Origin: Desulfofustis limnaeus
GTDB lineage: Bacteria; Desulfobacterota; Desulfobulbia; Desulfobulbales; Desulfocapsaceae
Reading direction: 5' to 3'
DNA length: 64,000 nucleotides
NCBI RefSeq assembly: GCF_023169885.1
Contig: NZ_AP025516.1
Coordinates: 3,637,501-3,701,500 of the forward strand
The notes under the pieces were generated by a model, which worked only from the letters and a program-made list of their open reading frames with translations, searched no databases and was not told the DNA's origin. Below are positions 1 through 64,000 of this stretch, piece after piece (the first letter of the stretch is position 1; each line of letters starts with the position of its first letter). The position numbers were made by a program, and so were the translations under genes.

Positions 1-1
1 C

Positions 2-1993
2 GTCACCGAGGAGATGAAGCAGAAGCAGGCCGCCGACGAGAAGATCGAGAACCTCAACACCATCCCCACCCCGATCATGGCCCTTGATACCGAGTTCAGC
101 ATCACCTACATGAACCCGGCCGCCGCCGCCGTGGTCGGTTCGACACCCGATGAAGTACTCGGCAAGAAGTGCTACGACCTGTTCAAGACGCCGCACTGCA
201 AGACTGACAAATGCGCCTGCGCCCGGGCCATGAAGACCGACTCGGTGGTCACCGAACAGACCATCGCCCGGCCGGCCGAGGGGGTCATCATCCCCATCAA
301 GTACACCGGCGCCCCAATCAAGGACGCCAAGGGCAACATCAAGGGAGCGCTCGAATACGTCCTCGACGTCACCGAGGAGATGAAGCAGAAACAAGCGGCC
401 GACGAGAAGATCGAGAACCTCAACACCATCCCCACCCCGATCATGGCCCTTGATACCGAGTTCAGCATCACCTTCATGAACCCGGCCGCCGCCGCCGTGG
501 TCGGCTCCACGCCGGACGAGGTGCTCGGCAAGAAGTGCTACGACCTGTTCAAGACGCCGCACTGCCAGACCGACAAATGCGCCTGCGCCCGCGCCATGAA
601 GACCGACTCGGTAGTCACCGAGCAGACCATCGCCCGGCCGGCCGAGGGGGTCATCATCCCCATCAAGTACACCGGCGCCCCGATTAAGGACGCCAAGGGC
701 AACATCAAAGGGGCGCTCGAATACGTCCTCGACGTCACCGAAGAGATGAAGCAGAAACAAGCGGCCGACGAGAAGATCGAGAACCTCAACACCATCCCGA
801 CGCCGATCCTGTCCGTGGATACCGATTTCACCATCACCTTCATCAACCCGGCCGGTGCTGCCGTTGCCGGTATGAGTCCGGATCAGGCCGTCGGCAAGAA
901 ATGTTACGACCTGTTCCGCACCGATCACTGCCGTACCGACAAATGCGCGTGCGCCCGGGCCATGAAGACCGATTCCGTGGTCAGCGAGCAGACAACGGCC
1001 AACCCAGCCGGTCGGCAGATGCCGATCAAATACACCGGCGCCCCGATCAAGGACGCCAAAGGCAATATCAAAGGCGCTCTGGAATACATCACCGACGTCA
1101 CGGCAGAGAAAGAAGTGGAACGGCTGATTGCCAGCTCGGTTGCCGAGGTGGACACGCTGGTGGGGGCATCACGCCAACAGATGGATGAAGCCAACAGTCA
1201 GGTGGACGAAATGAACGCCATCATCGACGAGGCGGTCCGCCAACTCGACGATTCGATGCAGACCGTCCAGGCGATGCTGAAGAGCTCCAACGAGATGCTT
1301 GGTTTATCGAAGGAATCAAACAAACTGGCCGCCAGCCTGGCCAAGGAGGCGGAAACCGGCAAGAACGCGGGCCGCGATGCCGGCAGGAAACTGGCCGACA
1401 TCAACGCCACCATGCAGAAGAACAACGAGATGGTCGCCGGGTTGGTCGGTCAGTTGGAGAAGATCTCCAGCTTCGTCGACATCATCAAGGAGATCGCCTC
1501 CCAGACCAACCTGCTGGCCTTCAACGCTGCCATTGAAGCGGCCCGTGCCGGCGACGCCGGGCGAGGCTTTGCCGTGGTCGCCGACGAGGTGCGCAAGCTG
1601 GCTGAGAACAGCTCCAAATCAGCCATCGATATCTCGAACATCGTCAAGAACGTGGAAAAAGAGTCGCACCAGACGATCAACGCCATGCAGGAGGGCATGA
1701 AGATGCTCACCGAAGGTGGTCGGGTTATCAATACCGCTCTCGATTCGATGGAGGAGATTTCCAAAGGTATCGGCACTATTACCTCCGCCGTGGATAAGGT
1801 GAGCAGCCAGGCCGAGGGGCTCAACACTGACGGAACGCTGGTCATGAACAAGATTGAAACGGTGGCCTCGTCATCGAAAAAGAACCAGCAGTCAACGGTG
1901 GCCGTCAATCAGGCCCTTTCCGAGACGGTGGCGGCCATGACGCAGCTGATGGCCTCCAGCAAGGAACTGCAGGAAGCAGTCAACAACCGGTAA
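2..1993 (+). CDS. Methyl-accepting chemotaxis protein with tandem PAS domains (5' partial)
   Basis: Chemoreceptor signalling to CheA/CheW. The frame is already open at base 2, which encodes the end of another PAS repeat, so the true start is upstream and at least one more PAS unit is likely. Counting from the Met at 14, PAS units cover residues 1-122, 123-244 and 245-365. Each holds the motif GKKCYDLF followed by HCxTDKCAC, i.e. four or five clustered cysteines that could bind a metal or act as a redox centre (inference). A coiled coil follows, then the signalling hairpin tip ([17 protein letters not shown], about 497-513). No membrane segment or HAMP domain is visible, so the receptor looks cytoplasmic unless these lie upstream. 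There is no C-terminal NWETF-type tether. A GC-rich hairpin follows the stop. Confidence 0.93.
14..1108 (+). repeat. Three tandem 366/366/363-bp PAS-encoding repeats
   Basis: Units run 14-379, 380-745 and 746-1108. Each opens with the same [20 protein letters not shown] segment. Units 1 and 2 have exactly the same length and their proteins differ at only two positions of 122 (Tyr/Phe before MNPAAAA and Lys/Gln in the cysteine motif). Unit 3 is one codon shorter and more divergent. Bases 2-13 are the end of a further unit upstream. This points to recent duplication or gene conversion. Confidence 0.95.
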
Positions 1994-2004
1994 TAAAGGG
2001 GGCT

Positions 2005-2039
2005 CTTGTTCCGGCCGACCATGAGCCGGCCGGAACAAG
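2005..2039 (+). terminator. Hairpin between the chemoreceptor and the GNAT gene
   Basis: A perfect 13-bp inverted repeat (2005-2017 with 2027-2039, CTTGTTCCGGCCG) with a 9-nt loop lies 12 nt after the chemoreceptor stop. There is no clear T-tract, so it may be a weak terminator or an RNA-stabilising hairpin. The in-frame TTG (2006) and ATG (2021) start candidates of the next gene lie inside it, which argues for the later ATG at 2048. Confidence 0.6.
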
Positions 2040-2047
2040 AACGACGT

Positions 2048-2611
2048 ATGACCATTTTCGGTGAAACCCTATTTACGCCGCGGCTGCGGTTGCGCAAGAT
2101 AACCGCCGACGACTTGCCCCTGCTGGTCGCTTGGAGTAACAGCGAGGACGCGCACGGGCCCTACCTGACTCCGGATCGTCTGAACCTGGAGACAGGCCGG
2201 GAGAAAATCGAGTCGGGTGCATTCTGGTCGGAAAAAAACAAAACGTTTCTCATCGAGCGCCGCGACGGGACGCCGGTGGGCCTGATCAATTACTGGCTCC
2301 GCTCGGAGAAACGGTGCTGCGCCGTGATCAAGGTCAAGATCACGGAACCGGATCAGCGCGGCAAGGGATTTGGTACCGAGGCGCAAAAATACCTGATCCT
2401 CAACCTGTTCGATCGGCTCAAGGTTGAAGAAGTCGAGATGTATACCGACATCAACAACAAGGCGCAGCAACGATGCCTCGGCAAACTCGGGTTCGATCTG
2501 GTCGAATCACTGACCTATGACGATCATCAGGTGCGTCGCCTGGGACATCTCTACCGGCTGCCGGAAGCACGGTATCACCATCATCCGGTTTATCGTTACC
2601 ACTATGAATAA
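2048..2611 (+). CDS. GNAT family N-acetyltransferase (RimJ/RimL-like)
   Basis: A 187-residue acyl-CoA-dependent N-acetyltransferase. The acetyl-CoA pyrophosphate loop QRGKGFG sits at residues 103-109, followed by the usual helix and by a C-terminal LGKLGFDLVES segment typical of RimJ/RimL-like GNATs. The N-terminus (TPRLRLRKITADDLP) matches the family start, and the ATG at 2048 avoids the hairpin covering the two upstream candidates. Its stop codon overlaps the start of the deacetylase gene by 8 nt, so the two are probably translationally coupled. A GNAT next to an AcuC-like deacetylase recalls the acuA/acuC pair that controls acyl-CoA synthetase; that analogy is inference and the substrate is unknown. 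Confidence 0.85.
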   Translation: MTIFGETLFTPRLRLRKITADDLPLLVAWSNSEDAHGPYLTPDRLNLETGREKIESGAFWSEKNKTFLIERRDGTPVGLINYWLRSEKRCCAVIKVKITEPDQRGKGFGTEAQKYLILNLFDRLKVEEVEMYTDINNKAQQRCLGKLGFDLVESLTYDDHQVRRLGHLYRLPEARYHHHPVYRYHYE

Positions 2612-3629
2612 GCTCGGTATCCTGCTCGACGACCGCTATTTCGAGCATTGCATCAACCGGCCCAGCCCGGAAAATCCCGGCCGCCTTCGTCGTCTCTTCC
2701 CGACCGTTAAAGAGCGCTACAACGGCTCCATAACGCTGGTGGCGGCACGGGAAGCGCACACCGCCGATATCGAGCGGGTCCATTCCGGGTTCTACCTGAG
2801 CCAGATCCGCAACCATGCCGCCCGGAACGACCCCTTTTCCTACGATCGGGACACCTATCTCATGGACCGCTCCCTGGAAACCGCCCGCCTGGCTGCCGGC
2901 GGCTGTCTCGAATTGGCGGACAAGGTCATGGACGCAGCGATCTCCCACGGGTTCGCCCTGATCAGACCGCCCGGCCACCATGCCGAACCGGGCCGCGGGA
3001 TGGGGTTCTGCATCCTGAACAATGTCGCCATCACGGCCCGCTATCTGCAGCGAGTCTACGGCCTGAATCGCATCCTCATTATCGATTTCGACGTGCACCA
3101 CGGCAACGGGACGCAGGAGTGTTTCTACGACTCGGACAAGGTCCTCTTCGTCTCCCTGCATCAACGCGACCTGTTCCCCTTTTCCGGCGGCAGTGACGAG
3201 ATCGGCAGCGACAGCGGCCTCGGTTTTACCGTCAACATCCCGGTCTACAGCCAATTCGGCGACCCTGAATATACCTATCTGCTGGGGAAGCTGATGCACA
3301 ACCTGGTCGAACAATACCTGCCGCAGATCATTCTCGTCTCTGCCGGCTACGACGGTCATCAGGACGACTCGATCAGCGGCACCCTGCTGACCACCCGCTG
3401 GTTCCAGACCGCAGCCACCTTGATCAGGCAATGCGCCGAAGACCTGTGCGACAGCCGGCTCCTGTTTGTTCTCGAAGGCGGCTACAACCCCGAATCCCTT
3501 GAAAAATCGGTGCTTGCCACCATAGACGGCCTGCTCCTGCCCACGACCGGACGGGTCGGAATCCTCCATTCGGAACGTGCCGCCACCCTGCTGGCCAACC
3601 ATCCGCTTCATCACTTCTGGACACTCTAA
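2604..3629 (+). CDS. Histone deacetylase-family / AcuC-like deacetylase
   Basis: A 341-residue zinc-dependent deacetylase of the arginase/HDAC fold. The active site is intact: the His pair in PPGHHAEPG (H125/H126), zinc ligands D163 and H165 in DFDVHHGNGT, the third ligand D250 in SAGYDGHQDD, and the catalytic-type Tyr294 in LEGGYNPESL. The ATG at 2604 lies inside the last codons of the GNAT gene; earlier in-frame starts would put unrelated residues before the conserved start. Bacterial members act on acetyl-lysine proteins (AcuC), acetylpolyamines or acetoin-linked substrates. The adjacent acetyltransferase favours protein deacetylation, but a polyamine substrate is also possible given the potABCD genes in this window. 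Confidence 0.9.
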   Translation: MNKLGILLDDRYFEHCINRPSPENPGRLRRLFPTVKERYNGSITLVAAREAHTADIERVHSGFYLSQIRNHAARNDPFSYDRDTYLMDRSLETARLAAGGCLELADKVMDAAISHGFALIRPPGHHAEPGRGMGFCILNNVAITARYLQRVYGLNRILIIDFDVHHGNGTQECFYDSDKVLFVSLHQRDLFPFSGGSDEIGSDSGLGFTVNIPVYSQFGDPEYTYLLGKLMHNLVEQYLPQIILVSAGYDGHQDDSISGTLLTTRWFQTAATLIRQCAEDLCDSRLLFVLEGGYNPESLEKSVLATIDGLLLPTTGRVGILHSERAATLLANHPLHHFWTL

Positions 3630-3638
3630 GAGACACCC

Positions 3639-4067
3639 ATGACCAAGCACATCGATCTCGATCAATCCGCCCTGTCGTCAATCTTTCACGAGTGCCAGCA
3701 ATGCGCCACCTGTTGCAAGACCTACCGCAAGATTACGCTGCAGCCGAATGAAGTGGATTTCATCAAGAAAATGGGAGGGCATGTGGGGGTCGATGTTACC
3801 TTGACCGACATTCGCACCAAAGGCCTGGTCAAGGCCAGCGAGGAAGCGATGGCCAAAGGCAAGGTGTTCATGATCCACCCGGACGACAAGGGTTGTCTGT
3901 TCCTGGAAAAGCGTGACAACAAGTATTATTGCAAGATTTACAACTACCGGCCACGATCCTGCCGCGGGTTCAAGTGCAACCTGGCCGACGGCACCTTTCT
4001 CGACCTCTTCGGCCAGGATTCAATCCATCTGCTCGGCCAGAACCGTTTCGGGCTGCCGTTGAAATAG
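3639..4067 (+). CDS. YkgJ-family cysteine-cluster protein
   Basis: A 142-residue protein of the YkgJ/Fe-S-Zn cluster family. The N-terminal CxxCxxCC motif (C19, C22, C25, C26) pairs with later cysteines in GCLFLEK, YYCKIYNYRPRSCRGFKC, the family hallmark of a probable zinc or Fe-S site. The start is the ATG 9 nt after the deacetylase stop, so it is probably in the same operon. The family has no proven biochemical role; some members are suggested to work in metal chelation or protein modification. Nothing here narrows that. Confidence 0.85.
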   Translation: MTKHIDLDQSALSSIFHECQQCATCCKTYRKITLQPNEVDFIKKMGGHVGVDVTLTDIRTKGLVKASEEAMAKGKVFMIHPDDKGCLFLEKRDNKYYCKIYNYRPRSCRGFKCNLADGTFLDLFGQDSIHLLGQNRFGLPLK

Positions 4068-4118
4068 GGCGCTCCGGCCGTTCGAAAAATAGCTTGAAGC
4101 CGTTGCCCAACTGACCGA

Positions 4119-4919
4119 TCACCCGTCACGTTCTTCCAGGTGCAAGTAGAGATCGCCGCGGCCGGCGTCGCCGCGGCGGCCCCTGCCCCGCACGCGCAAC
4201 TTCTGGCCGGCCCGACTTGCCGGGGGAATGGCGACCCGGAGCAGCTCCTGGCCATGGCCGCCGTCGGCCACCACCTGAATGGTCTTGCCGTCGCGAAGCT
4301 CCTGGGCCGACAAGGGGGTCACGTAGGTTACGTCCAGATCTGCCTCCGCAGCCGGTGGTGTCGGCCGCTGTTGCTTCGGTTTCTTCACCGACTGAATCAA
4401 GCGCCCGACCGTGGTGCCCAGCGAATGAAACAGCTTGTTCTTTTCCGGTAACCGCTTCCCGGCGGAGCGGAGCAAGGCCGGACCGACCAGCGAACCGACC
4501 ATGAACAGGCCACCGAGCAACAGCCCGCCGCGACCGCCGAAAAAGCTCTTGGAGATGAATCCGGGACCGGCACGGAATCCCGCCTGCTGGAATTCACGCA
4601 ACAATCCCTGAAAAACCTGCTGGAAACGAGGATCGCGGAAGAGATCCTTGAGGATATCCTCCTGGCTGTAACCGAACCCGGGCCCGGAGCCGTTCGTCTG
4701 CCACGCGCCGGTTCTCCGGGCCCGATCGTAGGCCTGGCGCTTAACCGGGTCAGTCAAAACCCCATATGCTTCGGCTATTTCCTTGAACTTTTCTTCGGCC
4801 TCCGGGTCATCCGGATTGCGGTCCGGGTGGTACTGCATGGCCAGCTTCCGGTACCGGCGGCGGATTTCCTGCTCCTCCGCCGCCTCAGTGACGCCGAGAA
4901 TCGAGTAATAGTCCTTCAT
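4119..4919 (-). CDS. J-domain (DnaJ-like) protein with hydrophobic central segment
   Basis: A 266-residue Hsp40-type co-chaperone. Residues 3-70 form a canonical J domain with HPD at 31-33. A short Gly/Phe-poor linker leads to a glycine-rich hydrophobic stretch at about 131-150 that could be a membrane anchor. Residues from about 190 resemble the C-terminal peptide-binding domain of CbpA/DnaJ. The cysteine-rich zinc finger is absent. The start [10 protein letters not shown] follows the family; in-frame ATGs at 4928 and 4937 are also possible and no site has a strong ribosome-binding sequence. It is convergent with the YkgJ-like gene and divergent from ppk. Confidence 0.85.
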
Positions 4920-5121
4920 TTCTTTCATCCGTTGCAACGATCGCCGCCGGCACCCGGGCAGAGGGAACCCCTGTTGTTCATCTGCGTTGCCGTGTCATCC
5001 GGGCACTCGGCCATATCTGCAACTATAGGTCACTTTCCCGCTCCTGTCAGCGATATTCTCCCACCCGCCGCAGCGAACCACCCCTGATCCCGGCAATCGG
5101 CCGCGGTGGATAGTGAACCCC

Positions 5122-5150
5122 TTGATTATCGGAAAAAAATCACCTACGAT
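5122..5150 (+). promoter_or_regulatory. Sigma-70-type promoter upstream of ppk1
   Basis: TTGATT (5122-5127), a 17-nt spacer and TACGAT (5145-5150) give five of six and four of six matches to the sigma-70 consensus. They lie about 40 nt before the ppk1 start in the region divergent from the J-domain gene. An 11-nt palindrome GATACGGTATC overlaps the -10 element and could be an operator (inference). Confidence 0.5.
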
Positions 5151-5190
5151 ACGGTATCAATCGAAAAACCAGCAACCTCAGCGTCCATGA

Positions 5191-7398
5191 GTGATCCCGA
5201 TGCCGTCGAAACCGACATCTCCGAAAGCCTCCACAAAAACGACTCGTAAAGCTGCTCCAGCCAAGCCGAGCTTCGACCTCGACAGCCCGGAATGGTACCT
5301 GAACCGAGAATTGACCTGGCTCACTTTTAACAAACGGGTATTGCAACTGGCAACCGATGAGCGGGTCCCGTTGCTGGAACGGGTATTTTTCCTGGCTGTT
5401 GTCAGTTCGAATCTCGACGAATTCTTCATGAAGCGGATCGGTGGCCTCAAACAACAGGTTGGGGCCGGAGTCAAGAAGCTGACGGTAGACGGCATGCTGC
5501 CCCAGGAACAGATCGATGCCTGCCTCGTCTACGCCGACCAGCTACTGGCCGAACAGCGCCAGATCTACGCCCGGCTCGTTCTCCACCTGGCCGAGGAAGG
5601 AATCGTCTTTTTTCGTTATGAAGACTTGAGCGGGCAACAGAAGAAAGAGATGAATGCTTTTTTCAAGCGGGAAATTTTTCCCCTGCTCACCCCGCAGGGC
5701 ATCGATCCGGCCCATCCCTTTCCCTTCATCTCCAACCTCTCTCTGAACCTGTTGGTCTCCACCAGTGAACCGGGCTCCTCCTTGCAGCACTTGAACCGGA
5801 TCAAGGTGCCGCTGGGCGCCGGCGTACCCCGTTTCATCAAGGTAGGCGCCAAACACCACTACCTGATGTTTGAAGATCTGATCGCCAACAACCTCGATGA
5901 TATCTTTCCCGGACTGACCATTCACCACTGCTCGTTTTTTCGCGTGATCAGAAACGCCAACACGGATCAGCGGGAAGAACAGGCCAACGATCTGCTGGTG
6001 ATGATCGAATCGGCGCTGCGCGACCGCAAATTCGCGGACATCGTTCGGCTTCAGGTTTCCGCAAACATGCTGCCGCTGCATCGCGGTAAACTGGCCGCCG
6101 AACTCGCCATAGACGAGCAGCAGGACGTATCGGAGGCTCCGGGAATCCTGGGAAAACGTGACCTGATGGAAATCTGGCGGATCGATCGCCCGCATCTGCA
6201 CTACCCGGTCCACAGCCCCTATGACCTGCCCGAATTGCTCATCGACGAACCCAACATTTTCCATATCATCCGGCAATACCGATCACTGCTGCTGCAGCAT
6301 CCGTACGAGTCGTTCGAGACATCCGTCGAGCGTTTCCTCAAGGAAGCCAGCACCGACCCGAAGGTACTGGTGATCAAGATGACCCTGTATCGGACCAACC
6401 CCGACTCACGGATCATCCGCTACCTGATCGACGCCGCCTACAACGGCAAACAGGTGGCAGTAGTGGTTGAATTGATGGCCCGCTTCGACGAGTCGGCCAA
6501 CATCAAGTGGGCCGAGGCCATGGAAGAAGCCGGGATTCATGTGACCTACGGGGTCATCGGATTAAAGACCCACAGCAAGGTCATTCTGGTGGTCCGGCGA
6601 GACTACTCGGGTCTGCAACGCTATGCCCACATCGGGACCGGCAACTACCATTCGGGTACAGCCCGGCAATACAGCGATCTCGGCCTGCTCACCAACGATC
6701 AGACCATCTGTGAGGACCTGACCGAACTGTTCAATTTCCTCACCACCGGCTATGCGCCGGCACGCAAGTACCAGAAGATCCTGCCGTCCCCGAACATCCT
6801 GAAAAAGACCTTACTGAAGAAGATCGCCCGGGAGATCGAGGTGCATAAACCGGACAACCCCGGCCTGATTCAGTTCAAATGCAACGCCCTGGAAGACAAG
6901 GATATCGCCAAAGCGCTCTATCAGGCCTCACAGGCCGGTGTCCGAGTGGATCTGATCATCCGGGATACCTGTCGTCTACGACCCGGGATTGCCGGATTGT
7001 CCGACAACATCTCGGTACTCTCGGTGGTGGGCCGATTCCTTGAACACGCCCGCATCTACTATTTCAAGAACGGTGGTAACGATGAATATTTCATCGGGTC
7101 CGCCGACCTGATGAAACGGAACCTGGAAGCGCGGGTGGAAGTGGTTACCCCCATCGAGGACAAAGCGCTGCAGAAGAAGCTCCGGGAAATCATTGACGTG
7201 CAGCTGACCAACAAATGTTGTACCTGGGAGATGAAGGCCGACGGCACCTGTCTGAAACGGCACCCCCAGGAGAAGGACGACCAGCGTACCGTGCAGGAAA
7301 TCATGATCACCCTGGCCAAAAACAGGCTTACATCATCGCCGCTCGCCAAGAAAAACCGCTATAAAACCCTCAAGAAGGGAGGCCGGAAAAAGAAATAA
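5191..7398 (+). CDS. ppk1: Polyphosphate kinase 1
   Basis: PPK1 makes inorganic polyphosphate from ATP reversibly at the membrane periphery. At 735 residues the length is usual for the family. The N-terminal domain begins at YLNRELTWLTFNKRVL (about residue 35) after a Lys/Thr/Ala-rich extension. Both phospholipase-D-like domains are present: the phosphorylated His is in GLKTHSKV (H461) and the second conserved His is in FLEHARIYYF (H619). Translation can start at GTG 5191 or ATG 5200 (MPSKPTSP); neither has a strong ribosome-binding site. The C-terminus is a lysine-rich tail. A single gene with its own promoter, followed by dodecin. Confidence 0.96.
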   Translation: MIPMPSKPTSPKASTKTTRKAAPAKPSFDLDSPEWYLNRELTWLTFNKRVLQLATDERVPLLERVFFLAVVSSNLDEFFMKRIGGLKQQVGAGVKKLTVDGMLPQEQIDACLVYADQLLAEQRQIYARLVLHLAEEGIVFFRYEDLSGQQKKEMNAFFKREIFPLLTPQGIDPAHPFPFISNLSLNLLVSTSEPGSSLQHLNRIKVPLGAGVPRFIKVGAKHHYLMFEDLIANNLDDIFPGLTIHHCSFFRVIRNANTDQREEQANDLLVMIESALRDRKFADIVRLQVSANMLPLHRGKLAAELAIDEQQDVSEAPGILGKRDLMEIWRIDRPHLHYPVHSPYDLPELLIDEPNIFHIIRQYRSLLLQHPYESFETSVERFLKEASTDPKVLVIKMTLYRTNPDSRIIRYLIDAAYNGKQVAVVVELMARFDESANIKWAEAMEEAGIHVTYGVIGLKTHSKVILVVRRDYSGLQRYAHIGTGNYHSGTARQYSDLGLLTNDQTICEDLTELFNFLTTGYAPARKYQKILPSPNILKKTLLKKIAREIEVHKPDNPGLIQFKCNALEDKDIAKALYQASQAGVRVDLIIRDTCRLRPGIAGLSDNISVLSVVGRFLEHARIYYFKNGGNDEYFIGSADLMKRNLEARVEVVTPIEDKALQKKLREIIDVQLTNKCCTWEMKADGTCLKRHPQEKDDQRTVQEIMITLAKNRLTSSPLAKKNRYKTLKKGGRKKK

Positions 7399-7539
7399 GC
7401 GCGGGCAACCGACCGATCGAGCCACAGCTGATCCGACCACCATTGACACCGGCCGTCCTCCTGACATACAATCGAGTATTGGGGCGGCCCCTGCGTCGTG
7501 CCCGCCCACATCCTGAACCATTCACCTCGGGAGGCAACT

Positions 7540-7749
7540 ATGGCACAGAGTGTGTACAAAGTCATCGAACTGGTCGGCACCAGCACCAAATCGTGGGAGG
7601 ACGCGGCCAAAAGCGCCGTCGAAACCGCGGCTAAGTCGCTGAAGGATCTCCGTATTGCCGAAGTGGTGGAGATGGACATGCAGGTCGACAAGGATAAGGT
7701 GGTATCCTTCCGGACCCGAATCAAGGTGTCGTTCAAGTACAAGAAATAG
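7540..7749 (+). CDS. Dodecin family protein
   Basis: A 69-residue flavin-storing dodecamer subunit. It has the dodecin pattern: a beta strand (VYKVIELVGTS), one amphipathic helix (SWEDAAKSAVETAAKSL) and two strands ending FRTRIKVSFKYK. A strong GGGAGG sequence lies 6 nt before ATG 7540, which rules out the in-frame ATG-less extension to 7498. It lies 141 nt after ppk1 and may be co-transcribed. It is convergent with the CoA-transferase gene, with only 24 nt between them. Confidence 0.93.
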   Translation: MAQSVYKVIELVGTSTKSWEDAAKSAVETAAKSLKDLRIAEVVEMDMQVDKDKVVSFRTRIKVSFKYKK

Positions 7750-7773
7750 CAGGAAGCGCGGCGGACCGGCCGG

Positions 7774-9660
7774 TCAAGCCAGTTCGTCGAACCGGCAGGT
7801 CAATACCAGTTCGCCGTCCTCCAGCTGCTTGTGGACCTTGTACGGAAGGGTCCTGAACAGGGCGATCATCGGCACATTGGACGGGAACGTATAGGCAATC
7901 AGACCGGAGATGCCGCTCTCGCGGGCCACCTCGGACAGCTTGTGCAAGAAAATCCGGCCCAGTCCCTTGCCCTGAAATTCCGGGCTGACGGAAAAGGCCA
8001 CTTCGGCCAGATTCTCATCCTTGAGCCGCATGAACTCGGCAACGCCCACCACTTTGCCGAAGCCGAATTCGCCGACCACCGCCACCAGCGTCAGGCTGTT
8101 GACGTAATCGATTTGGGAACGGATCTCCACATCCTTGCGGGCAAATATGGTTTTTTGGCCGAAAAACCGGGAAACGACATCTTCCTTGGGCAGGGTGTAG
8201 TAATGCTCCTGGATGCGTCGCTCATCCACCGGCTTGGCCGGCCGAATCACCACTTCGGTACCGCCGATCTCGATAGTCTCCTCGAGCCGCACCGGATAGA
8301 CCGCCTTGGCCGCCTCCCCGAGACTTCGTTCCCGGCCGATGAGCCCCTGCTGCTTCGCCGCCTCGAACAGATCTTCCCGATAATCGGGATGGGCGATGGA
8401 GATCATGGCGACAACCCGTTCCTGCAGGCTTTTGCCAAAGAGATTGACGGCACCGTATTCCGAAACCACGTAATGCACATCCCCTCGCGGCACCACCACG
8501 GCGGTATCGCCCATCGTTGGCACGACGCTGGAACGCGTCGACCCGTCTGCCTGGAGCTGGGTTGAGCAGAGCATCAGGATCGATTTGCCGCCGGCCGAGC
8601 GGCGGGCGCCGCGGACGAAATCGGGAATACCTGATACCCCGGCGAATCTGGTCAAGGCAGAGGCCTCAGCAGCGACCTGACCGGTCAAATCCATGATATA
8701 AGCGACATTGAGCGAGACCATGCGCCGGTGCTGGGCGATGACGAAGGGGTCATTGACATAATCGGACGGGCGGAAATCCACCGCCGGGTTGTCGTTGAGG
8801 AACTCGTAGAGATCCTTGCTGCCGACCGCCATCGATGCCACCATCTTGCCTTCGTTCAACCCTTTTTTCAGGTTGGTGATATTACCCTTGGCATAGAGCT
8901 GCATGATATCGTCGGTCAAAAATTGTGAATGAATCCCCAGGTCGTTTTTGTTTTCCAGGCCGCGGACCGTTGCCTGGGACGCGGCATCGAGACCGATCTG
9001 CAGCGTCGAGCCGTCATCGATGAGATGGGTGATGTGGCTGCCGATCAACGCCGCCGCTTCCGTCAGTTCGCGCACCGGAGACACCGCCAGCAGTTCCTCC
9101 TCATACTCGACAAAATAGTCGACGTAATTGACATGGATGAAGCTCGATCCCATGACCCGCGGCATCTTCGAGTTGACCTGCGCGACCACGATGTCGGCTG
9201 AGCGGGCCGCCGCCATGGTGACATCGACGGAGATACCCAGGCTCATCCAGCCGAAATCGTCCGGCGGGCTCACTTGAACCAGGGCCACATGCAGCGGCAT
9301 CTTGCGCGAAAGAAACAACGAAGAGACATCCGACATGTTCATCGGGGTGATAAACCGACGATGCTGGGCGATGGCCTCAGCGGTGGCGGAACCGAGATAA
9401 ATGGAGCGGATGTTGAGGCTAGTATCCTTGGTTCGATCGGCGATGGCCGTTAGCGATGCGGTTTCTCGACCGAGGAGCCGGACAATCTCCAGCCCGCTGA
9501 ATGAGTTCGCCGCCTCGGTCAGGCACTGTACCAGGTGCTGCGGTTCACCGCAGCCGGATCCGATAAACACCCGTTGCCCGGATTTGATATAACCGATGGC
9601 GGTTGCACCGCTGACGCGGCGCTGCAGATATCTGTCTGCCCAGTATTGGGATGCCGGCAT
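7774..9660 (-). CDS. Acetyl-CoA hydrolase/CoA-transferase fused to a C-terminal GNAT domain
   Basis: A 628-residue two-domain protein. Residues 1 to about 460 are a class I CoA-transferase of the 4-hydroxybutyrate CoA-transferase/acetyl-CoA hydrolase type with the covalent-intermediate Glu401 in VVSEYGAVN and the GSGCGEP CoA loop near the N-terminus. From about residue 475 a GNAT domain follows with the acetyl-CoA loop FQGKGLG. AGGAG lies 8 nt before ATG 9660, so the upstream extension to 9735 is not used. It is last in the beta-oxidation operon, 229 nt after the acyl-CoA dehydrogenase. It probably exchanges CoA between acetyl-CoA and short acyl groups. The GNAT may acetylate the transferase or partner enzymes (inference). 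Confidence 0.92.
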   Translation of the reverse strand: MPASQYWADRYLQRRVSGATAIGYIKSGQRVFIGSGCGEPQHLVQCLTEAANSFSGLEIVRLLGRETASLTAIADRTKDTSLNIRSIYLGSATAEAIAQHRRFITPMNMSDVSSLFLSRKMPLHVALVQVSPPDDFGWMSLGISVDVTMAAARSADIVVAQVNSKMPRVMGSSFIHVNYVDYFVEYEEELLAVSPVRELTEAAALIGSHITHLIDDGSTLQIGLDAASQATVRGLENKNDLGIHSQFLTDDIMQLYAKGNITNLKKGLNEGKMVASMAVGSKDLYEFLNDNPAVDFRPSDYVNDPFVIAQHRRMVSLNVAYIMDLTGQVAAEASALTRFAGVSGIPDFVRGARRSAGGKSILMLCSTQLQADGSTRSSVVPTMGDTAVVVPRGDVHYVVSEYGAVNLFGKSLQERVVAMISIAHPDYREDLFEAAKQQGLIGRERSLGEAAKAVYPVRLEETIEIGGTEVVIRPAKPVDERRIQEHYYTLPKEDVVSRFFGQKTIFARKDVEIRSQIDYVNSLTLVAVVGEFGFGKVVGVAEFMRLKDENLAEVAFSVSPEFQGKGLGRIFLHKLSEVARESGISGLIAYTFPSNVPMIALFRTLPYKVHKQLEDGELVLTCRFDELA

Positions 9661-9889
9661 GGCGTCTGCTCCTGACCTCTGGTTCGTCTCAGGCCCGGAA
9701 CCGTTGTCCAACCGTTGCCATGCGTCGCTCCACACCGGCGAAAAGAAAACGGAGACAGCAGGGGAACAGGATCAGCGACAGGGCGCCGGACCAGCACCCG
9801 CATCACGGGTATCACCCATGATAGCACAGAACCAAACGGCAGCAGAAGCAATAACGGCTGGCCGAACAAAAACCTTGCGCAGTCGCCTC

Positions 9890-11047
9890 TCAGGAGAATT
9901 CGTTGAGGATCGAGCGGGCGATTATCAGTCGCTGGATCTCGCTGGTTCCCTCATAGATGGTGGTGATTCGCGCATCCCGGGCGTACCGCTCAATCGGATA
10001 ATCAGTGGTATAGCCGTAGCCGCCGAGCATCTGCAGTGCGTCGTAACAGGCCCGGTTGGCTGCCTCGGTGGCGAACACCTTGGCCATCGAGGTCTGCTTG
10101 GCAAACGGGCGGCCCTGTTCCTTCAGAAAAGCCGCCTGCATAAGCAGCAGGCGGGCCGCCTCCAGCTCCGTATAGCGGTCGGCGATCTTCCACTGAATTG
10201 CCTGAAACTCGCTGATCTTCTTGCCGAACTGCATCCGCTCCAGGGTGTAGCGGGTGGCCAGGTCCATGGCCGCCAGGCCGAGGCCGAGACCGAGCGAACC
10301 AATGCCGATACGGCCGCCGGAAAGTTCGGTCACGGCAGTGCGAAAGCCATCGTTGACCGTACCCATCAGGGCATGGTCGGGAACCCGGCAATTGTGAAAG
10401 AGCACCTCGTTGGTGGTCGAGGCGTGCTGGCCCATTTTTTCCTCGGCCTTGCCGATGATCAGGCCATCGCTGCCGGCATCCACCAGAAAGACACTGATTC
10501 CTTTACCTTTCGGGGCCTTCGGCTCGGTTACCGCCCAGACCACGAAGACCCCGGCAGTGGCGGCGCTGGAGATGAACAGCTTGCTGCCGTTGATGACCCA
10601 GTGGTCACCGTCGCGAACCGCCGTGGAGACCATCCCCGCCGGATCGGACCCGGCACCGGCCTCGGTCAGAGCAAATGCCCCGGTGAGAAATTCGCCGCTG
10701 CAGATCTTCGGAATATAAGCCTGCTTCTGTTCCTCGCTGCCGAGCGCCTGGATGACCTCGCAGACCATGTTGTTAACCGACACGGTCACCGCCGTGGAGG
10801 CGCAGGCTCGGGCCAGTTCGGTGATGGCCAGGCTGAATGCCACCACCCCCGCCTCGGCGCCGCCGTACTGGTCCCGGACATTGAGTCCCATGAAACCAAG
10901 CTCGGCCAACGTGCGCAGGTTGGTATAGAAAATCTCCCGATCACCACCCCGATCGAGCTGACCGGCCACCGGAGCGAGTTCGGCAGTGGCAAACTCCCGG
11001 GCCGTCTCCTGGATCAATCTCTGTTCTTCCGTGAGGTCGAGGTTCAT
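9890..11047 (-). CDS. Acyl-CoA dehydrogenase (short-chain/butyryl-CoA type)
   Basis: A 385-residue FAD enzyme catalysing alpha,beta-dehydrogenation of acyl-CoA, normally with ETF as electron acceptor. The family signatures are complete: the FALTEAGAGSDPAG FAD/substrate loop, QMLGGYGYTTDYP near the C-terminus and the catalytic base Glu366 in IYEGTSEIQ. This Glu position is that of short/medium-chain dehydrogenases rather than isovaleryl-CoA dehydrogenase. It is 23 nt downstream of the crotonase gene and in the same operon. No etfAB genes are in the window. Confidence 0.95.
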   Translation of the reverse strand: MNLDLTEEQRLIQETAREFATAELAPVAGQLDRGGDREIFYTNLRTLAELGFMGLNVRDQYGGAEAGVVAFSLAITELARACASTAVTVSVNNMVCEVIQALGSEEQKQAYIPKICSGEFLTGAFALTEAGAGSDPAGMVSTAVRDGDHWVINGSKLFISSAATAGVFVVWAVTEPKAPKGKGISVFLVDAGSDGLIIGKAEEKMGQHASTTNEVLFHNCRVPDHALMGTVNDGFRTAVTELSGGRIGIGSLGLGLGLAAMDLATRYTLERMQFGKKISEFQAIQWKIADRYTELEAARLLLMQAAFLKEQGRPFAKQTSMAKVFATEAANRACYDALQMLGGYGYTTDYPIERYARDARITTIYEGTSEIQRLIIARSILNEFS

Positions 11048-11070
11048 TGCCTGCTCTCCGCTGCAACCGG

Positions 11071-11853
11071 TTAGTTGTTGGTGAAAGTGGGCTGGCGTTT
11101 GGCGAGAAATGCGGCCATGCCTTCCGTCTGGTCGTTACTGGCGAAACAGAGCCCGAACAGATCGGCTTCCCGGCGGCAGCCGCTTTCGCAATCGAGTTCG
11201 ATGCCACCGCGCACCGCATCCTTGCAGAGACGGATGGCAATCGGCCCCTTGCGGGCCATCTTGCCGATTAACTCCAGGCAATGGGGCAACAGGTGGTCAT
11301 TGGCCACCACCCGATTGACCAGACCGATCCGGCAGGCCTCATGGGCATCGATCATGTCGCCGGTGAGCAGTAATTCCAGCGCCATGCCGGTTCCGACCAG
11401 GCGGGGCAGTCGCTGGGTACCACCGAAACCGGGAATGACCCCCAGGTTGACCTCAGGCTGCCCGAACTTGGCGGTTTCCGAAGCAATGCGGATGTCGCAG
11501 GCCATGGCCAACTCGCAGCCGCCCCCCAGGGCAAAACCGTTGACGGCGGCTATCACCGGTTTGGCAAAGGTCTCGATGGTCCGCATCACCTGCTGGCCGA
11601 GCCGGCCGAACTCCCGGCCGGCCAGAGCATCCAGATGCTGCATGGCGGCGATATCGGCGCCGGCCACAAAGGCCTTCTCGCCGGCACCGGTAAGGACCAC
11701 CCCGGTCAGGTCATCGTTCACCGCCAACTCGGCAAAGCAGGCCAGGAGTTCCTCCAGCGTTTCCTTGTTCAGGGCGTTGAGGGCCTTGGGCCGGTTGACG
11801 GTGACCACCGCCGCCTTGTCGTTAATGGCACAGATCAGGTTGTTGAACGGCAT
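11071..11853 (-). CDS. Enoyl-CoA hydratase (crotonase)
   Basis: A 260-residue crotonase that hydrates 2-enoyl-CoA to L-3-hydroxyacyl-CoA. Both catalytic glutamates are present with the canonical spacing: Glu114 in ALGGGCELAMACD and Glu134 in QPEVNLGVIPGFGG. The oxyanion-hole loops FVAGADIAAM and GGGCE are intact. The start MPFNNLIC fits the family. It lies between the DUF6125-like gene (15 nt upstream) and the acyl-CoA dehydrogenase (23 nt downstream), so it is operonic. Confidence 0.95.
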   Translation of the reverse strand: MPFNNLICAINDKAAVVTVNRPKALNALNKETLEELLACFAELAVNDDLTGVVLTGAGEKAFVAGADIAAMQHLDALAGREFGRLGQQVMRTIETFAKPVIAAVNGFALGGGCELAMACDIRIASETAKFGQPEVNLGVIPGFGGTQRLPRLVGTGMALELLLTGDMIDAHEACRIGLVNRVVANDHLLPHCLELIGKMARKGPIAIRLCKDAVRGGIELDCESGCRREADLFGLCFASNDQTEGMAAFLAKRQPTFTNN

Positions 11854-11868
11854 GGGTATCCTCCAGCA

Positions 11869-12615
11869 TCACTCCTCAAGAATAAACCGCCAGGCACAGA
11901 ACCACTCGGGGGGGTGGTCATCCGGCGGGCAACCGATACACTCGGTCCGGATTCGTTCGTCGATGGTCCGGGCAAAATAGCTGTATTCCACCAGTCCAGC
12001 CGACTTGCACGGATAATCGGCCAGCCCCTTGCGCATTCGCGCCTGCTGGACCCGGCATTCGTCCATGCGAAAGACAAAACTGACCGGGCTCTCGTCACTG
12101 ATCGACTGCCGGTTGATACAGGCGTACACCCGCAGCCCCAAGGCCTGCTTGAGGCCGTCCAACCCGGCCTGCTCCGGCAGGCCGAGCCGGCGTTTGATGA
12201 CCGAGGCCTCGAACGGTGAAAAATGGGCCCAGCATGAATCGTTACAGCGCTTCGCCTCGTTGAGCCCCTCGGCTCGCTCGATGGCCTGGAACCAGATACC
12301 GTCGTTCACCAGCCAGTTTTTCGCCACCCGCTCCTTGAACCGCGCCAACTGGTCCGGTTCCATGTGTAGCAACGGTTCGGGGATGGTGTCCAGCATCTTG
12401 AAACCGAACAGCTCGGCCAGGTGTTTCATCTGAATGTCATAGCTGTTCTGAAAGACCTCGTGCAGCAGCTCCAACGCCCGCTTCTGGCCCATCTGGTGCC
12501 GCACCTCGGTGAACCAGAGGACATGATGCACCATCGTGCGGTGCAGCAGGTCGATGATCATGGCTGCCGTTTCCCGCTGCCCGGCAGCGCGGTCCGAGTG
12601 CTGATCGTTGCTCAT
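11869..12615 (-). CDS. DUF6125-like cytosolic protein of unknown function
   Basis: A 248-residue protein without signal peptide or membrane segment. I recognise it only as resembling DUF6125 / L-2-amino-thiazoline-4-carboxylate-hydrolase-like proteins of anaerobes. Conserved-looking features are CNDSCWAHFSPFEA near the middle, the MDECRVQQARMRKGL segment, and late cysteines in YPCKSAGLVE and TECIGCPP, so a metal- or thiol-dependent function is possible. It is translated from ATG 12615 and sits between the M24 peptidase gene (29 nt) and the crotonase gene (15 nt). That location in a beta-oxidation operon suggests a role in acyl-CoA or CoA-thiol metabolism, which is inference. Confidence 0.7.
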   Translation of the reverse strand: MSNDQHSDRAAGQRETAAMIIDLLHRTMVHHVLWFTEVRHQMGQKRALELLHEVFQNSYDIQMKHLAELFGFKMLDTIPEPLLHMEPDQLARFKERVAKNWLVNDGIWFQAIERAEGLNEAKRCNDSCWAHFSPFEASVIKRRLGLPEQAGLDGLKQALGLRVYACINRQSISDESPVSFVFRMDECRVQQARMRKGLADYPCKSAGLVEYSYFARTIDERIRTECIGCPPDDHPPEWFCAWRFILEE

Positions 12616-12644
12616 GGCTCCTCCCGGCTTCTTGCTTGCCTCGT

Positions 12645-13865
12645 TTACAGGAAGGTGATGGTATCAGGGCTGGTGGTCAGCGGTTCGAGCCCGGACGATC
12701 CGACCAGATGGGTGTTTTCGATACCGACCACGCCGCGGTCCGGGATCACCACCTTTGGCTCCAGGGCCACCACCATCCCGGTCGCCAGGGGCAGTTTCTG
12801 ACCTTTGGCGATAAAGGGAAACTCATCGAGTTCCAACCCAACGCCGTGCCCGGTGAAACGGATCCGCCGCTCGCCGGACCCCATGAACCACTGGTCATAG
12901 CCCTTTTCAGCGGCGCGAGCCACCATCAATTCGTAGATATCGCCGGTCAAAATTCCCGGCCGGGCCTGCTGCTTCACCTCCTCCTGGATATCAAGCATGG
13001 CCTGATGCGCCGCCAGCAGGTCGTCGGCCAGCTCGCCCAGGCAGAAAATACGGGCATGATCGGCCAGGTATCCGTTGAGCGCGAAGACGTAGTCCACCAG
13101 GATCGGCTCGTTACGGCCGATCTTTTTCAGCCCCGCTCCCTGCCCGACCGCCGGGCTGACCCCGTCGCCACCGGTAGGCGAGGCGAGATAGCTGGGCTGA
13201 GCCGCGGCAGCGCCCGACAGCAGGTGCCCGTAGAACAACTCGCCGCCCCACATCCGCATCCGGATAATGCCCTGGTGACCGAGGCTGCGGGCGAATCCCT
13301 CCAGTTCTCCGGCCACCGCCACCTCACTCCGACCCTCCGCCAGCAGTTCCGGGACCTTGGCGAAGACCTGGTCGGAACAATGGGCCGCCCGCCTGATCAT
13401 CTCTATTTCATAGGGGGATTTCACCGCCCGGAGCAGCCGTATGTCGGTGGAGATATCGACGATGCGTGAATCACCAAAGATTTTCTGGTAACTGAGAAAC
13501 AAATTGGCGGGCAGCACGTCGAGTTCGAGACCGAGCACCTCCGGCAGCCGATACCCCTGCTCCGCCAGCAGCGAGGGCAAGGCCTTCGGGCTATCCGCCT
13601 CGATGATCCGCTGCCAGGACGATTCACGGCAGGCGCGCTGGTAATCCTTGAAGATCAGCAACAGCGGTTGTCCCTCGGCGGGCACATAGAGCCAGCCCTG
13701 CTGCACGGTTGATGCGTAGTAGAAGAGATCGGTCTTTTGCACGATCAGCACGCCGTTCGCCTTGGGGCGCATGGCCTCCTGCAGCCTGGTTAGCCGATCC
13801 CGCAATTCGTCCGCCGGCACGATGCCGTCAAAGCGCTGTCCTTCCATAGCCTCCTGCCCCCACAT
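12645..13865 (-). CDS. M24 family metallopeptidase (Xaa-Pro aminopeptidase-like)
   Basis: A 406-residue pita-bread-fold peptidase with a creatinase-type N-terminal domain (to about 170) and the M24 catalytic domain. The five dinuclear-metal ligands are recognisable in order: two Asp in ILVDYVFALNGYLADHARIF, His in GHGVGLELDEFP, Glu in VVALEPKVV and Glu in GIENTHLV. ATG 13865 gives the longest frame; ATG 13847 (MEGQRFDG) follows an AGGAGG by only 2 nt and is an alternative. It lies inside the beta-oxidation operon, where such a peptidase has no obvious task. Similar genes do accompany fatty-acid operons in anaerobes (recollection, not tested). Confidence 0.85.
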   Translation of the reverse strand: MWGQEAMEGQRFDGIVPADELRDRLTRLQEAMRPKANGVLIVQKTDLFYYASTVQQGWLYVPAEGQPLLLIFKDYQRACRESSWQRIIEADSPKALPSLLAEQGYRLPEVLGLELDVLPANLFLSYQKIFGDSRIVDISTDIRLLRAVKSPYEIEMIRRAAHCSDQVFAKVPELLAEGRSEVAVAGELEGFARSLGHQGIIRMRMWGGELFYGHLLSGAAAAQPSYLASPTGGDGVSPAVGQGAGLKKIGRNEPILVDYVFALNGYLADHARIFCLGELADDLLAAHQAMLDIQEEVKQQARPGILTGDIYELMVARAAEKGYDQWFMGSGERRIRFTGHGVGLELDEFPFIAKGQKLPLATGMVVALEPKVVIPDRGVVGIENTHLVGSSGLEPLTTSPDTITFL

Positions 13866-13928
13866 CCGATCGAAGCGACACCCGAAAAGCCCCTTCAGAG
13901 GGACTGAACGATGCGGTACACGCTCCGC

Positions 13929-14777
13929 TCAATACTGGTAAAACCCGCGCCCGTTCTTGCGTCCCAGCCACCCGGCCTCCACATACTTGCGCAGCAGCGG
14001 GCAGGGACGATATTTGGAATCCTTGAACCCGTCGTAGAGGGTTTCCATGATGGCCAGGCAGGTATCCAGTCCAATGAGATCGGCCAGGGCCAGCGGTCCC
14101 ATGGGATGGTTCATGCCGAGCTTCATCACCGTATCGATATCCTCCGCCTTGCCGACCCCCTGGTAGAGGCAGAAGATCGCCTCGTTGATCATCGGCATGA
14201 GGATGCGGTTGGCGATGAAGCCGGGGAAATCGTTGGCCTCGGCCGGTGTCTTACCGAAACGATGGCAGAGCTCCCAGGTGATCGAAAAGGTCTCGTCCGA
14301 AGTCCGCAGCCCGCGGATAACCTCGACGAGCTTCATGACCGGCACCGGGTTCATGAAATGCATGCCGATCACCTTTTCCGGCCGCCCGGTCTGGGCGCCG
14401 ATCCGGCCGATGGGGATGGACGAGGTGTTGGTGGCCAGGATCACCCCGGGCGGGCAGACGGTGTCGAGTTCCCGGAAGATACCGAACTTCAGCTCTTCCA
14501 TTTCCACGGCGGCCTCAACCACGTAGTCGACCTCGGCCAGGTCGGCCAGCTTCGTGGTGGTCTTGATACGGCCGAGAATCGCCTGCCGTTCAGCATCGGT
14601 CAGCTTACCCTTGTCGACACTGCGCTGCAGGTTCTTCTCGATGATGCCGACCCCTCGGGCGGTGCAGTCGCTGTTGATGTCGCTCATCACCACCTGCAGC
14701 CCGCTGGCCGCGGCCACCTGGGCGATGCCGCTGCCCATCTGACCGGCCCCGATAACCCCGAACGATTTGATCTCCAT
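13929..14777 (-). CDS. hbd: 3-hydroxybutyryl-CoA dehydrogenase
   Basis: A 282-residue NAD(P)-dependent L-3-hydroxyacyl-CoA dehydrogenase, the usual length for the monofunctional short-chain enzyme. The Rossmann motif [13 protein letters not shown] is at residues 7-19. The catalytic dyad His140 (GMHFMNPVP) and Glu152 (LVEVIRG) and the substrate Ser119 are present. GGGGGAG five nt before ATG 14777 fixes the start and excludes the 26-residue extension. It lies 32 nt after the thiolase gene in the operon. Confidence 0.96.
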
Positions 14778-14809
14778 GAGCACTCCCCCGATGTTTTGTG
14801 GCGTTTGCA

Positions 14810-15988
14810 TCAGCGATTGACAACCAGCGCCACGGCCTCTCCGCCGCCAAGGCACAGCGACGCCACCCCTCGTTTGACGTCGCGCCGCTCCATCTCATGA
14901 AGCAGCGTGGTCAGGACGCGGGCGCCGCTGGCGCCGATGGGATGACCCAGGGCAACGCTGCCACCGTTGACGTTCACCTTTTTGGGATCCAGCTCCAAGA
15001 CCCGGTTGATGGCCGTCGAGGCCCCGCTGAAGGCCTCGTTGATCTCGAACAGATCGATGCTGTCGCTGGATACCCCCTCTTTTTTCAGGACCTTCGGAAT
15101 CGCCAGGATCGGGGCCATCAGGATGTATTTCAGTTCGATGCCGTGCGAGGCCTGGGCCCCGATGCGAGCCATGATGCGGCATCCCAACTGCTTCGCCTTG
15201 TCCTCGCTCATCACCAGCACCGCCGCCGCCCCGTCGCTGATGATCGAGGCGTTGCCGGCGGTGCCGACGCCTCCCTCGGTAAAGGCCGGGCGCATCCGGG
15301 ACAACGTCTCGAAACTGGTTTCAGACGGGCACTCATCGGTATCGAACAACAGGGGCTCTTTTTTCTTTCGCTGCGCCACCGGCACCGGGGCAATTTCCGC
15401 CCGAAACCTGCCGGCGGCGATGGCGTCGAGGGCCCGGCGGTAGGATTCCTCGGCGAACTGATCCTGATCTTCACGGGATACCTGCCATTTTTGGCTGATG
15501 AACTCGTTGGACATACCCATATGAAAATCATTGACCACGTCCCAGAGGCCGTCATTGATCATATGATCCTTGATGGTGCCATGGCCCATGCGCTGGCCCC
15601 AGCGGGCCTTTTCCAGGTAGTAAGGTGCCGTGCTCATGCTTTCCATGCCCCCGGCCACAATCACCTCGGCATCGCCGCACTGGATCGCCTGGGCAGCCAG
15701 CATCACCGCTTTCAGCGATGAACCGCACACCTTGTTGACAGTTATCGCCTCCACCTCCTGGGGCAGACCGGCCTTGATGGCCGCCTGTTTCGCCGGGTTC
15801 TGCCCGTAGCCGCACGGCAGTACCATGCCCATGATGCATTCATCCACCTGCTCCTTGTCCACCTTCGCTCGGACCAGGGTCTCCTTGATCACATGCGCGC
15901 CGAGGTCGGTCGCGCCGACCGTTGACAAGGTCCCGCCGAAACTGCCGAGGGGGGTTCGCACCGCACTGACAATGACCGCTGTCTTCAT
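14810..15988 (-). CDS. Acetyl-CoA C-acetyltransferase (thiolase)
   Basis: A 392-residue thiolase that cleaves or forms acetoacetyl-CoA and longer 3-ketoacyl-CoAs. The catalytic residues Cys88 ([12 protein letters not shown]), His349 ([10 protein letters not shown]) and Cys379 (LCLGGGEA) are all present. ATG 15988 ([13 protein letters not shown]) has a GGTGGA ribosome-binding site and gives the family length; the frame remains open upstream but the residues there are non-homologous. It is the first gene of the beta-oxidation operon, with a promoter and palindromic operator about 130-180 nt upstream. Confidence 0.96.
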
Positions 15989-16346
15989 TATTCCACCCGT
16001 TAGGAAATAGTTGCTGAAAACACGTGAAAACCGCTGTGGAGACGTGGCGCCTGGGGGCCGAGGCCGGGGCTTCGCCGGATCGAATGGGGAGCGCGGTGAC
16101 CGCACCGGGCAGCTCCGACCAAGCGCTCGGTCGTTACTGACGATGTTTACCAGCTCCACACCTTTTGTCAATCATTTTCACACCCCACAACCGGTGTCGC
16201 ACGGTGAGCCGGAAATAGTTCTTGCACCGGCGGAACAGATATGCTGTATGGGGGAGAAAAATAGATAAGAAGCAAACGTGGAGCAGGTCCACCATCCGCC
16301 GTGGTTGCTGCCGCACAATGGATTGAAGGAAGCTCGCTGGTCAGCC
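15989..16346. other. 358-bp divergent intergenic region between the thiolase operon and potABCD
   Basis: This spacer holds the thiolase promoter and operator (16116-16171, minus strand). On the plus strand a weak promoter-like pair, TTGCAC at 16222 and TGTATG at 16245, could serve potA. An in-frame GTG at 16278 extends potA but lacks homology. I see no RNA gene here. Confidence 0.6.
16116..16171 (-). promoter_or_regulatory. Thiolase-operon promoter with downstream palindromic operator
   Basis: On the minus strand TTGACA (16171-16166) is followed after 17 nt by AAACAT (or after 16 nt by TAAACA). Ten nt further on is the 18-bp palindrome CGACCAAGCGCTCGGTCG (16116-16133) with one mismatched pair. 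Its position over the expected transcription start fits repression. Similar GAGCGCTC-centred sites precede other fatty-acid genes of this window. Confidence 0.55.
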
Positions 16347-17438
16347 ATGAACAATCCGGTACTCTCCATTCGTGGTGTCTCCAAGTCGTTCGACGAGCAA
16401 ATCGCGCTCGCCGAGTTTTCACTGGATGTCGCCCACGGTGAATTCATAACCTTGCTGGGTCCCTCAGGCTGCGGCAAGACCACCCTGCTGCGGCTGATCG
16501 CCGGATTCGAATTTCTCGATTGCGGCGCTATCCTGCTCGACGGCAACGACATCCTCGGACTGTCGCCAGATAAACGTCAGGTCAACACCGTCTTTCAGAG
16601 CTACGCCCTGTTCCCGCACCTGAGCGTCTTTGAAAATGTGGCCTTCGGCCTGCGGCTGAAAAACATCAAGGGCGATGAGTTACGGCGCCGGGTCGAAGCG
16701 GTGCTGGCCGAGACCAAGCTGTCCGCCTTCGCCTCGCGCTTCCCCGGCCAGCTCTCCGGCGGGCAGCAGCAACGGGTGGCCATGGCTCGGGCAATCATCA
16801 ACCGGCCGCGCGTACTCCTTCTGGACGAACCGTTATCGGCCCTTGACGCCCGACTGCGCAGAGAGATGCAGATCGAATTGAAACGGCTGCAGCGCGAGAT
16901 GAACATCACCTTCATCCTGGTTACCCACGACCAGGAAGAAGCGCTCTCCATGTCCGACCGGGTGGTGGTCATGCGTAACGGCCGCATCGCTCAGATCGGC
17001 ACTCCCCGTGAAGTCTACGAAGAACCGAACAATCTCTACGTGGCTCGCTTCATCGGCGACATCAACCTCCTGCCAGCCACGGTCGAGGAACGGATCGACG
17101 ACCGCCACGTCCGGGTCCTGCTCTTCGGTCAGCGCACCTCGGCCCGCACCGAGCACGAGCTGGCTCCGGGCAGCGGCGTACAAATCCTGCTACGCCCCGA
17201 GGACCTGCGTCTGACCGGTGATATCCGTGCCGGCATGCCGCAGCTAGCGGGCACCATTATCGAGCGCAGCTATCGCGGCGCCACCCTCGACACCACCATT
17301 CAACTGGACGCCGGACCGGTGGTCCGCGCCTGCGAATTTTTCGACGAGGACGATCCTGACTTCGACTACCGGATCGGCGAAAAGGTCGAAGTCTCCTGGG
17401 TTCACGGCTGGGAAGTGGTGCTGCCCGATGAAGAGTAG
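16347..17438 (+). CDS. potA: Spermidine/putrescine ABC transporter ATP-binding protein
   Basis: A 363-residue ATPase energising polyamine import. Walker A (GPSGCGKTT), Q-loop (FQSYALFPHL), signature LSGGQQQRVAMARA, Walker B with catalytic Glu (LLLDEPLSALD) and switch His (LVTHDQEEA) are intact. From about residue 240 a TOBE regulatory domain follows. ATG 16347 gives MNNPVLSIRGVSKSF, as expected for PotA; a GTG at 16278 would add 23 unrelated residues. The last codons overlap the potB start by 11 nt. Confidence 0.93.
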   Translation: MNNPVLSIRGVSKSFDEQIALAEFSLDVAHGEFITLLGPSGCGKTTLLRLIAGFEFLDCGAILLDGNDILGLSPDKRQVNTVFQSYALFPHLSVFENVAFGLRLKNIKGDELRRRVEAVLAETKLSAFASRFPGQLSGGQQQRVAMARAIINRPRVLLLDEPLSALDARLRREMQIELKRLQREMNITFILVTHDQEEALSMSDRVVVMRNGRIAQIGTPREVYEEPNNLYVARFIGDINLLPATVEERIDDRHVRVLLFGQRTSARTEHELAPGSGVQILLRPEDLRLTGDIRAGMPQLAGTIIERSYRGATLDTTIQLDAGPVVRACEFFDEDDPDFDYRIGEKVEVSWVHGWEVVLPDEE

Positions 17439-18279
17439 GACGAGAAGCCTGATCATCGCCCTGATCGGCAGCTGGCTCGTGCTCTTCGGGGTCTTGCCCC
17501 TGCTGCTGCTCGTCGTCTCCAGTTTTCTCGGCCAGGATCCCGAAGCCTTCTTCGTGCTCCGCCTGTCACTGGACGCCTACCGCCAGTTGATCGATCCCGG
17601 CTATCTCGAGGTGCTGCTGCGCTCGGTTCGCCTGGCTCTGATCACCACCGCCTGTTGCCTGGTCATCGGCTATCCTTTCGCTTGGCTGACCGCCCGGCTC
17701 GATCGCCGTTCCCGCCTGCTGGTCCTGATCCTGCTGATGATCCCCTTCTGGACCAATTCGCTGGTGCGGACCTACGCCATCCGCATGGTCCTCGGCACCC
17801 AGGGACTGCTGAACACCCTGCTCCTGCAGACCGGCCTGATCGATCAGCCAATCAGGCTGCTCTATACCGACACCGCCGTGATTCTCGGGCTCTTCTACCT
17901 GATGCTGCCCTTCATGATCCTGCCGCTCTACGCCAACATGGAGAAATTCGACTATCGGCTCGTCGAGGCGGCGCGCGATCTCGGCGCCGGGTTTCTCGCC
18001 ACCTTCCGTCGTGTCGTCTGGCCGCTCACCTGGCCCGGAGTGCTGGCCGGCTGTATCATGGTTTTCGTGCCCACCATGGGTCTGTTCTACGTCGCCTCGC
18101 TTCTTGGCGGCGCCCGCCAGCTGCTGGTCGGCAATCTGATTCATCAGCAATTCCTCAATGCCCGCAACTGGCCACTCGGCTCTGCCACCAGCGTCGCGCT
18201 GATCATCATGATGACCCTGATGCTCGCCGCCTACGGATTGGTCCTGCGTAAGCTTGCGAAGAGGAGTCATGCCCCATGA
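17428..18279 (+). CDS. potB: Spermidine/putrescine ABC transporter permease PotB
   Basis: A 283-residue inner-membrane permease with about six transmembrane segments. The EAA loop that contacts PotA is visible as VEAARDLGAGFLATFRRVVWP (about residues 188-208, abbreviated here by its ends). A twin-Arg-like short basic N-terminus precedes the first segment. The start overlaps potA and the end overlaps potC by 4 nt (ATGA), so the operon is tightly coupled. Confidence 0.92.
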   Translation: MKSRTRSLIIALIGSWLVLFGVLPLLLLVVSSFLGQDPEAFFVLRLSLDAYRQLIDPGYLEVLLRSVRLALITTACCLVIGYPFAWLTARLDRRSRLLVLILLMIPFWTNSLVRTYAIRMVLGTQGLLNTLLLQTGLIDQPIRLLYTDTAVILGLFYLMLPFMILPLYANMEKFDYRLVEAARDLGAGFLATFRRVVWPLTWPGVLAGCIMVFVPTMGLFYVASLLGGARQLLVGNLIHQQFLNARNWPLGSATSVALIIMMTLMLAAYGLVLRKLAKRSHAP

Positions 18280-19049
18280 AAATCGTGCGCTGGCTCTACT
18301 TCTCCCTCATTTTCGCCTATCTCTATGTGCCGATCGCCATCCTGGTGGGCAACGCCTTCAACAGCAATCGCTACGGCCTAAGCTGGGACGGCTTCACCCT
18401 GCAGTGGTTCGTCGCCATGTGGAACAACCCCGGCCTGATGGAGGCCGCCAAACACTCGTTGGCCGTGGCCTTCTGCGCCGCCACCGTGGCCACCGTGATC
18501 GGCGCCCTGGCCGCCATCGGTTTCACCTTTTACCGGTTTACCGGGCGCCGTATGCTCCAGGGAACCCTGATGACGCTGATGATGGCACCGGATATCATCC
18601 TCGCCATCGCACTGCTGGTACTCTTCGTCATGCTCGGCGTCTCGCTCGGTTTCTGGTCGCTGCTGCTGGCCCATATCACCTTTTGTCTGCCCTTCACCAC
18701 CATGACCGTTTCCGCCCGGCTGCAGGGTTTCGACCCGTTTCTGCTGGATGCCGCCCGGGATCTGGGCGCCTCGGAGAGCCAGGTGATTCGCCGGGTCGTT
18801 CTGCCTTTGCTGAGCCCGGCCCTGATTGCCAGCTGGTTACTCTCCTTTACGCTGTCGCTCGATGATGTTATTGTCAGTTCGTTTCTTACCGGCCCGTCTT
18901 TCGACGTACTGCCGTTGAAAATTTTCTCGATGGTCAAGGTCGGGGTAAAACCAGAGGTCAACGCACTCTCGACCCTGATGGTTGCCCTGTCCCTGGTATT
19001 GGTCGTCATTAGTCAGCTTTTATTGAAGGAGAAAGAACATGCACGGTAA
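18276..19049 (+). CDS. potC: Spermidine/putrescine ABC transporter permease PotC
   Basis: A 257-residue permease, partner of PotB, with about six membrane segments. The EAA motif is DAARDLGASESQVIRRVVLP in the last third, and the LSLDDVIVSSFLTGP region typical of PotC follows. It starts at the ATGA overlap with potB and ends 11 nt into potD. Confidence 0.92.
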   Translation: MKIVRWLYFSLIFAYLYVPIAILVGNAFNSNRYGLSWDGFTLQWFVAMWNNPGLMEAAKHSLAVAFCAATVATVIGALAAIGFTFYRFTGRRMLQGTLMTLMMAPDIILAIALLVLFVMLGVSLGFWSLLLAHITFCLPFTTMTVSARLQGFDPFLLDAARDLGASESQVIRRVVLPLLSPALIASWLLSFTLSLDDVIVSSFLTGPSFDVLPLKIFSMVKVGVKPEVNALSTLMVALSLVLVVISQLLLKEKEHAR

Positions 19050-20082
19050 ACACCATCTGCTCTGGCGGTTCGCCATCCTGACCCTGTGCTTCGCCGTGCC
19101 CGCCGGAGCCGCTGAAAAAGTCTACGTCTACAACTGGACCGAATACATCCCGCAATCCGTTCTCGAACAATTCACCAAGGAAACGGGCATCGAGGTGGTC
19201 TACTCCACCTACGACAGCAACGAGACCATGTATGCCAAGCTGAAACTGGTCAGCGGCGACGGGTACGATCTGGCGGTACCGTCCACCTATTATGTCAACA
19301 AGATGGGCCGCGAAGGGATGCTGCTGCCGCTCGACCATACCCTGCTGCCCCAGATGCAGGACCTCGACCCGACCCTGCTCGATCGGCCCTTCGATCCGGA
19401 CAACACCTATTCCATCCCCTATATGTGGGGGTCCACCGGTATCGGGATCAACACCGCCGAGATCCCGGCCGATGCCATCACCTCCTGGGCCGATTTATGG
19501 AAACCGGAGTTCAAAGGCCGCCTGCTGCTCCAGGACGACATGCGAGAAGTCTTCCACATGGCTTTGACGATGAAAGGCTATTCGGCCAACACCCGTGACC
19601 AAAAAGAAATCGAGACCGCCTACCAGCTGCTGCGGGACCTGATGCCCAACGTCCTGCTCTTCAACAGTGATTCGCCCCGCCTGCCTTACCTGGCCGGCGA
19701 GGTCAGCATCGGCATGATCTGGAACGGTGAGGCCTGGATGGCGCAACAGGAGAACCCGTCCATCTCCTATGTGTACCCCCGAGAAGGGGCCGCCTTCTGG
19801 GTGGACAGCTTCGTTATCCCGAAGGGCGCGCGTAACGTCAAGAATGCCCACGCCTTTATCAACTTCATGTTACGGCCGGACGTGGCCAAGGCCTGTGTAG
19901 AGGAAAACGGCTATGCCACCCCGGTCCTCAGCGCCCTGCCCCTGCTCGACGAAGAGGTCCGCACCAGCCCGATCATTTTCCCCGACGCCCAGATCGTCAA
20001 CAATGGCGAGTTCCAGACCGATGTCGGTGAGGCCCTGCCGATCTATCAGCAATACTGGGAGAGGCTTCGCACCGGCCAGTAA
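19039..20082 (+). CDS. potD: Polyamine ABC transporter substrate-binding protein PotD
   Basis: A 347-residue periplasmic binding protein. Residues 1-24 are a signal peptide (basic start, hydrophobic core ILTLCFAVPAGA, cleavage near AGA-AEK). The mature protein begins KVYVYNWTEYIP, the hallmark of PotD/PotF. GGAGAAAGAAC before ATG 19039 is the ribosome-binding site inside the end of potC. The usual position of the gene, last in potABCD, supports spermidine/putrescine uptake. Specificity for other polyamines cannot be excluded. Confidence 0.93.
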   Translation: MHGKHHLLWRFAILTLCFAVPAGAAEKVYVYNWTEYIPQSVLEQFTKETGIEVVYSTYDSNETMYAKLKLVSGDGYDLAVPSTYYVNKMGREGMLLPLDHTLLPQMQDLDPTLLDRPFDPDNTYSIPYMWGSTGIGINTAEIPADAITSWADLWKPEFKGRLLLQDDMREVFHMALTMKGYSANTRDQKEIETAYQLLRDLMPNVLLFNSDSPRLPYLAGEVSIGMIWNGEAWMAQQENPSISYVYPREGAAFWVDSFVIPKGARNVKNAHAFINFMLRPDVAKACVEENGYATPVLSALPLLDEEVRTSPIIFPDAQIVNNGEFQTDVGEALPIYQQYWERLRTGQ

Positions 20083-20214
20083 GCCCGTGATGGGCACCCC
20101 GGCGGCGTCCGGGGAAGAATCCCTCTTCTCACCGGCCGCACGCGGGGCCTCATCCCACGTGCAGCCGGTGGTTCGACATCCATAACGAAACACCCTGTTC
20201 AATCAAAATAATCT

Positions 20215-20264
20215 TTGACAAACATCACCGATTATTATCTTATAGAACCGATCGAGCGCTCGGT
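20215..20264 (+). promoter_or_regulatory. Promoter with GAGCGCTC operator upstream of the acyl-CoA synthetase
   Basis: TTGACA (20215-20220) is followed by an AT-rich stretch with a -10-like TCTTAT at 20238 (17-nt spacing). The palindrome CGAGCGCTCG (20253-20262), extended as ACCGATCGAGCGCTCGGT, begins about 10 nt later. The arrangement equals that of the thiolase promoter and fits TetR-type repression of the synthetase and dehydrogenase genes. Confidence 0.6.
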
Positions 20265-20335
20265 AGTAGCCGGCTCGGAAGACTGTCCTGGTTATGGCCG
20301 CCAACTCATAGCAAACCTATTCGCGGGGAGGGATT

Positions 20336-22102
20336 ATGGGTATGAAGACACTCTACAAAGAGGTAATGGACCTGAACATGATGGAGGACAGCGACCGACA
20401 GGAGGCTGCCGCCAAAGCCTTTTTCGAAAAACTGAACAAAATGGCCCTACCCGAGTATTTCAACTGGGCCCAGGAGATTTTCGACGAACTCCATGTGCAG
20501 GAGCGCGGCGACAAACCGGCACTGATCTGGACCGACATCCACAGCAAGCAGGTGCGACAGTTCACCTATAAGGAATTTGCCGCCAACGGCAATCGCTGTC
20601 TCAATCGACTGCGCCAAGCCGGTGTCGATAGAGGAGACAACCTCTACATGATGGTGCCGATCGTCCCCGAGACCTGGTTTTCCACCTACGCCTGCGTCAA
20701 AGGCGGCGTCGTCAACGTGCCGACGGCCACCACCATGACCCTGCGAGAAATGGAATTCCGTTTTCGCACCTATCCACCCAATGCGGTGATCGCTGCCGAG
20801 ACCTTTACCGACATGATCGATGAGGCGCTCAAACTCACCGGTTCGCAGGCGAAGATCAAGATCGTGCTGGGCAGCAAGCCGGGCTGGGTCAGCTACGAGG
20901 ACCTCGCTTCGGCATCGCCCGAAGCGGTCGGGGCCAAGACCAAGTCAAACGATCTGCTGTTCTGTTTCTTCACCTCCGGGACCACCGGCCTGCCGAAACG
21001 GGTCGGCCACACCGCCGTTTCCTATCCGGTCGGCCACCTGTCCACGGCGGTCATGGCCGGTATCCGCCCTGATGATGTCCATCACAACCTGAGCGCACCG
21101 GGGTGGGCGAAGTGGGCCTGGAGTTCATTCTTCGCCCCACTCAACGTCGGCGCCACCGGCACCGGATTTTCCTTCACCGCCCTGGATGGCATGGCCTACA
21201 TGGAGGCCCTGACCAAACACAAGGTTTCGGTCTTCTGCGCCCCGCCCACGGCGTGGCGTGCCTTCATCAACCTCGACACCTCGGGATTCGATTTCTCCCA
21301 TCTGCGCCAGTCCATCGGCGCCGGCGAACCGCTCAACCCGGAAGTCATCTCCAAATGGCAAAAGATGACCGGTACCGAAATCAGGGATTTCTACGGTCAG
21401 ACCGAGTCAACGGCGATGATCGGCAACGCCCCGTGGATGGTCGGCAAGATGCGCAAAGGCTCGTTTGGCCACCCGTCGTTCATGTACGACGTCGCCCTGG
21501 TCGACGACAGCGGCAAGGAGATCACCACCTCCGACGAGCCGGGCCATATCGTCGTCCGACTCGATCGCTGGCGAGCCATCGGGTTGTTCACCGAATACAT
21601 CGGTAACCCGGAGAAGATGGCCGGAGTCTTTATCGACAACTACTACTATACCGGTGACCGGGCCAGCATCGATCAGGACGGCTACTGGTGGTTCGTCGGC
21701 CGCAGCGACGATGTGATCAAATCCTCGGATTATCGGGTCGGTCCTTTCGAGGTGGAAAGCGCCCTGATGGAGCATCCGGCCGTGGCCGAGACCGCCGTGG
21801 TCGGCGTTCCCGACGAGAAACGCCACCAGCTGGTCAAGGCCTTCGTCATCCTCAAACAGGGACAACAACCGTCTCGGGAACTGGCCCTGGACATGTTCCA
21901 ACACACCATCAACATCCTGGCCAAGTTCAAGATCCCGCGCATCATCGAGTTCGTCACCGAGGTACCGAAGACGCTCAGCGGTAAAATCCGCCGGGTGGAA
22001 CTGCGGGAACGGGAGGTGGAGCGCCAGAAGCAGCAGGGCGCGCAACCGGCGCAGGAGCATTTCTACTGGGATTTCCCCGAACTGTCATCGAAGAAGGATT
22101 AA
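20336..22102 (+). CDS. AMP-forming acyl-CoA synthetase (medium-chain / ACSM-like)
   Basis: A 588-residue adenylate-forming ligase converting a carboxylic acid, ATP and CoA to acyl-CoA. The P-loop FFTSGTTGLPKRVGH, the A5 motif FYGQTEST and the hinge/A8 region SDDVIKSSDYRVGPFE are intact. The catalytic C-terminal lysine is K550 in PKTLSGKIRR, a sequence that matches the classic regulatory acetylation motif. A GGGAGGG sequence lies 3 nt before ATG 20336. The sequence resembles medium-chain or benzoate-type ligases (MMVPIVPETWF), but chain length cannot be read from it. It is the first gene after an operator-bearing promoter. Confidence 0.92.
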   Translation: MGMKTLYKEVMDLNMMEDSDRQEAAAKAFFEKLNKMALPEYFNWAQEIFDELHVQERGDKPALIWTDIHSKQVRQFTYKEFAANGNRCLNRLRQAGVDRGDNLYMMVPIVPETWFSTYACVKGGVVNVPTATTMTLREMEFRFRTYPPNAVIAAETFTDMIDEALKLTGSQAKIKIVLGSKPGWVSYEDLASASPEAVGAKTKSNDLLFCFFTSGTTGLPKRVGHTAVSYPVGHLSTAVMAGIRPDDVHHNLSAPGWAKWAWSSFFAPLNVGATGTGFSFTALDGMAYMEALTKHKVSVFCAPPTAWRAFINLDTSGFDFSHLRQSIGAGEPLNPEVISKWQKMTGTEIRDFYGQTESTAMIGNAPWMVGKMRKGSFGHPSFMYDVALVDDSGKEITTSDEPGHIVVRLDRWRAIGLFTEYIGNPEKMAGVFIDNYYYTGDRASIDQDGYWWFVGRSDDVIKSSDYRVGPFEVESALMEHPAVAETAVVGVPDEKRHQLVKAFVILKQGQQPSRELALDMFQHTINILAKFKIPRIIEFVTEVPKTLSGKIRRVELREREVERQKQQGAQPAQEHFYWDFPELSSKKD

Positions 22103-22108
22103 TGGCCC

Positions 22109-22149
22109 GCAGGGCGGCCGGACCAACCAGGTGGTTCCGGCCGCCCTGC
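22109..22149 (+). terminator. Rho-independent terminator after the acyl-CoA synthetase
   Basis: A perfect 14-bp stem (GCAGGGCGGCCGGA at 22109-22122 with its complement at 22136-22149) with a 13-nt loop is followed by TTT. It begins 6 nt after the synthetase stop. Confidence 0.8.
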
Positions 22150-22184
22150 TTTAACAAGAGAGTAAGTTTTTCCGGAGCGCATGA

Positions 22185-23333
22185 ATGATTTTTGAACTGA
22201 CCGAAGAACAGCGATTGATTCGCGATACGGTGCGCGATTTCGCCGTCGAAGAAATCGCCCCGACGGCTACGATTCGTGACGAAGAGGAACGGTTCGATCG
22301 AGCCCTGATGTTCGACAAGCTCGCCGAGCTGGGACTGACCGGCATCATCTTTCCTGAGGAATATAGCGGCGGCGGAGCGGATTACCTGAGCTACGCCATC
22401 GCCGTCGAGGAATTGTCACGGGTCTGCGCGTCAACCGGAGTCACCCTGTCGGCTCACATCTCGCTGTGCGCCAACCCCATCTTTCTGTTCGGCACCGAAG
22501 AACAGAAGCAACGCTTTCTGGCCCCGTTGGCCAGCGGCGAAAAGCTCGGTGCTTTCGGCCTGACCGAGCCCGCCGCCGGCTCCGATGCCGGCAGTACCCG
22601 GACCACCGCAGTGCGTCAAGGCGACGGCTGGCTGCTCAACGGCACCAAGATCTTCATCACCAATGCCGGCGATGCGGAAACCTACGTGGTCCTGGCCCGG
22701 ACCGACAAAGAAGCGAAGAAACACCATGGGATCAGTGCCTTTATCGTTGAAAAAGGCACCCCCGGTTTCACCTTCGGCAAAAAAGAGCGCAAGATGGGTA
22801 TCCGTTCGTCACCCACCATGGAGTTGGTCTTCGACAATTGCCTGATCCCTGAGGACCAACTGCTGGGCAGCGAGGGAGAAGGGTTCCGGGTGGCCATGAA
22901 GACCCTGGACGGCGGTCGGATCGGTATTGCCGCCCAGGCCCTAGGCATCGCGCAGGGTGCGCTCGACCAAGCAGTCGCTTACGCCCGGGAACGGATGCAG
23001 TTCGGCAGCCCCATCGGAAGCTTTCAGGGAGTCCAGTTCCAACTGGCCGACATGGCCACCCAGACCGAAGCGGCACGGTTGCTCGTCTATCAGGCAGCCT
23101 ATCGGGCTGGAGCCGGCCAATCCTATTCCCAGGCGTCGGCCATGGCCAAACTGATGGCCAGTGAAACGGCGATGAAAGTCACGACCCAGGCTGTCCAGAT
23201 CTTCGGCGGCTATGGATATACCCGGGAATTCCCGGTGGAACGGATGATGCGTGATGCCAAAATCACCGAAATCTACGAGGGCACCAGTGAAATCCAGCGA
23301 CTGGTCATCGGCAACACCCTGATCCGCGGCTAG
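22185..23333 (+). CDS. Acyl-CoA dehydrogenase
   Basis: A 382-residue FAD-dependent dehydrogenase, paralogous to the one at 9890-11047. [27 protein letters not shown] and the catalytic Glu365 in IYEGTSEIQ identify a short/branched-chain acyl-CoA dehydrogenase. The start is ATG 22185 after GGAGC. It lies between a terminator and the TetR gene. Two dehydrogenases in one locus suggest different chain lengths or branching. Next to IcmF, an isobutyryl- or 2-methylbutyryl-CoA substrate is possible, but that is inference. Confidence 0.94.
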
Positions 23334-23507
23334 CCGTATGACCGCTGTCCGCTCCTGCGAACTACCGGAGCTTCGGCCTCTACACCGTGGCATGGCGACG
23401 GATTTTACTTTTGTTCTGCAACTAATTTGACTAGGTTGATCGATAGTTGACTCAGCCCCGCTACCAGGGAACGTTCCAACTCATCCATTCAGCAAGAGAC
23501 GCTATCG

Positions 23508-24149
23508 ATGCTCAACACGGACATTAAAGAAGTCGCCACTCAGATCAAAAACAAGGAACTGGTCAAGGAGCGCCGGCGCCAGATCGTCGACGCCGCCGTA
23601 CCGCTCTTTATCGAACGCGGTTACCACAAGACGACGACCCGGGCTCTGGCCCAGGCCACCGGCTTGTCGATCGGCTCGATGTACGAATACATCTCCACCA
23701 AGGACGATGTCCTCTACCTGGTCTGCATCGCCATTCACGCTGAGGTCGAGGAAGCGGTCAAACAGGCCCTGGGTCGAGAACTGGTGGGCAAAGCGGCTCT
23801 GGCCGAAGTGATCCGCGAGTATTTCCTGGTCTGCAACCGGATGAGCGATCACATCCTGCTCATGTATCAGGCCACCCACTTTCTGCCGCCCAAATGGCAG
23901 AAGAAAGTGCTGGAGGCGGAATTACGGATCACCGATATCTTCATCAAGGCCATGCGGAAGCTGAAAAGCAAGGGAATGCTTCCGGAACTGCGCGACGACA
24001 CCATCAACCTGATGGGCCATAACATCTCCGTGCTGGGGCATACCTGGTCCTTCCGGCGGTGGTATTTCGCCAAAAACTTTACCATCGAGCAGTATATTGA
24101 ACAGCAGACCGATTTCATCATGAGGTTCCTGGTCGAGAACCCGGACTGA
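23508..24149 (+). CDS. TetR/AcrR family transcriptional regulator (possible FadR-like)
   Basis: A 213-residue repressor. The helix-turn-helix covers about residues 22-68 (RRQIVDAAVPLFIERGYHKT, then TTRALAQATGLSIGSMYEYI). The rest is an alpha-helical ligand-binding domain resembling acyl-CoA-responsive TetR proteins. It stands among fatty-acid genes, 174 nt after the dehydrogenase and with its own hairpin terminator, so it is the prime candidate for binding the GAGCGCTC palindromes of the window. Its own upstream region has repeated TTGACT/TTGATC elements (23427-23453) but no GAGCGCTC, so autoregulation is uncertain. Confidence 0.9.
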   Translation: MLNTDIKEVATQIKNKELVKERRRQIVDAAVPLFIERGYHKTTTRALAQATGLSIGSMYEYISTKDDVLYLVCIAIHAEVEEAVKQALGRELVGKAALAEVIREYFLVCNRMSDHILLMYQATHFLPPKWQKKVLEAELRITDIFIKAMRKLKSKGMLPELRDDTINLMGHNISVLGHTWSFRRWYFAKNFTIEQYIEQQTDFIMRFLVENPD

Positions 24150-24188
24150 AAACGCCGCCCCCTTTCCCCGATAGCCTTTCACCCTTTG

Positions 24189-24227
24189 GGAAAGATCGGC
24201 CGCATCGTCCTTTCGGCCGATCTTTCC
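24189..24227 (+). terminator. Hairpin terminator after the TetR gene
   Basis: A perfect 14-bp inverted repeat (GGAAAGATCGGCCG at 24189-24202 with 24214-24227) and an 11-nt loop lie 39 nt after the TetR stop. There is only a weak T-run, so termination may be partial. Confidence 0.65.
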
Positions 24228-24319
24228 TGATGCCTCTTCGCCTGCCGATAGAGCCGAAAACACGGTTTCTGCACCGAACAGTGGATGCCTGAGAGAGAAC
24301 CAGTCGTCACAAAGGGAAC

Positions 24320-27300
24320 ATGACTATGAACGCACCGATAACCGTCTACAAACCTCACCATCATGTGCGGGTGATCACCGCCACCTCCTTGTTTGACGGC
24401 CATGATGCCTCCACCAACATCATGCGCCGCATTCTGCAGGATTCCGGCGTCGAGGTGATTCATCTGGCCCACAACCGATCGGTCCAGGAGCTGGTGGATA
24501 CGGCGATCGACGAGGATGCGCAGGGCATCGCCATGTCCAGCTACCAGGGCGGCCATATGGAATCATTCACCTATATGATCGACCTGCTTCGGCAGCATGA
24601 CGCCTCGCACATCAAGGTGTTCGGCGGCGGCGGCGGCGTCATTGTCGCCGATGAGATCAAGGAACTCGAGGCCTACGGCGTCACCAAGATCTATTCGCCG
24701 GAAGACGGCGCCACCATGGGCTTGCAGGGAATGGCCAACCACATGATCGAGCTGATGGATTTCTCCACCCTCAGCTACCACTCCCTTGATCCAGAGCTAC
24801 TGCGCCGCGACAACAAGCGGATGATCGCCGCCTACATCACCGCCCTGCAGCAGGCCAAAGCCGACGCTCCGGACCGCCTGGGGCAGCTCCTCGGCCAGAT
24901 CCGACCGCTGGCCGAGCAACATCGGCCACCGGTGGTCGGCATCACCGGTACCGGCGGCGCCGGCAAATCCTCGTTGACCGACGAGATCATCGTCCGATTC
25001 CTGCACGACATGCCCGAGATCAGGATCGGCGTCATCTGCTGCGACCCGTCGCGCCGCAAGACCGGCGGCGCGCTGCTCGGTGACCGCATCCGGATGAATG
25101 CCATTGCCCAGTCCGACCGGGTCTATATGCGCAGCCTGGCCACGCGGGATTCCGCCCATGAGGTCTCCGAGGCGTTGCCCGAGGCCATCCTGGCGGTCCA
25201 GGCCGCCGGTTTCGACCTGGTCATTGCCGAAACCGCCGGAATCGGCCAAGGCGACTCCCGTATTATCGATCTGGCCGATCTGTCCATCTACGTGATGACC
25301 AGCGATTACGGGGCGCCATCCCAGCTGGAAAAGATCGACATGCTCGATTACGCCGACATCATCGTCGTCAACAAATTCGAAAAGAAAGGCAGCGACGACG
25401 CCATCCGCGATATCCGCAAGCAGGTCCAGCGCAACCGCAAGGCCTGGACGTCCCGGCCGGAAGAGTTCCCGGTATACGGCACCATCGCCTCGAAATTCAA
25501 CGATGACGGGGTAACTGCCTTGTACCACGGCATCATCGAGCAGCTGCAGAGCAAAACCGGTTGCACGCTGAGACCGTCGCTGCCCAAGCCAGCCGGAAAA
25601 GTCTCTTCTTCCAAGACCATCGTCATCCCGCCAGAGCGTTTACGCTATCTGGCCGAGATCGCCGACCGTGTCCGCACCTATCATCGCCGCACCGAAGAGC
25701 AGGCGGCGGCGGTGCGACGGGTCCATCACCTGCGTGGCAGCCTCGCGTTGCTCTCCAGCGATGAAACGGCCGCGGCAGCCCGGGAACAGCTGCAGCGGGC
25801 CATCGAGACCTACGGCAGCCACGTGGACAAACAGACCGAGGAAACGCTCACAACCTGGGCTGATATCAAGCAGGCCTATAGCGGCGACGAACTGGTGTAT
25901 ACGGTCAGGGGCCGAGAAGTTCGGGTGCCGCTGTACACCACGTCGCTGTGCCACTCACGCATCCCGAAGATTTCGTTGCCCCGCTTCCAGGATCCGGGAG
26001 ACCTCTACACCTGGCTGCGCCATGAGCACCTTCCCGGCTATTTTCCCTATACCGGCGGTGTCTTCCCGCTCAAGCGGACCGCCGAGGATCCCACCAGGAT
26101 GTTTGCCGGCGAGGGCGGACCGGCCCAGACCAACCGACGGTTCAAGCTCCTGTCGGAAAATTACGCGGCCAAACGGCTCTCCACCGCCTTCGACTCGGTC
26201 ACGCTGTACGGCTGGGATCCGGCCGAGCGCCCCGACATCTACGGCAAGATCGGCAACTCCGGAGTTAGCGTCTGCACGCTCGACGATGTCAAGCTGCTCT
26301 ATGACGGGTTCGATCTGTGCAGCTCGACCACCTCCGTATCGATGACCATCAACGGGCCGGCACCGATCATCCTGGCCATGTTCATGAACACCGCCATCGA
26401 CCAACAGATCGACGCCTTCCGCCAGCGCCAGGGTCGCGAACCAAGCGACGGGGAGCGGGCCGAGATTCGTCAAACCGTCCTGCAAAACGTCCGCGGCACG
26501 GTGCAAGCCGATATTCTCAAGGAGGACCAAGGGCAGAATACCTGCATCTTCTCCATCGAGTTCGCCCTGAAAATGATGGGCGACATTCAGGAATATTTTA
26601 TCGCCAACCAGGTGCGTAATTTCTATTCGGTCTCGGTCTCCGGCTACCATATCGCCGAGGCCGGCGCCAACCCCATCACCCAATTGGCCCTGACCCTGGC
26701 CAACGGCTTCACCTATGTGGAATACTACCTGGCCCGAGGCATGCACATCGACCAGATTGCCCCGAATCTGTCGTTCTTCTTCTCCAACGGCATGGACCCT
26801 GAATACACGGTGATTGGCCGGGTGGCCCGACGTATCTGGGCGGTGGCCATGCGTGAAAAATACGGGGCGAACACCACCTCGCAGCGGCTCAAGTACCATA
26901 TTCAGACCTCGGGACGATCACTGCACAGTCAGGAGATCCAGTTCAACGACATCCGCACCACGCTGCAGGCACTCTGCGCCATCTACGATAACTGCAACAG
27001 CCTGCACACCAATGCCTACGACGAGGCGATCACCACCCCGAGCCAGGAATCGGTGCGACGGGCCCTGGCCATTCAGCTGATCATCAACCGCGAATGGGGG
27101 CTGGCCAAGAACGAGAATATGAATCAAGGGAGCTTCATCGTCGAGGACCTCACCGATCTGGTGGAGGCCGCGGTACTGAGTGAATTCGACCGGATCACCG
27201 AGCGCGGCGGCGTCCTCGGGGCCATGGAGACCGGCTATCAGCGCAGCCGCATCCAGGAAGAATCCATGTATTACGAACGGCTCAAACATTCCGGCGAATA

Positions 27301-27598
27301 CCCGATCATCGGAGTGAACACCTTCCGCAATCCCGATGCCGATTTCTCCAAGGTCGCCGCCACCCTCCAACTGGCCCGAGCCACCGATGCCGACAAGCAG
27401 GAACAATTGCATCGGCTGGCGGCGTTCAAGGAACGCCACCAGCAGCAAGCCCCGCTGGCGCTCAAGCGCCTTCAGGAAACGGCGTTGAGCGGCGGCAACC
27501 TGTTCGCCGAATTGATGGAGACGGTACGTTCGTGCAGCCTCGGTCAGATCACCGGGGCGCTCTATGAGGTGGGCGGCCAGTACCGGCGCAACATGTAA
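24320..27598 (+). CDS. icmF: Fused isobutyryl-CoA mutase IcmF (B12 domain, G-protein chaperone, mutase)
   Basis: A 1092-residue adenosylcobalamin enzyme interconverting isobutyryl-CoA and n-butyryl-CoA (some members act on pivalyl-CoA). Domains in order are: B12-binding (1 to about 150, DGHDAS with cobalt-ligand H28), a MeaB-like GTPase (about 200-420; Walker A GTGGAGKSS at 210-218, NKFEKKG for guanine), a linker, and the (beta/alpha)8 mutase domain (about 545-1092). The substrate-defining residues are F575 (YFPYTGG) and Q739 (QGQNTCIF), as in isobutyryl-CoA mutases; methylmalonyl-CoA mutase has Tyr and Arg there. MTMNAPIT starts at 24320 after AAAGGGAAC. The length equals that of known IcmF proteins. 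Confidence 0.94.
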   Translation: MTMNAPITVYKPHHHVRVITATSLFDGHDASTNIMRRILQDSGVEVIHLAHNRSVQELVDTAIDEDAQGIAMSSYQGGHMESFTYMIDLLRQHDASHIKVFGGGGGVIVADEIKELEAYGVTKIYSPEDGATMGLQGMANHMIELMDFSTLSYHSLDPELLRRDNKRMIAAYITALQQAKADAPDRLGQLLGQIRPLAEQHRPPVVGITGTGGAGKSSLTDEIIVRFLHDMPEIRIGVICCDPSRRKTGGALLGDRIRMNAIAQSDRVYMRSLATRDSAHEVSEALPEAILAVQAAGFDLVIAETAGIGQGDSRIIDLADLSIYVMTSDYGAPSQLEKIDMLDYADIIVVNKFEKKGSDDAIRDIRKQVQRNRKAWTSRPEEFPVYGTIASKFNDDGVTALYHGIIEQLQSKTGCTLRPSLPKPAGKVSSSKTIVIPPERLRYLAEIADRVRTYHRRTEEQAAAVRRVHHLRGSLALLSSDETAAAAREQLQRAIETYGSHVDKQTEETLTTWADIKQAYSGDELVYTVRGREVRVPLYTTSLCHSRIPKISLPRFQDPGDLYTWLRHEHLPGYFPYTGGVFPLKRTAEDPTRMFAGEGGPAQTNRRFKLLSENYAAKRLSTAFDSVTLYGWDPAERPDIYGKIGNSGVSVCTLDDVKLLYDGFDLCSSTTSVSMTINGPAPIILAMFMNTAIDQQIDAFRQRQGREPSDGERAEIRQTVLQNVRGTVQADILKEDQGQNTCIFSIEFALKMMGDIQEYFIANQVRNFYSVSVSGYHIAEAGANPITQLALTLANGFTYVEYYLARGMHIDQIAPNLSFFFSNGMDPEYTVIGRVARRIWAVAMREKYGANTTSQRLKYHIQTSGRSLHSQEIQFNDIRTTLQALCAIYDNCNSLHTNAYDEAITTPSQESVRRALAIQLIINREWGLAKNENMNQGSFIVEDLTDLVEAAVLSEFDRITERGGVLGAMETGYQRSRIQEESMYYERLKHSGEYPIIGVNTFRNPDADFSKVAATLQLARATDADKQEQLHRLAAFKERHQQQAPLALKRLQETALSGGNLFAELMETVRSCSLGQITGALYEVGGQYRRNM

Positions 27599-27633
27599 GC
27601 CGTAGACGTCACCCCTTATGACCACACGGTCAA

Positions 27634-27674
27634 CCAGGCCCGGCTCGCGTCTATCTGCGGCGAGCCGGGCCTGG
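27634..27674. terminator. Bidirectional terminator between icmF and the AMP-dependent ligase
   Basis: A perfect 15-bp stem (CCAGGCCCGGCTCGC at 27634-27648 with 27660-27674) and an 11-nt loop lies in the 89-nt gap of two convergent genes and can serve both. Confidence 0.75.
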
Positions 27675-27687
27675 ACGGTTAGTCCTC

Positions 27688-29334
27688 TCAGCTGAATTCC
27701 TTGCGCATGGCCCGCTTGTTCAGTTTGCCGACACTGGTTTTGGGCAGTTGTTCCACGAGCAGGATTCGTTCCGGCACGGCATAGCGGGGGATGAGCCCCT
27801 GCCGGGCGGCCTCGGCCATGAACTCGCGCAAACCGTCACTGTCCACCGCCGATTGCTGGTCCGGTTTCAGGGTCACGATCAACAGCGGCCGCTCCCCCCA
27901 TTTGTCGTCCGGCACCCCGATGGCCGCCGCTTCCAGAACCGCCGGATGACGGCTGATGCAATTTTCCAAATCCAGAGAGGAGATCCATTCTCCTCCGGTC
28001 TTGATCACATCCTTGATCCGATCGGTCACCTGCAGATAACCGTCCGCATCGATATGGCCGACATCGCCGCTATGGAGCCACCCATCCCGCCACAGTTCCC
28101 GAGTCTTGGCCGGCGATTTGAAATAATCCTTGGTCAGCCACGGGGCTCGGAAGACCACTTCGCCGACCGAAACGCCATCATGGGGCAGCGGAGTACCATC
28201 CAGATCGACCACCTCAAATTCCACCAAGGGAATCGGTAATCCGGTCTTGACCACCAGATTCAGTAACTGATCGTCATTGAGCCGACCAAGCATGGTCGTC
28301 TTCGGTGTCGAGAGGCTGATCACCGGGCAGGTCTCCGACATGCCGTAGCCGGTATAGACGACGATTCCCAACTCCTGCGCCGCCGCAGCCAGACCGGTGG
28401 ACAATTTGGCACCACCGATGATCACCTTCCATCGCGACAGGTCCACCTGCCGGGCTGCCGGACTGGTCACCAGCATCTGTAGGATGGTCGGTACACAATG
28501 GGACGCGGTCACACCCTCGGTGACGATCAGGCGCAACAGCATCTCCGGCTCATAGCGTCCCGGATAGACCTGTTTGGTGCCGAGCAGAGTTGCCACATAG
28601 GGTAGCCCCCAGGCATGGACGTGAAACATCGGCGTCAACGGCATATAGACATCGTTTGATCGGAAACGGCCGATGGTTTCATAGCTGCCCAAGGCGATGG
28701 CCAGCGACAGGGTATGCAGGACCAATTGCCGGTGACTGAAGTGCACTCCTTTGGGATCACCGGTGGTTCCGGTGGTGTAGAAGGTGGTGGCCTTGGTGTT
28801 TTCATCGAGATCGGGGAAATTGTAGGTGTCGGCTGCAGCAGCCAGCAGTGATTCGTATTCGGCATCGATAGTCAGCCCGCACTCCTGCGGGACCTCGTTC
28901 TCGACAATGACGACGATTTTTTCGACCCAGGTGAGCCGCTCCCGGATCTGTGCCAGCAGCGGCAGGAAATCGCCATTGATGATGATCACCCGGGCCTCGG
29001 CGTGGTTGATGGTATATTCGATCTGAGCCGCCGACAGCCGCCAGTTGACCATCTGCATGACCGCTCCCATCATCGGTATGGCGAAAAAGCACTCAAGAAA
29101 ACGGTTGCTGTCATAGTCGAAGACCGCAACCGTGTCACCCTCCTTGACGCCAAGCGAGCTGAGACCACCGGCAAGTCGATGAATGCGTCGGTTCAGGTCG
29201 CGATAGCTGCAGCGGAAGCGATCCCGATAGACGATCTCCTGATCGGCGGCATAGAGCAGCGCCGTGCCCAGAAGTTTCTTGATGAGCAACGGATAATCGT
29301 AACATTCACCTGCGGGAAGGGTCTGTTCAGCCAT
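27688..29334 (-). CDS. AMP-dependent acyl-CoA synthetase/ligase (fatty-acyl type)
   Basis: A 548-residue adenylate-forming ligase of the long/medium-chain fatty-acid type. The P-loop FYTTGTTGDPKGVHFSH, the YTGYGMSETCPV motif, the DRIKDVIKTGGEWIS linker and the catalytic Lys537 in LPKTSVGKLNKR are all present. AGGAGG 8 nt before ATG 29334 sets the start and excludes the upstream 32 codons. A degenerate operator-like site lies about 110 nt upstream. It differs from the synthetase at 20336, so the cell probably activates at least two acid classes. Confidence 0.92.
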   Translation of the reverse strand: MAEQTLPAGECYDYPLLIKKLLGTALLYAADQEIVYRDRFRCSYRDLNRRIHRLAGGLSSLGVKEGDTVAVFDYDSNRFLECFFAIPMMGAVMQMVNWRLSAAQIEYTINHAEARVIIINGDFLPLLAQIRERLTWVEKIVVIVENEVPQECGLTIDAEYESLLAAAADTYNFPDLDENTKATTFYTTGTTGDPKGVHFSHRQLVLHTLSLAIALGSYETIGRFRSNDVYMPLTPMFHVHAWGLPYVATLLGTKQVYPGRYEPEMLLRLIVTEGVTASHCVPTILQMLVTSPAARQVDLSRWKVIIGGAKLSTGLAAAAQELGIVVYTGYGMSETCPVISLSTPKTTMLGRLNDDQLLNLVVKTGLPIPLVEFEVVDLDGTPLPHDGVSVGEVVFRAPWLTKDYFKSPAKTRELWRDGWLHSGDVGHIDADGYLQVTDRIKDVIKTGGEWISSLDLENCISRHPAVLEAAAIGVPDDKWGERPLLIVTLKPDQQSAVDSDGLREFMAEAARQGLIPRYAVPERILLVEQLPKTSVGKLNKRAMRKEFS

Positions 29335-29444
29335 GGCATGATCCTCCTGGTCAGCATCTGAAATGGTGGCTCGCACCGATACGTAATCGGGTCGCGGCTT
29401 TCGCTTCGAACCGATGGACGAATGCATCATGCTGACAGGGTAGC

Positions 29445-29486
29445 CGACCGAGCGTTCAGCCGCAATACATTTTGCGTAAACGTCAA
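29445..29486 (-). promoter_or_regulatory. Possible operator half-site upstream of the AMP-dependent ligase
   Basis: On the minus strand TTGACG (29486-29481) is followed by GAACGCTCGGTCGG (about 29457-29444). Ten bases, CGCTCGGTCG, are identical to half of the thiolase operator, but the other half is degenerate and no good -10 element is seen at standard spacing. Confidence 0.35.
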
Positions 29487-29541
29487 ATCATCCCCTCTGC
29501 TCTGCTCCACGGCCCTGTCGATACCACAAAGGCCCCTGTCC

Positions 29542-30468
29542 TCACATCAGCTTACGCCGTTTCCGATTGACCACCAGGAGCCCGACCGTAACCAACGCAG
29601 CGGCGCCGAGCAGGTTCAGAGTCAATGGTTCGCCAAGCAGGATCACGCCAAGACTGGTTCCGGAAATCGGCATGATGAATACAAAGGCATGCAGGGAACT
29701 GGCGCCGTACCGCTTGGCCAGCGAACTCCAGGCAACCATGCCGAAAGAAGCGGTGACAAAAGTCTGGTAGAACAATGCGGCGAGGATGGCCGGGTCGACC
29801 CGCGTGAGCATCGGCCGGTCGAAAAGGACCCCACAAATCAAGAAAAACGGGGTGGCGAGAACCATCGGATAAAAAGTAATCTGGGCCGGATGGAAGGTGG
29901 AAATAATCCGCTTCGAATAGATCGCATTAGCCCCCCAGACCAGCACTGCCGCCAATACCAGCAGGTCACCGGTCACCGCTTCCCGGCTCATTTCCAGGGA
30001 GTCGCGCAATAACACCAGGACCCCGGCGAATCCGAAGGTCAAACCGATGATCCTGGTTGCGGAAAGACGATCGTCGGTCAGAAAAAAGTGGGCCAACACC
30101 GCCACCACAAACGGTAAGGCATTGACGATCAATGTCCCGTGTGTTGCCGTGGTCCGGCTTTGCCCCAGGTAAAAGAGCGAGAGCTGGCAGAAGAAAATCA
30201 GCCCGAGCAGCAGCAACTGCTGCCACTGTTTGCCGTTCAGCCGAAGCGACTTACCGGATAAACGCGCGTACAGCCAGATCGCTGCGGCGGCCAGAGAAAA
30301 GCGCAGGCCGGCGGTGGTGAAGACGCCAAGGCCTCCGAGGCTGATCTTGATGGCCACAGCATTGGCCCCAAAAAGCACACAGAGAAACAACGCATAGAGC
30401 GCCGCACCAGCGGGTAAGTCCTGGCCGCCGGCAGCGCGTTCAGGCTGGTCTTCGTCACTCTCGGTCAT
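29542..30468 (-). CDS. DMT superfamily (EamA) transporter
   Basis: A 308-residue inner-membrane protein with about ten hydrophobic helices in two EamA repeats (first from LYALFLCVLFGANAVAIK, second from LLVLAAVLVWGANAIYSK). The family exports amino acids, nucleotides or drugs. Nothing in the context shows the substrate. Start ATG 30468. It ends with a basic cytoplasmic tail, NRKRRKLM. Confidence 0.88.
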   Translation of the reverse strand: MTESDEDQPERAAGGQDLPAGAALYALFLCVLFGANAVAIKISLGGLGVFTTAGLRFSLAAAAIWLYARLSGKSLRLNGKQWQQLLLLGLIFFCQLSLFYLGQSRTTATHGTLIVNALPFVVAVLAHFFLTDDRLSATRIIGLTFGFAGVLVLLRDSLEMSREAVTGDLLVLAAVLVWGANAIYSKRIISTFHPAQITFYPMVLATPFFLICGVLFDRPMLTRVDPAILAALFYQTFVTASFGMVAWSSLAKRYGASSLHAFVFIMPISGTSLGVILLGEPLTLNLLGAAALVTVGLLVVNRKRRKLM

Positions 30469-30521
30469 CGATTACCCGACTCGGCCAGCCGCGATGTATG
30501 GCCGCCACCCCCGGGCTTCTC

Positions 30522-31208
30522 TCATTGAGCGGTCAGGACCATTTCCTGACCGTAGGCCAACACCTGCGCGTTCTGACCGTGCGCTTCAACCTTTCGCTTG
30601 AATTCTTCCGGGTCGGCCCCGATCACCGAAAACGTGTCGTAATGCATGGGGATGGCCAGGCCCGGCTGGGCCAATTCCACGGCCTTGACCGCATCGTCGA
30701 TGCCCATGGTAAAATTGTCGCCGATGGGCAGGAGCATATAGTCGATTCGGTTCATTTCACCAATCAGTTTCATGTCATAGAAGAGCCCGGTATCACCGGT
30801 ATGGTAGACGGTAATCCCATCAATGGTGAGCAGCACACCGGCTGCGAGACCGCCGTAGGTATTGTCAGGCGTCATCGAGCCGTGATGGGCGATGGTGAAT
30901 TTCAGCCGACCAAAGGGAAACTGATGGGCTCCGCCGATATGCATGTTATGGGCCCGGAAACCTTTGTCGATACAGTAATTGGCCAGTTCATGAACGCAAA
31001 TAAACAGCGAATCGCACCGTTTTGCGATCTTGAAGGCGTCACCGACATGATCGCCATGGGCATGGGTCAAGACGATGAAATCCGCCCGCACATCACCTGA
31101 TTTGACGGGGGACGTGGGATTGTCGTCAAGAAACGGATCAATCAGCAGAACAAGACCCGAATCAGTGGTAATTTGAAAGGATGAATGGGAAAAATAGCGC
31201 AGTTTCAT
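30522..31208 (-). CDS. UPF0173 metal-dependent hydrolase
   Basis: A 228-residue metallo-beta-lactamase-fold hydrolase, the usual UPF0173 length (about 226). The metal motif THAHGDHVGDA, the later HHGSMTPDNT and the GDTGLFYDM segment are present. AGGAGG 5 nt before ATG 31208 fixes the start; the longer frame upstream is non-homologous. The substrate of the family is not established. It is divergent from the poly-gamma-glutamate hydrolase gene. Confidence 0.9.
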   Translation of the reverse strand: MKLRYFSHSSFQITTDSGLVLLIDPFLDDNPTSPVKSGDVRADFIVLTHAHGDHVGDAFKIAKRCDSLFICVHELANYCIDKGFRAHNMHIGGAHQFPFGRLKFTIAHHGSMTPDNTYGGLAAGVLLTIDGITVYHTGDTGLFYDMKLIGEMNRIDYMLLPIGDNFTMGIDDAVKAVELAQPGLAIPMHYDTFSVIGADPEEFKRKVEAHGQNAQVLAYGQEMVLTAQ

Positions 31209-31424
31209 GACAACCTCCTCTCTTGGTTCTGTATCGGCTCCGCCAGCCGCTGCATGGATACCCGAACGATCGTCTTTGGTTAGAGGTCTTCGCCCCGCTC
31301 TCTTGAGCTTAGCAGCAACCACCGGCCAATTCAATTGCTTTGTCCAGGGCCGTAGGGTACAAGTGAGGCAACAGGAAAAACCAGTGGTGGCCTCAGAAGG
31401 CCAGGTCGCCCTCAGCCTCGGCTC

Positions 31425-32042
31425 ATGGACAGGTACCCGGACTTCGCTTCTTTGCAACGACACGAAAGCGACTACTCGATAGAGTGCTGCGATCGGGGCG
31501 CCCCGGTCACCATTCTGGCACCGCACGGTGGCGCCATAGAACCGCATACCGCCGAGATCGCCCGGGTGATTGCCGGCACCGACCACAATTATTTTCTCTT
31601 CATCGGCCGTAAGCCCCAACGTAATCGGGACCTCCATATCACCAGTCACCGCTGGGACGAACCACAATCGGTTGCCCTGGTGGCCCGCTCCACGGTGGTG
31701 GTTACCGTGCACGGTACGGCAACCGCCGAACCACTTGTCGTCCTCGGCGGTCGCGATATCCGGCTACGGGAGCTGATCGCCACCCAACTGACCGAACACC
31801 ACCTGCTCTGCCGTCCGGCCACCTCCCGTAACAGCGGCCTGCACCCGGCCAACATCTGTAACCGCGGCCGGACCGGACAAGGAGTGCAACTGGAAATTGC
31901 CCGGACGCTGCGCGACTCCCCGGCCTGCTGGCCGCACCTTGCCGCGGCCGTCCGCACTGCCATCAGTCGGCATTTCCAGATGCTGCTTAAAGAAACATCT
32001 TGCCCGGATTCATCACCCCCTGCGGACCACACCGTTGCTTGA
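31425..32042 (+). CDS. Poly-gamma-glutamate hydrolase family protein (phage-derived type)
   Basis: A 205-residue protein of the PghP/YoqZ family, zinc carboxypeptidase-like enzymes that phages use to cut poly-gamma-glutamate capsules. Recognisable elements are the metal-site motif LAPHGGAIEPHTAEIARVIA, HITSHRWDEP and the TVVVTVHG strand, plus the C-terminal NICNRGRTGQGVQLEI. It has no signal peptide and no strong ribosome-binding site. No other phage genes are nearby, so it looks like an isolated domesticated or acquired gene. Confidence 0.8.
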   Translation: MDRYPDFASLQRHESDYSIECCDRGAPVTILAPHGGAIEPHTAEIARVIAGTDHNYFLFIGRKPQRNRDLHITSHRWDEPQSVALVARSTVVVTVHGTATAEPLVVLGGRDIRLRELIATQLTEHHLLCRPATSRNSGLHPANICNRGRTGQGVQLEIARTLRDSPACWPHLAAAVRTAISRHFQMLLKETSCPDSSPPADHTVA

Positions 32043-32162
32043 TCTGCGGGATGAGCCTCTGGGTCTCTCCCTGACTCAAGACCTATCCACCTGCGGTGCG
32101 ACACCGGGCGATCGCTCCCTTTGCCGGATTCTGAGCGTCAGTCGCTTCCTGCACCCACCTGA

Positions 32163-33125
32163 TCAGTAACCGATATTGCGTTCAAATTCCTTCAACCGCT
32201 TATGGATCGAGCGCAACTCGGTGATGGTGGTCCAGTTGGCAATGAATATGGAAAACGATTCCCGCACTTTGCTGAACGCATTGGAGACTTGGACCAGGAC
32301 CCCGAGGGTGATCAGCCCGGTGAAGAGCCCAGGCCCCATGATCAGATAAGGAACGATGATCATCAGCTGCTCGAAAAAATTGACCCAGATATCGAAATAC
32401 CCGTAATGGAGAAAGAGCCGGTGGTAGTTGAACTTCAGCCCGGTAAACAACTCCACCAGGGTCTCCGTCTTGCCGTAATTGATTTTGTCGTCCTCAGCAT
32501 AGACCAGTTCCTTGCGAAATGCCGCCTCGACCTTTTGGTTATTGTACTCCAGGCCCGGCAGCTTAATGCCGACGAACCAGGAGATGAACAGGCCGCCAAT
32601 CGATACCAGCAGGGCAACCCAGACCAGGCTGCCCGGTATATCCTTGATCCAGGGCAGGTCAACGCCGGAACTGAGCCCCCAAAGAATCGGGAGAAAGGCG
32701 ATCAAGGTCAGGAGCGCTCTGACCACCTGCAGACCGAGGCTTTCAAAAATTCGTGCAAACCGGTAAATATCTTCCTGGATTCGCTGGCTGGCGCCCTCCA
32801 CCTCCTGCTCCACGGTCTGCCATTTACTCACGTAGGAAAAAGTCATCGCCTCCCGCCAACGAAACGCATAGACCCGGGTAACATAAGCGGTGGCGGTGGC
32901 TATCAGCACGTAGGGAAAAGCTATCTCGGCGAACGTCACCATTTCCTGCCAGAACTCGGCGACCTCATGCTCGGTGGCGCGCTGCAGCATGTTATAGAAA
33001 CCGCCGTACCACTCATTGATCGCAACCGTCAACCGAACCTGCACGTAAAGCGACAACAGCAGCCCGAAACCGCCGCCGTAGGCCCACAGGAACCACCTTC
33101 TCGATCGAAAGAAAGAGCGAAACAT
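32163..33125 (-). CDS. SbmA/BacA-like inner-membrane peptide transporter, short form
   Basis: A 320-residue membrane protein homologous to SbmA/BacA, which carries peptide antibiotics (microcins, bleomycin, proline-rich peptides) inwards using the proton gradient. Segments shared with SbmA include VYAFRWREAMTF, EGASQRIQEDIYRFA, LIAFLPILW, VGIKLPGLEYNNQKVEAAFRK (abbreviated) and the WTTITELRSIHKRLKEFE tail. The roughly 80 N-terminal residues of E. coli SbmA are absent, but the frame starts cleanly at ATG 33125 and looks complete. It has no ATPase domain, unlike ABC relatives. Confidence 0.85.
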   Translation of the reverse strand: MFRSFFRSRRWFLWAYGGGFGLLLSLYVQVRLTVAINEWYGGFYNMLQRATEHEVAEFWQEMVTFAEIAFPYVLIATATAYVTRVYAFRWREAMTFSYVSKWQTVEQEVEGASQRIQEDIYRFARIFESLGLQVVRALLTLIAFLPILWGLSSGVDLPWIKDIPGSLVWVALLVSIGGLFISWFVGIKLPGLEYNNQKVEAAFRKELVYAEDDKINYGKTETLVELFTGLKFNYHRLFLHYGYFDIWVNFFEQLMIIVPYLIMGPGLFTGLITLGVLVQVSNAFSKVRESFSIFIANWTTITELRSIHKRLKEFERNIGY

Positions 33126-33307
33126 GCAAACCTCTTAGCAGACCTCAACGGACTCATCATACGACGCATTTCTGCTCACGGACGGTGGCGGCCACACACC
33201 AAGGCCATCCGGACCTCGCTCCGGTCCGAGCAACCAGCATTTTGTACCATGTCCGAATCCCTTCGACCAATCAAATAACGTGCAGACGCTGTGACCGGGC
33301 GGGATGG

Positions 33308-33952
33308 CTAGCGAGAAGGGAAGATATGCGCGAGATGTTGGTTGATTCCCTCCCGGTCCCAGGTTTCAGGTGAAAAAGCGGGGTCGTCTCGGAGCATCGG
33401 TTGCCCTGTAGAACGACGGACCGGGTCGCTCTCCCAGGTGTACAGGAGGTCCTGGTAGGAGTGGATGTCACCGACCACCTCCGGTGGACCGGCACGTTCG
33501 CCGTCCACCACCCGAGGACACGTGGAGGACGGCGAAGAAATCACCTCCTCCAGGGTTAGTTCCACTTCCCACCCCTGGCCGCCGTCGTAGAGATACGTAA
33601 AGAGGAAAGACATCCCTTCCTCCAGTTCGGCCAACGTGACCGCCGTCTCGTCTCGGCAGCCGTCATCACGGTTGTACTCGACTCTTCCCGGTAGAGGCGA
33701 AATCGGCCGGTAAAAGATCTTGCCCACCAGGAACTGGTGATCGGCGCTACTACTCCAGCCGAAACTTGCCTGGATAACCCGATGCAGATCCGCCAGGCTG
33801 CACTTCCCGGAAATCAACACCCGCCGCCAGATGGGCGGATCGGAGAAGTTCACACTGAAGAAAAGCCGGTAATCCGGTATTTCCCTCTGACGGTCCGTAT
33901 CTTTACGGGCCTGACGGCCCTGGCGAAAATCACCTCGTATGACCCGTGCCAT
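33308..33952 (-). CDS. Plasmid pRiA4b ORF-3 family protein
   Basis: A 214-residue protein with the pRiA4b ORF-3 domain (PF07929), seen in FFSVNFSDPPIWRRVLI, LADLHRVIQASFGWSSSADHQF and FLFTYLYDGGQGWEVELTLE. The domain is common on plasmids, in mobile elements and next to transposases. No repeat or transposase flanks it here. Its function is unknown. The basic N-terminus RVIRGDFRQGRQARKDTDRQ precedes the domain. Confidence 0.85.
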   Translation of the reverse strand: MARVIRGDFRQGRQARKDTDRQREIPDYRLFFSVNFSDPPIWRRVLISGKCSLADLHRVIQASFGWSSSADHQFLVGKIFYRPISPLPGRVEYNRDDGCRDETAVTLAELEEGMSFLFTYLYDGGQGWEVELTLEEVISSPSSTCPRVVDGERAGPPEVVGDIHSYQDLLYTWESDPVRRSTGQPMLRDDPAFSPETWDREGINQHLAHIFPSR

Positions 33953-34038
33953 CCCCTCCCTCTCTGCTGATTACCGATGCGGTGCTGCAGCACGCCGCAC
34001 CTCCGGTGGGCCGGTTGTCCCATCCCCCCAAGGAACAA

Positions 34039-34710
34039 TCACCCGCCGGGGTAAAACCTGGTGAAGGCCTCCACCGGCAGGCGTGAAGTCCGATAAGAAT
34101 TGACCGGGGCAGCAGGATCTTCGTAACCGACAGCCAAGCCGCCGAGCAAGACCAAATCGCCGGCATAGCCGAGCTGCTCTTTGACGATCTGCGGATATTC
34201 ACCCAGCGCCGCCTGAGGGCACGTAGCCAGTCCCTCTTCCACGGCAGCCAGCATCAGCGCCATCAGGAACATGCCGTAGTCCATATAGGAGCCGGTCTGC
34301 AACCAGGGATCAAGGAAAAAGAACAACGCCACAGGGGCATCAAAGGCACGGTAATTGGCAGCCCACTGATCCAGACGCCGTTCCTTATCCTGACGGGAGA
34401 TACCGACGCTCTGGTACAATTGCAGACCACATTCGATCCGCCGCGATTTGTATGGCTCTTCCCAGACGAGCGGGTAATACTGATAATCCATGGCTTGCGG
34501 GACCCCGTTTCGGAAGGCCTTCTCCAGTTGCTGTTGCAACTTTTTTTTGGCATCTCCGGTGACCACTGCCACCTGCCAGGGTTGGGTATTGACCCCAGAC
34601 GGAGCGTGCCGTGCCGCATCAAGGACCCGATGCAGTTTCTGCGGTTCAACCTCTCGGTCGAGAAAGGCCCGGGTCGATTTGCGTCTGGCCAGCGCTTCGC
34701 GAACTGTCAT
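34039..34710 (-). CDS. Nitroreductase family protein
   Basis: A 223-residue FMN enzyme. RKSTRAFLDREVE (FMN phosphate contact) and AARHAPSGVNTQPWQVAVV open the domain, and the LVLLGGLAVGYEDPAAPVN segment closes it, as in NAD(P)H nitroreductases. The natural substrate is unknown; quinone or flavin reduction are options. ATG 34710 is preceded by AGGAGG. Transcribed with or after the DUF294 protein gene (60 nt upstream). Confidence 0.9.
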   Translation of the reverse strand: MTVREALARRKSTRAFLDREVEPQKLHRVLDAARHAPSGVNTQPWQVAVVTGDAKKKLQQQLEKAFRNGVPQAMDYQYYPLVWEEPYKSRRIECGLQLYQSVGISRQDKERRLDQWAANYRAFDAPVALFFFLDPWLQTGSYMDYGMFLMALMLAAVEEGLATCPQAALGEYPQIVKEQLGYAGDLVLLGGLAVGYEDPAAPVNSYRTSRLPVEAFTRFYPGG

Positions 34711-34770
34711 GGTTTCCTCCTTGGCTCCGTTTACTACAAAGAAAGCAGTCGACGGCCAACGGCAACGGCT

Positions 34771-37722
34771 TCAAAAATAGATCTCCCGCTCGCCGACCTG
34801 GCTTAACCGTTTGCGCAACTGGTTGATCTGGCTGAACAGCTTCTCCAGCATATCCTTTTCCATCGGAGACAACTCGTCGAGAGGAACGTGATTATCCGGT
34901 TCCTGACCGCTGTCTATGCGCCGCAATTGATGACGAAGTCGCACCTGCATCAGGTAATTGAAGGCCTCCCGGAGTTCCCCGTGCAACTCCTTGCCAAGCA
35001 CCCCCTTGTCGAGCAGCTGGTCGAGTCGCGGCAGGGTGCCGGCTGCTGCCAGGCCGTGAAAAATTGCCAGAATCCTGGCATACACCACCACCTGAGCCAT
35101 GACATGCTTGATATTGAAGGTATTGGCATGCTCGCCACTCGATTCGACGCTTATCTTGCCGAAAAAATCGATCGGCACCTTGAAGAGCAGCGTATTTTGG
35201 GCCATCTGGTAAAGAAATGCCTTTTTGTTTTTAGCCCTGGCAGACACCTGGCCACGCAACTCCTCCGTCAGGTGCTGCGAACCATAGATGCAGCGGAAGT
35301 CAAAAAAGATGCTGATCTCCATCAACTCCTCCGGGCCGGATTCGCCGATCCATCGGGAGAAATATCCCTTCCAGACCTCCAGCGGCTGACACCAGACGGG
35401 ATTCATGGCCATCACCTTGCCGCTGCAGAAACGGTACCCGACGTCGTCCAGCCAAGTGCATACGGTGGTTCCCAGACGATGGAAATAGGCACGGGACCGC
35501 TCCACCTCCTGAGGGTCCGCACTATCGGCAAAGATAATCGCATTATCCTGATCGGTGACCAGGGTCTGTTCGCCGCGCCCTTCACTACCGACACTGATAA
35601 AGGCGAAGGCACAGGGAGGCTCGCCGTTCGTACCGATGGCCAGTTCGATCAGTCGGGTCAACACGGTGTCCGAGATGGCAGTTACCACCCGCGTGATATT
35701 GTCCGCATGTGCCCCGCAATCGATCAGGGCCTTGATGATACGCGGCAACCTCTTCAGGCTGGCAGCGATGACGGCAACCGAGTCGGCCTGCCGGACCTGC
35801 TCGATGACAAACGAAGAAGAATACCGGTGCACATCGAGCAGTTCTTCGTTACTGATAACCCCGGTGACCCCACCGTTCGCATCCTGCACCACCAGGTGCT
35901 TGACACCGTGTTTCTGCAGGAGCAGAACCGCCTCGAAAATCAGCGCTGAATCTTGGATGGCGATGAGCGGCGCACTCATAATCCGGAACACCGGCGCCTC
36001 CAGGGGCACGTCACCGGCCAATACCCGTTGGCGTAAAACCAGATCGGTAACGATGCCAAGCATTACCCCCGAGTCATCGGCTACCAGGATCGCGCTTGAA
36101 CCGGCTTCATCCATCAGCGTGGCCGCCCGCTTAATGGGCGTGTTCACCAGACAAGAGACAAAACCGGTGACGGTCGAGCGCACCGGCTGATTGAGAAAGA
36201 GCAGTGAGGTCTGCAACTCGACGATCAGGTTCTCCCGCTCCGTTTCGGTCTGCTGACGGCGACTGATATCCTCCATCAAGCCGTCACAATAGCGCGGTGT
36301 GCCATCAGCGTCCCGCACCAGGACCAAAGACACCGAGACGGTGCGAGTGTCCCCGTTGCCACCGGTAATGATCAAGGTCTGCTCCTTCACCACACCCTGA
36401 CCTTGCAACGTCTCCACCAGCTCACGGCGGCTTTCGGCGGTATCGAGGAGGCCCAGCAGATCGGTTTCCAGGGCTTGTTTGCCGGTACCATCGCCCAGCA
36501 ACTGGCGCGCCGCCTCGTTGGCTTCGATGAAGCGGAACCCGCCTTTGGCCGTGGTGCGGAACATACCGATACCCAAACGATCCGCCAGCAGGCGAAAGCG
36601 GCCGCGGCTCTCCTCCAGCTCTTCCTCCATCCGCCGGACACCGCTGCTATCCCGGGCGGTCAAGACGACCACCTTCTGACTGCCGAGATCCCGACGGGTT
36701 ATAGACACCGTCACGTCCACTCGCCGGCCATCCTTGCGGCGCAGCGACAATTCCTGCTGGACCGTATAACGGTAACCATGCACGGCGTTTTCCCAGATAT
36801 CTTTTGGTCGCTCTCCACCCGGTTCGCCCTCTTCGGCTGCCAGATGACCAACGTTCATGGTCTCCAGTTCCGCCGCCGTATAGCCAAGCAAGTCCTCCAT
36901 CCCTTTGTTGACATAAATGCATGCCCCATTGTGCAGCATCATCACCGGATCGACAGCAGTTTCAGCCAACGCCTTGTATTTGCCACGGGAATGGCGCAAG
37001 GCCTCCTCGGCGCTGCGCCGCTTCCGCTCGATGGCCAGACTGCGGAGAACGGTGACAACGAGTAGGACGGCGATGACCGCCACGCCGATATGGATCATCC
37101 GGGTCAACCGGCGGGTGATGTGCTCCGTTTTCGCCGCCACGTCATCAAGGAACACCCCGGTACCGACGACCCATCCCCACGGCTCGAATTTCTTTACGAA
37201 GGAGAGTTTCGGTACGTCTTGCAACTCGGCGTATTTCTTGTTCCAGATATAATCGATAAAACCACTGTCAGCTTCGATCAAGGCCTCCTTGATCTCCATG
37301 AACAACCGTTTTCCGCCGGCATCCTCGAACAGACTCAGGTCCGAACCGATCAACTCCTTGGAATAAGGATGCATCACCAGTCGCGGCTGCAGGTCGCTGA
37401 TCCAGAAATAATCCAGACCATCTCGGCCGTAACGCAGGTGTTCGATTTCCTCCAAGGCACGTTGCTGCGCTTCGTCTCGACTCAGTTTTCCGGATCGCTC
37501 CTGTTCTTCGTACAGGACCAATACGCTCCAGGCCACATTGACCAACTCCCGGATCATTTCCCGTTTACTTTCGAGGAGACTCTGGCGAAAGGCAGGCACG
37601 ATCACGGCATAGATCGAACCAATGGAGATAAAAAGTACCAGGAGCGTCGGCAAAATGATGCTGACGACGAATTTCCACCAGGCCACCGGGTGTCGTTCCC
37701 GGCTCGTGCCCGTCTTCAGCAT
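34771..37722 (-). CDS. Cache-PAS-PAS-CBS-DUF294 putative nucleotidyltransferase sensor
   Basis: A 983-residue membrane sensor. Domains in order are: TM1 (about 18-38), periplasmic sCache-type domain (about 45-195, DGLDYFWISDLQPRLVMHP), TM2 (about 211-230), PAS (about 250-365), PAS (about 375-490), two CBS domains (about 517-630), a GlnD-like nucleotidyltransferase DUF294 (about 665-800, GSEGRGEQTLVTDQDNAI) and a helical DUF294_C domain. Most DUF294 proteins have cyclic-nucleotide-binding plus CBS domains; a Cache and double PAS input is less usual. It may transfer a nucleotide to an unknown protein in response to an extracellular ligand. A hairpin lies between this gene and the upstream HD-GYP gene. 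Confidence 0.9.
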   Translation of the reverse strand: MLKTGTSRERHPVAWWKFVVSIILPTLLVLFISIGSIYAVIVPAFRQSLLESKREMIRELVNVAWSVLVLYEEQERSGKLSRDEAQQRALEEIEHLRYGRDGLDYFWISDLQPRLVMHPYSKELIGSDLSLFEDAGGKRLFMEIKEALIEADSGFIDYIWNKKYAELQDVPKLSFVKKFEPWGWVVGTGVFLDDVAAKTEHITRRLTRMIHIGVAVIAVLLVVTVLRSLAIERKRRSAEEALRHSRGKYKALAETAVDPVMMLHNGACIYVNKGMEDLLGYTAAELETMNVGHLAAEEGEPGGERPKDIWENAVHGYRYTVQQELSLRRKDGRRVDVTVSITRRDLGSQKVVVLTARDSSGVRRMEEELEESRGRFRLLADRLGIGMFRTTAKGGFRFIEANEAARQLLGDGTGKQALETDLLGLLDTAESRRELVETLQGQGVVKEQTLIITGGNGDTRTVSVSLVLVRDADGTPRYCDGLMEDISRRQQTETERENLIVELQTSLLFLNQPVRSTVTGFVSCLVNTPIKRAATLMDEAGSSAILVADDSGVMLGIVTDLVLRQRVLAGDVPLEAPVFRIMSAPLIAIQDSALIFEAVLLLQKHGVKHLVVQDANGGVTGVISNEELLDVHRYSSSFVIEQVRQADSVAVIAASLKRLPRIIKALIDCGAHADNITRVVTAISDTVLTRLIELAIGTNGEPPCAFAFISVGSEGRGEQTLVTDQDNAIIFADSADPQEVERSRAYFHRLGTTVCTWLDDVGYRFCSGKVMAMNPVWCQPLEVWKGYFSRWIGESGPEELMEISIFFDFRCIYGSQHLTEELRGQVSARAKNKKAFLYQMAQNTLLFKVPIDFFGKISVESSGEHANTFNIKHVMAQVVVYARILAIFHGLAAAGTLPRLDQLLDKGVLGKELHGELREAFNYLMQVRLRHQLRRIDSGQEPDNHVPLDELSPMEKDMLEKLFSQINQLRKRLSQVGEREIYF

Positions 37723-37750
37723 GGTCGCCTCCCGGATGAGTGGTCACGAC

Positions 37751-37783
37751 GCGGTGTGATCGCTTGACAGGCGATCACACCGC
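37751..37783 (-). terminator. Hairpin between the HD-GYP and DUF294 genes
   Basis: A perfect 13-bp inverted repeat (GCGGTGTGATCGC at 37751-37763 with 37771-37783) and a 7-nt loop. It is 42 nt after the HD-GYP stop and 28 nt before the DUF294 start; no T-tract follows on the minus strand, so partial termination or RNA stability are options. Confidence 0.5.
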
Positions 37784-37825
37784 AGCAACGAGAAGAGGAC
37801 AACACCTCGAACGCCGCACCCGTTT

Positions 37826-38998
37826 TCAGATAAAGAGGAGCGGCGATACCCCCGACCTCCCGGCCAGTCTTTCCCGGTAGCACTTCAGCCCTGACAGCAC
37901 CAGATTCCCGGCCCCCTCGACCAGTTCCCCGGGGTTTCTCACCAGCACGGCAAACAAGGCATCGACGACTGCTGGATCGAACTGGTGCCCGGCACCCTGT
38001 TGCAGGGCGATGACCGCATCCTCCAGCTTCATCCGGGCAAAGTGTTTCCTGCCGGCAAGCATCGTCTCAAAGGCATCGCACACCGTCAGGACCCGGGCCC
38101 CGAGTGGTATTTCCGTCGCCTTGAGTCGATCCGGGTAACCACCGCCGTCATAGCGTTCGTGATGATGGCGTATCAACGGAACAACGTCATCGAGAAACCG
38201 CAGGGGGCCGACGATCCTCGCCCCAATCTCCGGATGCTGCCGGACCACATCCATCTCCTGACGGGAGAGGATGCCGAGCCGCTCGAGAATGTCATCGGTC
38301 ATCCCGATTTTCCCGATATCATGAAGCAGACCACCACGATAAATGCTCTCCACGTCCCCTTCGGACAAGCCCATCTCCACGGCCACGACCCGGGCAAAGC
38401 GCGCCACCCGGACCGAATGCCCATGGGTCGACTCGTCCTTGGCTTCCAGGGCCAGAGCCAATGTCTCCACCACCTGGCGCAGATTCTGCAGCATCTTTTC
38501 ATCATAGCTGAACGCCTTGTGCAGGGCGATGGCTCCCTGCTCACCCAAAGCGGTAAGAATCTCCCGCTCCCGTTCACTCAACTCTCGATAATTATAGAAA
38601 TAGACAGCGAGAATACCACTCTGGTTACCGATGATCTCGAAATGGCTGCCGGCGATCGAACCGACACTCTTCTTGCCGATGGTGTCCACATCTGGAATAC
38701 GCCGATCGGTACGAGCGTCGGCGATGAAGGTGAACGGTCCCTGCTCCGGATCGAATAAGCGTACCAGCTCACGATAGTTGACACTCGCCAAGTTACGGTA
38801 CGGAAAACCGTCCGAGACCATGGTCGCGATCTTCTCGCGGTCATGATCGACGATCCAGAAGATACAGCCTTTGGCCCCGAGGATGTCCCTGATGTGCTTG
38901 ACGATATGCTCAAGGATCTCGGTGGTGTTTTCCCCGGAATGAATGGCCTTGCTCACATGAGCAAACACCCTGAAAAACTCGGAATAATCCCCACTCAT
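37826..38998 (-). CDS. GAF domain HD-GYP phosphodiesterase
   Basis: A 390-residue cytoplasmic regulator. A GAF domain (about 15-165, TTEILEHIVKHIRDILGAKG) precedes an HD-GYP domain (about 190-390). The metal/active-site motifs HGHSVRVARFA, LLHDIGKIG, RQHPEIGARI and HHERYDGGGYPDRLK are intact, so it should hydrolyse cyclic di-GMP. The ATG at 38998 follows AAGGGG, 5 nt away; the longer frame to 39043 is less likely. It is upstream of the Cache-DUF294 gene on the same strand. Confidence 0.92.
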   Translation of the reverse strand: MSGDYSEFFRVFAHVSKAIHSGENTTEILEHIVKHIRDILGAKGCIFWIVDHDREKIATMVSDGFPYRNLASVNYRELVRLFDPEQGPFTFIADARTDRRIPDVDTIGKKSVGSIAGSHFEIIGNQSGILAVYFYNYRELSEREREILTALGEQGAIALHKAFSYDEKMLQNLRQVVETLALALEAKDESTHGHSVRVARFARVVAVEMGLSEGDVESIYRGGLLHDIGKIGMTDDILERLGILSRQEMDVVRQHPEIGARIVGPLRFLDDVVPLIRHHHERYDGGGYPDRLKATEIPLGARVLTVCDAFETMLAGRKHFARMKLEDAVIALQQGAGHQFDPAVVDALFAVLVRNPGELVEGAGNLVLSGLKCYRERLAGRSGVSPLLFI

Positions 38999-39060
38999 GA
39001 AAACCCCTTCGGCAGTTGGCAATTGGTCGGGACTCGATTTCATGGGCCGACCGACAGGCG

Positions 39061-40212
39061 CTATACCACTCCTTGCTCCTGCAGTTCCTTGACCTGCCCC
39101 GCCGCATAGCCCAGCTCAGTCAATATTTCCTTTGAACTGGCGCCGAACCCGACCGGGCCCTGACGGATCGACCCCGGAGTGTCGCTCATTTTTATCGGGA
39201 TCCCGAGCAGAGGGCGGCCTCCACCCTCTGCTCCGGGGGCCGATACAACCATCTCGCGCTCAACAAACAAGTTATTCACCAGAACTTCATCCAAACGAGC
39301 CACGACCGTACAACACACGTCTTCGTCGGCCAGTACTCCCTCCCACTGCTGGGCAGTGCGCTGACGAAAAACCGCCGTCACGGCGCTGATCACCTCGTGG
39401 CGGCAGGATTCTTCATACTGGAGGTCGATCAGGTGCGGTAGTTCAAGCAGTATACACAGCCGTTCCCAGAACCGTTTCTCCAGAGCGCCCACCGCCACAT
39501 AGCGTTGATCCGCTGTCTCGTAAACATTGTAGCAGGCATACCGGTGCGAGAGCAAATCGGCCGACCGCCGTGGCGTCCCACCGTGCCGCAGACTCAGTTC
39601 AAGAGGCAGGTTGAGTAGGCCGAGCAGGCCGTCGACCATGGAGATATCGATATACTGCCCCCTGCCGGTGCGTTGCCTGGCGATAATCGCCAAAAGAATA
39701 CCAATGGCCGCCTGCATGGCGCCGCCAGCGATATCACCTATCTGGACCCCGGGGATGGACGGTGGCCCCTCGACCGGACCGATGAGATCAAGGATGCCGG
39801 CAACGCTCAGATAATTAACGTCATGCCCGGCCCGTGCCCGGAACGGGCCGGTCTGACCATAGCCGGTAATCGAACAATAGATGAGGGTCGGATAATCCCG
39901 GGCCAGGGTGGCAAAATCAACTCCCAGTCGCTTCGCCACTCCGGGTCGAAATCCCTCGATGAGGACATCGGCCTGCCCGACCAGCCGCAAAAAAATCTCC
40001 CGCCCCTCCGGCTTCTTCAGATTGAGGCAGAGGTGCTTCTTGTTGCGGTACAGGGACGGGAAAAACAGGTTGTCTGCGGCAAAACGCCGCTCTTCCACCG
40101 CCACCACTTCGGCCCCGTGATCGGCCAGAACCATAGAACAATAAGGGCCGGGAAGCATACGCGACAGATCCACCACCCGTATCCCGGCGAGACTTCCCGG
40201 CAACGCAGCCAT
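39061..40212 (-). CDS. CaiB/BaiF CoA-transferase family protein, alpha-methylacyl-CoA racemase-like
   Basis: A 383-residue class III CoA-transferase-fold protein. RAGHDVNYLSVAGIL contains His130, and QIGDIAGGAMQA contains Asp160. With a 4-residue shift these equal the catalytic His126/Asp156 pair of alpha-methylacyl-CoA racemase, and the HDxNY sequence is that subfamily's mark, so racemase is more likely than transferase. ATG 40212 follows AAGGGGAG. Its start lies 11 nt past the cobO stop at 40223. It would adjust stereochemistry of 2-methylacyl-CoAs, which fits an IcmF-based branched-chain pathway. Confidence 0.9.
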   Translation of the reverse strand: MAALPGSLAGIRVVDLSRMLPGPYCSMVLADHGAEVVAVEERRFAADNLFFPSLYRNKKHLCLNLKKPEGREIFLRLVGQADVLIEGFRPGVAKRLGVDFATLARDYPTLIYCSITGYGQTGPFRARAGHDVNYLSVAGILDLIGPVEGPPSIPGVQIGDIAGGAMQAAIGILLAIIARQRTGRGQYIDISMVDGLLGLLNLPLELSLRHGGTPRRSADLLSHRYACYNVYETADQRYVAVGALEKRFWERLCILLELPHLIDLQYEESCRHEVISAVTAVFRQRTAQQWEGVLADEDVCCTVVARLDEVLVNNLFVEREMVVSAPGAEGGGRPLLGIPIKMSDTPGSIRQGPVGFGASSKEILTELGYAAGQVKELQEQGVV

Positions 40213-40222
40213 AAGACTCCCC

Positions 40223-40744
40223 TTAAAACTCCACTCCCTTCTGTGCCTTGACGCCATCGGCGAAGGCATGCTTGACAACGTTCATCTCGGTCACCGTATC
40301 GGCCACGGCGATCAATTCCGGCGGGGCATTTCGTCCGGTGATGATCACGGTCAGCCGCGGCGGCCGGTCGTGAATGGCTGCGACGATCTCCTCCACGTCG
40401 AGGAACCCGAAGTGGGGCAGATAAGTCAATTCATCGAGTATCACCAGATCATAGGCATCGGAAGTCATCTTTTCCTTGGCCAGAGCGAACCCCTGCCGAG
40501 CCACGGTGCGATCCTCTTCGATCCGTTCCCGGTTGAACACGAAGCCCTTGCCACAGACATGCCACTCGCAGCCAGGGATCGTCTCTGCAAAGACCCGTTC
40601 CCCATAGACACCTTCACCCTTGATGAATTGAATAACGCAGACGCGATGGCCGTGGCCGAGCGCCCTGAAGGCGGTCCCCAAAGCCGCCGTCGTCTTTCCT
40701 TTACCGAGACCGGTGTTGATGATGACTCTCCCTGTTCTGGACAT
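40223..40744 (-). CDS. cobO: Cob(I)yrinic acid a,c-diamide adenosyltransferase
   Basis: A 173-residue CobA/CobO/BtuR-type ATP:corrinoid adenosyltransferase. The P-loop INTGLGKGKTTAALG and the LVILDELTYLPHFGFL segment are conserved, and the C-terminal KHAFADGVKAQKGVEF closes the fold. It makes adenosylcobalamin, the cofactor of IcmF. No cobalamin biosynthesis genes accompany it, so here it may serve salvage or the mutase. ATG 40744. Confidence 0.95.
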   Translation of the reverse strand: MSRTGRVIINTGLGKGKTTAALGTAFRALGHGHRVCVIQFIKGEGVYGERVFAETIPGCEWHVCGKGFVFNRERIEEDRTVARQGFALAKEKMTSDAYDLVILDELTYLPHFGFLDVEEIVAAIHDRPPRLTVIITGRNAPPELIAVADTVTEMNVVKHAFADGVKAQKGVEF

Positions 40745-41400
40745 GCGATGCGGCCCTCCCCGGCTCCGCGCAAGCGCTTTATGATCTTTTCTGGTCAGCG
40801 AAACAAGCGTTCAAAGTCGTACCAGGCGATGACTCGGCAGGTTGTTAAAACTGCGTCACATAAAAATCGTTGACATTCTTCATGCGGTGAATTTATATAC
40901 CCCTATCGCAGAGTGAGCGCTCGTTCAGTTTAGCCTAAACTGTACTCATTATCCTGTCAAAGCGCTCATGGTTTTTCCAACTTCGGGAGGGCCTTCGGCA
41001 CAGACGAGCAGATAACCCCACACGGCTCATCGCTTCCACCGGCACGCCTTCCGCACCACCTCTCCACGAGCAACGGATAAACGTGGCCGTTGGTGATCGA
41101 GCGCTCAGTCTTAGAGCCTGCCCCTCCTCCTCGACCGATGGTCAAGCCGTTCGGGTCCCGTTCCCGGACGGTCACTGAGCAAAGCAGTTTTGCCGGGCTG
41201 AACCAAGGTTCAGAGCATGTCCAGGATCATCGTTGACATGCGCTCCCGTTACGACCATGTCCTTCATCATCAGCATCCGGCACGGTTGTTAACGTGTCCT
41301 GAAGAAAGCACCCCACTACCCGCATCCGATCGAGTCGGGCCGGCTACGGAAAACGGTGGCGAGGGAAAACCAAAAGGCTGTTTCACACAAGGAGGAGAGC
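40745..41400. other. 656-bp intergenic region with promoter and GAGCGCTC palindromes
   Basis: The longest non-coding stretch of the window separates cobO (minus) from the symporter genes (plus). It holds a strong plus-strand promoter (40870-40899), an adjacent operator (40911-40926), a second GAGCGCTC palindrome at 41095-41110 (GATCGAGCGCTCAGTC), a half-site AAGCGCTC at 40960 and another TTGACA at 41233 without a good -10. No open frame of convincing composition is present, so a long leader of about 490 nt or a small RNA is possible. Confidence 0.6.
40870..40926 (+). promoter_or_regulatory. Promoter with GAGCGCTC operator upstream of the symporter genes
   Basis: TTGACA (40870-40875) and TATATA (40894-40899, 18-nt spacing) form the best sigma-70 promoter in the window. 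The palindrome TGAGCGCTCG with outer GA/TC arms (GAGTGAGCGCTCGTTC, 40911-40926) begins 11 nt after the -10, where a repressor would cover the transcription start. Confidence 0.65.
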
Positions 41401-41664
41401 ATGAATAGCGCGTACAAGAAGGAAATTCGGTACACCCTGATCTTCAGCGTTCTATTGCTGATCTGCGGGCACCTCGGGTTGTTGTTCGTCGCCTTTCCCA
41501 GCCTGCAGAACAAAATGGTTTTTGGTTTTCCGTCGCAGTACATCATTCCGGTGCTCATGGGCTGGCTTGGCCTGATGGTGGTCGTCTATTTCCAGGCTAA
41601 ACTCTGCAACGACCTCGACGACGAGATAGAGGCCCTGAACGATTCCACCGGACATATCCGCTAA
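41401..41664 (+). CDS. Small membrane subunit of a sodium/solute symporter (DUF4212/DUF485-like)
   Basis: An 87-residue protein with two hydrophobic helices (YTLIFSVLLLICGHLGLLFVA and YIIPVLMGWLGLMVVVYFQA, given by their approximate ends). Small proteins of this kind are encoded just before SSS-family acetate/carboxylate permeases and are thought to be their partner subunits. A strong AAGGAGGAG precedes ATG 41401; the frame upstream is not used. The stop is 15 nt before the symporter start. Confidence 0.85.
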   Translation: MNSAYKKEIRYTLIFSVLLLICGHLGLLFVAFPSLQNKMVFGFPSQYIIPVLMGWLGLMVVVYFQAKLCNDLDDEIEALNDSTGHIR

Positions 41665-41679
41665 GGAGGCGACACGATC

Positions 41680-43326
41680 ATGGAACAACAGCAATGGGTA
41701 TTGTCGAGTCCGACGCTCGGGATGATCTTCGTCGCCGGGTCGTTTATCCTCTTCTATGTGATCGGCTGGTATTCGCAGAAGCGGGCCAAAGCCTCGACCG
41801 ACTACTGGACGGCGGGCCGCAGTATCGGTGCCGTCACCAACGGGTTGAGCATGGCCTCCAGCTACATGAGCCTGGCTACGTTTCTCGGGGTCACCGCCTT
41901 GATCCTGAACCTGAAAGTTCCTTTCGTCTACATGTGGATCCAGTTCACCCTGTCGATCCCGCTCATCACCCTTTGGTACGGGACACCGTTGCGGCGCATG
42001 GGGGCCTTCACTCCGGCCCACTTCGTCCGTGAACGTTACGGCCTGAACACCTCCTACATCACGGTCATCTTCATGATCCTGATCATGGTCATGTACGCCC
42101 TCGGTCAGATGATCGGTGTGGCCAAGGTGTTCGAGATGCTGTTCGGCTTCAACTACAACATCTCGCTGATCTTCGGCGGCGCCCTGATTGTCGGCTATAT
42201 CGCCATCGGCGGCATGTACGGCACCACTTACAACGCCGCCTTTCAGATGATCCTCATGGGAGTTGCCTTTATAATCCCCCTGGGCGCCATCATGAAGGCC
42301 ATGGGCGGTACCGGCTGGTACTTTCCGCCGTTGCTCTACAGCGACATGGTGCCAGCCATGCTCGAGGCGGTTCCCGACTTCTTCGACATGAAGTACGGGA
42401 TCAAGTGGTACGCCGCCCTCATCCCCTGTTTCACCATCGGCGCCATGGGGCTGCCCCATCTCGGCATGCGAGTCTATACCGCCTCCAACCTGAAAAGCGC
42501 CCGCAACGCCATGCTCTGGTTCACCTTCTTCTGTGGCATCACGTTCAGCGCCACCTACACCATGGGCTTCTCCGGCGTCTTTTTCGAGGCCACGTCCGGC
42601 CAGACGATCGTCCCCACCGATTTTGACAAGATCACCCTGATCCTCAACAGTGTCTATAACCCGGCCTGGGTCCTCGCCTTCGTCATCGCCGGTGCCATCG
42701 CCGCCGGTCTGTCGACCATCAGCGCCAACCTGATGGCCATCGGCGCCATGATCGCCCAGGATATCATCGCCACCATCAAACCGAACCTGCCGGAAAAGAC
42801 CATGAAGGTCATCGGCTATTGCGCCATTGCCGGCGGCGGCGCGGCCAGTATCCTGATCGCCCTCGACCCGCCCACCTTCCTGGTGGTCAGTATCCTCTGG
42901 GCCTTCGGCCTCGCCGGCGTGACCGTGGCCCCAGCGGCGATCCTCGGCGTCTGGTGGAAACCGGCCAACCGCTACGGGGCCTTCGTATCGATCCTCGTCG
43001 CTGGTTTGACGTATATCATCGTATCGCCCTATGTCTTCCCCAATATCGTCATCTCCACCGGTTTGCAGGCCAAGCTCGGGATGTCCGGTTCGTTGCTCTG
43101 CGTCCCCCTCGGTTTTTTCCTGCTCACCACCGTATCGATGATCACCGAACGGATTCCTTCGCTGATGGCCCGAATTCCCGTGCAACAGGACAAGATTCTG
43201 GTTGACAAGATTCACGGCTGGGCCGACTATAGCGAGGAACGTTACAACAGCACCCAAGCCGGTCTGATCATCGCCGGTATCAGCTTGCTGTTGTGTATCT
43301 GGGCAGTGTTGCCGGGCGGTTGGTAA
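41680..43326 (+). CDS. Sodium:solute symporter family protein (carboxylate permease-like)
   Basis: A 548-residue SSS-family transporter with about 13 membrane helices. The ASTDYWTAGRSIGAVTNGLS and MASSYMSLATFLGV segments match the N-terminal sodium-site region of ActP-like permeases. AAGGAGG lies 10 nt before ATG 41680. Together with the small subunit and the fatty-acid-type operator upstream it probably imports acetate, propionate, butyrate or a similar acid; the exact substrate is inference. A strong terminator follows. Confidence 0.92.
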   Translation: MEQQQWVLSSPTLGMIFVAGSFILFYVIGWYSQKRAKASTDYWTAGRSIGAVTNGLSMASSYMSLATFLGVTALILNLKVPFVYMWIQFTLSIPLITLWYGTPLRRMGAFTPAHFVRERYGLNTSYITVIFMILIMVMYALGQMIGVAKVFEMLFGFNYNISLIFGGALIVGYIAIGGMYGTTYNAAFQMILMGVAFIIPLGAIMKAMGGTGWYFPPLLYSDMVPAMLEAVPDFFDMKYGIKWYAALIPCFTIGAMGLPHLGMRVYTASNLKSARNAMLWFTFFCGITFSATYTMGFSGVFFEATSGQTIVPTDFDKITLILNSVYNPAWVLAFVIAGAIAAGLSTISANLMAIGAMIAQDIIATIKPNLPEKTMKVIGYCAIAGGGAASILIALDPPTFLVVSILWAFGLAGVTVAPAAILGVWWKPANRYGAFVSILVAGLTYIIVSPYVFPNIVISTGLQAKLGMSGSLLCVPLGFFLLTTVSMITERIPSLMARIPVQQDKILVDKIHGWADYSEERYNSTQAGLIIAGISLLLCIWAVLPGGW

Positions 43327-43355
43327 ACAACCGGCCGGTTGGCCAGATCTGATCA

Positions 43356-43391
43356 GCCTTACCGGGGCCGTTTTTGCGGCCCTGGTAAGGC
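43356..43391 (+). terminator. Terminator after the sodium:solute symporter
   Basis: A 15-bp stem with one mismatch (GCCTTACCGGGGCCG at 43356-43370 with 43377-43391) and the loop TTTTTG lies 29 nt after the symporter stop. Confidence 0.75.
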
Positions 43392-43426
43392 GTCTCTCGT
43401 GAGCACCCCTTGATGAGTCTTTTTTC

Positions 43427-43996
43427 GTGAACTACTTCCAACTGATACCGGAGCTTGCGGTGGGTGGAGCAAGCGCCTTCCGCCTGGTTGACAACGGTAA
43501 GGCTCGACGAGTCATGGTGATCAACATCATCATCCTCGGGATATCTTTCGGGCTGTCTAATTTGATTGGCATCCTTGGCAGGGCTGAAATTCAGGACCTG
43601 CAGGGACGGGCACTGATGCTCCTGGGCCTGCTGATGATCTGCTACGGGATCGTCACCATGTTCGTCGCTCTGTTCGGGATATGCCTGATCTACTGGGCAG
43701 CGGCCAAGGCTTTGGGAGGGTCAGGGGGGTTACTGGCATGTCTGCAGCTGATCGGTCTGGCGGCTGTGCCTCTCTGGTTCCTGGCTCCGCTGCTCAACTA
43801 CGCGCTGCGCTACTCTCCGGGACCGGGAGTTCCACCGTTGCTGCTGGTGCCGCTGGCAGCGGCATTTATCTGGTCTTTCTGGCTGTTGAAAAGAAGTCTG
43901 ATCTTCGGGCAGGGATTGAGTGACGGAAGAGCCATCCTGGCCGTTAGCGGCATGTGGATCTTCAGCGTCAGCGCAATCTACGTCTTCTTGCCCTGA
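43427..43996 (+). CDS. Membrane protein of unknown function (YIP1-like)
   Basis: A 189-residue protein with about five membrane segments. The GGSGGLLACLQLIGLAAVPL stretch resembles the third helix region of YIP1-domain proteins, a weak match. It starts at GTG 43427 with no clear ribosome-binding site. Its last 19 nt overlap the 3' end of the cyclase gene on the other strand. Confidence 0.65.
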   Translation: MNYFQLIPELAVGGASAFRLVDNGKARRVMVINIIILGISFGLSNLIGILGRAEIQDLQGRALMLLGLLMICYGIVTMFVALFGICLIYWAAAKALGGSGGLLACLQLIGLAAVPLWFLAPLLNYALRYSPGPGVPPLLLVPLAAAFIWSFWLLKRSLIFGQGLSDGRAILAVSGMWIFSVSAIYVFLP

Positions 43997-45060
43997 TAGC
44001 CGGCCTGGACAACCCGGAACACCTCGATTTTGTCTTTGACGTTCTTGTATTCGAAGCGCCCCATGAATTCGCATTGATAAAGCCCGTTGAGTTGCTCCGC
44101 CGTCTTCCGGGAAACACAAATCTCCCCGCCCGGACACCCCCGTTCAATACGAGAAGCGATATTGACCCCGTATCCGAGTACGGTATAGTCGCAAAACTCC
44201 TCCGAGCCGATGGTGCCGACCACCACCTGATCGGTGTTGATGCCGATACCGAGATCGACATTGACGCCCAGCTTGCTGCGCCACTTCTGGCGTAAATTAC
44301 GCATCATGGCCTGCATTTCCAGTGCCGCTTCCACCGCTTTTTCGGCGTGATCGGACCGGTCCACCGGGTTGCCCCAGACAACCATCAACGAATCGCCGAT
44401 CAACTTGTCAATGACACCGCCGTTGGCCCGGGCGATCGAAATGAGCTTACCGAAACATTCCCGCATCATCTTGATCACCTGCTCCGGCTCGATATCCCGA
44501 CATAACTTGGTAAAACCACGCAAATCGGCAAACAGCACGGTCACGGTCTTGCGTACCCCATCTTCTTCCAGCAGATCCGGATTCTCGATGGCCAAGGTGG
44601 CGATACTCGGTTCAACGAAGTGACCAAAGGTCTTCTTGATATCGTTTTTTTCTTCCTCGAGAACGGTCGACCCCCAGCCCAACACCCTGATCACCGACAC
44701 CAATGTCCCGATCAGCGGAGCCGCCATCGGCATGAAAAGCTTGAACGCCTCCGAATAGGAATGGACCAGAACCGTATAGAAGATCCAGGCAATAACCGTA
44801 TAGATGATCCCTTTGACCACCCCCTCTTCGAGGATGATGATCCCCGGAAAGAGGCTGTGAAACATGATGATGAGGATGGTGACAGAAAGAGGAATCGGTT
44901 GATAACCGGCCAGTGACTCCAGGCGAAAGAAGGCCAGATCGAAGCGGGTAAATACATGGGCCGACTGCACGACACACAACGTGGCACCGACGAGGATGGA
45001 GACTACCAGAAAAACCCTGAGCTGAGAATATTTATGATATTTCAGGCGCATGGTCATCAT
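43978..45060 (-). CDS. Membrane-anchored class III adenylate/guanylate cyclase
   Basis: A 360-residue cyclase. About four N-terminal hydrophobic helices (to about residue 125) are followed by a short linker and the CHD catalytic domain (about 165-340). Metal-binding Asp residues lie in VLFADLRGFTKL and GDSLMVVWGNP, and the transition-state Asn/Arg pair lies in VNIASRIE. The usual GDxVN is GYGVN here, and the base-specifying residue is Thr (DYTVLG), as in many class IIIb bacterial adenylate cyclases. ATG 45060 is preceded by GGGGGTGAG; the frame continues further but without homology. The 3' end overlaps the neighbouring convergent gene by 19 nt. Confidence 0.88.
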   Translation of the reverse strand: MMTMRLKYHKYSQLRVFLVVSILVGATLCVVQSAHVFTRFDLAFFRLESLAGYQPIPLSVTILIIMFHSLFPGIIILEEGVVKGIIYTVIAWIFYTVLVHSYSEAFKLFMPMAAPLIGTLVSVIRVLGWGSTVLEEEKNDIKKTFGHFVEPSIATLAIENPDLLEEDGVRKTVTVLFADLRGFTKLCRDIEPEQVIKMMRECFGKLISIARANGGVIDKLIGDSLMVVWGNPVDRSDHAEKAVEAALEMQAMMRNLRQKWRSKLGVNVDLGIGINTDQVVVGTIGSEEFCDYTVLGYGVNIASRIERGCPGGEICVSRKTAEQLNGLYQCEFMGRFEYKNVKDKIEVFRVVQAGYQGKKT

Positions 45061-45460
45061 GGTTCGCTGCTCACCCCCTTCATCAAGCTCACCGGTACAG
45101 GTATTGGGTCGGCCTGGAGATCGTTGACAACACCCTAAAAAAACATATTTTTTGATATGGACAGAAAGCGAATATAGCCCTCTTTGGCCATTTGAACAAC
45201 AAAAAGACACGACACCTCCCCTGCCCTCCTTTCCCCGGTGAAATCCATCGCTTGCCCAAACCAGCCGGTTCCGGGTATAGTCATCATCCCGTAAGGTACC
45301 AGCCAAAAGAGGACGAGGCTGGAGATTGAGCAAAAATTCATCTGCCGATTCGTTGCCGTGCCGCTCCCGCTTACCCGATGGTCGCCACGGGCCACTTCCG
45401 GGGTGCCAGTGCACTGTGAATCTTGGGAAGGCGTCGGCATGAACCACGCTTTGCACGACG
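45061..45460. other. 400-bp divergent intergenic region between the cyclase and azlC
   Basis: A sigma-70-type pair TTGACA (45124-45129) and TATTTT (45146-45151, 16-nt spacing) points towards azlC and would leave a leader of about 300 nt. The leader contains a possible stem CCAGCC...GGCTGG (45299-45330) but I recognise no riboswitch. Nothing else was seen. Confidence 0.5.
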
Positions 45461-46168
45461 ATGCATGACAGAAAGAAACGCCAACAGGAATTGATCGCCG
45501 GCTTCACCGCAAATCTGGTCGTGGCGGCCAGTGTCGGCACCTATGGTAGTGTTCTCGGACTTCTGGCCGCGCAAAAAGGCTTGAGCTGGTATCAACTGCT
45601 GATCATGAATCTCTCCGTTTTCGCCGGATCAGCTCAATTCGTCATGGTCGACATGTGGTTCCCGCCGCTGCCGATTGCCGAAATCACCCTGGCGGTATTG
45701 GTGATCAATATGCGTTACCTGCTCATCGGTGCCTCGTTGAGTCCCCTGTTTCACAAGACCTCGTTGGGGGGGAAAATGGCATTCATGCACCTGGTGGCGG
45801 ACGAAAACTGGGCAATCACCATGGCTCGTTTCCACAAGGAAACCATTTCGCCTTGGTTTCTTCTCGGGGGAGGATTGTGCGTGCAGGCCGCCTGGTGTAC
45901 CGGCACCCTGCTCGGACACGGACTCGGCGCGGTCATTACCGAGCCCGAACGCTACGGACTCGACTTTTCTTTCGTGGCCGTCTTCACCGCCCTGGTCTTC
46001 AGCTTCTGGAAAGGGCGCAGCGACCTGCTCCCGTGGTTGACCGCAGCAGCGGTGGCCGTTGGCAGTGAACTCCTTCTGCCGGGGAAATGGTATATCATTT
46101 GCGGCGGCATCGCCGGAGCATTGGTGGCTGCCTGTCTGAGCAACAAAGGGCAGCAGGAAACGCCATGA
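45461..46168 (+). CDS. azlC: AzlC family branched-chain amino acid exporter, large subunit
   Basis: A 235-residue membrane protein with about five to six helices; the opening ELIAGFTANLVVAASVGTYG and NLSVFAGSAQFVMVDMWF segments mark AzlC. With AzlD it exports branched-chain amino acids. It starts at ATG 45461 and overlaps azlD by 4 nt (ATGA). Confidence 0.9.
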   Translation: MHDRKKRQQELIAGFTANLVVAASVGTYGSVLGLLAAQKGLSWYQLLIMNLSVFAGSAQFVMVDMWFPPLPIAEITLAVLVINMRYLLIGASLSPLFHKTSLGGKMAFMHLVADENWAITMARFHKETISPWFLLGGGLCVQAAWCTGTLLGHGLGAVITEPERYGLDFSFVAVFTALVFSFWKGRSDLLPWLTAAAVAVGSELLLPGKWYIICGGIAGALVAACLSNKGQQETP

Positions 46169-46476
46169 CACCCGAAAACTCCCTGCTGGTTTGGCTTACC
46201 ATCGGTGCTGCCGCCGTGGTCACCTACGGTCTGCGGATCTCCGGCTTGCTGTTGGCCGGTCGCCTGCCGAAGACCGGCAAGTTCCGGACCTTCATGGATG
46301 CCCTGCCGGGAACGATCCTTCTTTCTCTGATCGTTCCCGCAGCGGTCGCCGCCGGACCGGTTGGCTGGCTCGCCACCGTAGTTACCGGTCTATGCAGCAT
46401 CAAGACGGGCAACGTCTTTATCTCCATGCTGGTCGGCGTCGCCATCGTCGCTATCGGTCGAGGCCTGGGCTGGTAA
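46165..46476 (+). CDS. azlD: AzlD family branched-chain amino acid transport protein, small subunit
   Basis: A 103-residue four-helix membrane protein of the AzlD family (VTYGLRISGLLLAGRLPKT, then FMDALPGTILLSLIVPAAV). Its start ATG 46165 overlaps the azlC stop. Export of leucine-type amino acids is known for the family. Confidence 0.9.
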   Translation: MTPENSLLVWLTIGAAAVVTYGLRISGLLLAGRLPKTGKFRTFMDALPGTILLSLIVPAAVAAGPVGWLATVVTGLCSIKTGNVFISMLVGVAIVAIGRGLGW

Positions 46477-46483
46477 TACAAAA

Positions 46484-46512
46484 GGGGTGAGCCAGCCGCA
46501 GCTGCTCACCCC
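46484..46512. terminator. Terminator hairpin between azlD and yajC
   Basis: GGGGTGAGC (46484-46492) pairs with GCTCACCCC (46504-46512), with a further CAGC/GCTG pairing inside. It lies between convergent genes and is suited to both. The AAAA before it gives a T-run on the minus strand for yajC. Confidence 0.7.
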
Positions 46513-46561
46513 TGACATGTCCTATTTCTACACCTGTAGAAGACTAACAGCCCCTGATGCC

Positions 46562-46927
46562 TCAGGAACCGGATGACTTGGCCTTTTTCTCCTTACCGTC
46601 TGCTTCGCTTTTCGCCTCTTGACCGGCTTGTGAACCGGCGATGGCGTCACGGGCCACCTTGATCCGGATATTGTCGGCAATCTCCAGGGTCAATATGCCA
46701 TCGGTCATGCCGGTGATCTCACCCAAAATACCACCCTTGGTGATGACTTTCTGTCCTTTTTTCAGATCGTTGAGAAAGGCCTGGTGCTGCTTGGCCTGTT
46801 TCTGTTGCGGCCTGATGAGCAAAAAATAGAAAACCACGAAAATGAGGATCAACGGGATGAACGACGCAAGCCCCCCTGCTGCTCCTCCGCCTGCTGCCCC
46901 TTCGGCCGCGTAGGCTATACCTGTCAT
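46562..46927 (-). CDS. yajC: Preprotein translocase subunit YajC
   Basis: A 121-residue inner-membrane protein of the Sec holotranslocon. One helix (LASFIPLILIFVVFYFLLI, about 20-38) is followed by the conserved RPQQKQAKQHQAFLNDLKKG segment and a YajC beta domain, then a lysine/alanine-rich tail. It is directly after tgt, the usual tgt-yajC order; secD/secF are not in the window. Confidence 0.95.
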   Translation of the reverse strand: MTGIAYAAEGAAGGGAAGGLASFIPLILIFVVFYFLLIRPQQKQAKQHQAFLNDLKKGQKVITKGGILGEITGMTDGILTLEIADNIRIKVARDAIAGSQAGQEAKSEADGKEKKAKSSGS

Positions 46928-46989
46928 ACGACTACCTCCCTGAAAGAATCGATTTACCCTCTACTAGGAAAACATAAAAACCAATTTAA

Positions 46990-49298
<2,309 letters not shown>

Positions 49299-49315
<17 letters not shown>

Positions 49316-50330
49316 CTTTGCGAAATCCTGTCGGGTTCAGGTGTGCACCGGCGTACCAGGCAACACCGAACAGAGCATGGTCGGCCTTGACAATCACCTG
49401 GACCGGAACTGTAGCCAGCAGGTCGACCATCGTTCCCGGTTGGCTGAAGGTCTCCAAGAAAGAGGCAAAAAGCCGGGTTCCGACCAGTCTCGGCAGGATA
49501 CCGCCGCCGAGGAACAGTCCCCGACGGGCATATACCTTCAACACGAGATGGGCTCCTTCCCGGCCCAGGATCCGCAGAAACTGTTCGACGGCTCGAACGC
49601 TGGCCGGACAGGAACCGGCAACAGCGGCAGCGACGATGGTCGGGGTCCGGTCGACAACCCGCTGCAAGGCTTGCATCGTCTCGTCGGCAGCCGCCACCCC
49701 GCGCTCCCGATAAAAATCGAACAAGCGGGCGATTGCCGGTCCGCAGCAGGCCGTCTCATAGCTGACCACGCCACCACACCGTTCGTGCAACCAGGTCGCA
49801 TAATCGCGCTGTTCGTCGTCGATCGGGGCAAAATCGCAATGACCGCCTTCGCTCCCACAAGGAAAGAGATACCCATCCGTCTGCACCAGATACCCCTCCC
49901 CCAACCCGGTACCGGGGGCCAAGACGGCCGCCACCCGGCCCGACGGCCCACCGCCCGGCTGCAGACAGTGCAGGTCGGCCGTATTAAGGAGTGAGAGCGA
50001 CGCGGCCACGGCAGTCATATCGTTGATCATGAGCACCGTGTGGAAACCCAGGTTTCGCAGGGACCGTTCCCCGATCACCCAGGGCAGGTTGGTAACCCGG
50101 ACCTCGGGGCCGTCCACGACCCCGGCGATGCCGAGGCAAATGATGTCCGACCGGACATCATGACGCTTTTGAAAATCACGGAGCAACGGTTCGCAACCGT
50201 CGTAATCACGGTTGCGATACCGCTCTACAATCAATGGGCGGCACTTCGGGTCGGAGGCGCAAAACAAGCCAACGGCCGTCTTTGTCCCCCCGATATCCGC
50301 GGCGACAAAAAGCTTCTCACCTGCGTCCAT
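49299..50330 (-). CDS. glk: Glucokinase
   Basis: A 343-residue ATP-dependent glucokinase of the E. coli Glk type. The ATP phosphate loop FVAADIGGTKTAVGLF opens the protein, INDMTAVAAS includes the catalytic Asp region, and APGTGLGEGYL and PCGSEGGHCDFAP are the hallmark glucose-site motifs. It lies upstream of and overlaps an APH-type kinase gene. Confidence 0.93.
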
Positions 50331-50355
50331 ATCTGCTCATCGGCCTGGCCAGAAG

Positions 50356-51192
50356 TTAATTCGCACGCTGTTTATCCTCAGACGTGCAGCGATAGAGGTG
50401 GACATCCTGCTGCGGGAAAGGAATGGAGATCCCGGCTTGATCGAAGGCGGCCTTGACCCGCTCCAGCAAAGCAAACCTCACATCCCAATAATCAGCACTT
50501 TTCACCCAGGGACGAACGAGCAAATCGACGGAAGATGCCGCCAGTTCCCCGACGGCGACAGTCGGTTCGGGATCTCTCAAGACCCGTTGCTCAGCTGCCA
50601 ACACCTGCCGGACGAGCTGTTGCGCTTCCTGCAGGTTGTCCTGGTAACCGATACTGAAAACCAGATCGATCCGGCGGGTCGGATAAGCGTTAATATTGGT
50701 GATGGTATCGTTTAAGATGTTGCCGTTAGGGATAATTTTTCGTTGATTGTCGCCGGTGTTGAGAATGGTATTGAAAATCGAGATCTCCATCACGACTCCG
50801 GTCTCGCCGGCAGCAGTAACCACGTCACCGACCCTGAACGGCCGAAACAGGATCAGCATCACCCCGGCGGAAAAATTGGCCAGCGAATCCTTCAGGGCAA
50901 GACCGACCGCCAGGCCGGCGGCACCAAGAACGGCCAGAAAAGAAGTGGTATCGATACCGAGTTGTCCGGCCGCAGCCACGAGAACCGCAGCCAGCAGCGC
51001 ATAATAGATGACGTTGCCGAGAAATTTGGTCAACGTGACATCGACCCCGTAGCGCTCCATCATGGCCCCCAGCAGTCGCGACAGCCGACGAGCAACCCAG
51101 AGCCCCAGCAGCAGGACCAGGGCTGCTGCCACCACGCGCAGGCCGTAGGTAACCAATAGGTTGCGTAGCACATCAAGGTCAATGGCGAACAT
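50356..51192 (-). CDS. Small-conductance mechanosensitive channel (MscS family)
   Basis: A 278-residue channel with three N-terminal helices and a soluble beta domain. The pore helix is AVLGAAGLAVGLALKDSLANFSAG, shown here by its key Gly/Ala pattern (GAAGLAVGLALKDSLANF), and the following VGDVVTAAGETGVVMEISIF is the MscS beta domain. It acts as an osmotic safety valve. ATG 51192 follows AAGGAGAAG. Confidence 0.92.
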   Translation of the reverse strand: MFAIDLDVLRNLLVTYGLRVVAAALVLLLGLWVARRLSRLLGAMMERYGVDVTLTKFLGNVIYYALLAAVLVAAAGQLGIDTTSFLAVLGAAGLAVGLALKDSLANFSAGVMLILFRPFRVGDVVTAAGETGVVMEISIFNTILNTGDNQRKIIPNGNILNDTITNINAYPTRRIDLVFSIGYQDNLQEAQQLVRQVLAAEQRVLRDPEPTVAVGELAASSVDLLVRPWVKSADYWDVRFALLERVKAAFDQAGISIPFPQQDVHLYRCTSEDKQRAN

Positions 51193-51360
51193 TTCTCTTC
51201 TCCTTGGTAAAGATGAACGGCAGTTTGTGGCATGAAGGTTTTTCTTCCCGATCGGCGCTCCCGCGCCCGACCTCCCGGCTTGCGGGCAACAGCCGTGATC
51301 CCCACAGGGAATCTCCGTTACCGCCGACGAGGCTCCCCACGATGAGCGTCCGTCAACCGG

Positions 51361-52122
51361 TCATGACTCCAACAGGGAGATGTCGGCAGCTTCGGTGCGA
51401 TTGTTGTTCTCCGGGTTCTGGATGATCGAAAACTCGAAGATGTTGGTGGCATCGAGGAACGCCGAATCATGGGGGACCGTCGATTTGGAACAATGAAAGA
51501 ACACCGTTTCCGCCCGCAGCCCGCTGCTGGTCAACTTGTAATAGCGCAGGAAGCCGAAACCGCGATCGGGGTTGTAATTGACCGGAATGCCCCGTTTCCG
51601 CCCGGCTGCCTCGGAGGACATGGGCAGAAGGCCGGGGATGAGAAATCCGGACAGATAGTTGTCGGCCACTTCCCGCAGTTCGGAACTGACGTTGTTGAAA
51701 CCGATCACCTCCACCCGGCACCCCATGTTCTGCAATGCGAGTACCAAGCGGATGAAATCGCCGTCACCGGTGAGCAGGATGATTCGATCGAGATTACGGG
51801 CTTGCAGCAGGGCGTCGATGGCCAGATCCATGTCGGCATTGGCTTTGGTGGTCAGGATGCCTTCGTCGTCGACGAAGTGCTTGACGAATTTCTTGATGAC
51901 CTTGAAGCCGCATTGACGGATGATATTATGGTACCGGTACAGCTTCTGCCGGTATTCGTCATCCTCCTTGGTCCGGGTCCGATCCTCGGCCAGATAGGAA
52001 TTGGCACGGAGCAGCACTGAATTGCCGCTGTTGCCCAATTCCGCCAAAACATCGTAACGCATGCCGTAGCCGCCGCTCAAGCGGATGTTCTCGGCATCAA
52101 CGTAGATCCCGGTCTTCAGCAT
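51361..52122 (-). CDS. NYN/LabA-type nuclease domain protein with C-terminal cold-shock-like domain
   Basis: A 253-residue protein. The PIN-like NYN domain (about 1-150) has acidic metal ligands in IYVDAENI (D9), NADMDLAIDA and LLTGDGDF, consistent with an RNase. From about residue 183, GIPVNYNPDRGFGFLRYY and ETVFFHCSKS look like a cold-shock/S1-type nucleic-acid-binding fold. ATG 52122 follows GGGAG, which is formed by the last codons of guaA; the two genes are separated by one base (TAATATG), so translation is probably coupled. Confidence 0.85.
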   Translation of the reverse strand: MLKTGIYVDAENIRLSGGYGMRYDVLAELGNSGNSVLLRANSYLAEDRTRTKEDDEYRQKLYRYHNIIRQCGFKVIKKFVKHFVDDEGILTTKANADMDLAIDALLQARNLDRIILLTGDGDFIRLVLALQNMGCRVEVIGFNNVSSELREVADNYLSGFLIPGLLPMSSEAAGRKRGIPVNYNPDRGFGFLRYYKLTSSGLRAETVFFHCSKSTVPHDSAFLDATNIFEFSIIQNPENNNRTEAADISLLES

Positions 52123-52123
52123 A

Positions 52124-53680
52124 TTACTCCCACTCGATAGTCGACGGCGGCTTGGACGAGATGTCATAGACCACCCGGTTCACCCCCCGCACCTCGTTGA
52201 TGATCCTGGTGGAAATGGTACCGAGCAGCTCATAGGGAAGTCTCGTCCAATCGGCGGTCATGGCGTCCCGGGAATCGACACAACGAAGGGCGATCACATG
52301 CTCGTAGGTGCGCCCGTCGCCCATGACCCCCACCGTCTGGATCGGCAGCAGCACCGCAAAAGACTGCCACACCTGACGATACCAGCCCTGCTTCTTCATC
52401 TCGTCGAGCACGATGACATCGGCCTGGCGCAGGATCTCCAGGCGCTCCCGGGTGATCTCACCCATGATCCTGATGCCAAGCCCCGGACCGGGAAACGGTT
52501 GCCGATAGATCGCTTCCTCCGGCAGACCCAATTCCAGGCCAAGCAGACGGACCTCGTCCTTGAACAATTCGCGTAGCGGTTCGATCAGATCGAGCTTCAT
52601 CACCTCCGGCAACCCGCCGACGTTGTGATGGGACTTGATCGGGGCCTCGCCGCGAAACGATACCGACTCGATCACATCGGGGTACAGGGTACCTTGTGCC
52701 AGGAAGGAGACATCGCCGATCTTGCCGGCTTCCTCCTCGAAAATCTTGATGAACCCGAGACCGATCTTTTTGCGCTTCAACTCAGGATCGACCACCGCGT
52801 GCAATTCCTTGAGGAAGAACTCGGAGGCATCCACGTCGATCACGTTGAGCTTGCTGGTCTCTTTGAAAAAACGAAGGATCGCTTCCGATTCCCCGGAGCG
52901 CATCAGGCCGTTGTCGACATAGATGCAGGTCAATTGTTCGCCGATCGCCCGGTGGACCAGAGCCGCCGTTACCGAAGAGTCAACACCACCGCTCAAGGCG
53001 CAGATGACGCGGGCCGTGCCCACCTTTTCCCTGATCGCCTTGACCGTTGTCTCGATAAACGAATGCATGGTCCAGTCGGGTCTGCATTTGCAGAAGCCGA
53101 AGATGAAGTTGCGCAAGACATCGGTACCGATCAGAGTGTGGGCCACTTCCGGATGAAATTGCACCGCCATCCACGGCTTGTCGCGATGGCGCAGCGCCGC
53201 GTAGGGCGAATGAAGGCTGGTGGCGGTGGCCTCGAAACCGTCAGGAACCACTTCGACCCGATCGCCGTGGCTCATCCACACCTGATGATGATGAATGCCC
53301 TCACCGGTCTCCAGACCGGCGAACAACCCGTCGGTCCGCAGCACCCGCAGTTCCGCCTTGCCGAATTCCCTCTTCTCCGCCCGCTCCACCCGGCCGCCGC
53401 TCTGCAGGATCATCAGTTGGGCGCCATAGCAGATACCGAGAATCGGAACTCCCAGCTGCAGAATCGCCGGATCGCTGTGTGGCGCATCGGTATCATAAAC
53501 CGAACAGGGCCCGCCGGACATGACGATACCGGCCGGCCGCATCGCCTTGATCCGTTCTAGCGTCAGCGAATAGGGGTGGATCTCACAATAGACCTTCTGT
53601 TCGCGGATCCGTCGGGCAATGAGTTGCGTCGTCTGCGATCCGAAATCAAGAATCAGGATCATGTCCTCGTGACCATTCAT
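52124..53680 (-). CDS. guaA: GMP synthase (glutamine-hydrolysing)
   Basis: A 518-residue enzyme converting XMP to GMP. The class I amidotransferase domain (1 to about 200) has the catalytic Cys in GICYGAQLM and His in HPEVAHT. The ATP-pyrophosphatase domain has the PP-loop SGGVDSSV at about 226, and the C-terminal dimerisation domain ends PSTIEWE. AAGGAG 9 nt before ATG 53680 is the ribosome-binding site. guaB lies 57 nt upstream. Confidence 0.97.
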
Positions 53681-53736
53681 CAGCGGCCGCTCCTTCTGTT
53701 TATCCGTTAGTGGTGAGCACTCGTGCTTGCAGCGCC

Positions 53737-55200
53737 TCAGGCCATTCGATAATTGGGCGCTTCCTTGGTGATAATGACATCATGTACGTGCGATTCGCGC
53801 AGCCCGGCCGAAGAAATTCTGACAAAGGTGGCCTTCTGCTGCAGGTCGCTGATCGAGGCGGCCCCCACATAGCCCATCCCGGAGCGCAAGCCGCCGAGCA
53901 ACTGGTAGATGACGTTGGTCAGCGGACCGCGATACGGGACCTTGCCCTCGATTCCCTCCGGCACCAGCTTGGCGGTGGCCTCGACCTCCGCCTGAAAATA
54001 GCGGTCCGAGGAACCGCGGGCCATGGCCCCCAATGACCCCATCCCCCGGTACCCCTTATAGGTGCGTCCCTGGTATAGGAACGTTTCGCCAGGCGTCTCA
54101 TCGGTCCCGGCGAACAGGCTGCCGATCATCACCGTTGAGGCGCCGGCGCCGATAGCTTTGGTCAGATCGCCGGAATGCTTGATACCGCCGTCGGCGATCA
54201 CCGGGATGTCGTGTTTACGTGCCACCGCGACGCACTGTTGTACCGCGGTGAACTGCGGTACGCCAACCCCGGCGACAATCCTGGTGGTACAGATCGATCC
54301 CGGTCCGACGCCAACCTTGATGGCATTGGCTCCGGCCTTGATCAGGTCCTCGGCAGCCTCGGCCGTGGCGATGTTGCCGGCGATGATCTGCAGGGTAGGA
54401 AAGGCGCTGCGCACCGCCTGCAAGGTACGGACGACCCCGGCCGAATGACCGTGGGCGGAGTCGAGCACCACCACATCGACGCCGGCTTTGATTAAACGCT
54501 CCACGTGCGCTTCGCAGGTGGGCCCGACACCGATGGCGGCACCAACCAGCAACCGCCCATATTGATCTTTGGCCGAATTGGGGTATTTTTTGATTTTTTC
54601 CAAATCCTTGATGGTGATCAACCCCTTGAGATTGCCGTTGTCATCGACCACCAGCAACTTCTCGATGCGGTGTTCGTGAAGCAACGCCTTGGAATGCTCC
54701 AGATCGATACCCACCTTGGCCGTCACCAGGTTTTTGCTGGTCATTACATCGGCCACCCGCAAGCCGTTATCGGAGACGAAGCGCAGATCGCGGTTGGTGA
54801 CGATGCCGACCAGCTTTCCTTCATGCAGCACTGGAAGACCGGAGATCTTGTAACGACTCATGATATCCTGGACCTCGGCTACCGACTGGTCCTGCCTGAC
54901 GACAATCGGGTCGGTGATCATGCCCGATTCCGATTTCTTCACCCGCTCCACTTCCTGGGCTTGGCTTTCGATCCCCATGTTTTTGTGGATGATGCCGATA
55001 CCGCCCTCGCGGGCCATGGTAATCGCCGTTGCCGACTCGGTCACCGTATCCATGGCCGCACTGGCCAACGGACAATTGAGGCGGATGGTCTGCGTCAACC
55101 AGGTCGCCAGCGACACTTCGTTCGGCAGGACGGAGGAAGCCGCCGGCACCAGTAAGAGATCATCAAAAGTTAGTGCCATTTCATAACTATCTGGTAACAT
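53737..55200 (-). CDS. guaB: IMP dehydrogenase
   Basis: A 487-residue enzyme, the rate-limiting step to GMP. The (beta/alpha)8 barrel has an inserted CBS pair (about 95-205). The catalytic Cys is in [17 protein letters not shown] (about residue 302), and [13 protein letters not shown] and the flap segment are intact. AAGGAG six nt before ATG 55200 sets the start; a longer frame to 55221 is less likely. The promoter is about 80 nt upstream. Confidence 0.97.
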
Positions 55201-55275
55201 AGGTGACTCCTTTGTCGGCACATCCCGCCAACCAGCTGAAACAGTTAAGAATTCTTGCGTCGCGAAACACCGATA

Positions 55276-55303
55276 CTTATAGTTAAAGCAACGTACCGCG
55301 CAA
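55276..55303 (-). promoter_or_regulatory. Promoter of the guaBA operon
   Basis: On the minus strand TTGCGC (55303-55298), a 16-nt spacer and TATAAG (55281-55276) form a good sigma-70 promoter, about 75 nt before the guaB start. Confidence 0.5.
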
Positions 55304-55373
55304 ACCTCAATCTGATACCATTCACCATCCGCTCTGTCGGCTCGCTCTTCGGAAATGGTGATGAGACGGATTT

Positions 55374-55985
55374 ATGATTATAGAGATTAACCCACACAAT
55401 CCGCAAACCCGCCTGATCAAACAGGTCGCCGACCTGCTGAGGCACGACGCAGTCATCTGTTATCCAACCGACACCGGCTATGGAATCGGTTGCGATATCT
55501 TCAACGCGAAAGCAATACGCCAGGTTGAGTTGCTGAAACGGAGACCGCCCAACAAACCATTCTCCTTCATGTGCTCCGATCTGAAAAACATCAGTGAATT
55601 TGCCCACGTATCAAATACAGCTTATCGCCTGTTGAAGAAAAACCTGCCGGGTCCGTATACCTTTGTTCTGCCGGGCACCAAACTGGTTCCCAAGGTCATG
55701 ACCACCAAGCAGAAGACCGTCGGCATCAGGGTCCCGGAAAATGCCATTTGTCGAGCCTTGCTGGCTGAATTCGGCGCACCGATCATCAATACCAGTCTGC
55801 CGTTGAGCGACGATGTGCCCCCGCCCACCGAAGCATACGAGATTGACGAGTTGATCGGCAATCGAGTGGACCTGATCATCGACGGCGGTCCCGTCTATCC
55901 CGATCCCTCTTCAGTCATCGATCTTACCGGTGATGCCCCGGAGATACTCCGGGCCGGTAAAGGCGACGTTACTCCTTTCCGCTGA
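55374..55985 (+). CDS. YciO/Sua5 family protein (L-threonylcarbamoyladenylate synthase-like)
   Basis: A 203-residue YrdC-fold protein. LLRHDAVICYPTDTGYGIGC, KRRPPNKPFSFMC and GPYTFVLPGT are YrdC/Sua5 family motifs. The protein lacks the Sua5 C-terminal domain and matches the YciO subgroup. It may make threonylcarbamoyl-AMP for tRNA t6A, although YciO-type proteins are not shown to do so in all cases. ATG 55374. The 3' end overlaps the HU-like gene by 17 nt. Confidence 0.87.
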   Translation: MIIEINPHNPQTRLIKQVADLLRHDAVICYPTDTGYGIGCDIFNAKAIRQVELLKRRPPNKPFSFMCSDLKNISEFAHVSNTAYRLLKKNLPGPYTFVLPGTKLVPKVMTTKQKTVGIRVPENAICRALLAEFGAPIINTSLPLSDDVPPPTEAYEIDELIGNRVDLIIDGGPVYPDPSSVIDLTGDAPEILRAGKGDVTPFR

Positions 55986-56259
55986 TGAGCGCATCCTTCA
56001 AAGATTTGCTCATGGTGAAATGGACCGTCTTGCGCATACCGATATCCATGATTTTACCGGTCCGCGGATTTTTCGTTTGACGTGACTTCCGACTCCGCGT
56101 GGAAAAGCTGCCGAACCCACGCAGCTCCACCCGCCTCCCGTTGGTAAGCGCCTGGGCCATTGAATCCAGGATGATATCGACGGCCAGTGCCACATCCTGC
56201 TTCTGCAACGTCAGATCACTGCTGACCTGATCGACAATCTCTTTTTTCAACATATTCAT
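55969..56259 (-). CDS. HU/IHF family DNA-binding protein
   Basis: A 96-residue histone-like protein. The IHF/HU dimer helices (LKKEIVDQVSSDLTLQKQDV) and the arm with GFGSFSTRSRKSRQTKNPRTG, shown by its ends, are intact. It belongs between HU and IHF types; subunit identity cannot be assigned. ATG 56259 follows AAGGAG at 12 nt. Convergent overlap of 17 nt with the YciO-like gene. Confidence 0.92.
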   Translation of the reverse strand: MNMLKKEIVDQVSSDLTLQKQDVALAVDIILDSMAQALTNGRRVELRGFGSFSTRSRKSRQTKNPRTGKIMDIGMRKTVHFTMSKSLKDALISGKE

Positions 56260-56310
56260 CGGTCACTCACACTCCTTCATGAAAGAAACCTGGACAAGCA
56301 TCATATAAAA

Positions 56311-56348
56311 AAAGGTTGTTTTGCCGGGCGGCCGGCAAAACAACCTTT
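56311..56348 (-). terminator. Rho-independent terminator of rpsA
   Basis: A perfect 17-bp stem (AAAGGTTGTTTTGCCGG at 56311-56327 with 56332-56348) and a GCGG tetraloop. On the minus strand the T-run is complementary to the A-tract at 56307-56313. It lies 26 nt past the rpsA stop. Confidence 0.93.
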
Positions 56349-56374
56349 AGCTTCACAAAGCGCCGGCTGGGAGA

Positions 56375-58102
56375 TCAGTCTTCCGACTTGTTGCCCCCTT
56401 CCGCCGCCGCCTTCAAGAGATCGCCAAACGTAGCAGGCGCGGCCTCGGCGATTTCCGCCTCAGCCTTCTTGATCTTCTGTACCGCTTCTTCTTCACCTTC
56501 GTCTTCCAGTGTTTTTACCGACAGACCGATCTTGCGGTCCTTGGCTGAAACATTGATGACAATGGCCTTCAGTACATCACCGACCTTATAGAACTCAGCC
56601 GGACTTTTTACCTTGTCTTTCGGAATCTCCGAGACGTGAACCAACCCCTCGATACCTTCCTCGAGCTTCACGAACACCCCGAAATCGGTGACGTTGGTGA
56701 TCTCGCCCTCGACCACCGTACCGGACGGATAATTGTTGTAGGCAGTCTGCCACGGATCCGGAGTCAATTGCTTCACACCGAGAGAGAACCGTTCGTTCTC
56801 CTTATCGATCTTCAACACCACGGCTTGGATGGTGTCGCCTTTGCTGTACTTCTCGGCCGGATGCTTGATACGCTCGGTCCAGGACAGGTCGGAGACATGG
56901 ATCAAACCATCGATGCCCTCCTCGATACCGATAAAGACACCGAAGTCAGTGATGTTTTTGATCTTTCCTTCGATGATCGAACCGACCGGATAGCTCTCGA
57001 TCACCATATCCCACGGGTTGGGCTGCAACTGCTTCATGCCGAGGGAAATCCGCTTGGTCTCCGGTTCAATATTGAGCACCATGACCTCGATGGCATCGCC
57101 GACGGCAACCATCTTGGACGGGTGACGCGGTTTTTTCGACCACGTCATCTCCGAAACGTGGATCAGACCCTCAACGCCTTCTTCCAACTCAACGAAGACG
57201 CCGTAATCGGTGATGGAAACCACTTTGCCGGCAGCCTTCTGACCGACCGGATACCGTTCGGCCACCGTGGCCCACGGATCTTCACGCAATTGTTTGATAC
57301 CCAGAGAGACCCGGTCGTTGGTGCGGTCGTACTTGAGGACCTTGACCTCGACTTCCTGGCCGACTTTGTAGAGCTTGGCCGGATGGGAAACCCGTCCCCA
57401 GCTGAGATCGGTAATATGGCAAAGGCCGTCCATCCCGCCCATATCGATGAACAGACCGTAATCGGTGATATTGGTAATGGAACCGGTGATGATTTGACCC
57501 TCTTCCAGTTTTTCCCGCATCTGCTCGCGCAGTTTGTTCCGCTCCTCCTCGAGGATCGCCCGACGGGAGATAACAACGTTATTGCGCTTGCGGTTGAACT
57601 TGAGGATCTTGAAATCGAAGCTCTGGCCGATAAGAGCGTCGAGGTCCTTGACCGGCCGCAGATCGATCTGCGAGTAGGGAAGAAAGGCCGGGACGCCGAT
57701 ATCGACGGACATGCCGCCCTTGACCCGACTGTCGATACGGCCCTGAATCGTGCCGTCGGCTTCCTGGATCTTGGCGATGTCTTCCCAGACCTTGATGGCG
57801 ATAGCCTTTTCTCGGGACAGGAGCAGTCCGCCTTCGTCCTTACGCCGTTCGACGAAGACCTCGACCGTATCGCCAATCTTCATCTCGGCGGTATCGTCGT
57901 GACGGAACTCCGATTTGGGAATATAACTTTCCGCTTTATCCCCGACATCAACAAGATAACACTCGTCATCTTCGCCGATAATAATACCGTGGGCGACGTT
58001 GCCGACTTCGACCACCTTGTTGTTCTCTTCCATTTCGAAGAGCTCGGCAAAGCTCAGCTCTTCACTTCCCGCCTGATTGTTCTGGTTGAATTTTTCTGTC
58101 AT
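56375..58102 (-). CDS. rpsA: 30S ribosomal protein S1
   Basis: A 575-residue protein with six S1 RNA-binding repeats, the standard long proteobacterial S1. Repeats begin near VGNVAHGIIIGEDDECYLVD, then FDFKILKFNRKRNNVVISRR, ITGSITNITDYGLFIDMG, AAGKVVSITDYGVFVELEEG, IIEGKIKNITDFGVFIGIEE and VVEGEITNVTDFGVFVKLEE. It recruits mRNAs to the 30S subunit. No strong Shine-Dalgarno precedes ATG 58102, as is known for rpsA, which is self-regulated. A 130-nt leader contains a small stem CTGTAC...GTAC. Confidence 0.97.
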   Translation of the reverse strand: MTEKFNQNNQAGSEELSFAELFEMEENNKVVEVGNVAHGIIIGEDDECYLVDVGDKAESYIPKSEFRHDDTAEMKIGDTVEVFVERRKDEGGLLLSREKAIAIKVWEDIAKIQEADGTIQGRIDSRVKGGMSVDIGVPAFLPYSQIDLRPVKDLDALIGQSFDFKILKFNRKRNNVVISRRAILEEERNKLREQMREKLEEGQIITGSITNITDYGLFIDMGGMDGLCHITDLSWGRVSHPAKLYKVGQEVEVKVLKYDRTNDRVSLGIKQLREDPWATVAERYPVGQKAAGKVVSITDYGVFVELEEGVEGLIHVSEMTWSKKPRHPSKMVAVGDAIEVMVLNIEPETKRISLGMKQLQPNPWDMVIESYPVGSIIEGKIKNITDFGVFIGIEEGIDGLIHVSDLSWTERIKHPAEKYSKGDTIQAVVLKIDKENERFSLGVKQLTPDPWQTAYNNYPSGTVVEGEITNVTDFGVFVKLEEGIEGLVHVSEIPKDKVKSPAEFYKVGDVLKAIVINVSAKDRKIGLSVKTLEDEGEEEAVQKIKKAEAEIAEAAPATFGDLLKAAAEGGNKSED

Positions 58103-58286
58103 GGGTTTAACTCATGGTACAGCCGTGACTGTACAGGGCTTGGGTTTCAATTTGCCTGCGCTGGCAGACGCTGCATAAAAGCAAGAAGGGGTACATCCTT
58201 CTCCAGAAGGCCACCCCATCACGTGAATTTTATTTTATAACACAAAAACAGCGGAGCAACAAGCCCTTGTTCCGTTCTCTACCACT

Positions 58287-59837
58287 TCACCGGGAAGATC
58301 CCGGCCGGCTCTGTCGATTTTTCCGTCCGGATCGCGGTCGGTTGGACCGCCGTGATCCTTTTTTTTCGGCCATCGATGGTTCCGGAAGGGGCGCCAGCAT
58401 ATCAACCTCCGGTTCAGTGCAGGGCAACGGCCGACCGATGAAGGCCTCGATATCCGGGATGGCGAATGCCCCCCGCTCGCAGGCAAAACTGACGGCGACC
58501 CCGGCGGCGCCGGCACGGCCGGTGCGACCGATACGGTGCACATAGTTTTCCGGCTCGTCAGGCAGCGTGTAGTTGACCACATAGACGATATCATCCACGT
58601 GGATGCCCCGGCCCGCCACATCGGTTGCCACCATGATCCGATCCCCACCGGCGCGAAACGCCTCGAGTCGCGACAGCCGCTTGGTCTGCGGCACATCACC
58701 GGTCAGCAGCAGGTTGTCGATGCCGTAAGTCCGCAACCGGGCCGCCAGGGCGGCGGCGTCACTCTTCATGTTTTCGAAGATGAGGATCCGTCCGTGGTCT
58801 CGTCCCTTGATGAGATTGTAGAGCAGGGTGAATTTTTCCTCGGAGGTGGTCAGGTATACCCGCTGTTCGATCTTCTCCACCGAGACACTCTGTTCACCAG
58901 CCTCCTGGTAGACCGGCCGGTGACACCAGCGATCCGCAAGACGTCGGACATCGTCGGAGATGGTCGCCGAGAAGAGCAGGGTCTGCCGCTTCTCTGATCC
59001 CGGCAGATGGGCCAGAATCCGCCGGACATCCGGCAAAAAGCCCATGTCGAGCATGCGATCCGCCTCATCCAGAACCAGCGTCGTGCAACGATCGAGCGCC
59101 AGAACGCCACGACGCAGGTAATCGAGTAACCGGCCCGGCGTTGCGGCGACCACATCGAAGCGCTGCTGCCGCAACGCCTCACCCTGGGTCTTCACATCGG
59201 AGCCACCATAGACGGCCACCATCTTCAGCGGCGTGTGAGCGCCGAGAGTCCGGCCGTCCTTGACGATCTGCAGAACCAGTTCCCGGGTCGGGGCAATGAT
59301 CAACGCCCGGGGATGACCGGGAGGCGGCCGCTCCTGGTCCTGCAACAGACGACAGAAAATACCGATGAGAAAGACCGCCGTCTTGCCGGTTCCGGTCTGG
59401 GCTCGGCCGATCAGGTCCCGCCCGTTCAGAACGATCGGCAAGCCCTGCTCCTGGATTGGCGTACAATAGCGAAATTCCTGATCGGCAATGCCCTGCATAA
59501 CCCGCCGGTCAATGGAGAAATCGTGGAATCGGGTCTTGCCGGGTAACGGATCCACCGGAAAATCGTCGACGGTCCAAACGCGCCTGGACGTTTTCACCAC
59601 CGTTTTCGGTTCAGCAGGCACCGGCTGGTGAATTCCAGTGCTGCCGAGATTGACCTGGTCCAGTTCGGGCTGGTTTTTCGCTAGCAACTCGGCGACGGGC
59701 TCTGCCGGAGGCGGCGTTGCCTCGCTTTTCTGCCGACCAAGACGAGATATGCGTCGATAGACGGTGGACGATGAATGTACCAGTCGATTCAGCCGCCGTG
59801 CAGCTCCGCCGATCAACCGGTTGACGCGCCTCAACAT
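58287..59837 (-). CDS. DEAD-box ATP-dependent RNA helicase
   Basis: A 516-residue RhlE/RhlB-like helicase. A basic N-terminal extension (about 1-105) precedes the core. Motifs in order: Q motif FHDFSIDRRVM, Walker A AQTGTGKTAVF, Ia PTRELVLQ, II VLDEADRMLDMGF, III SATIS, and VI HRIGRTGRAG. The C-terminal tail is Arg/Ser/Lys-rich. It probably unwinds structured RNA in ribosome assembly or decay; it is upstream of rpsA on the same strand, about 180 nt away. Confidence 0.94.
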   Translation of the reverse strand: MLRRVNRLIGGAARRLNRLVHSSSTVYRRISRLGRQKSEATPPPAEPVAELLAKNQPELDQVNLGSTGIHQPVPAEPKTVVKTSRRVWTVDDFPVDPLPGKTRFHDFSIDRRVMQGIADQEFRYCTPIQEQGLPIVLNGRDLIGRAQTGTGKTAVFLIGIFCRLLQDQERPPPGHPRALIIAPTRELVLQIVKDGRTLGAHTPLKMVAVYGGSDVKTQGEALRQQRFDVVAATPGRLLDYLRRGVLALDRCTTLVLDEADRMLDMGFLPDVRRILAHLPGSEKRQTLLFSATISDDVRRLADRWCHRPVYQEAGEQSVSVEKIEQRVYLTTSEEKFTLLYNLIKGRDHGRILIFENMKSDAAALAARLRTYGIDNLLLTGDVPQTKRLSRLEAFRAGGDRIMVATDVAGRGIHVDDIVYVVNYTLPDEPENYVHRIGRTGRAGAAGVAVSFACERGAFAIPDIEAFIGRPLPCTEPEVDMLAPLPEPSMAEKKGSRRSNRPRSGRKNRQSRPGSSR

Positions 59838-59922
59838 AACTCTCGCAGAAGCAGCTGGCCCGCGGTTGCGATCATGGGATGGCGGGCCGGGGTGGGTGCC
59901 GCGTGCAGATAGGGCATAACGG

Positions 59923-60621
59923 TTATTTCCTCTGAACCTTCAATTCTTCCATATAGGGCCCGAAGAGTTCTTCATAATCGGGGATGGACTTGCGCAGGAT
60001 GACGCCAAAATAGGGGGTGTCCTTGTCCTTTACCACCAGGTTAGCCGATGTGGCCAGGGCCTGCAAATTATAGAACGTACTGAATGCGGGACCGACGAGC
60101 ACGTAGAAGATGTAGCGACGCCGAGCCATATTCATGGTTGCCATGTACCGGTGAAACGGATTGTCGTCCAGACTGCCTCCGCCAAAATCGGCGTGCATGA
60201 CAATACTTGAATAGTTGAAAAATTGCATCCGTTCCAGGGCGTGGTCGATGTCGAGCGCCGTTTCGGCGCGGTAGCCAAGGCCGGTCAAGGCCTTGATGAC
60301 CTGATCCCGGCCCGGTCCCTCCGGCATCAGCACCATCGCTTGCGGGATGTCGGAAACAATCTCATCCTCCTCAAAGGCACCGTCCTCCAACCACGAGGTA
60401 TCGGGAGGCTCCGGCGGCTTGACCTGCTTGCCGATAAACGGCGCCGCCTGGTCTTTCAGCTCCACCGACTGGTGCAGCATGTCCCGCCCGAGCAGGATCG
60501 GCTCGCCGCATTGACCGCATTTCATGCGCAGGTGCGACCCCGGCTGCAGGGTCTGCAAGCTTGCTTCCAGTTTCGGTGTCGATTTGTGTGTTTTACCGCA
60601 CGCCTTACATACGATTTTCAT
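59923..60621 (-). CDS. Zinc-ribbon protein with receiver-like C-terminal domain
   Basis: A 232-residue protein. The N-terminal zinc ribbon has CKAC (residues 5-8) and a second CxxC pair in MKCGQCGE. After an acidic linker, residues from about 85 (AMVLMPEGPGRDQVIKALTG, YRAETALDIDHALERM) look like a degenerate response-regulator fold without a clear phospho-Asp. The start ATG 60621 follows AGGTGA by 5 nt; GTG 60630 is an alternative. It is 67 nt downstream of pilT in the transcription direction (pilT ends at 60688). Function unknown. Confidence 0.72.
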   Translation of the reverse strand: MKIVCKACGKTHKSTPKLEASLQTLQPGSHLRMKCGQCGEPILLGRDMLHQSVELKDQAAPFIGKQVKPPEPPDTSWLEDGAFEEDEIVSDIPQAMVLMPEGPGRDQVIKALTGLGYRAETALDIDHALERMQFFNYSSIVMHADFGGGSLDDNPFHRYMATMNMARRRYIFYVLVGPAFSTFYNLQALATSANLVVKDKDTPYFGVILRKSIPDYEELFGPYMEELKVQRK

Positions 60622-60687
60622 GCCGCTCACCTGATTCGTGGTTGCCCATTCATCGCAGATCTGTCGACCAGCCGTCGTCTCTTGTGA

Positions 60688-61863
60688 TCAAAAGCCAAAC
60701 CGCTTATCCTCTTCGGTTTCTTCCATGGCCAGCCCGGTCAGGCTCGACGTGGCCTCGCCACGGGTCGCCTTGATCCGGTCGATACCGCGATAGATTTCGT
60801 TGCGATAGGAGCAATAGGTGACTGCCGTCTCTTCGGTGATCAAGCCATCTGCGTAGAGCTCAAGGATGTGCTGGTCGAAGGTACGCATATGCAACGCCGA
60901 GCCGGCCTTGATGACGTTGTAGTAGGTCTTCTCCTCGGACTCCCCGTTCAAGATAAGGTCTTTGACGCGAAGGCTGGTGCAGAGAATCTCCATGGCGGCG
61001 ATACGACCGCCGCCGATGCGCGGCAACAGCCGCTGACTGACCACCCAGCGGATGGTATCGGCGAGGCGGTTGCGGATCTGCGGCTGTTCCTCCTGCTCGA
61101 ACATGCCCAGGGCACGGTTGATGGCCTGTCCGGCATCGATGGTGTGCAGGGTTGACAAGACGAGATGCCCGGTCTCAGCTGCCGTCAAACCGATTTCCAT
61201 GGTCTCGCGGTCGCGCATCTCGCCCACCAGGATGACCTTCGGCGCCTGGCGCAGGGCAGCCCGCATGCCCATGGCAAAGGTGCTGAAATCGTTGCCCAAC
61301 TCGCGCTGGTTGAAGGTGGCCTTGTGGTGTTCATGCACATATTCAATCGGGTCCTCCAGGGTGACGATATGTACCGAACGCTCCTCGTTGATCCGGTTGA
61401 GCAGCGCGGCCAGGGAGGTGGTCTTACCGGTACCGGTGGCACCGGTGAAAATGATCAGACCGTTGAGTTCCCGCGCCATTTTGCCGAATGCGGGAGGAAA
61501 ATTCATCCCTTCGATACTCGGCACCTTGGTTTCCAGTTTACGCAGTACCGTGGTGACATACCCCTTCTGGGTGAAAATATTGACACGAAAGCGAGCGGTA
61601 TCACTCAGGGAATAGGACAGATCGCAGGAGCCGTTGGCCACCAGGTCGGCCAGCAAACGTTTGTTCTTGCCGATCAGGTTCAACGCGAACACCTCGGTCT
61701 GAAACGGCGTCAGTTCCTTGATCGGCGGCTGAACCGCCACCGGGACCAGAATACCGGCCGATTCCACCTGCAACGTTTTGCCGACGGTGATATTGAGGTC
61801 CGATACATTGGGATAGGCCTCCAGCATGGCGGTAATCCAATATTCGATCTCGGTCTTTTTCAT
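60688..61863 (-). CDS. pilT: Type IV pilus retraction ATPase (PilT/PilU family)
   Basis: A 391-residue secretion-type hexameric ATPase. Walker A GATGTGKTTS (about residue 141), the Asp box TLEDPIEYVHEHH, the Walker B LVGEMRDRETMEIGLTAAETG (abbreviated) and the His box LVLSTLHT are present, as in PilT. It retracts pili for twitching motility. AAGGAGAG before ATG 61863 sets the start. PilT and PilU cannot be separated by eye. No other pilus genes are in the window. Confidence 0.92.
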   Translation of the reverse strand: MKKTEIEYWITAMLEAYPNVSDLNITVGKTLQVESAGILVPVAVQPPIKELTPFQTEVFALNLIGKNKRLLADLVANGSCDLSYSLSDTARFRVNIFTQKGYVTTVLRKLETKVPSIEGMNFPPAFGKMARELNGLIIFTGATGTGKTTSLAALLNRINEERSVHIVTLEDPIEYVHEHHKATFNQRELGNDFSTFAMGMRAALRQAPKVILVGEMRDRETMEIGLTAAETGHLVLSTLHTIDAGQAINRALGMFEQEEQPQIRNRLADTIRWVVSQRLLPRIGGGRIAAMEILCTSLRVKDLILNGESEEKTYYNVIKAGSALHMRTFDQHILELYADGLITEETAVTYCSYRNEIYRGIDRIKATRGEATSSLTGLAMEETEEDKRFGF

Positions 61864-62248
61864 TTCGCTCTCCTTGACAAGAGGACGCAACCATTGGGTA
61901 TCATTGTATACTGCAACACTTTACAGAAAAAGTACAATTATTTTCGCCTCATCCCGCTGCAAACAGGAGTCGATCGCGGCTCGATGCAAGCGGGGCGATT
62001 GGTGTCGACAAGCCATACCCGGCCCAACGCGAGAAAAAGGTGTTGCCTTCCTGGTAGTTCCCGTTACCATACTTTGTTCCAATAATCATTATTGAATACC
62101 GTCATGGCAGATACCAGCAACCCGTTACCGACCCTTGGCATTTTACCGATATGCTGCTACTATCATTCAGGAATGCACATCTGTTCTGGAGCATGCCGGG
62201 GGTAACACCGGCATTCCGGATACCATCAACCTTCATGAGCCGAGATCT
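61864..62248. other. 385-bp divergent intergenic region between pilT and the GltD-like gene
   Basis: I see a minus-strand AT-rich TATACA (61906 region) without a standard -35, and no strong plus-strand promoter. An inverted-looking GCCGGGGGTAACACCGGC (62196-62212) may form a small hairpin upstream of the plus-strand gene. No further gene was found. Confidence 0.35.
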
Positions 62249-64000
62249 GTGAAACCGACCGACATCAGAAATCCGGAATATTTCCATAAGGTAATCGATT
62301 GCCAATACGGCTGCCCGGCCCATACGCCGGTGCCCGAATATATCCGCCGGATTCTCCATGAAGATTACACCGGCGCCTACCTGATCAATTGGGAGTCAAA
62401 CGTCTTTCCGGGCATTCTCGGGCGCGTCTGCGACCGGCCTTGTGAGCCGGTCTGCCGTCGCTGCCGGGTGGAAAAGGAGCCGGTGGCCATCTGCCGGCTC
62501 AAGCGGGTTGCCGCCGACCACCGGGATGACATCCTGCCGCTGCTGCCGCCCGTTCCGGAGCAAAAAAACGGCAAGCGGGTGGCCCTCGTCGGGGCAGGCC
62601 CAGCCTCGCTGACCGTGGCCCGCGACTTGGCTCTGCTCGGCTACGAGCTCGATCTTTACGACGATCAGTCCAAGGCCGGCGGGTTCATCCGCAGCCAGAT
62701 CCCATCTTTCCGGCTGCCGGAAGCGGTGATGGACGAGGAGTTTGACTACATCCTGCGTCGAGGCGGTATCACCACCCATTTCAACACCTATGTCCGTGAC
62801 CTGAAAGAGATCATGGCCCGTGGATACGATGCCATTTTCGTCGGCACCGGTGCACCGCGCGGTCGCGATCTCCCCGATCTGCCGGGCCGGGCCGAGGCCG
62901 ACGCCTTCATCCATGTCGGTATCGACTGGCTCGCCGGGGTTGTCTTTCAGCACGTGGAACGGATCGCCCGGCGCGTCCTGGTGCTGGGCGGCGGCAACAC
63001 GGCCATGGATTGCTGCCGAACCGCCCGACGACTCGGCGGCGAAGAGGTGAAGGTGGTGGTGCGCAGCCCGCGAGAGAAGATGAAGGCCTCCGACTGGGAG
63101 ATCGAAGATGCCCTGCGTGAGGACATCCCGATCATCGACAACCACGTGCCGCTCGAGTTTGTCGTCGACAACGGGAAACTGGTCGGCATGCGTTTTGACC
63201 GGGTCCAACCGGAGTATGGAGCGGGCGGACGGAAACTGGTTTCCACCGGTGCCGAACCAGTCTTTTTGCCCTGCGATGAAGTACTGCTGGCCATCGGTCA
63301 GCAAAACGCCTTCCCCTTCATCGGCCCTGACTGCAACATCGCCTTCAACGACAAGGGCCTGCCGGTTCTCGATCCCAACACCCTGCAATCATCGGTTCCG
63401 TCAGTCTTTTTCGGCGGCGATGCCGCCTTCGGACCCGGCAACATCATCATCGCCGTGGAACATGGACATCAGGCAGCCATCTCCATCGATCTGTTCTGCC
63501 AGGGCCGGGATCTGCGCCGTCGCCCCCGGCCGACGGTATCGTTGGCCGACCAGAAGCTCGGATTTCACGACTGGATTTATGACGCTCAGGTCACCGAAGA
63601 ACAGCGGCAGCTCGTACCAACGGTGGAAAAAGCCAAAAGCCTGCGCGACCGGCTGGTCGAGGTGGAACTGGGCTTTCCGCCCGAAGTAAGCAAAACTGAG
63701 GCGAAGCGCTGCCTGAACTGTGACGTGCAGACTGTCTTCGATTACACGCTATGCATCGAATGCGATGCCTGCGTCGATATCTGCCCCACCACCTGCATCA
63801 ATTTCATCGATAACGGTGATGAGGACGACCTGCGCAGCCGTCTGGCGGTGCCGGCCGAAAACCGCAGCCAGGATCTGTACGTTTCCGACACCCTGCCGAC
63901 CAGCCGGGTCATGGTCAAGGACGAGAATGTCTGCCTGCACTGCGGCATGTGCGCGGAACGCTGCCCCACCGCCGCCTGGTCCATGGTCAAATTCGTCTAT
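62249..64000 (+). CDS. NAD(P)H-dependent Fe-S flavoprotein oxidoreductase, GltD-like (3' partial)
   Basis: The frame runs to the end of the window without a stop. Starting from GTG 62249 (no clear ribosome-binding site; no in-frame ATG seen upstream) it has an N-terminal Fe-S domain (DCQYGCPAHTPVPEYI, then GRVCDRPCEPVCRRCRVEK) like that of dihydropyrimidine dehydrogenase and glutamate synthase small subunit. A FAD Rossmann site (VALVGAGPASLTVARDLA) and an NADPH site (RVLVLGGGNTAMDCCRT) follow. Near residue 495 is CLNCDVQTV and then a ferredoxin-like CIECDACVDICPTTC and CLHCGMCAERCP, giving two 4Fe-4S clusters. It may couple NADH or NADPH to ferredoxin or another partner; the role is open. Confidence 0.88.
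   Translation, partial: MKPTDIRNPEYFHKVIDCQYGCPAHTPVPEYIRRILHEDYTGAYLINWESNVFPGILGRVCDRPCEPVCRRCRVEKEPVAICRLKRVAADHRDDILPLLPPVPEQKNGKRVALVGAGPASLTVARDLALLGYELDLYDDQSKAGGFIRSQIPSFRLPEAVMDEEFDYILRRGGITTHFNTYVRDLKEIMARGYDAIFVGTGAPRGRDLPDLPGRAEADAFIHVGIDWLAGVVFQHVERIARRVLVLGGGNTAMDCCRTARRLGGEEVKVVVRSPREKMKASDWEIEDALREDIPIIDNHVPLEFVVDNGKLVGMRFDRVQPEYGAGGRKLVSTGAEPVFLPCDEVLLAIGQQNAFPFIGPDCNIAFNDKGLPVLDPNTLQSSVPSVFFGGDAAFGPGNIIIAVEHGHQAAISIDLFCQGRDLRRRPRPTVSLADQKLGFHDWIYDAQVTEEQRQLVPTVEKAKSLRDRLVEVELGFPPEVSKTEAKRCLNCDVQTVFDYTLCIECDACVDICPTTCINFIDNGDEDDLRSRLAVPAENRSQDLYVSDTLPTSRVMVKDENVCLHCGMCAERCPTAAWSMVKFVY

Follow-up and report, generated by a model that had tools for sequence, protein, structure and literature searches.

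In Desulfofustis limnaeus and its relatives, a gene pair for a GNAT acetyltransferase and a zinc-dependent deacetylase of the histone deacetylase (HDAC) family adjoins the gene of a chemotaxis-type sensor in every examined locus that is sufficiently long, which suggests that in some bacteria this sensor is tuned by reversible acetylation. Five genes are involved, encoding a triple-CheW protein (CheW3), a putatively soluble chemoreceptor (MCP) with six PAS stretches, the GNAT protein, a class II-type HDAC and a YkgJ-type protein. Comparison at the sequence level shows these genes to lie together, nearly always in the same order, in a patchy set of genera. The linkage is a computed result. As for the substrate, the reading that we prefer, and to which we give slightly less than an even chance, is that of a chemosensory module equipped with a dedicated writer and eraser of acetylation, which probably act on the receptor.

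Organization of the locus

The stretch of DNA analysed here (the window) comprises 64,000 nt of the D. limnaeus sequence NZ_AP025516.1 (GCF_023169885.1), positions 3,637,501 to 3,701,500 of the forward strand; the first gene of the module and the start of the receptor gene fall outside it. All module genes within it are on the plus strand. The 3' part of the receptor gene occupies positions 1–1993 (open frame 14–1993) and includes the MCP signalling domain (about 1346–1867) and the last PAS repeat (776–1090), which carries a Cys motif, its first Cys lying at about 902, together with a lysine-rich 11-residue hairpin (about 1043–1075) that is a candidate acetylation patch. It is followed by the gene of the 187-amino-acid GNAT acetyltransferase at 2048–2611 (ATG at 2048; Acetyltransf_3 E = 7.9e-19), the proposed writer, and by that of the proposed eraser at 2604–3629 (ATG at 2604; Hist_deacetyl E = 3.9e-91), a 341-amino-acid zinc deacetylase of class II type that resembles HdaH and HDAC6. 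The last gene, at 3639–4067, encodes a YkgJ/CxxCxxCC protein of 142 amino acids (PF03692 E = 3.5e-8), a putative metal or Fe-S accessory protein.

Much of what the original prediction said of this region is borne out. The HDAC-family gene is intact, its match spanning positions 2–296 of the 298 in the Hist_deacetyl profile and its catalytic residues being in place; the GNAT and HDAC genes do overlap by 8 nt (ATGAATAA); the YkgJ-type gene does lie downstream of the pair; and a CoA-transferase with a fused GNAT domain is indeed encoded at 7774–9735 on the minus strand. Both the pair and, for the most part, its overlap are conserved, the latter being exactly 8 nt in 38 of the 45 orthologous loci, which is more than chance.

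The full receptor gene (locus L114, 4423–7494) starts about 1.08 kb before the window and encodes 1023 amino acids, with six PAS stretches followed by the MCP signalling domain (PF00015 E = 3.9e-36); the conserved MCP hairpin region, a 39-residue stretch, is present. The maximum hydrophobicity over 19 residues is 1.23 in this receptor and 1.58 over all receptors examined; the usual threshold for a membrane helix is about 1.6. No 19-residue segment is thus membrane-helix-like, and the receptor is taken to be soluble. The triple-CheW protein, whose gene lies before the receptor gene and outside the window, has 525 amino acids and three CheW stretches. Neither CheA nor CheY was found in the module among the loci examined; two CheA genes are present elsewhere in the D. 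limnaeus genome. The CheW3 alignment comprises 14 of 31 proteins (that of L180, whose range held a stop, was dropped), and the alignment of long receptors 22 of 31.

Between the receptor and GNAT genes is a 14-bp stem-loop (2004–2040, plus strand) without a T-run, a candidate attenuator or processing site. Its folding z score is -4.55, and none of 200 shuffled sequences was equally stable. Seven receptor-GNAT gaps were folded against shuffled sequences, with z below -3 in four and between -1.3 and -2.2 in three. The gaps beyond these seven were judged by plain folding energy only, by which no comparable structure was found in L034, L124, L189 and L190, where the gaps are 5–22 nt long. Such a stem-loop may set the level of the enzymes below that of the receptor.

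Eight cysteines of the YkgJ-type protein (C19, C22, C25, C26, C86, C98, C108 and C113) are invariant in the 39 rows of its alignment, from which the partial L163 and L165 sequences were left out. Its structure model is poor (mean pLDDT 56), and a PDB search with the YkgJ profile gave just two weak, unrelated matches (E = 0.15). The CX4CX3CC motif of FliB, which has been compared with PF03692, binds an oxygen-sensitive [4Fe-4S] cluster (PMC8598068). By analogy, the YkgJ cysteines together with the Cys-bearing PAS domains of the receptor make a redox or metal cue a fair guess.

Conservation and co-occurrence of the five genes

An orthologue of this HDAC is encoded in 46 loci. The order itself contributes 41 of them, from 40 genomes; three come from other families in a sample of the phylum and two from named records (L034, Candidatus Tharpella aukensis, and L035, labelled Desulfuromonadaceae). 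The GNAT gene is present in 45 of the 46, the remaining locus being cut by the contig start, and a receptor signalling domain accompanies the HDAC orthologue in 44. The L191 contig begins inside the HDAC gene, with the upstream part not visible, and L035 opens with a frame of 50 residues similar to the ends of the module receptors (about 31–40% identity, best E = 8e-6); its gene order, MCP end, YkgJ, GNAT, HDAC, is rearranged yet complete. The triple-CheW gene stands in front of the receptor gene in all 31 loci whose contig reaches that far. YkgJ, present in 41 of the 46 loci, is the least conserved part of the module: it is missing from L162, L167, L189 and L190, is broken in L163 and runs off the contig end in L165, and the L117 sequence stops 162 bases past the HDAC gene, before any YkgJ. 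With these counts, the GNAT-HDAC-YkgJ synteny that the original prediction had proposed to look for in relatives holds. In 42 of 44 loci no more than 125 nt separate the receptor and GNAT genes; the exceptions, L186 with a gap of 546 nt and L173 with an interrupted receptor frame, show that some copies of the module are neither tight nor intact. Downstream of the module the neighbours differ between groups, the commonest shared gene group being found in 15 of 40 loci and the next commonest in 6. On the other side, ahead of the CheW gene, 13 loci have a sigma-54 response regulator, partial in two, and 14 have a Cys-containing frame of 173 amino acids.

A survey of 257 genomes from the order gave 40 with the HDAC orthologue and 43 with the triple-CheW protein; 40 have both, three have CheW3 only and none has the HDAC only. 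For G536 and G620, two of those with CheW3 only, the contig stops inside the receptor gene or past its end. Neither genome yielded an HDAC orthologue elsewhere at 1e-95, and the assemblies are incomplete (84% and 93% complete, respectively), so a true absence is possible. The CheW frame of G620 has an in-frame stop, as does that of G612. G540 contains the first part of the CheW gene, then, at most 25 bases on, the final 168 HDAC codons, with YkgJ behind them; this is an internal deletion. The hypergeometric figure for the co-occurrence, 1e-43, takes genomes as independent and is a yardstick only. The module is found in 16 of 69 genera of the order, a patchy set, and over at least five families. 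In 395 genomes sampled over the phylum a YkgJ orthologue was found in eight, and the HDAC orthologue in the same eight (578–629 bits, the next-best HDAC scoring 356).

As controls we used 112 other HDAC loci (78 taken from named records, 31 from relatives and the search of the phylum and three from the D. limnaeus genome itself), with a median length of 8.1 kb and in many cases flanks of 1.5 kb only; none of them has a match to GNAT, YkgJ, MCP or CheW3 at E = 1e-3. The D. limnaeus genome, 4.23 Mb in size, has only nine MCP genes. Adjacency by chance is rejected by the conserved order, the presence of CheW3 in 31 of 31 loci, the co-occurrence across genomes and the absence of matches in the control loci.

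The enzymes and their possible substrates

The motifs RPPGHH, GFC and EGGY are identical in all 45 aligned HDAC orthologues (the partial L191 sequence is omitted), and the HH dyad, the zinc ligands (D-H-D) and the catalytic Tyr are invariant. AcuC-type enzymes (cluster 2) are characterized by XGGLHH and (G/A)GGY (Graf 2024, PMC11532494), and having RPPGHH and EGGY instead, this HDAC is no AcuC. Its best single-domain match among solved structures is the bacterial HDAH (203 bits), HDAC6 scores 169 bits per domain and 319 over two domains, and the acetylpolyamine hydrolase 3men scores 107. The best 60 of 138 PDB matches are HDAC6, HDAH, HDAC4/7/10/15, clr3, HDA1 and similar proteins, that is, class II and related; PDB entry 5li3, titled "Acetoin utilization protein", scores like the adjacent HDAH chain 5g0x. 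The label "AcuC-like" in the original prediction must therefore be given up, AcuC membership being rejected both by the motifs and by the ranking of these best 60 of 138 matches, and by its motifs the protein is classed with the class II zinc-dependent deacetylases of cluster 1. Its C-terminal tail, HPxxxxW, has the His, Pro and Trp kept in 42 of 45 orthologues. The Glu gatekeeper of HDAC10 type (PEG motif) was not found in the orthologues; the nearly invariant Ile-Ser pair I257 and S258 stands there. Bacterial acetylpolyamine deacetylases have P-I-S at this site (Graf 2024, PMC11532494), so activity on small amines is possible.

The 44 aligned orthologues gave a good structure model of the GNAT protein (mean pLDDT 91.4; L008 and L118, which are the same locus and in which the gene stops a few codons short of the end of the stretch, are not in the alignment). 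Its relatives are near-tied at about Z 18 to 20, with SpeG at Z 20.3 and RimJ, RimL, NAT9 and AAC(6') differing from it by about 1 at most, so that several substrate classes share the fold and the structure does not decide the substrate. By sequence, a RimL-type protein and SpeG head the solved relatives, the RimL-type protein foremost, and AAC(6') also appears. SpeG and AAC(6') have a catalytic Tyr in the last GNAT motif; at this site the orthologues have Leu in 43 of 44 cases and Ala in one.

The PAS domains of the module receptors carry a lysine signature. PAS copies were cut out by a pattern that picks up 155 of them, in 40 of the 44 receptor frames, and misses some; it demands a Cys at index 39 (counting from 0) with a basic/polar pair before it, so that C39 and K38 are not evidence. 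Cys is present at indices 48 and 53 in 155 of 155 copies and at 55 in 117, and Lys at 82 in 144, at 89 in 153, at 92 in 155 and at 96 in 132 of the 155. A further pattern, giving 163 copies, finds Lys at the K89, K92 and K96 sites in 161, 163 and 140 of them. The same type of PAS domain is also found in other receptors of the phylum. In a control set of 17 distinct homologous PAS domains from 11 genomes (L243, a module receptor, was excluded), the Cys residues are largely retained, and Lys is found at 82, 89, 92 and 96 in 0, 11, 1 and 0 of the 17, respectively; no GNAT, HDAC or YkgJ was matched in the five of the 11 control regions that were taken with flanks (L266–L270). The signature lysines lie on or beside the 11-residue hairpin, before the D-x-T end of the domain. 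Module and control copies are separated by 11 of 102 columns, only two of which are Lys columns, and the 155 copies are not independent, the module receptors forming one close group; the signature may reflect shared ancestry. It fits an acetylation target patch, and on these sequence grounds we count it as a lead.

In the mechanism that we propose, the Cys-containing PAS repeats would sense a cue of internal origin, either redox or linked to a metal. The GNAT protein would acetylate lysines of the module's own proteins, likeliest those of the recurring PAS patch, and the HDAC would take the acetyl groups off again, so that acetylation would set the sensitivity of the receptor or couple it to the acetyl-CoA supply. 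The CheW protein would connect the receptor to a CheA kinase whose gene lies outside the module, and YkgJ would supply or sense a metal or an Fe-S cluster. A bolder version, which we offer tentatively and hold to be possible rather than probable, is a receptor-encoded second covalent adaptation system beside methylation, in which the lysine hairpin of the PAS array is reversibly acetylated and the gain follows acetyl-CoA and redox state.

The least unlikely of the alternatives is that the two enzymes have a small amine such as a polyamine as their substrate and that the receptor senses the amine or its acetylated form. The solved relatives of the GNAT protein include the SpeG spermidine acetyltransferases and AAC(6'), its modelled fold ties SpeG with RimJ, NAT9, RimL and AAC(6'), and the HDAC gatekeeper resembles that of the bacterial acetylpolyamine deacetylases (Graf 2024, PMC11532494), all of which would suit such a role; but the Tyr of SpeG and AAC(6') is replaced by Leu in nearly all of the GNAT orthologues, the HDAC lacks the Glu gatekeeper and matches HDAH and a single HDAC6 domain far above 3men, and the lysine signature of the receptor would be left unexplained. 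Next in rank, and likewise unlikely, is modification of downstream proteins (CheY, CheA or others), with the receptor deciding only the place or timing of the enzymes. The location of the lysine signature in the receptor argues against this, as does the lack of CheY and CheA in the module among the loci examined. In its favour, E. coli chemotaxis is regulated by CheY acetylation, which is reversed by CobB (PMC2883070); CheA, CheB, CheR and CheY1, besides one MCP, are acetylated in Azorhizobium caulinodans (PMC9927263); two CheA genes are present elsewhere in the genome; and the conserved C-terminal tail of the HDAC could be a docking site.

The original prediction had a different target in mind, namely an AcuA/AcuC-like switch that controls the AMP-forming synthetases of the window, which we now regard as very improbable. 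The motifs on which it was built are real: a protein-level search locates PKTLSGK with Lys550 in the acyl-CoA synthetase at 20336–22102, an AMP-forming enzyme, and a second such motif, PKTSVGK, on the minus strand near 27744. Lys550 in its motif would suit the scheme, as would the report that a non-AcuC bacterial HDAC, PsApaH, deacetylates acetylated AcsA in vitro (Graf 2024, PMC11532494). Against it stand the absence of the AcuC motifs, the chemosensory nature of the conserved partners, a chemoreceptor and a triple-CheW protein, and the position of the synthetase gene, which is absent or distant in all eight other module genomes tested: it is absent at 1e-100 in four (G005, G022, G471 and G472), and in the other four it lies about 166 kb from the module (G014), more than 1 megabase away (G015 and G535) or on other contigs (G018). 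A conserved synthetase link is rejected by these gene positions. The synthetase may be acetylated; nothing ties it to the GNAT-HDAC pair. Least probable of all is that the neighbours are merely co-inherited, without a common function. One founding locus could be the ancestor of all members, but the genes recur over a patchy set of genera in several families, the L035 set is rearranged but complete, the downstream neighbours vary between groups, and an intact CheW3-receptor pair without the enzymes was found in no genome.

Relation to known systems

Few bacterial HDAC-type enzymes have a known dedicated substrate, and the strict gene linkage found here gives a short list of candidates. If the receptor is the substrate, as we prefer to think, sensory adaptation would gain an arm based on lysine acetylation, served by a writer and an eraser of its own, and a relative of the histone deacetylases would operate within a chemosensory unit. 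The module is small enough to be rebuilt in vitro. The novelty lies in a dedicated and conserved unit that joins receptor and CheW with writer and eraser; we found no description of such a unit in the titles and abstract openings of the openly licensed literature. The methylation of chemoreceptors by CheR and its removal by CheB are a reversible covalent tuning of the same kind of protein; the module would differ from it in acting on lysines of the sensory domain by acetylation, where CheR/CheB methylation concerns the signalling domain.

The work on Azorhizobium provides precedents for receptor acetylation and for an HDAC in chemotaxis. In A. caulinodans, whose acetylated proteins include an MCP, loss by deletion of AZC_0414, a Zn-dependent HDAC that its authors liken to HDAC4/7 and HDAH, leads to more acetylation and to stronger chemotaxis toward succinate and proline; action of AZC_0414 on MCPs or other chemotaxis proteins is the authors' speculation (PMC9927263). 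The module would make this suggestion, that HDACs act on chemoreceptors, testable. AZC_0414 thus resembles our HDAC as an enzyme that affects chemotaxis, but it is treated there as a single deacetylase with many substrates, and the sections of that paper drawn on here do not mention a receptor-CheW-GNAT operon (PMC9927263). The E. coli CheY/CobB system is similar in that lysine acetylation feeds into chemotaxis; there, however, the eraser is a sirtuin and the substrate a response regulator (PMC2883070), whereas here a zinc HDAC and a GNAT protein are encoded with a receptor and a CheW protein.

Other systems resemble single parts of the module. FliB, a flagellin lysine methylase, has a Cys-rich motif that its authors liken to PF03692 (PMC8598068), but the YkgJ protein here has 142 amino acids and a methylase activity is not implied. 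The AcuABC/AcsA switch of Bacillus subtilis similarly has a GNAT protein for its writer and a zinc deacetylase for its eraser; in the module, by contrast, the HDAC is non-AcuC by motif, the synthetase is unlinked, and a chemoreceptor and CheW are linked. In the bacterial ApaH enzymes (cluster 4) a head-to-head dimer formed via the L1 and L2 loops closes the active site, and only the Ile-Ser pair of our HDAC resembles their PIS (PMC11532494). With the cluster 1 HDACs such as HdaH it shares RPPGHH, GFC, EGGY and the zinc ligands; the word "chemotaxis" does not occur in the main text of the study that describes that cluster (Graf 2024, PMC11532494). From those enzymes the HDAC of the module is set apart as an orthologue group of its own, whose C-terminal tail is conserved and whose genes lie in a chemoreceptor context.

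Genes and gaps flanking the receptor gene

A cysteine-containing frame of 173 amino acids lies about 2.7 kb before the window (2334-2855 in L114, the locus that holds the window's own module and its upstream DNA), and it has no Pfam match. Such a frame precedes the CheW gene at 14 loci and itself follows a sigma-54 response regulator. At the other end of the receptor gene, a strong stem-loop that lacks a T-run (window 2004-2040) occupies the gap between the receptor and GNAT genes; in relatives a stem is again present in this gap, and its sequence is different.

Receptor variation and damaged modules

Over all loci the products of the MCP gene, counted where the start is visible and the frame unbroken, range from about 670 to 1270 amino acids, and the number of PAS copies differs among the module receptors. 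Several contigs stop inside this gene, perhaps because the PAS copies are so alike. The receptor frame of L173 (genome G550) is broken by a stop where the signalling domain begins, which reflects either decay or an assembly error. At L228 (genome G540) an internal deletion joins the first part of the CheW gene directly to the last 168 HDAC codons and YkgJ. Genome G511 carries two copies of the module, L166 and L167, one of which lacks YkgJ.

Fusions that include GNAT or HDAC domains

Locus L004 (G000:C1, near 3963361-3963993, minus strand) contains a 598 amino acid open frame in which, judged by reading only, a GNAT-like domain is fused to a more distant HDAC; this is possibly a further writer-eraser pair, contained within a single chain. 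In the window, a minus-strand gene (7774-9735) encodes a CoA-transferase of the acetyl-CoA hydrolase/transferase family with a C-terminal GNAT domain. The resemblance of this domain to mycobacterial Pat is weak, the score against the Pat model being 60 bits where the cut-off is 460.
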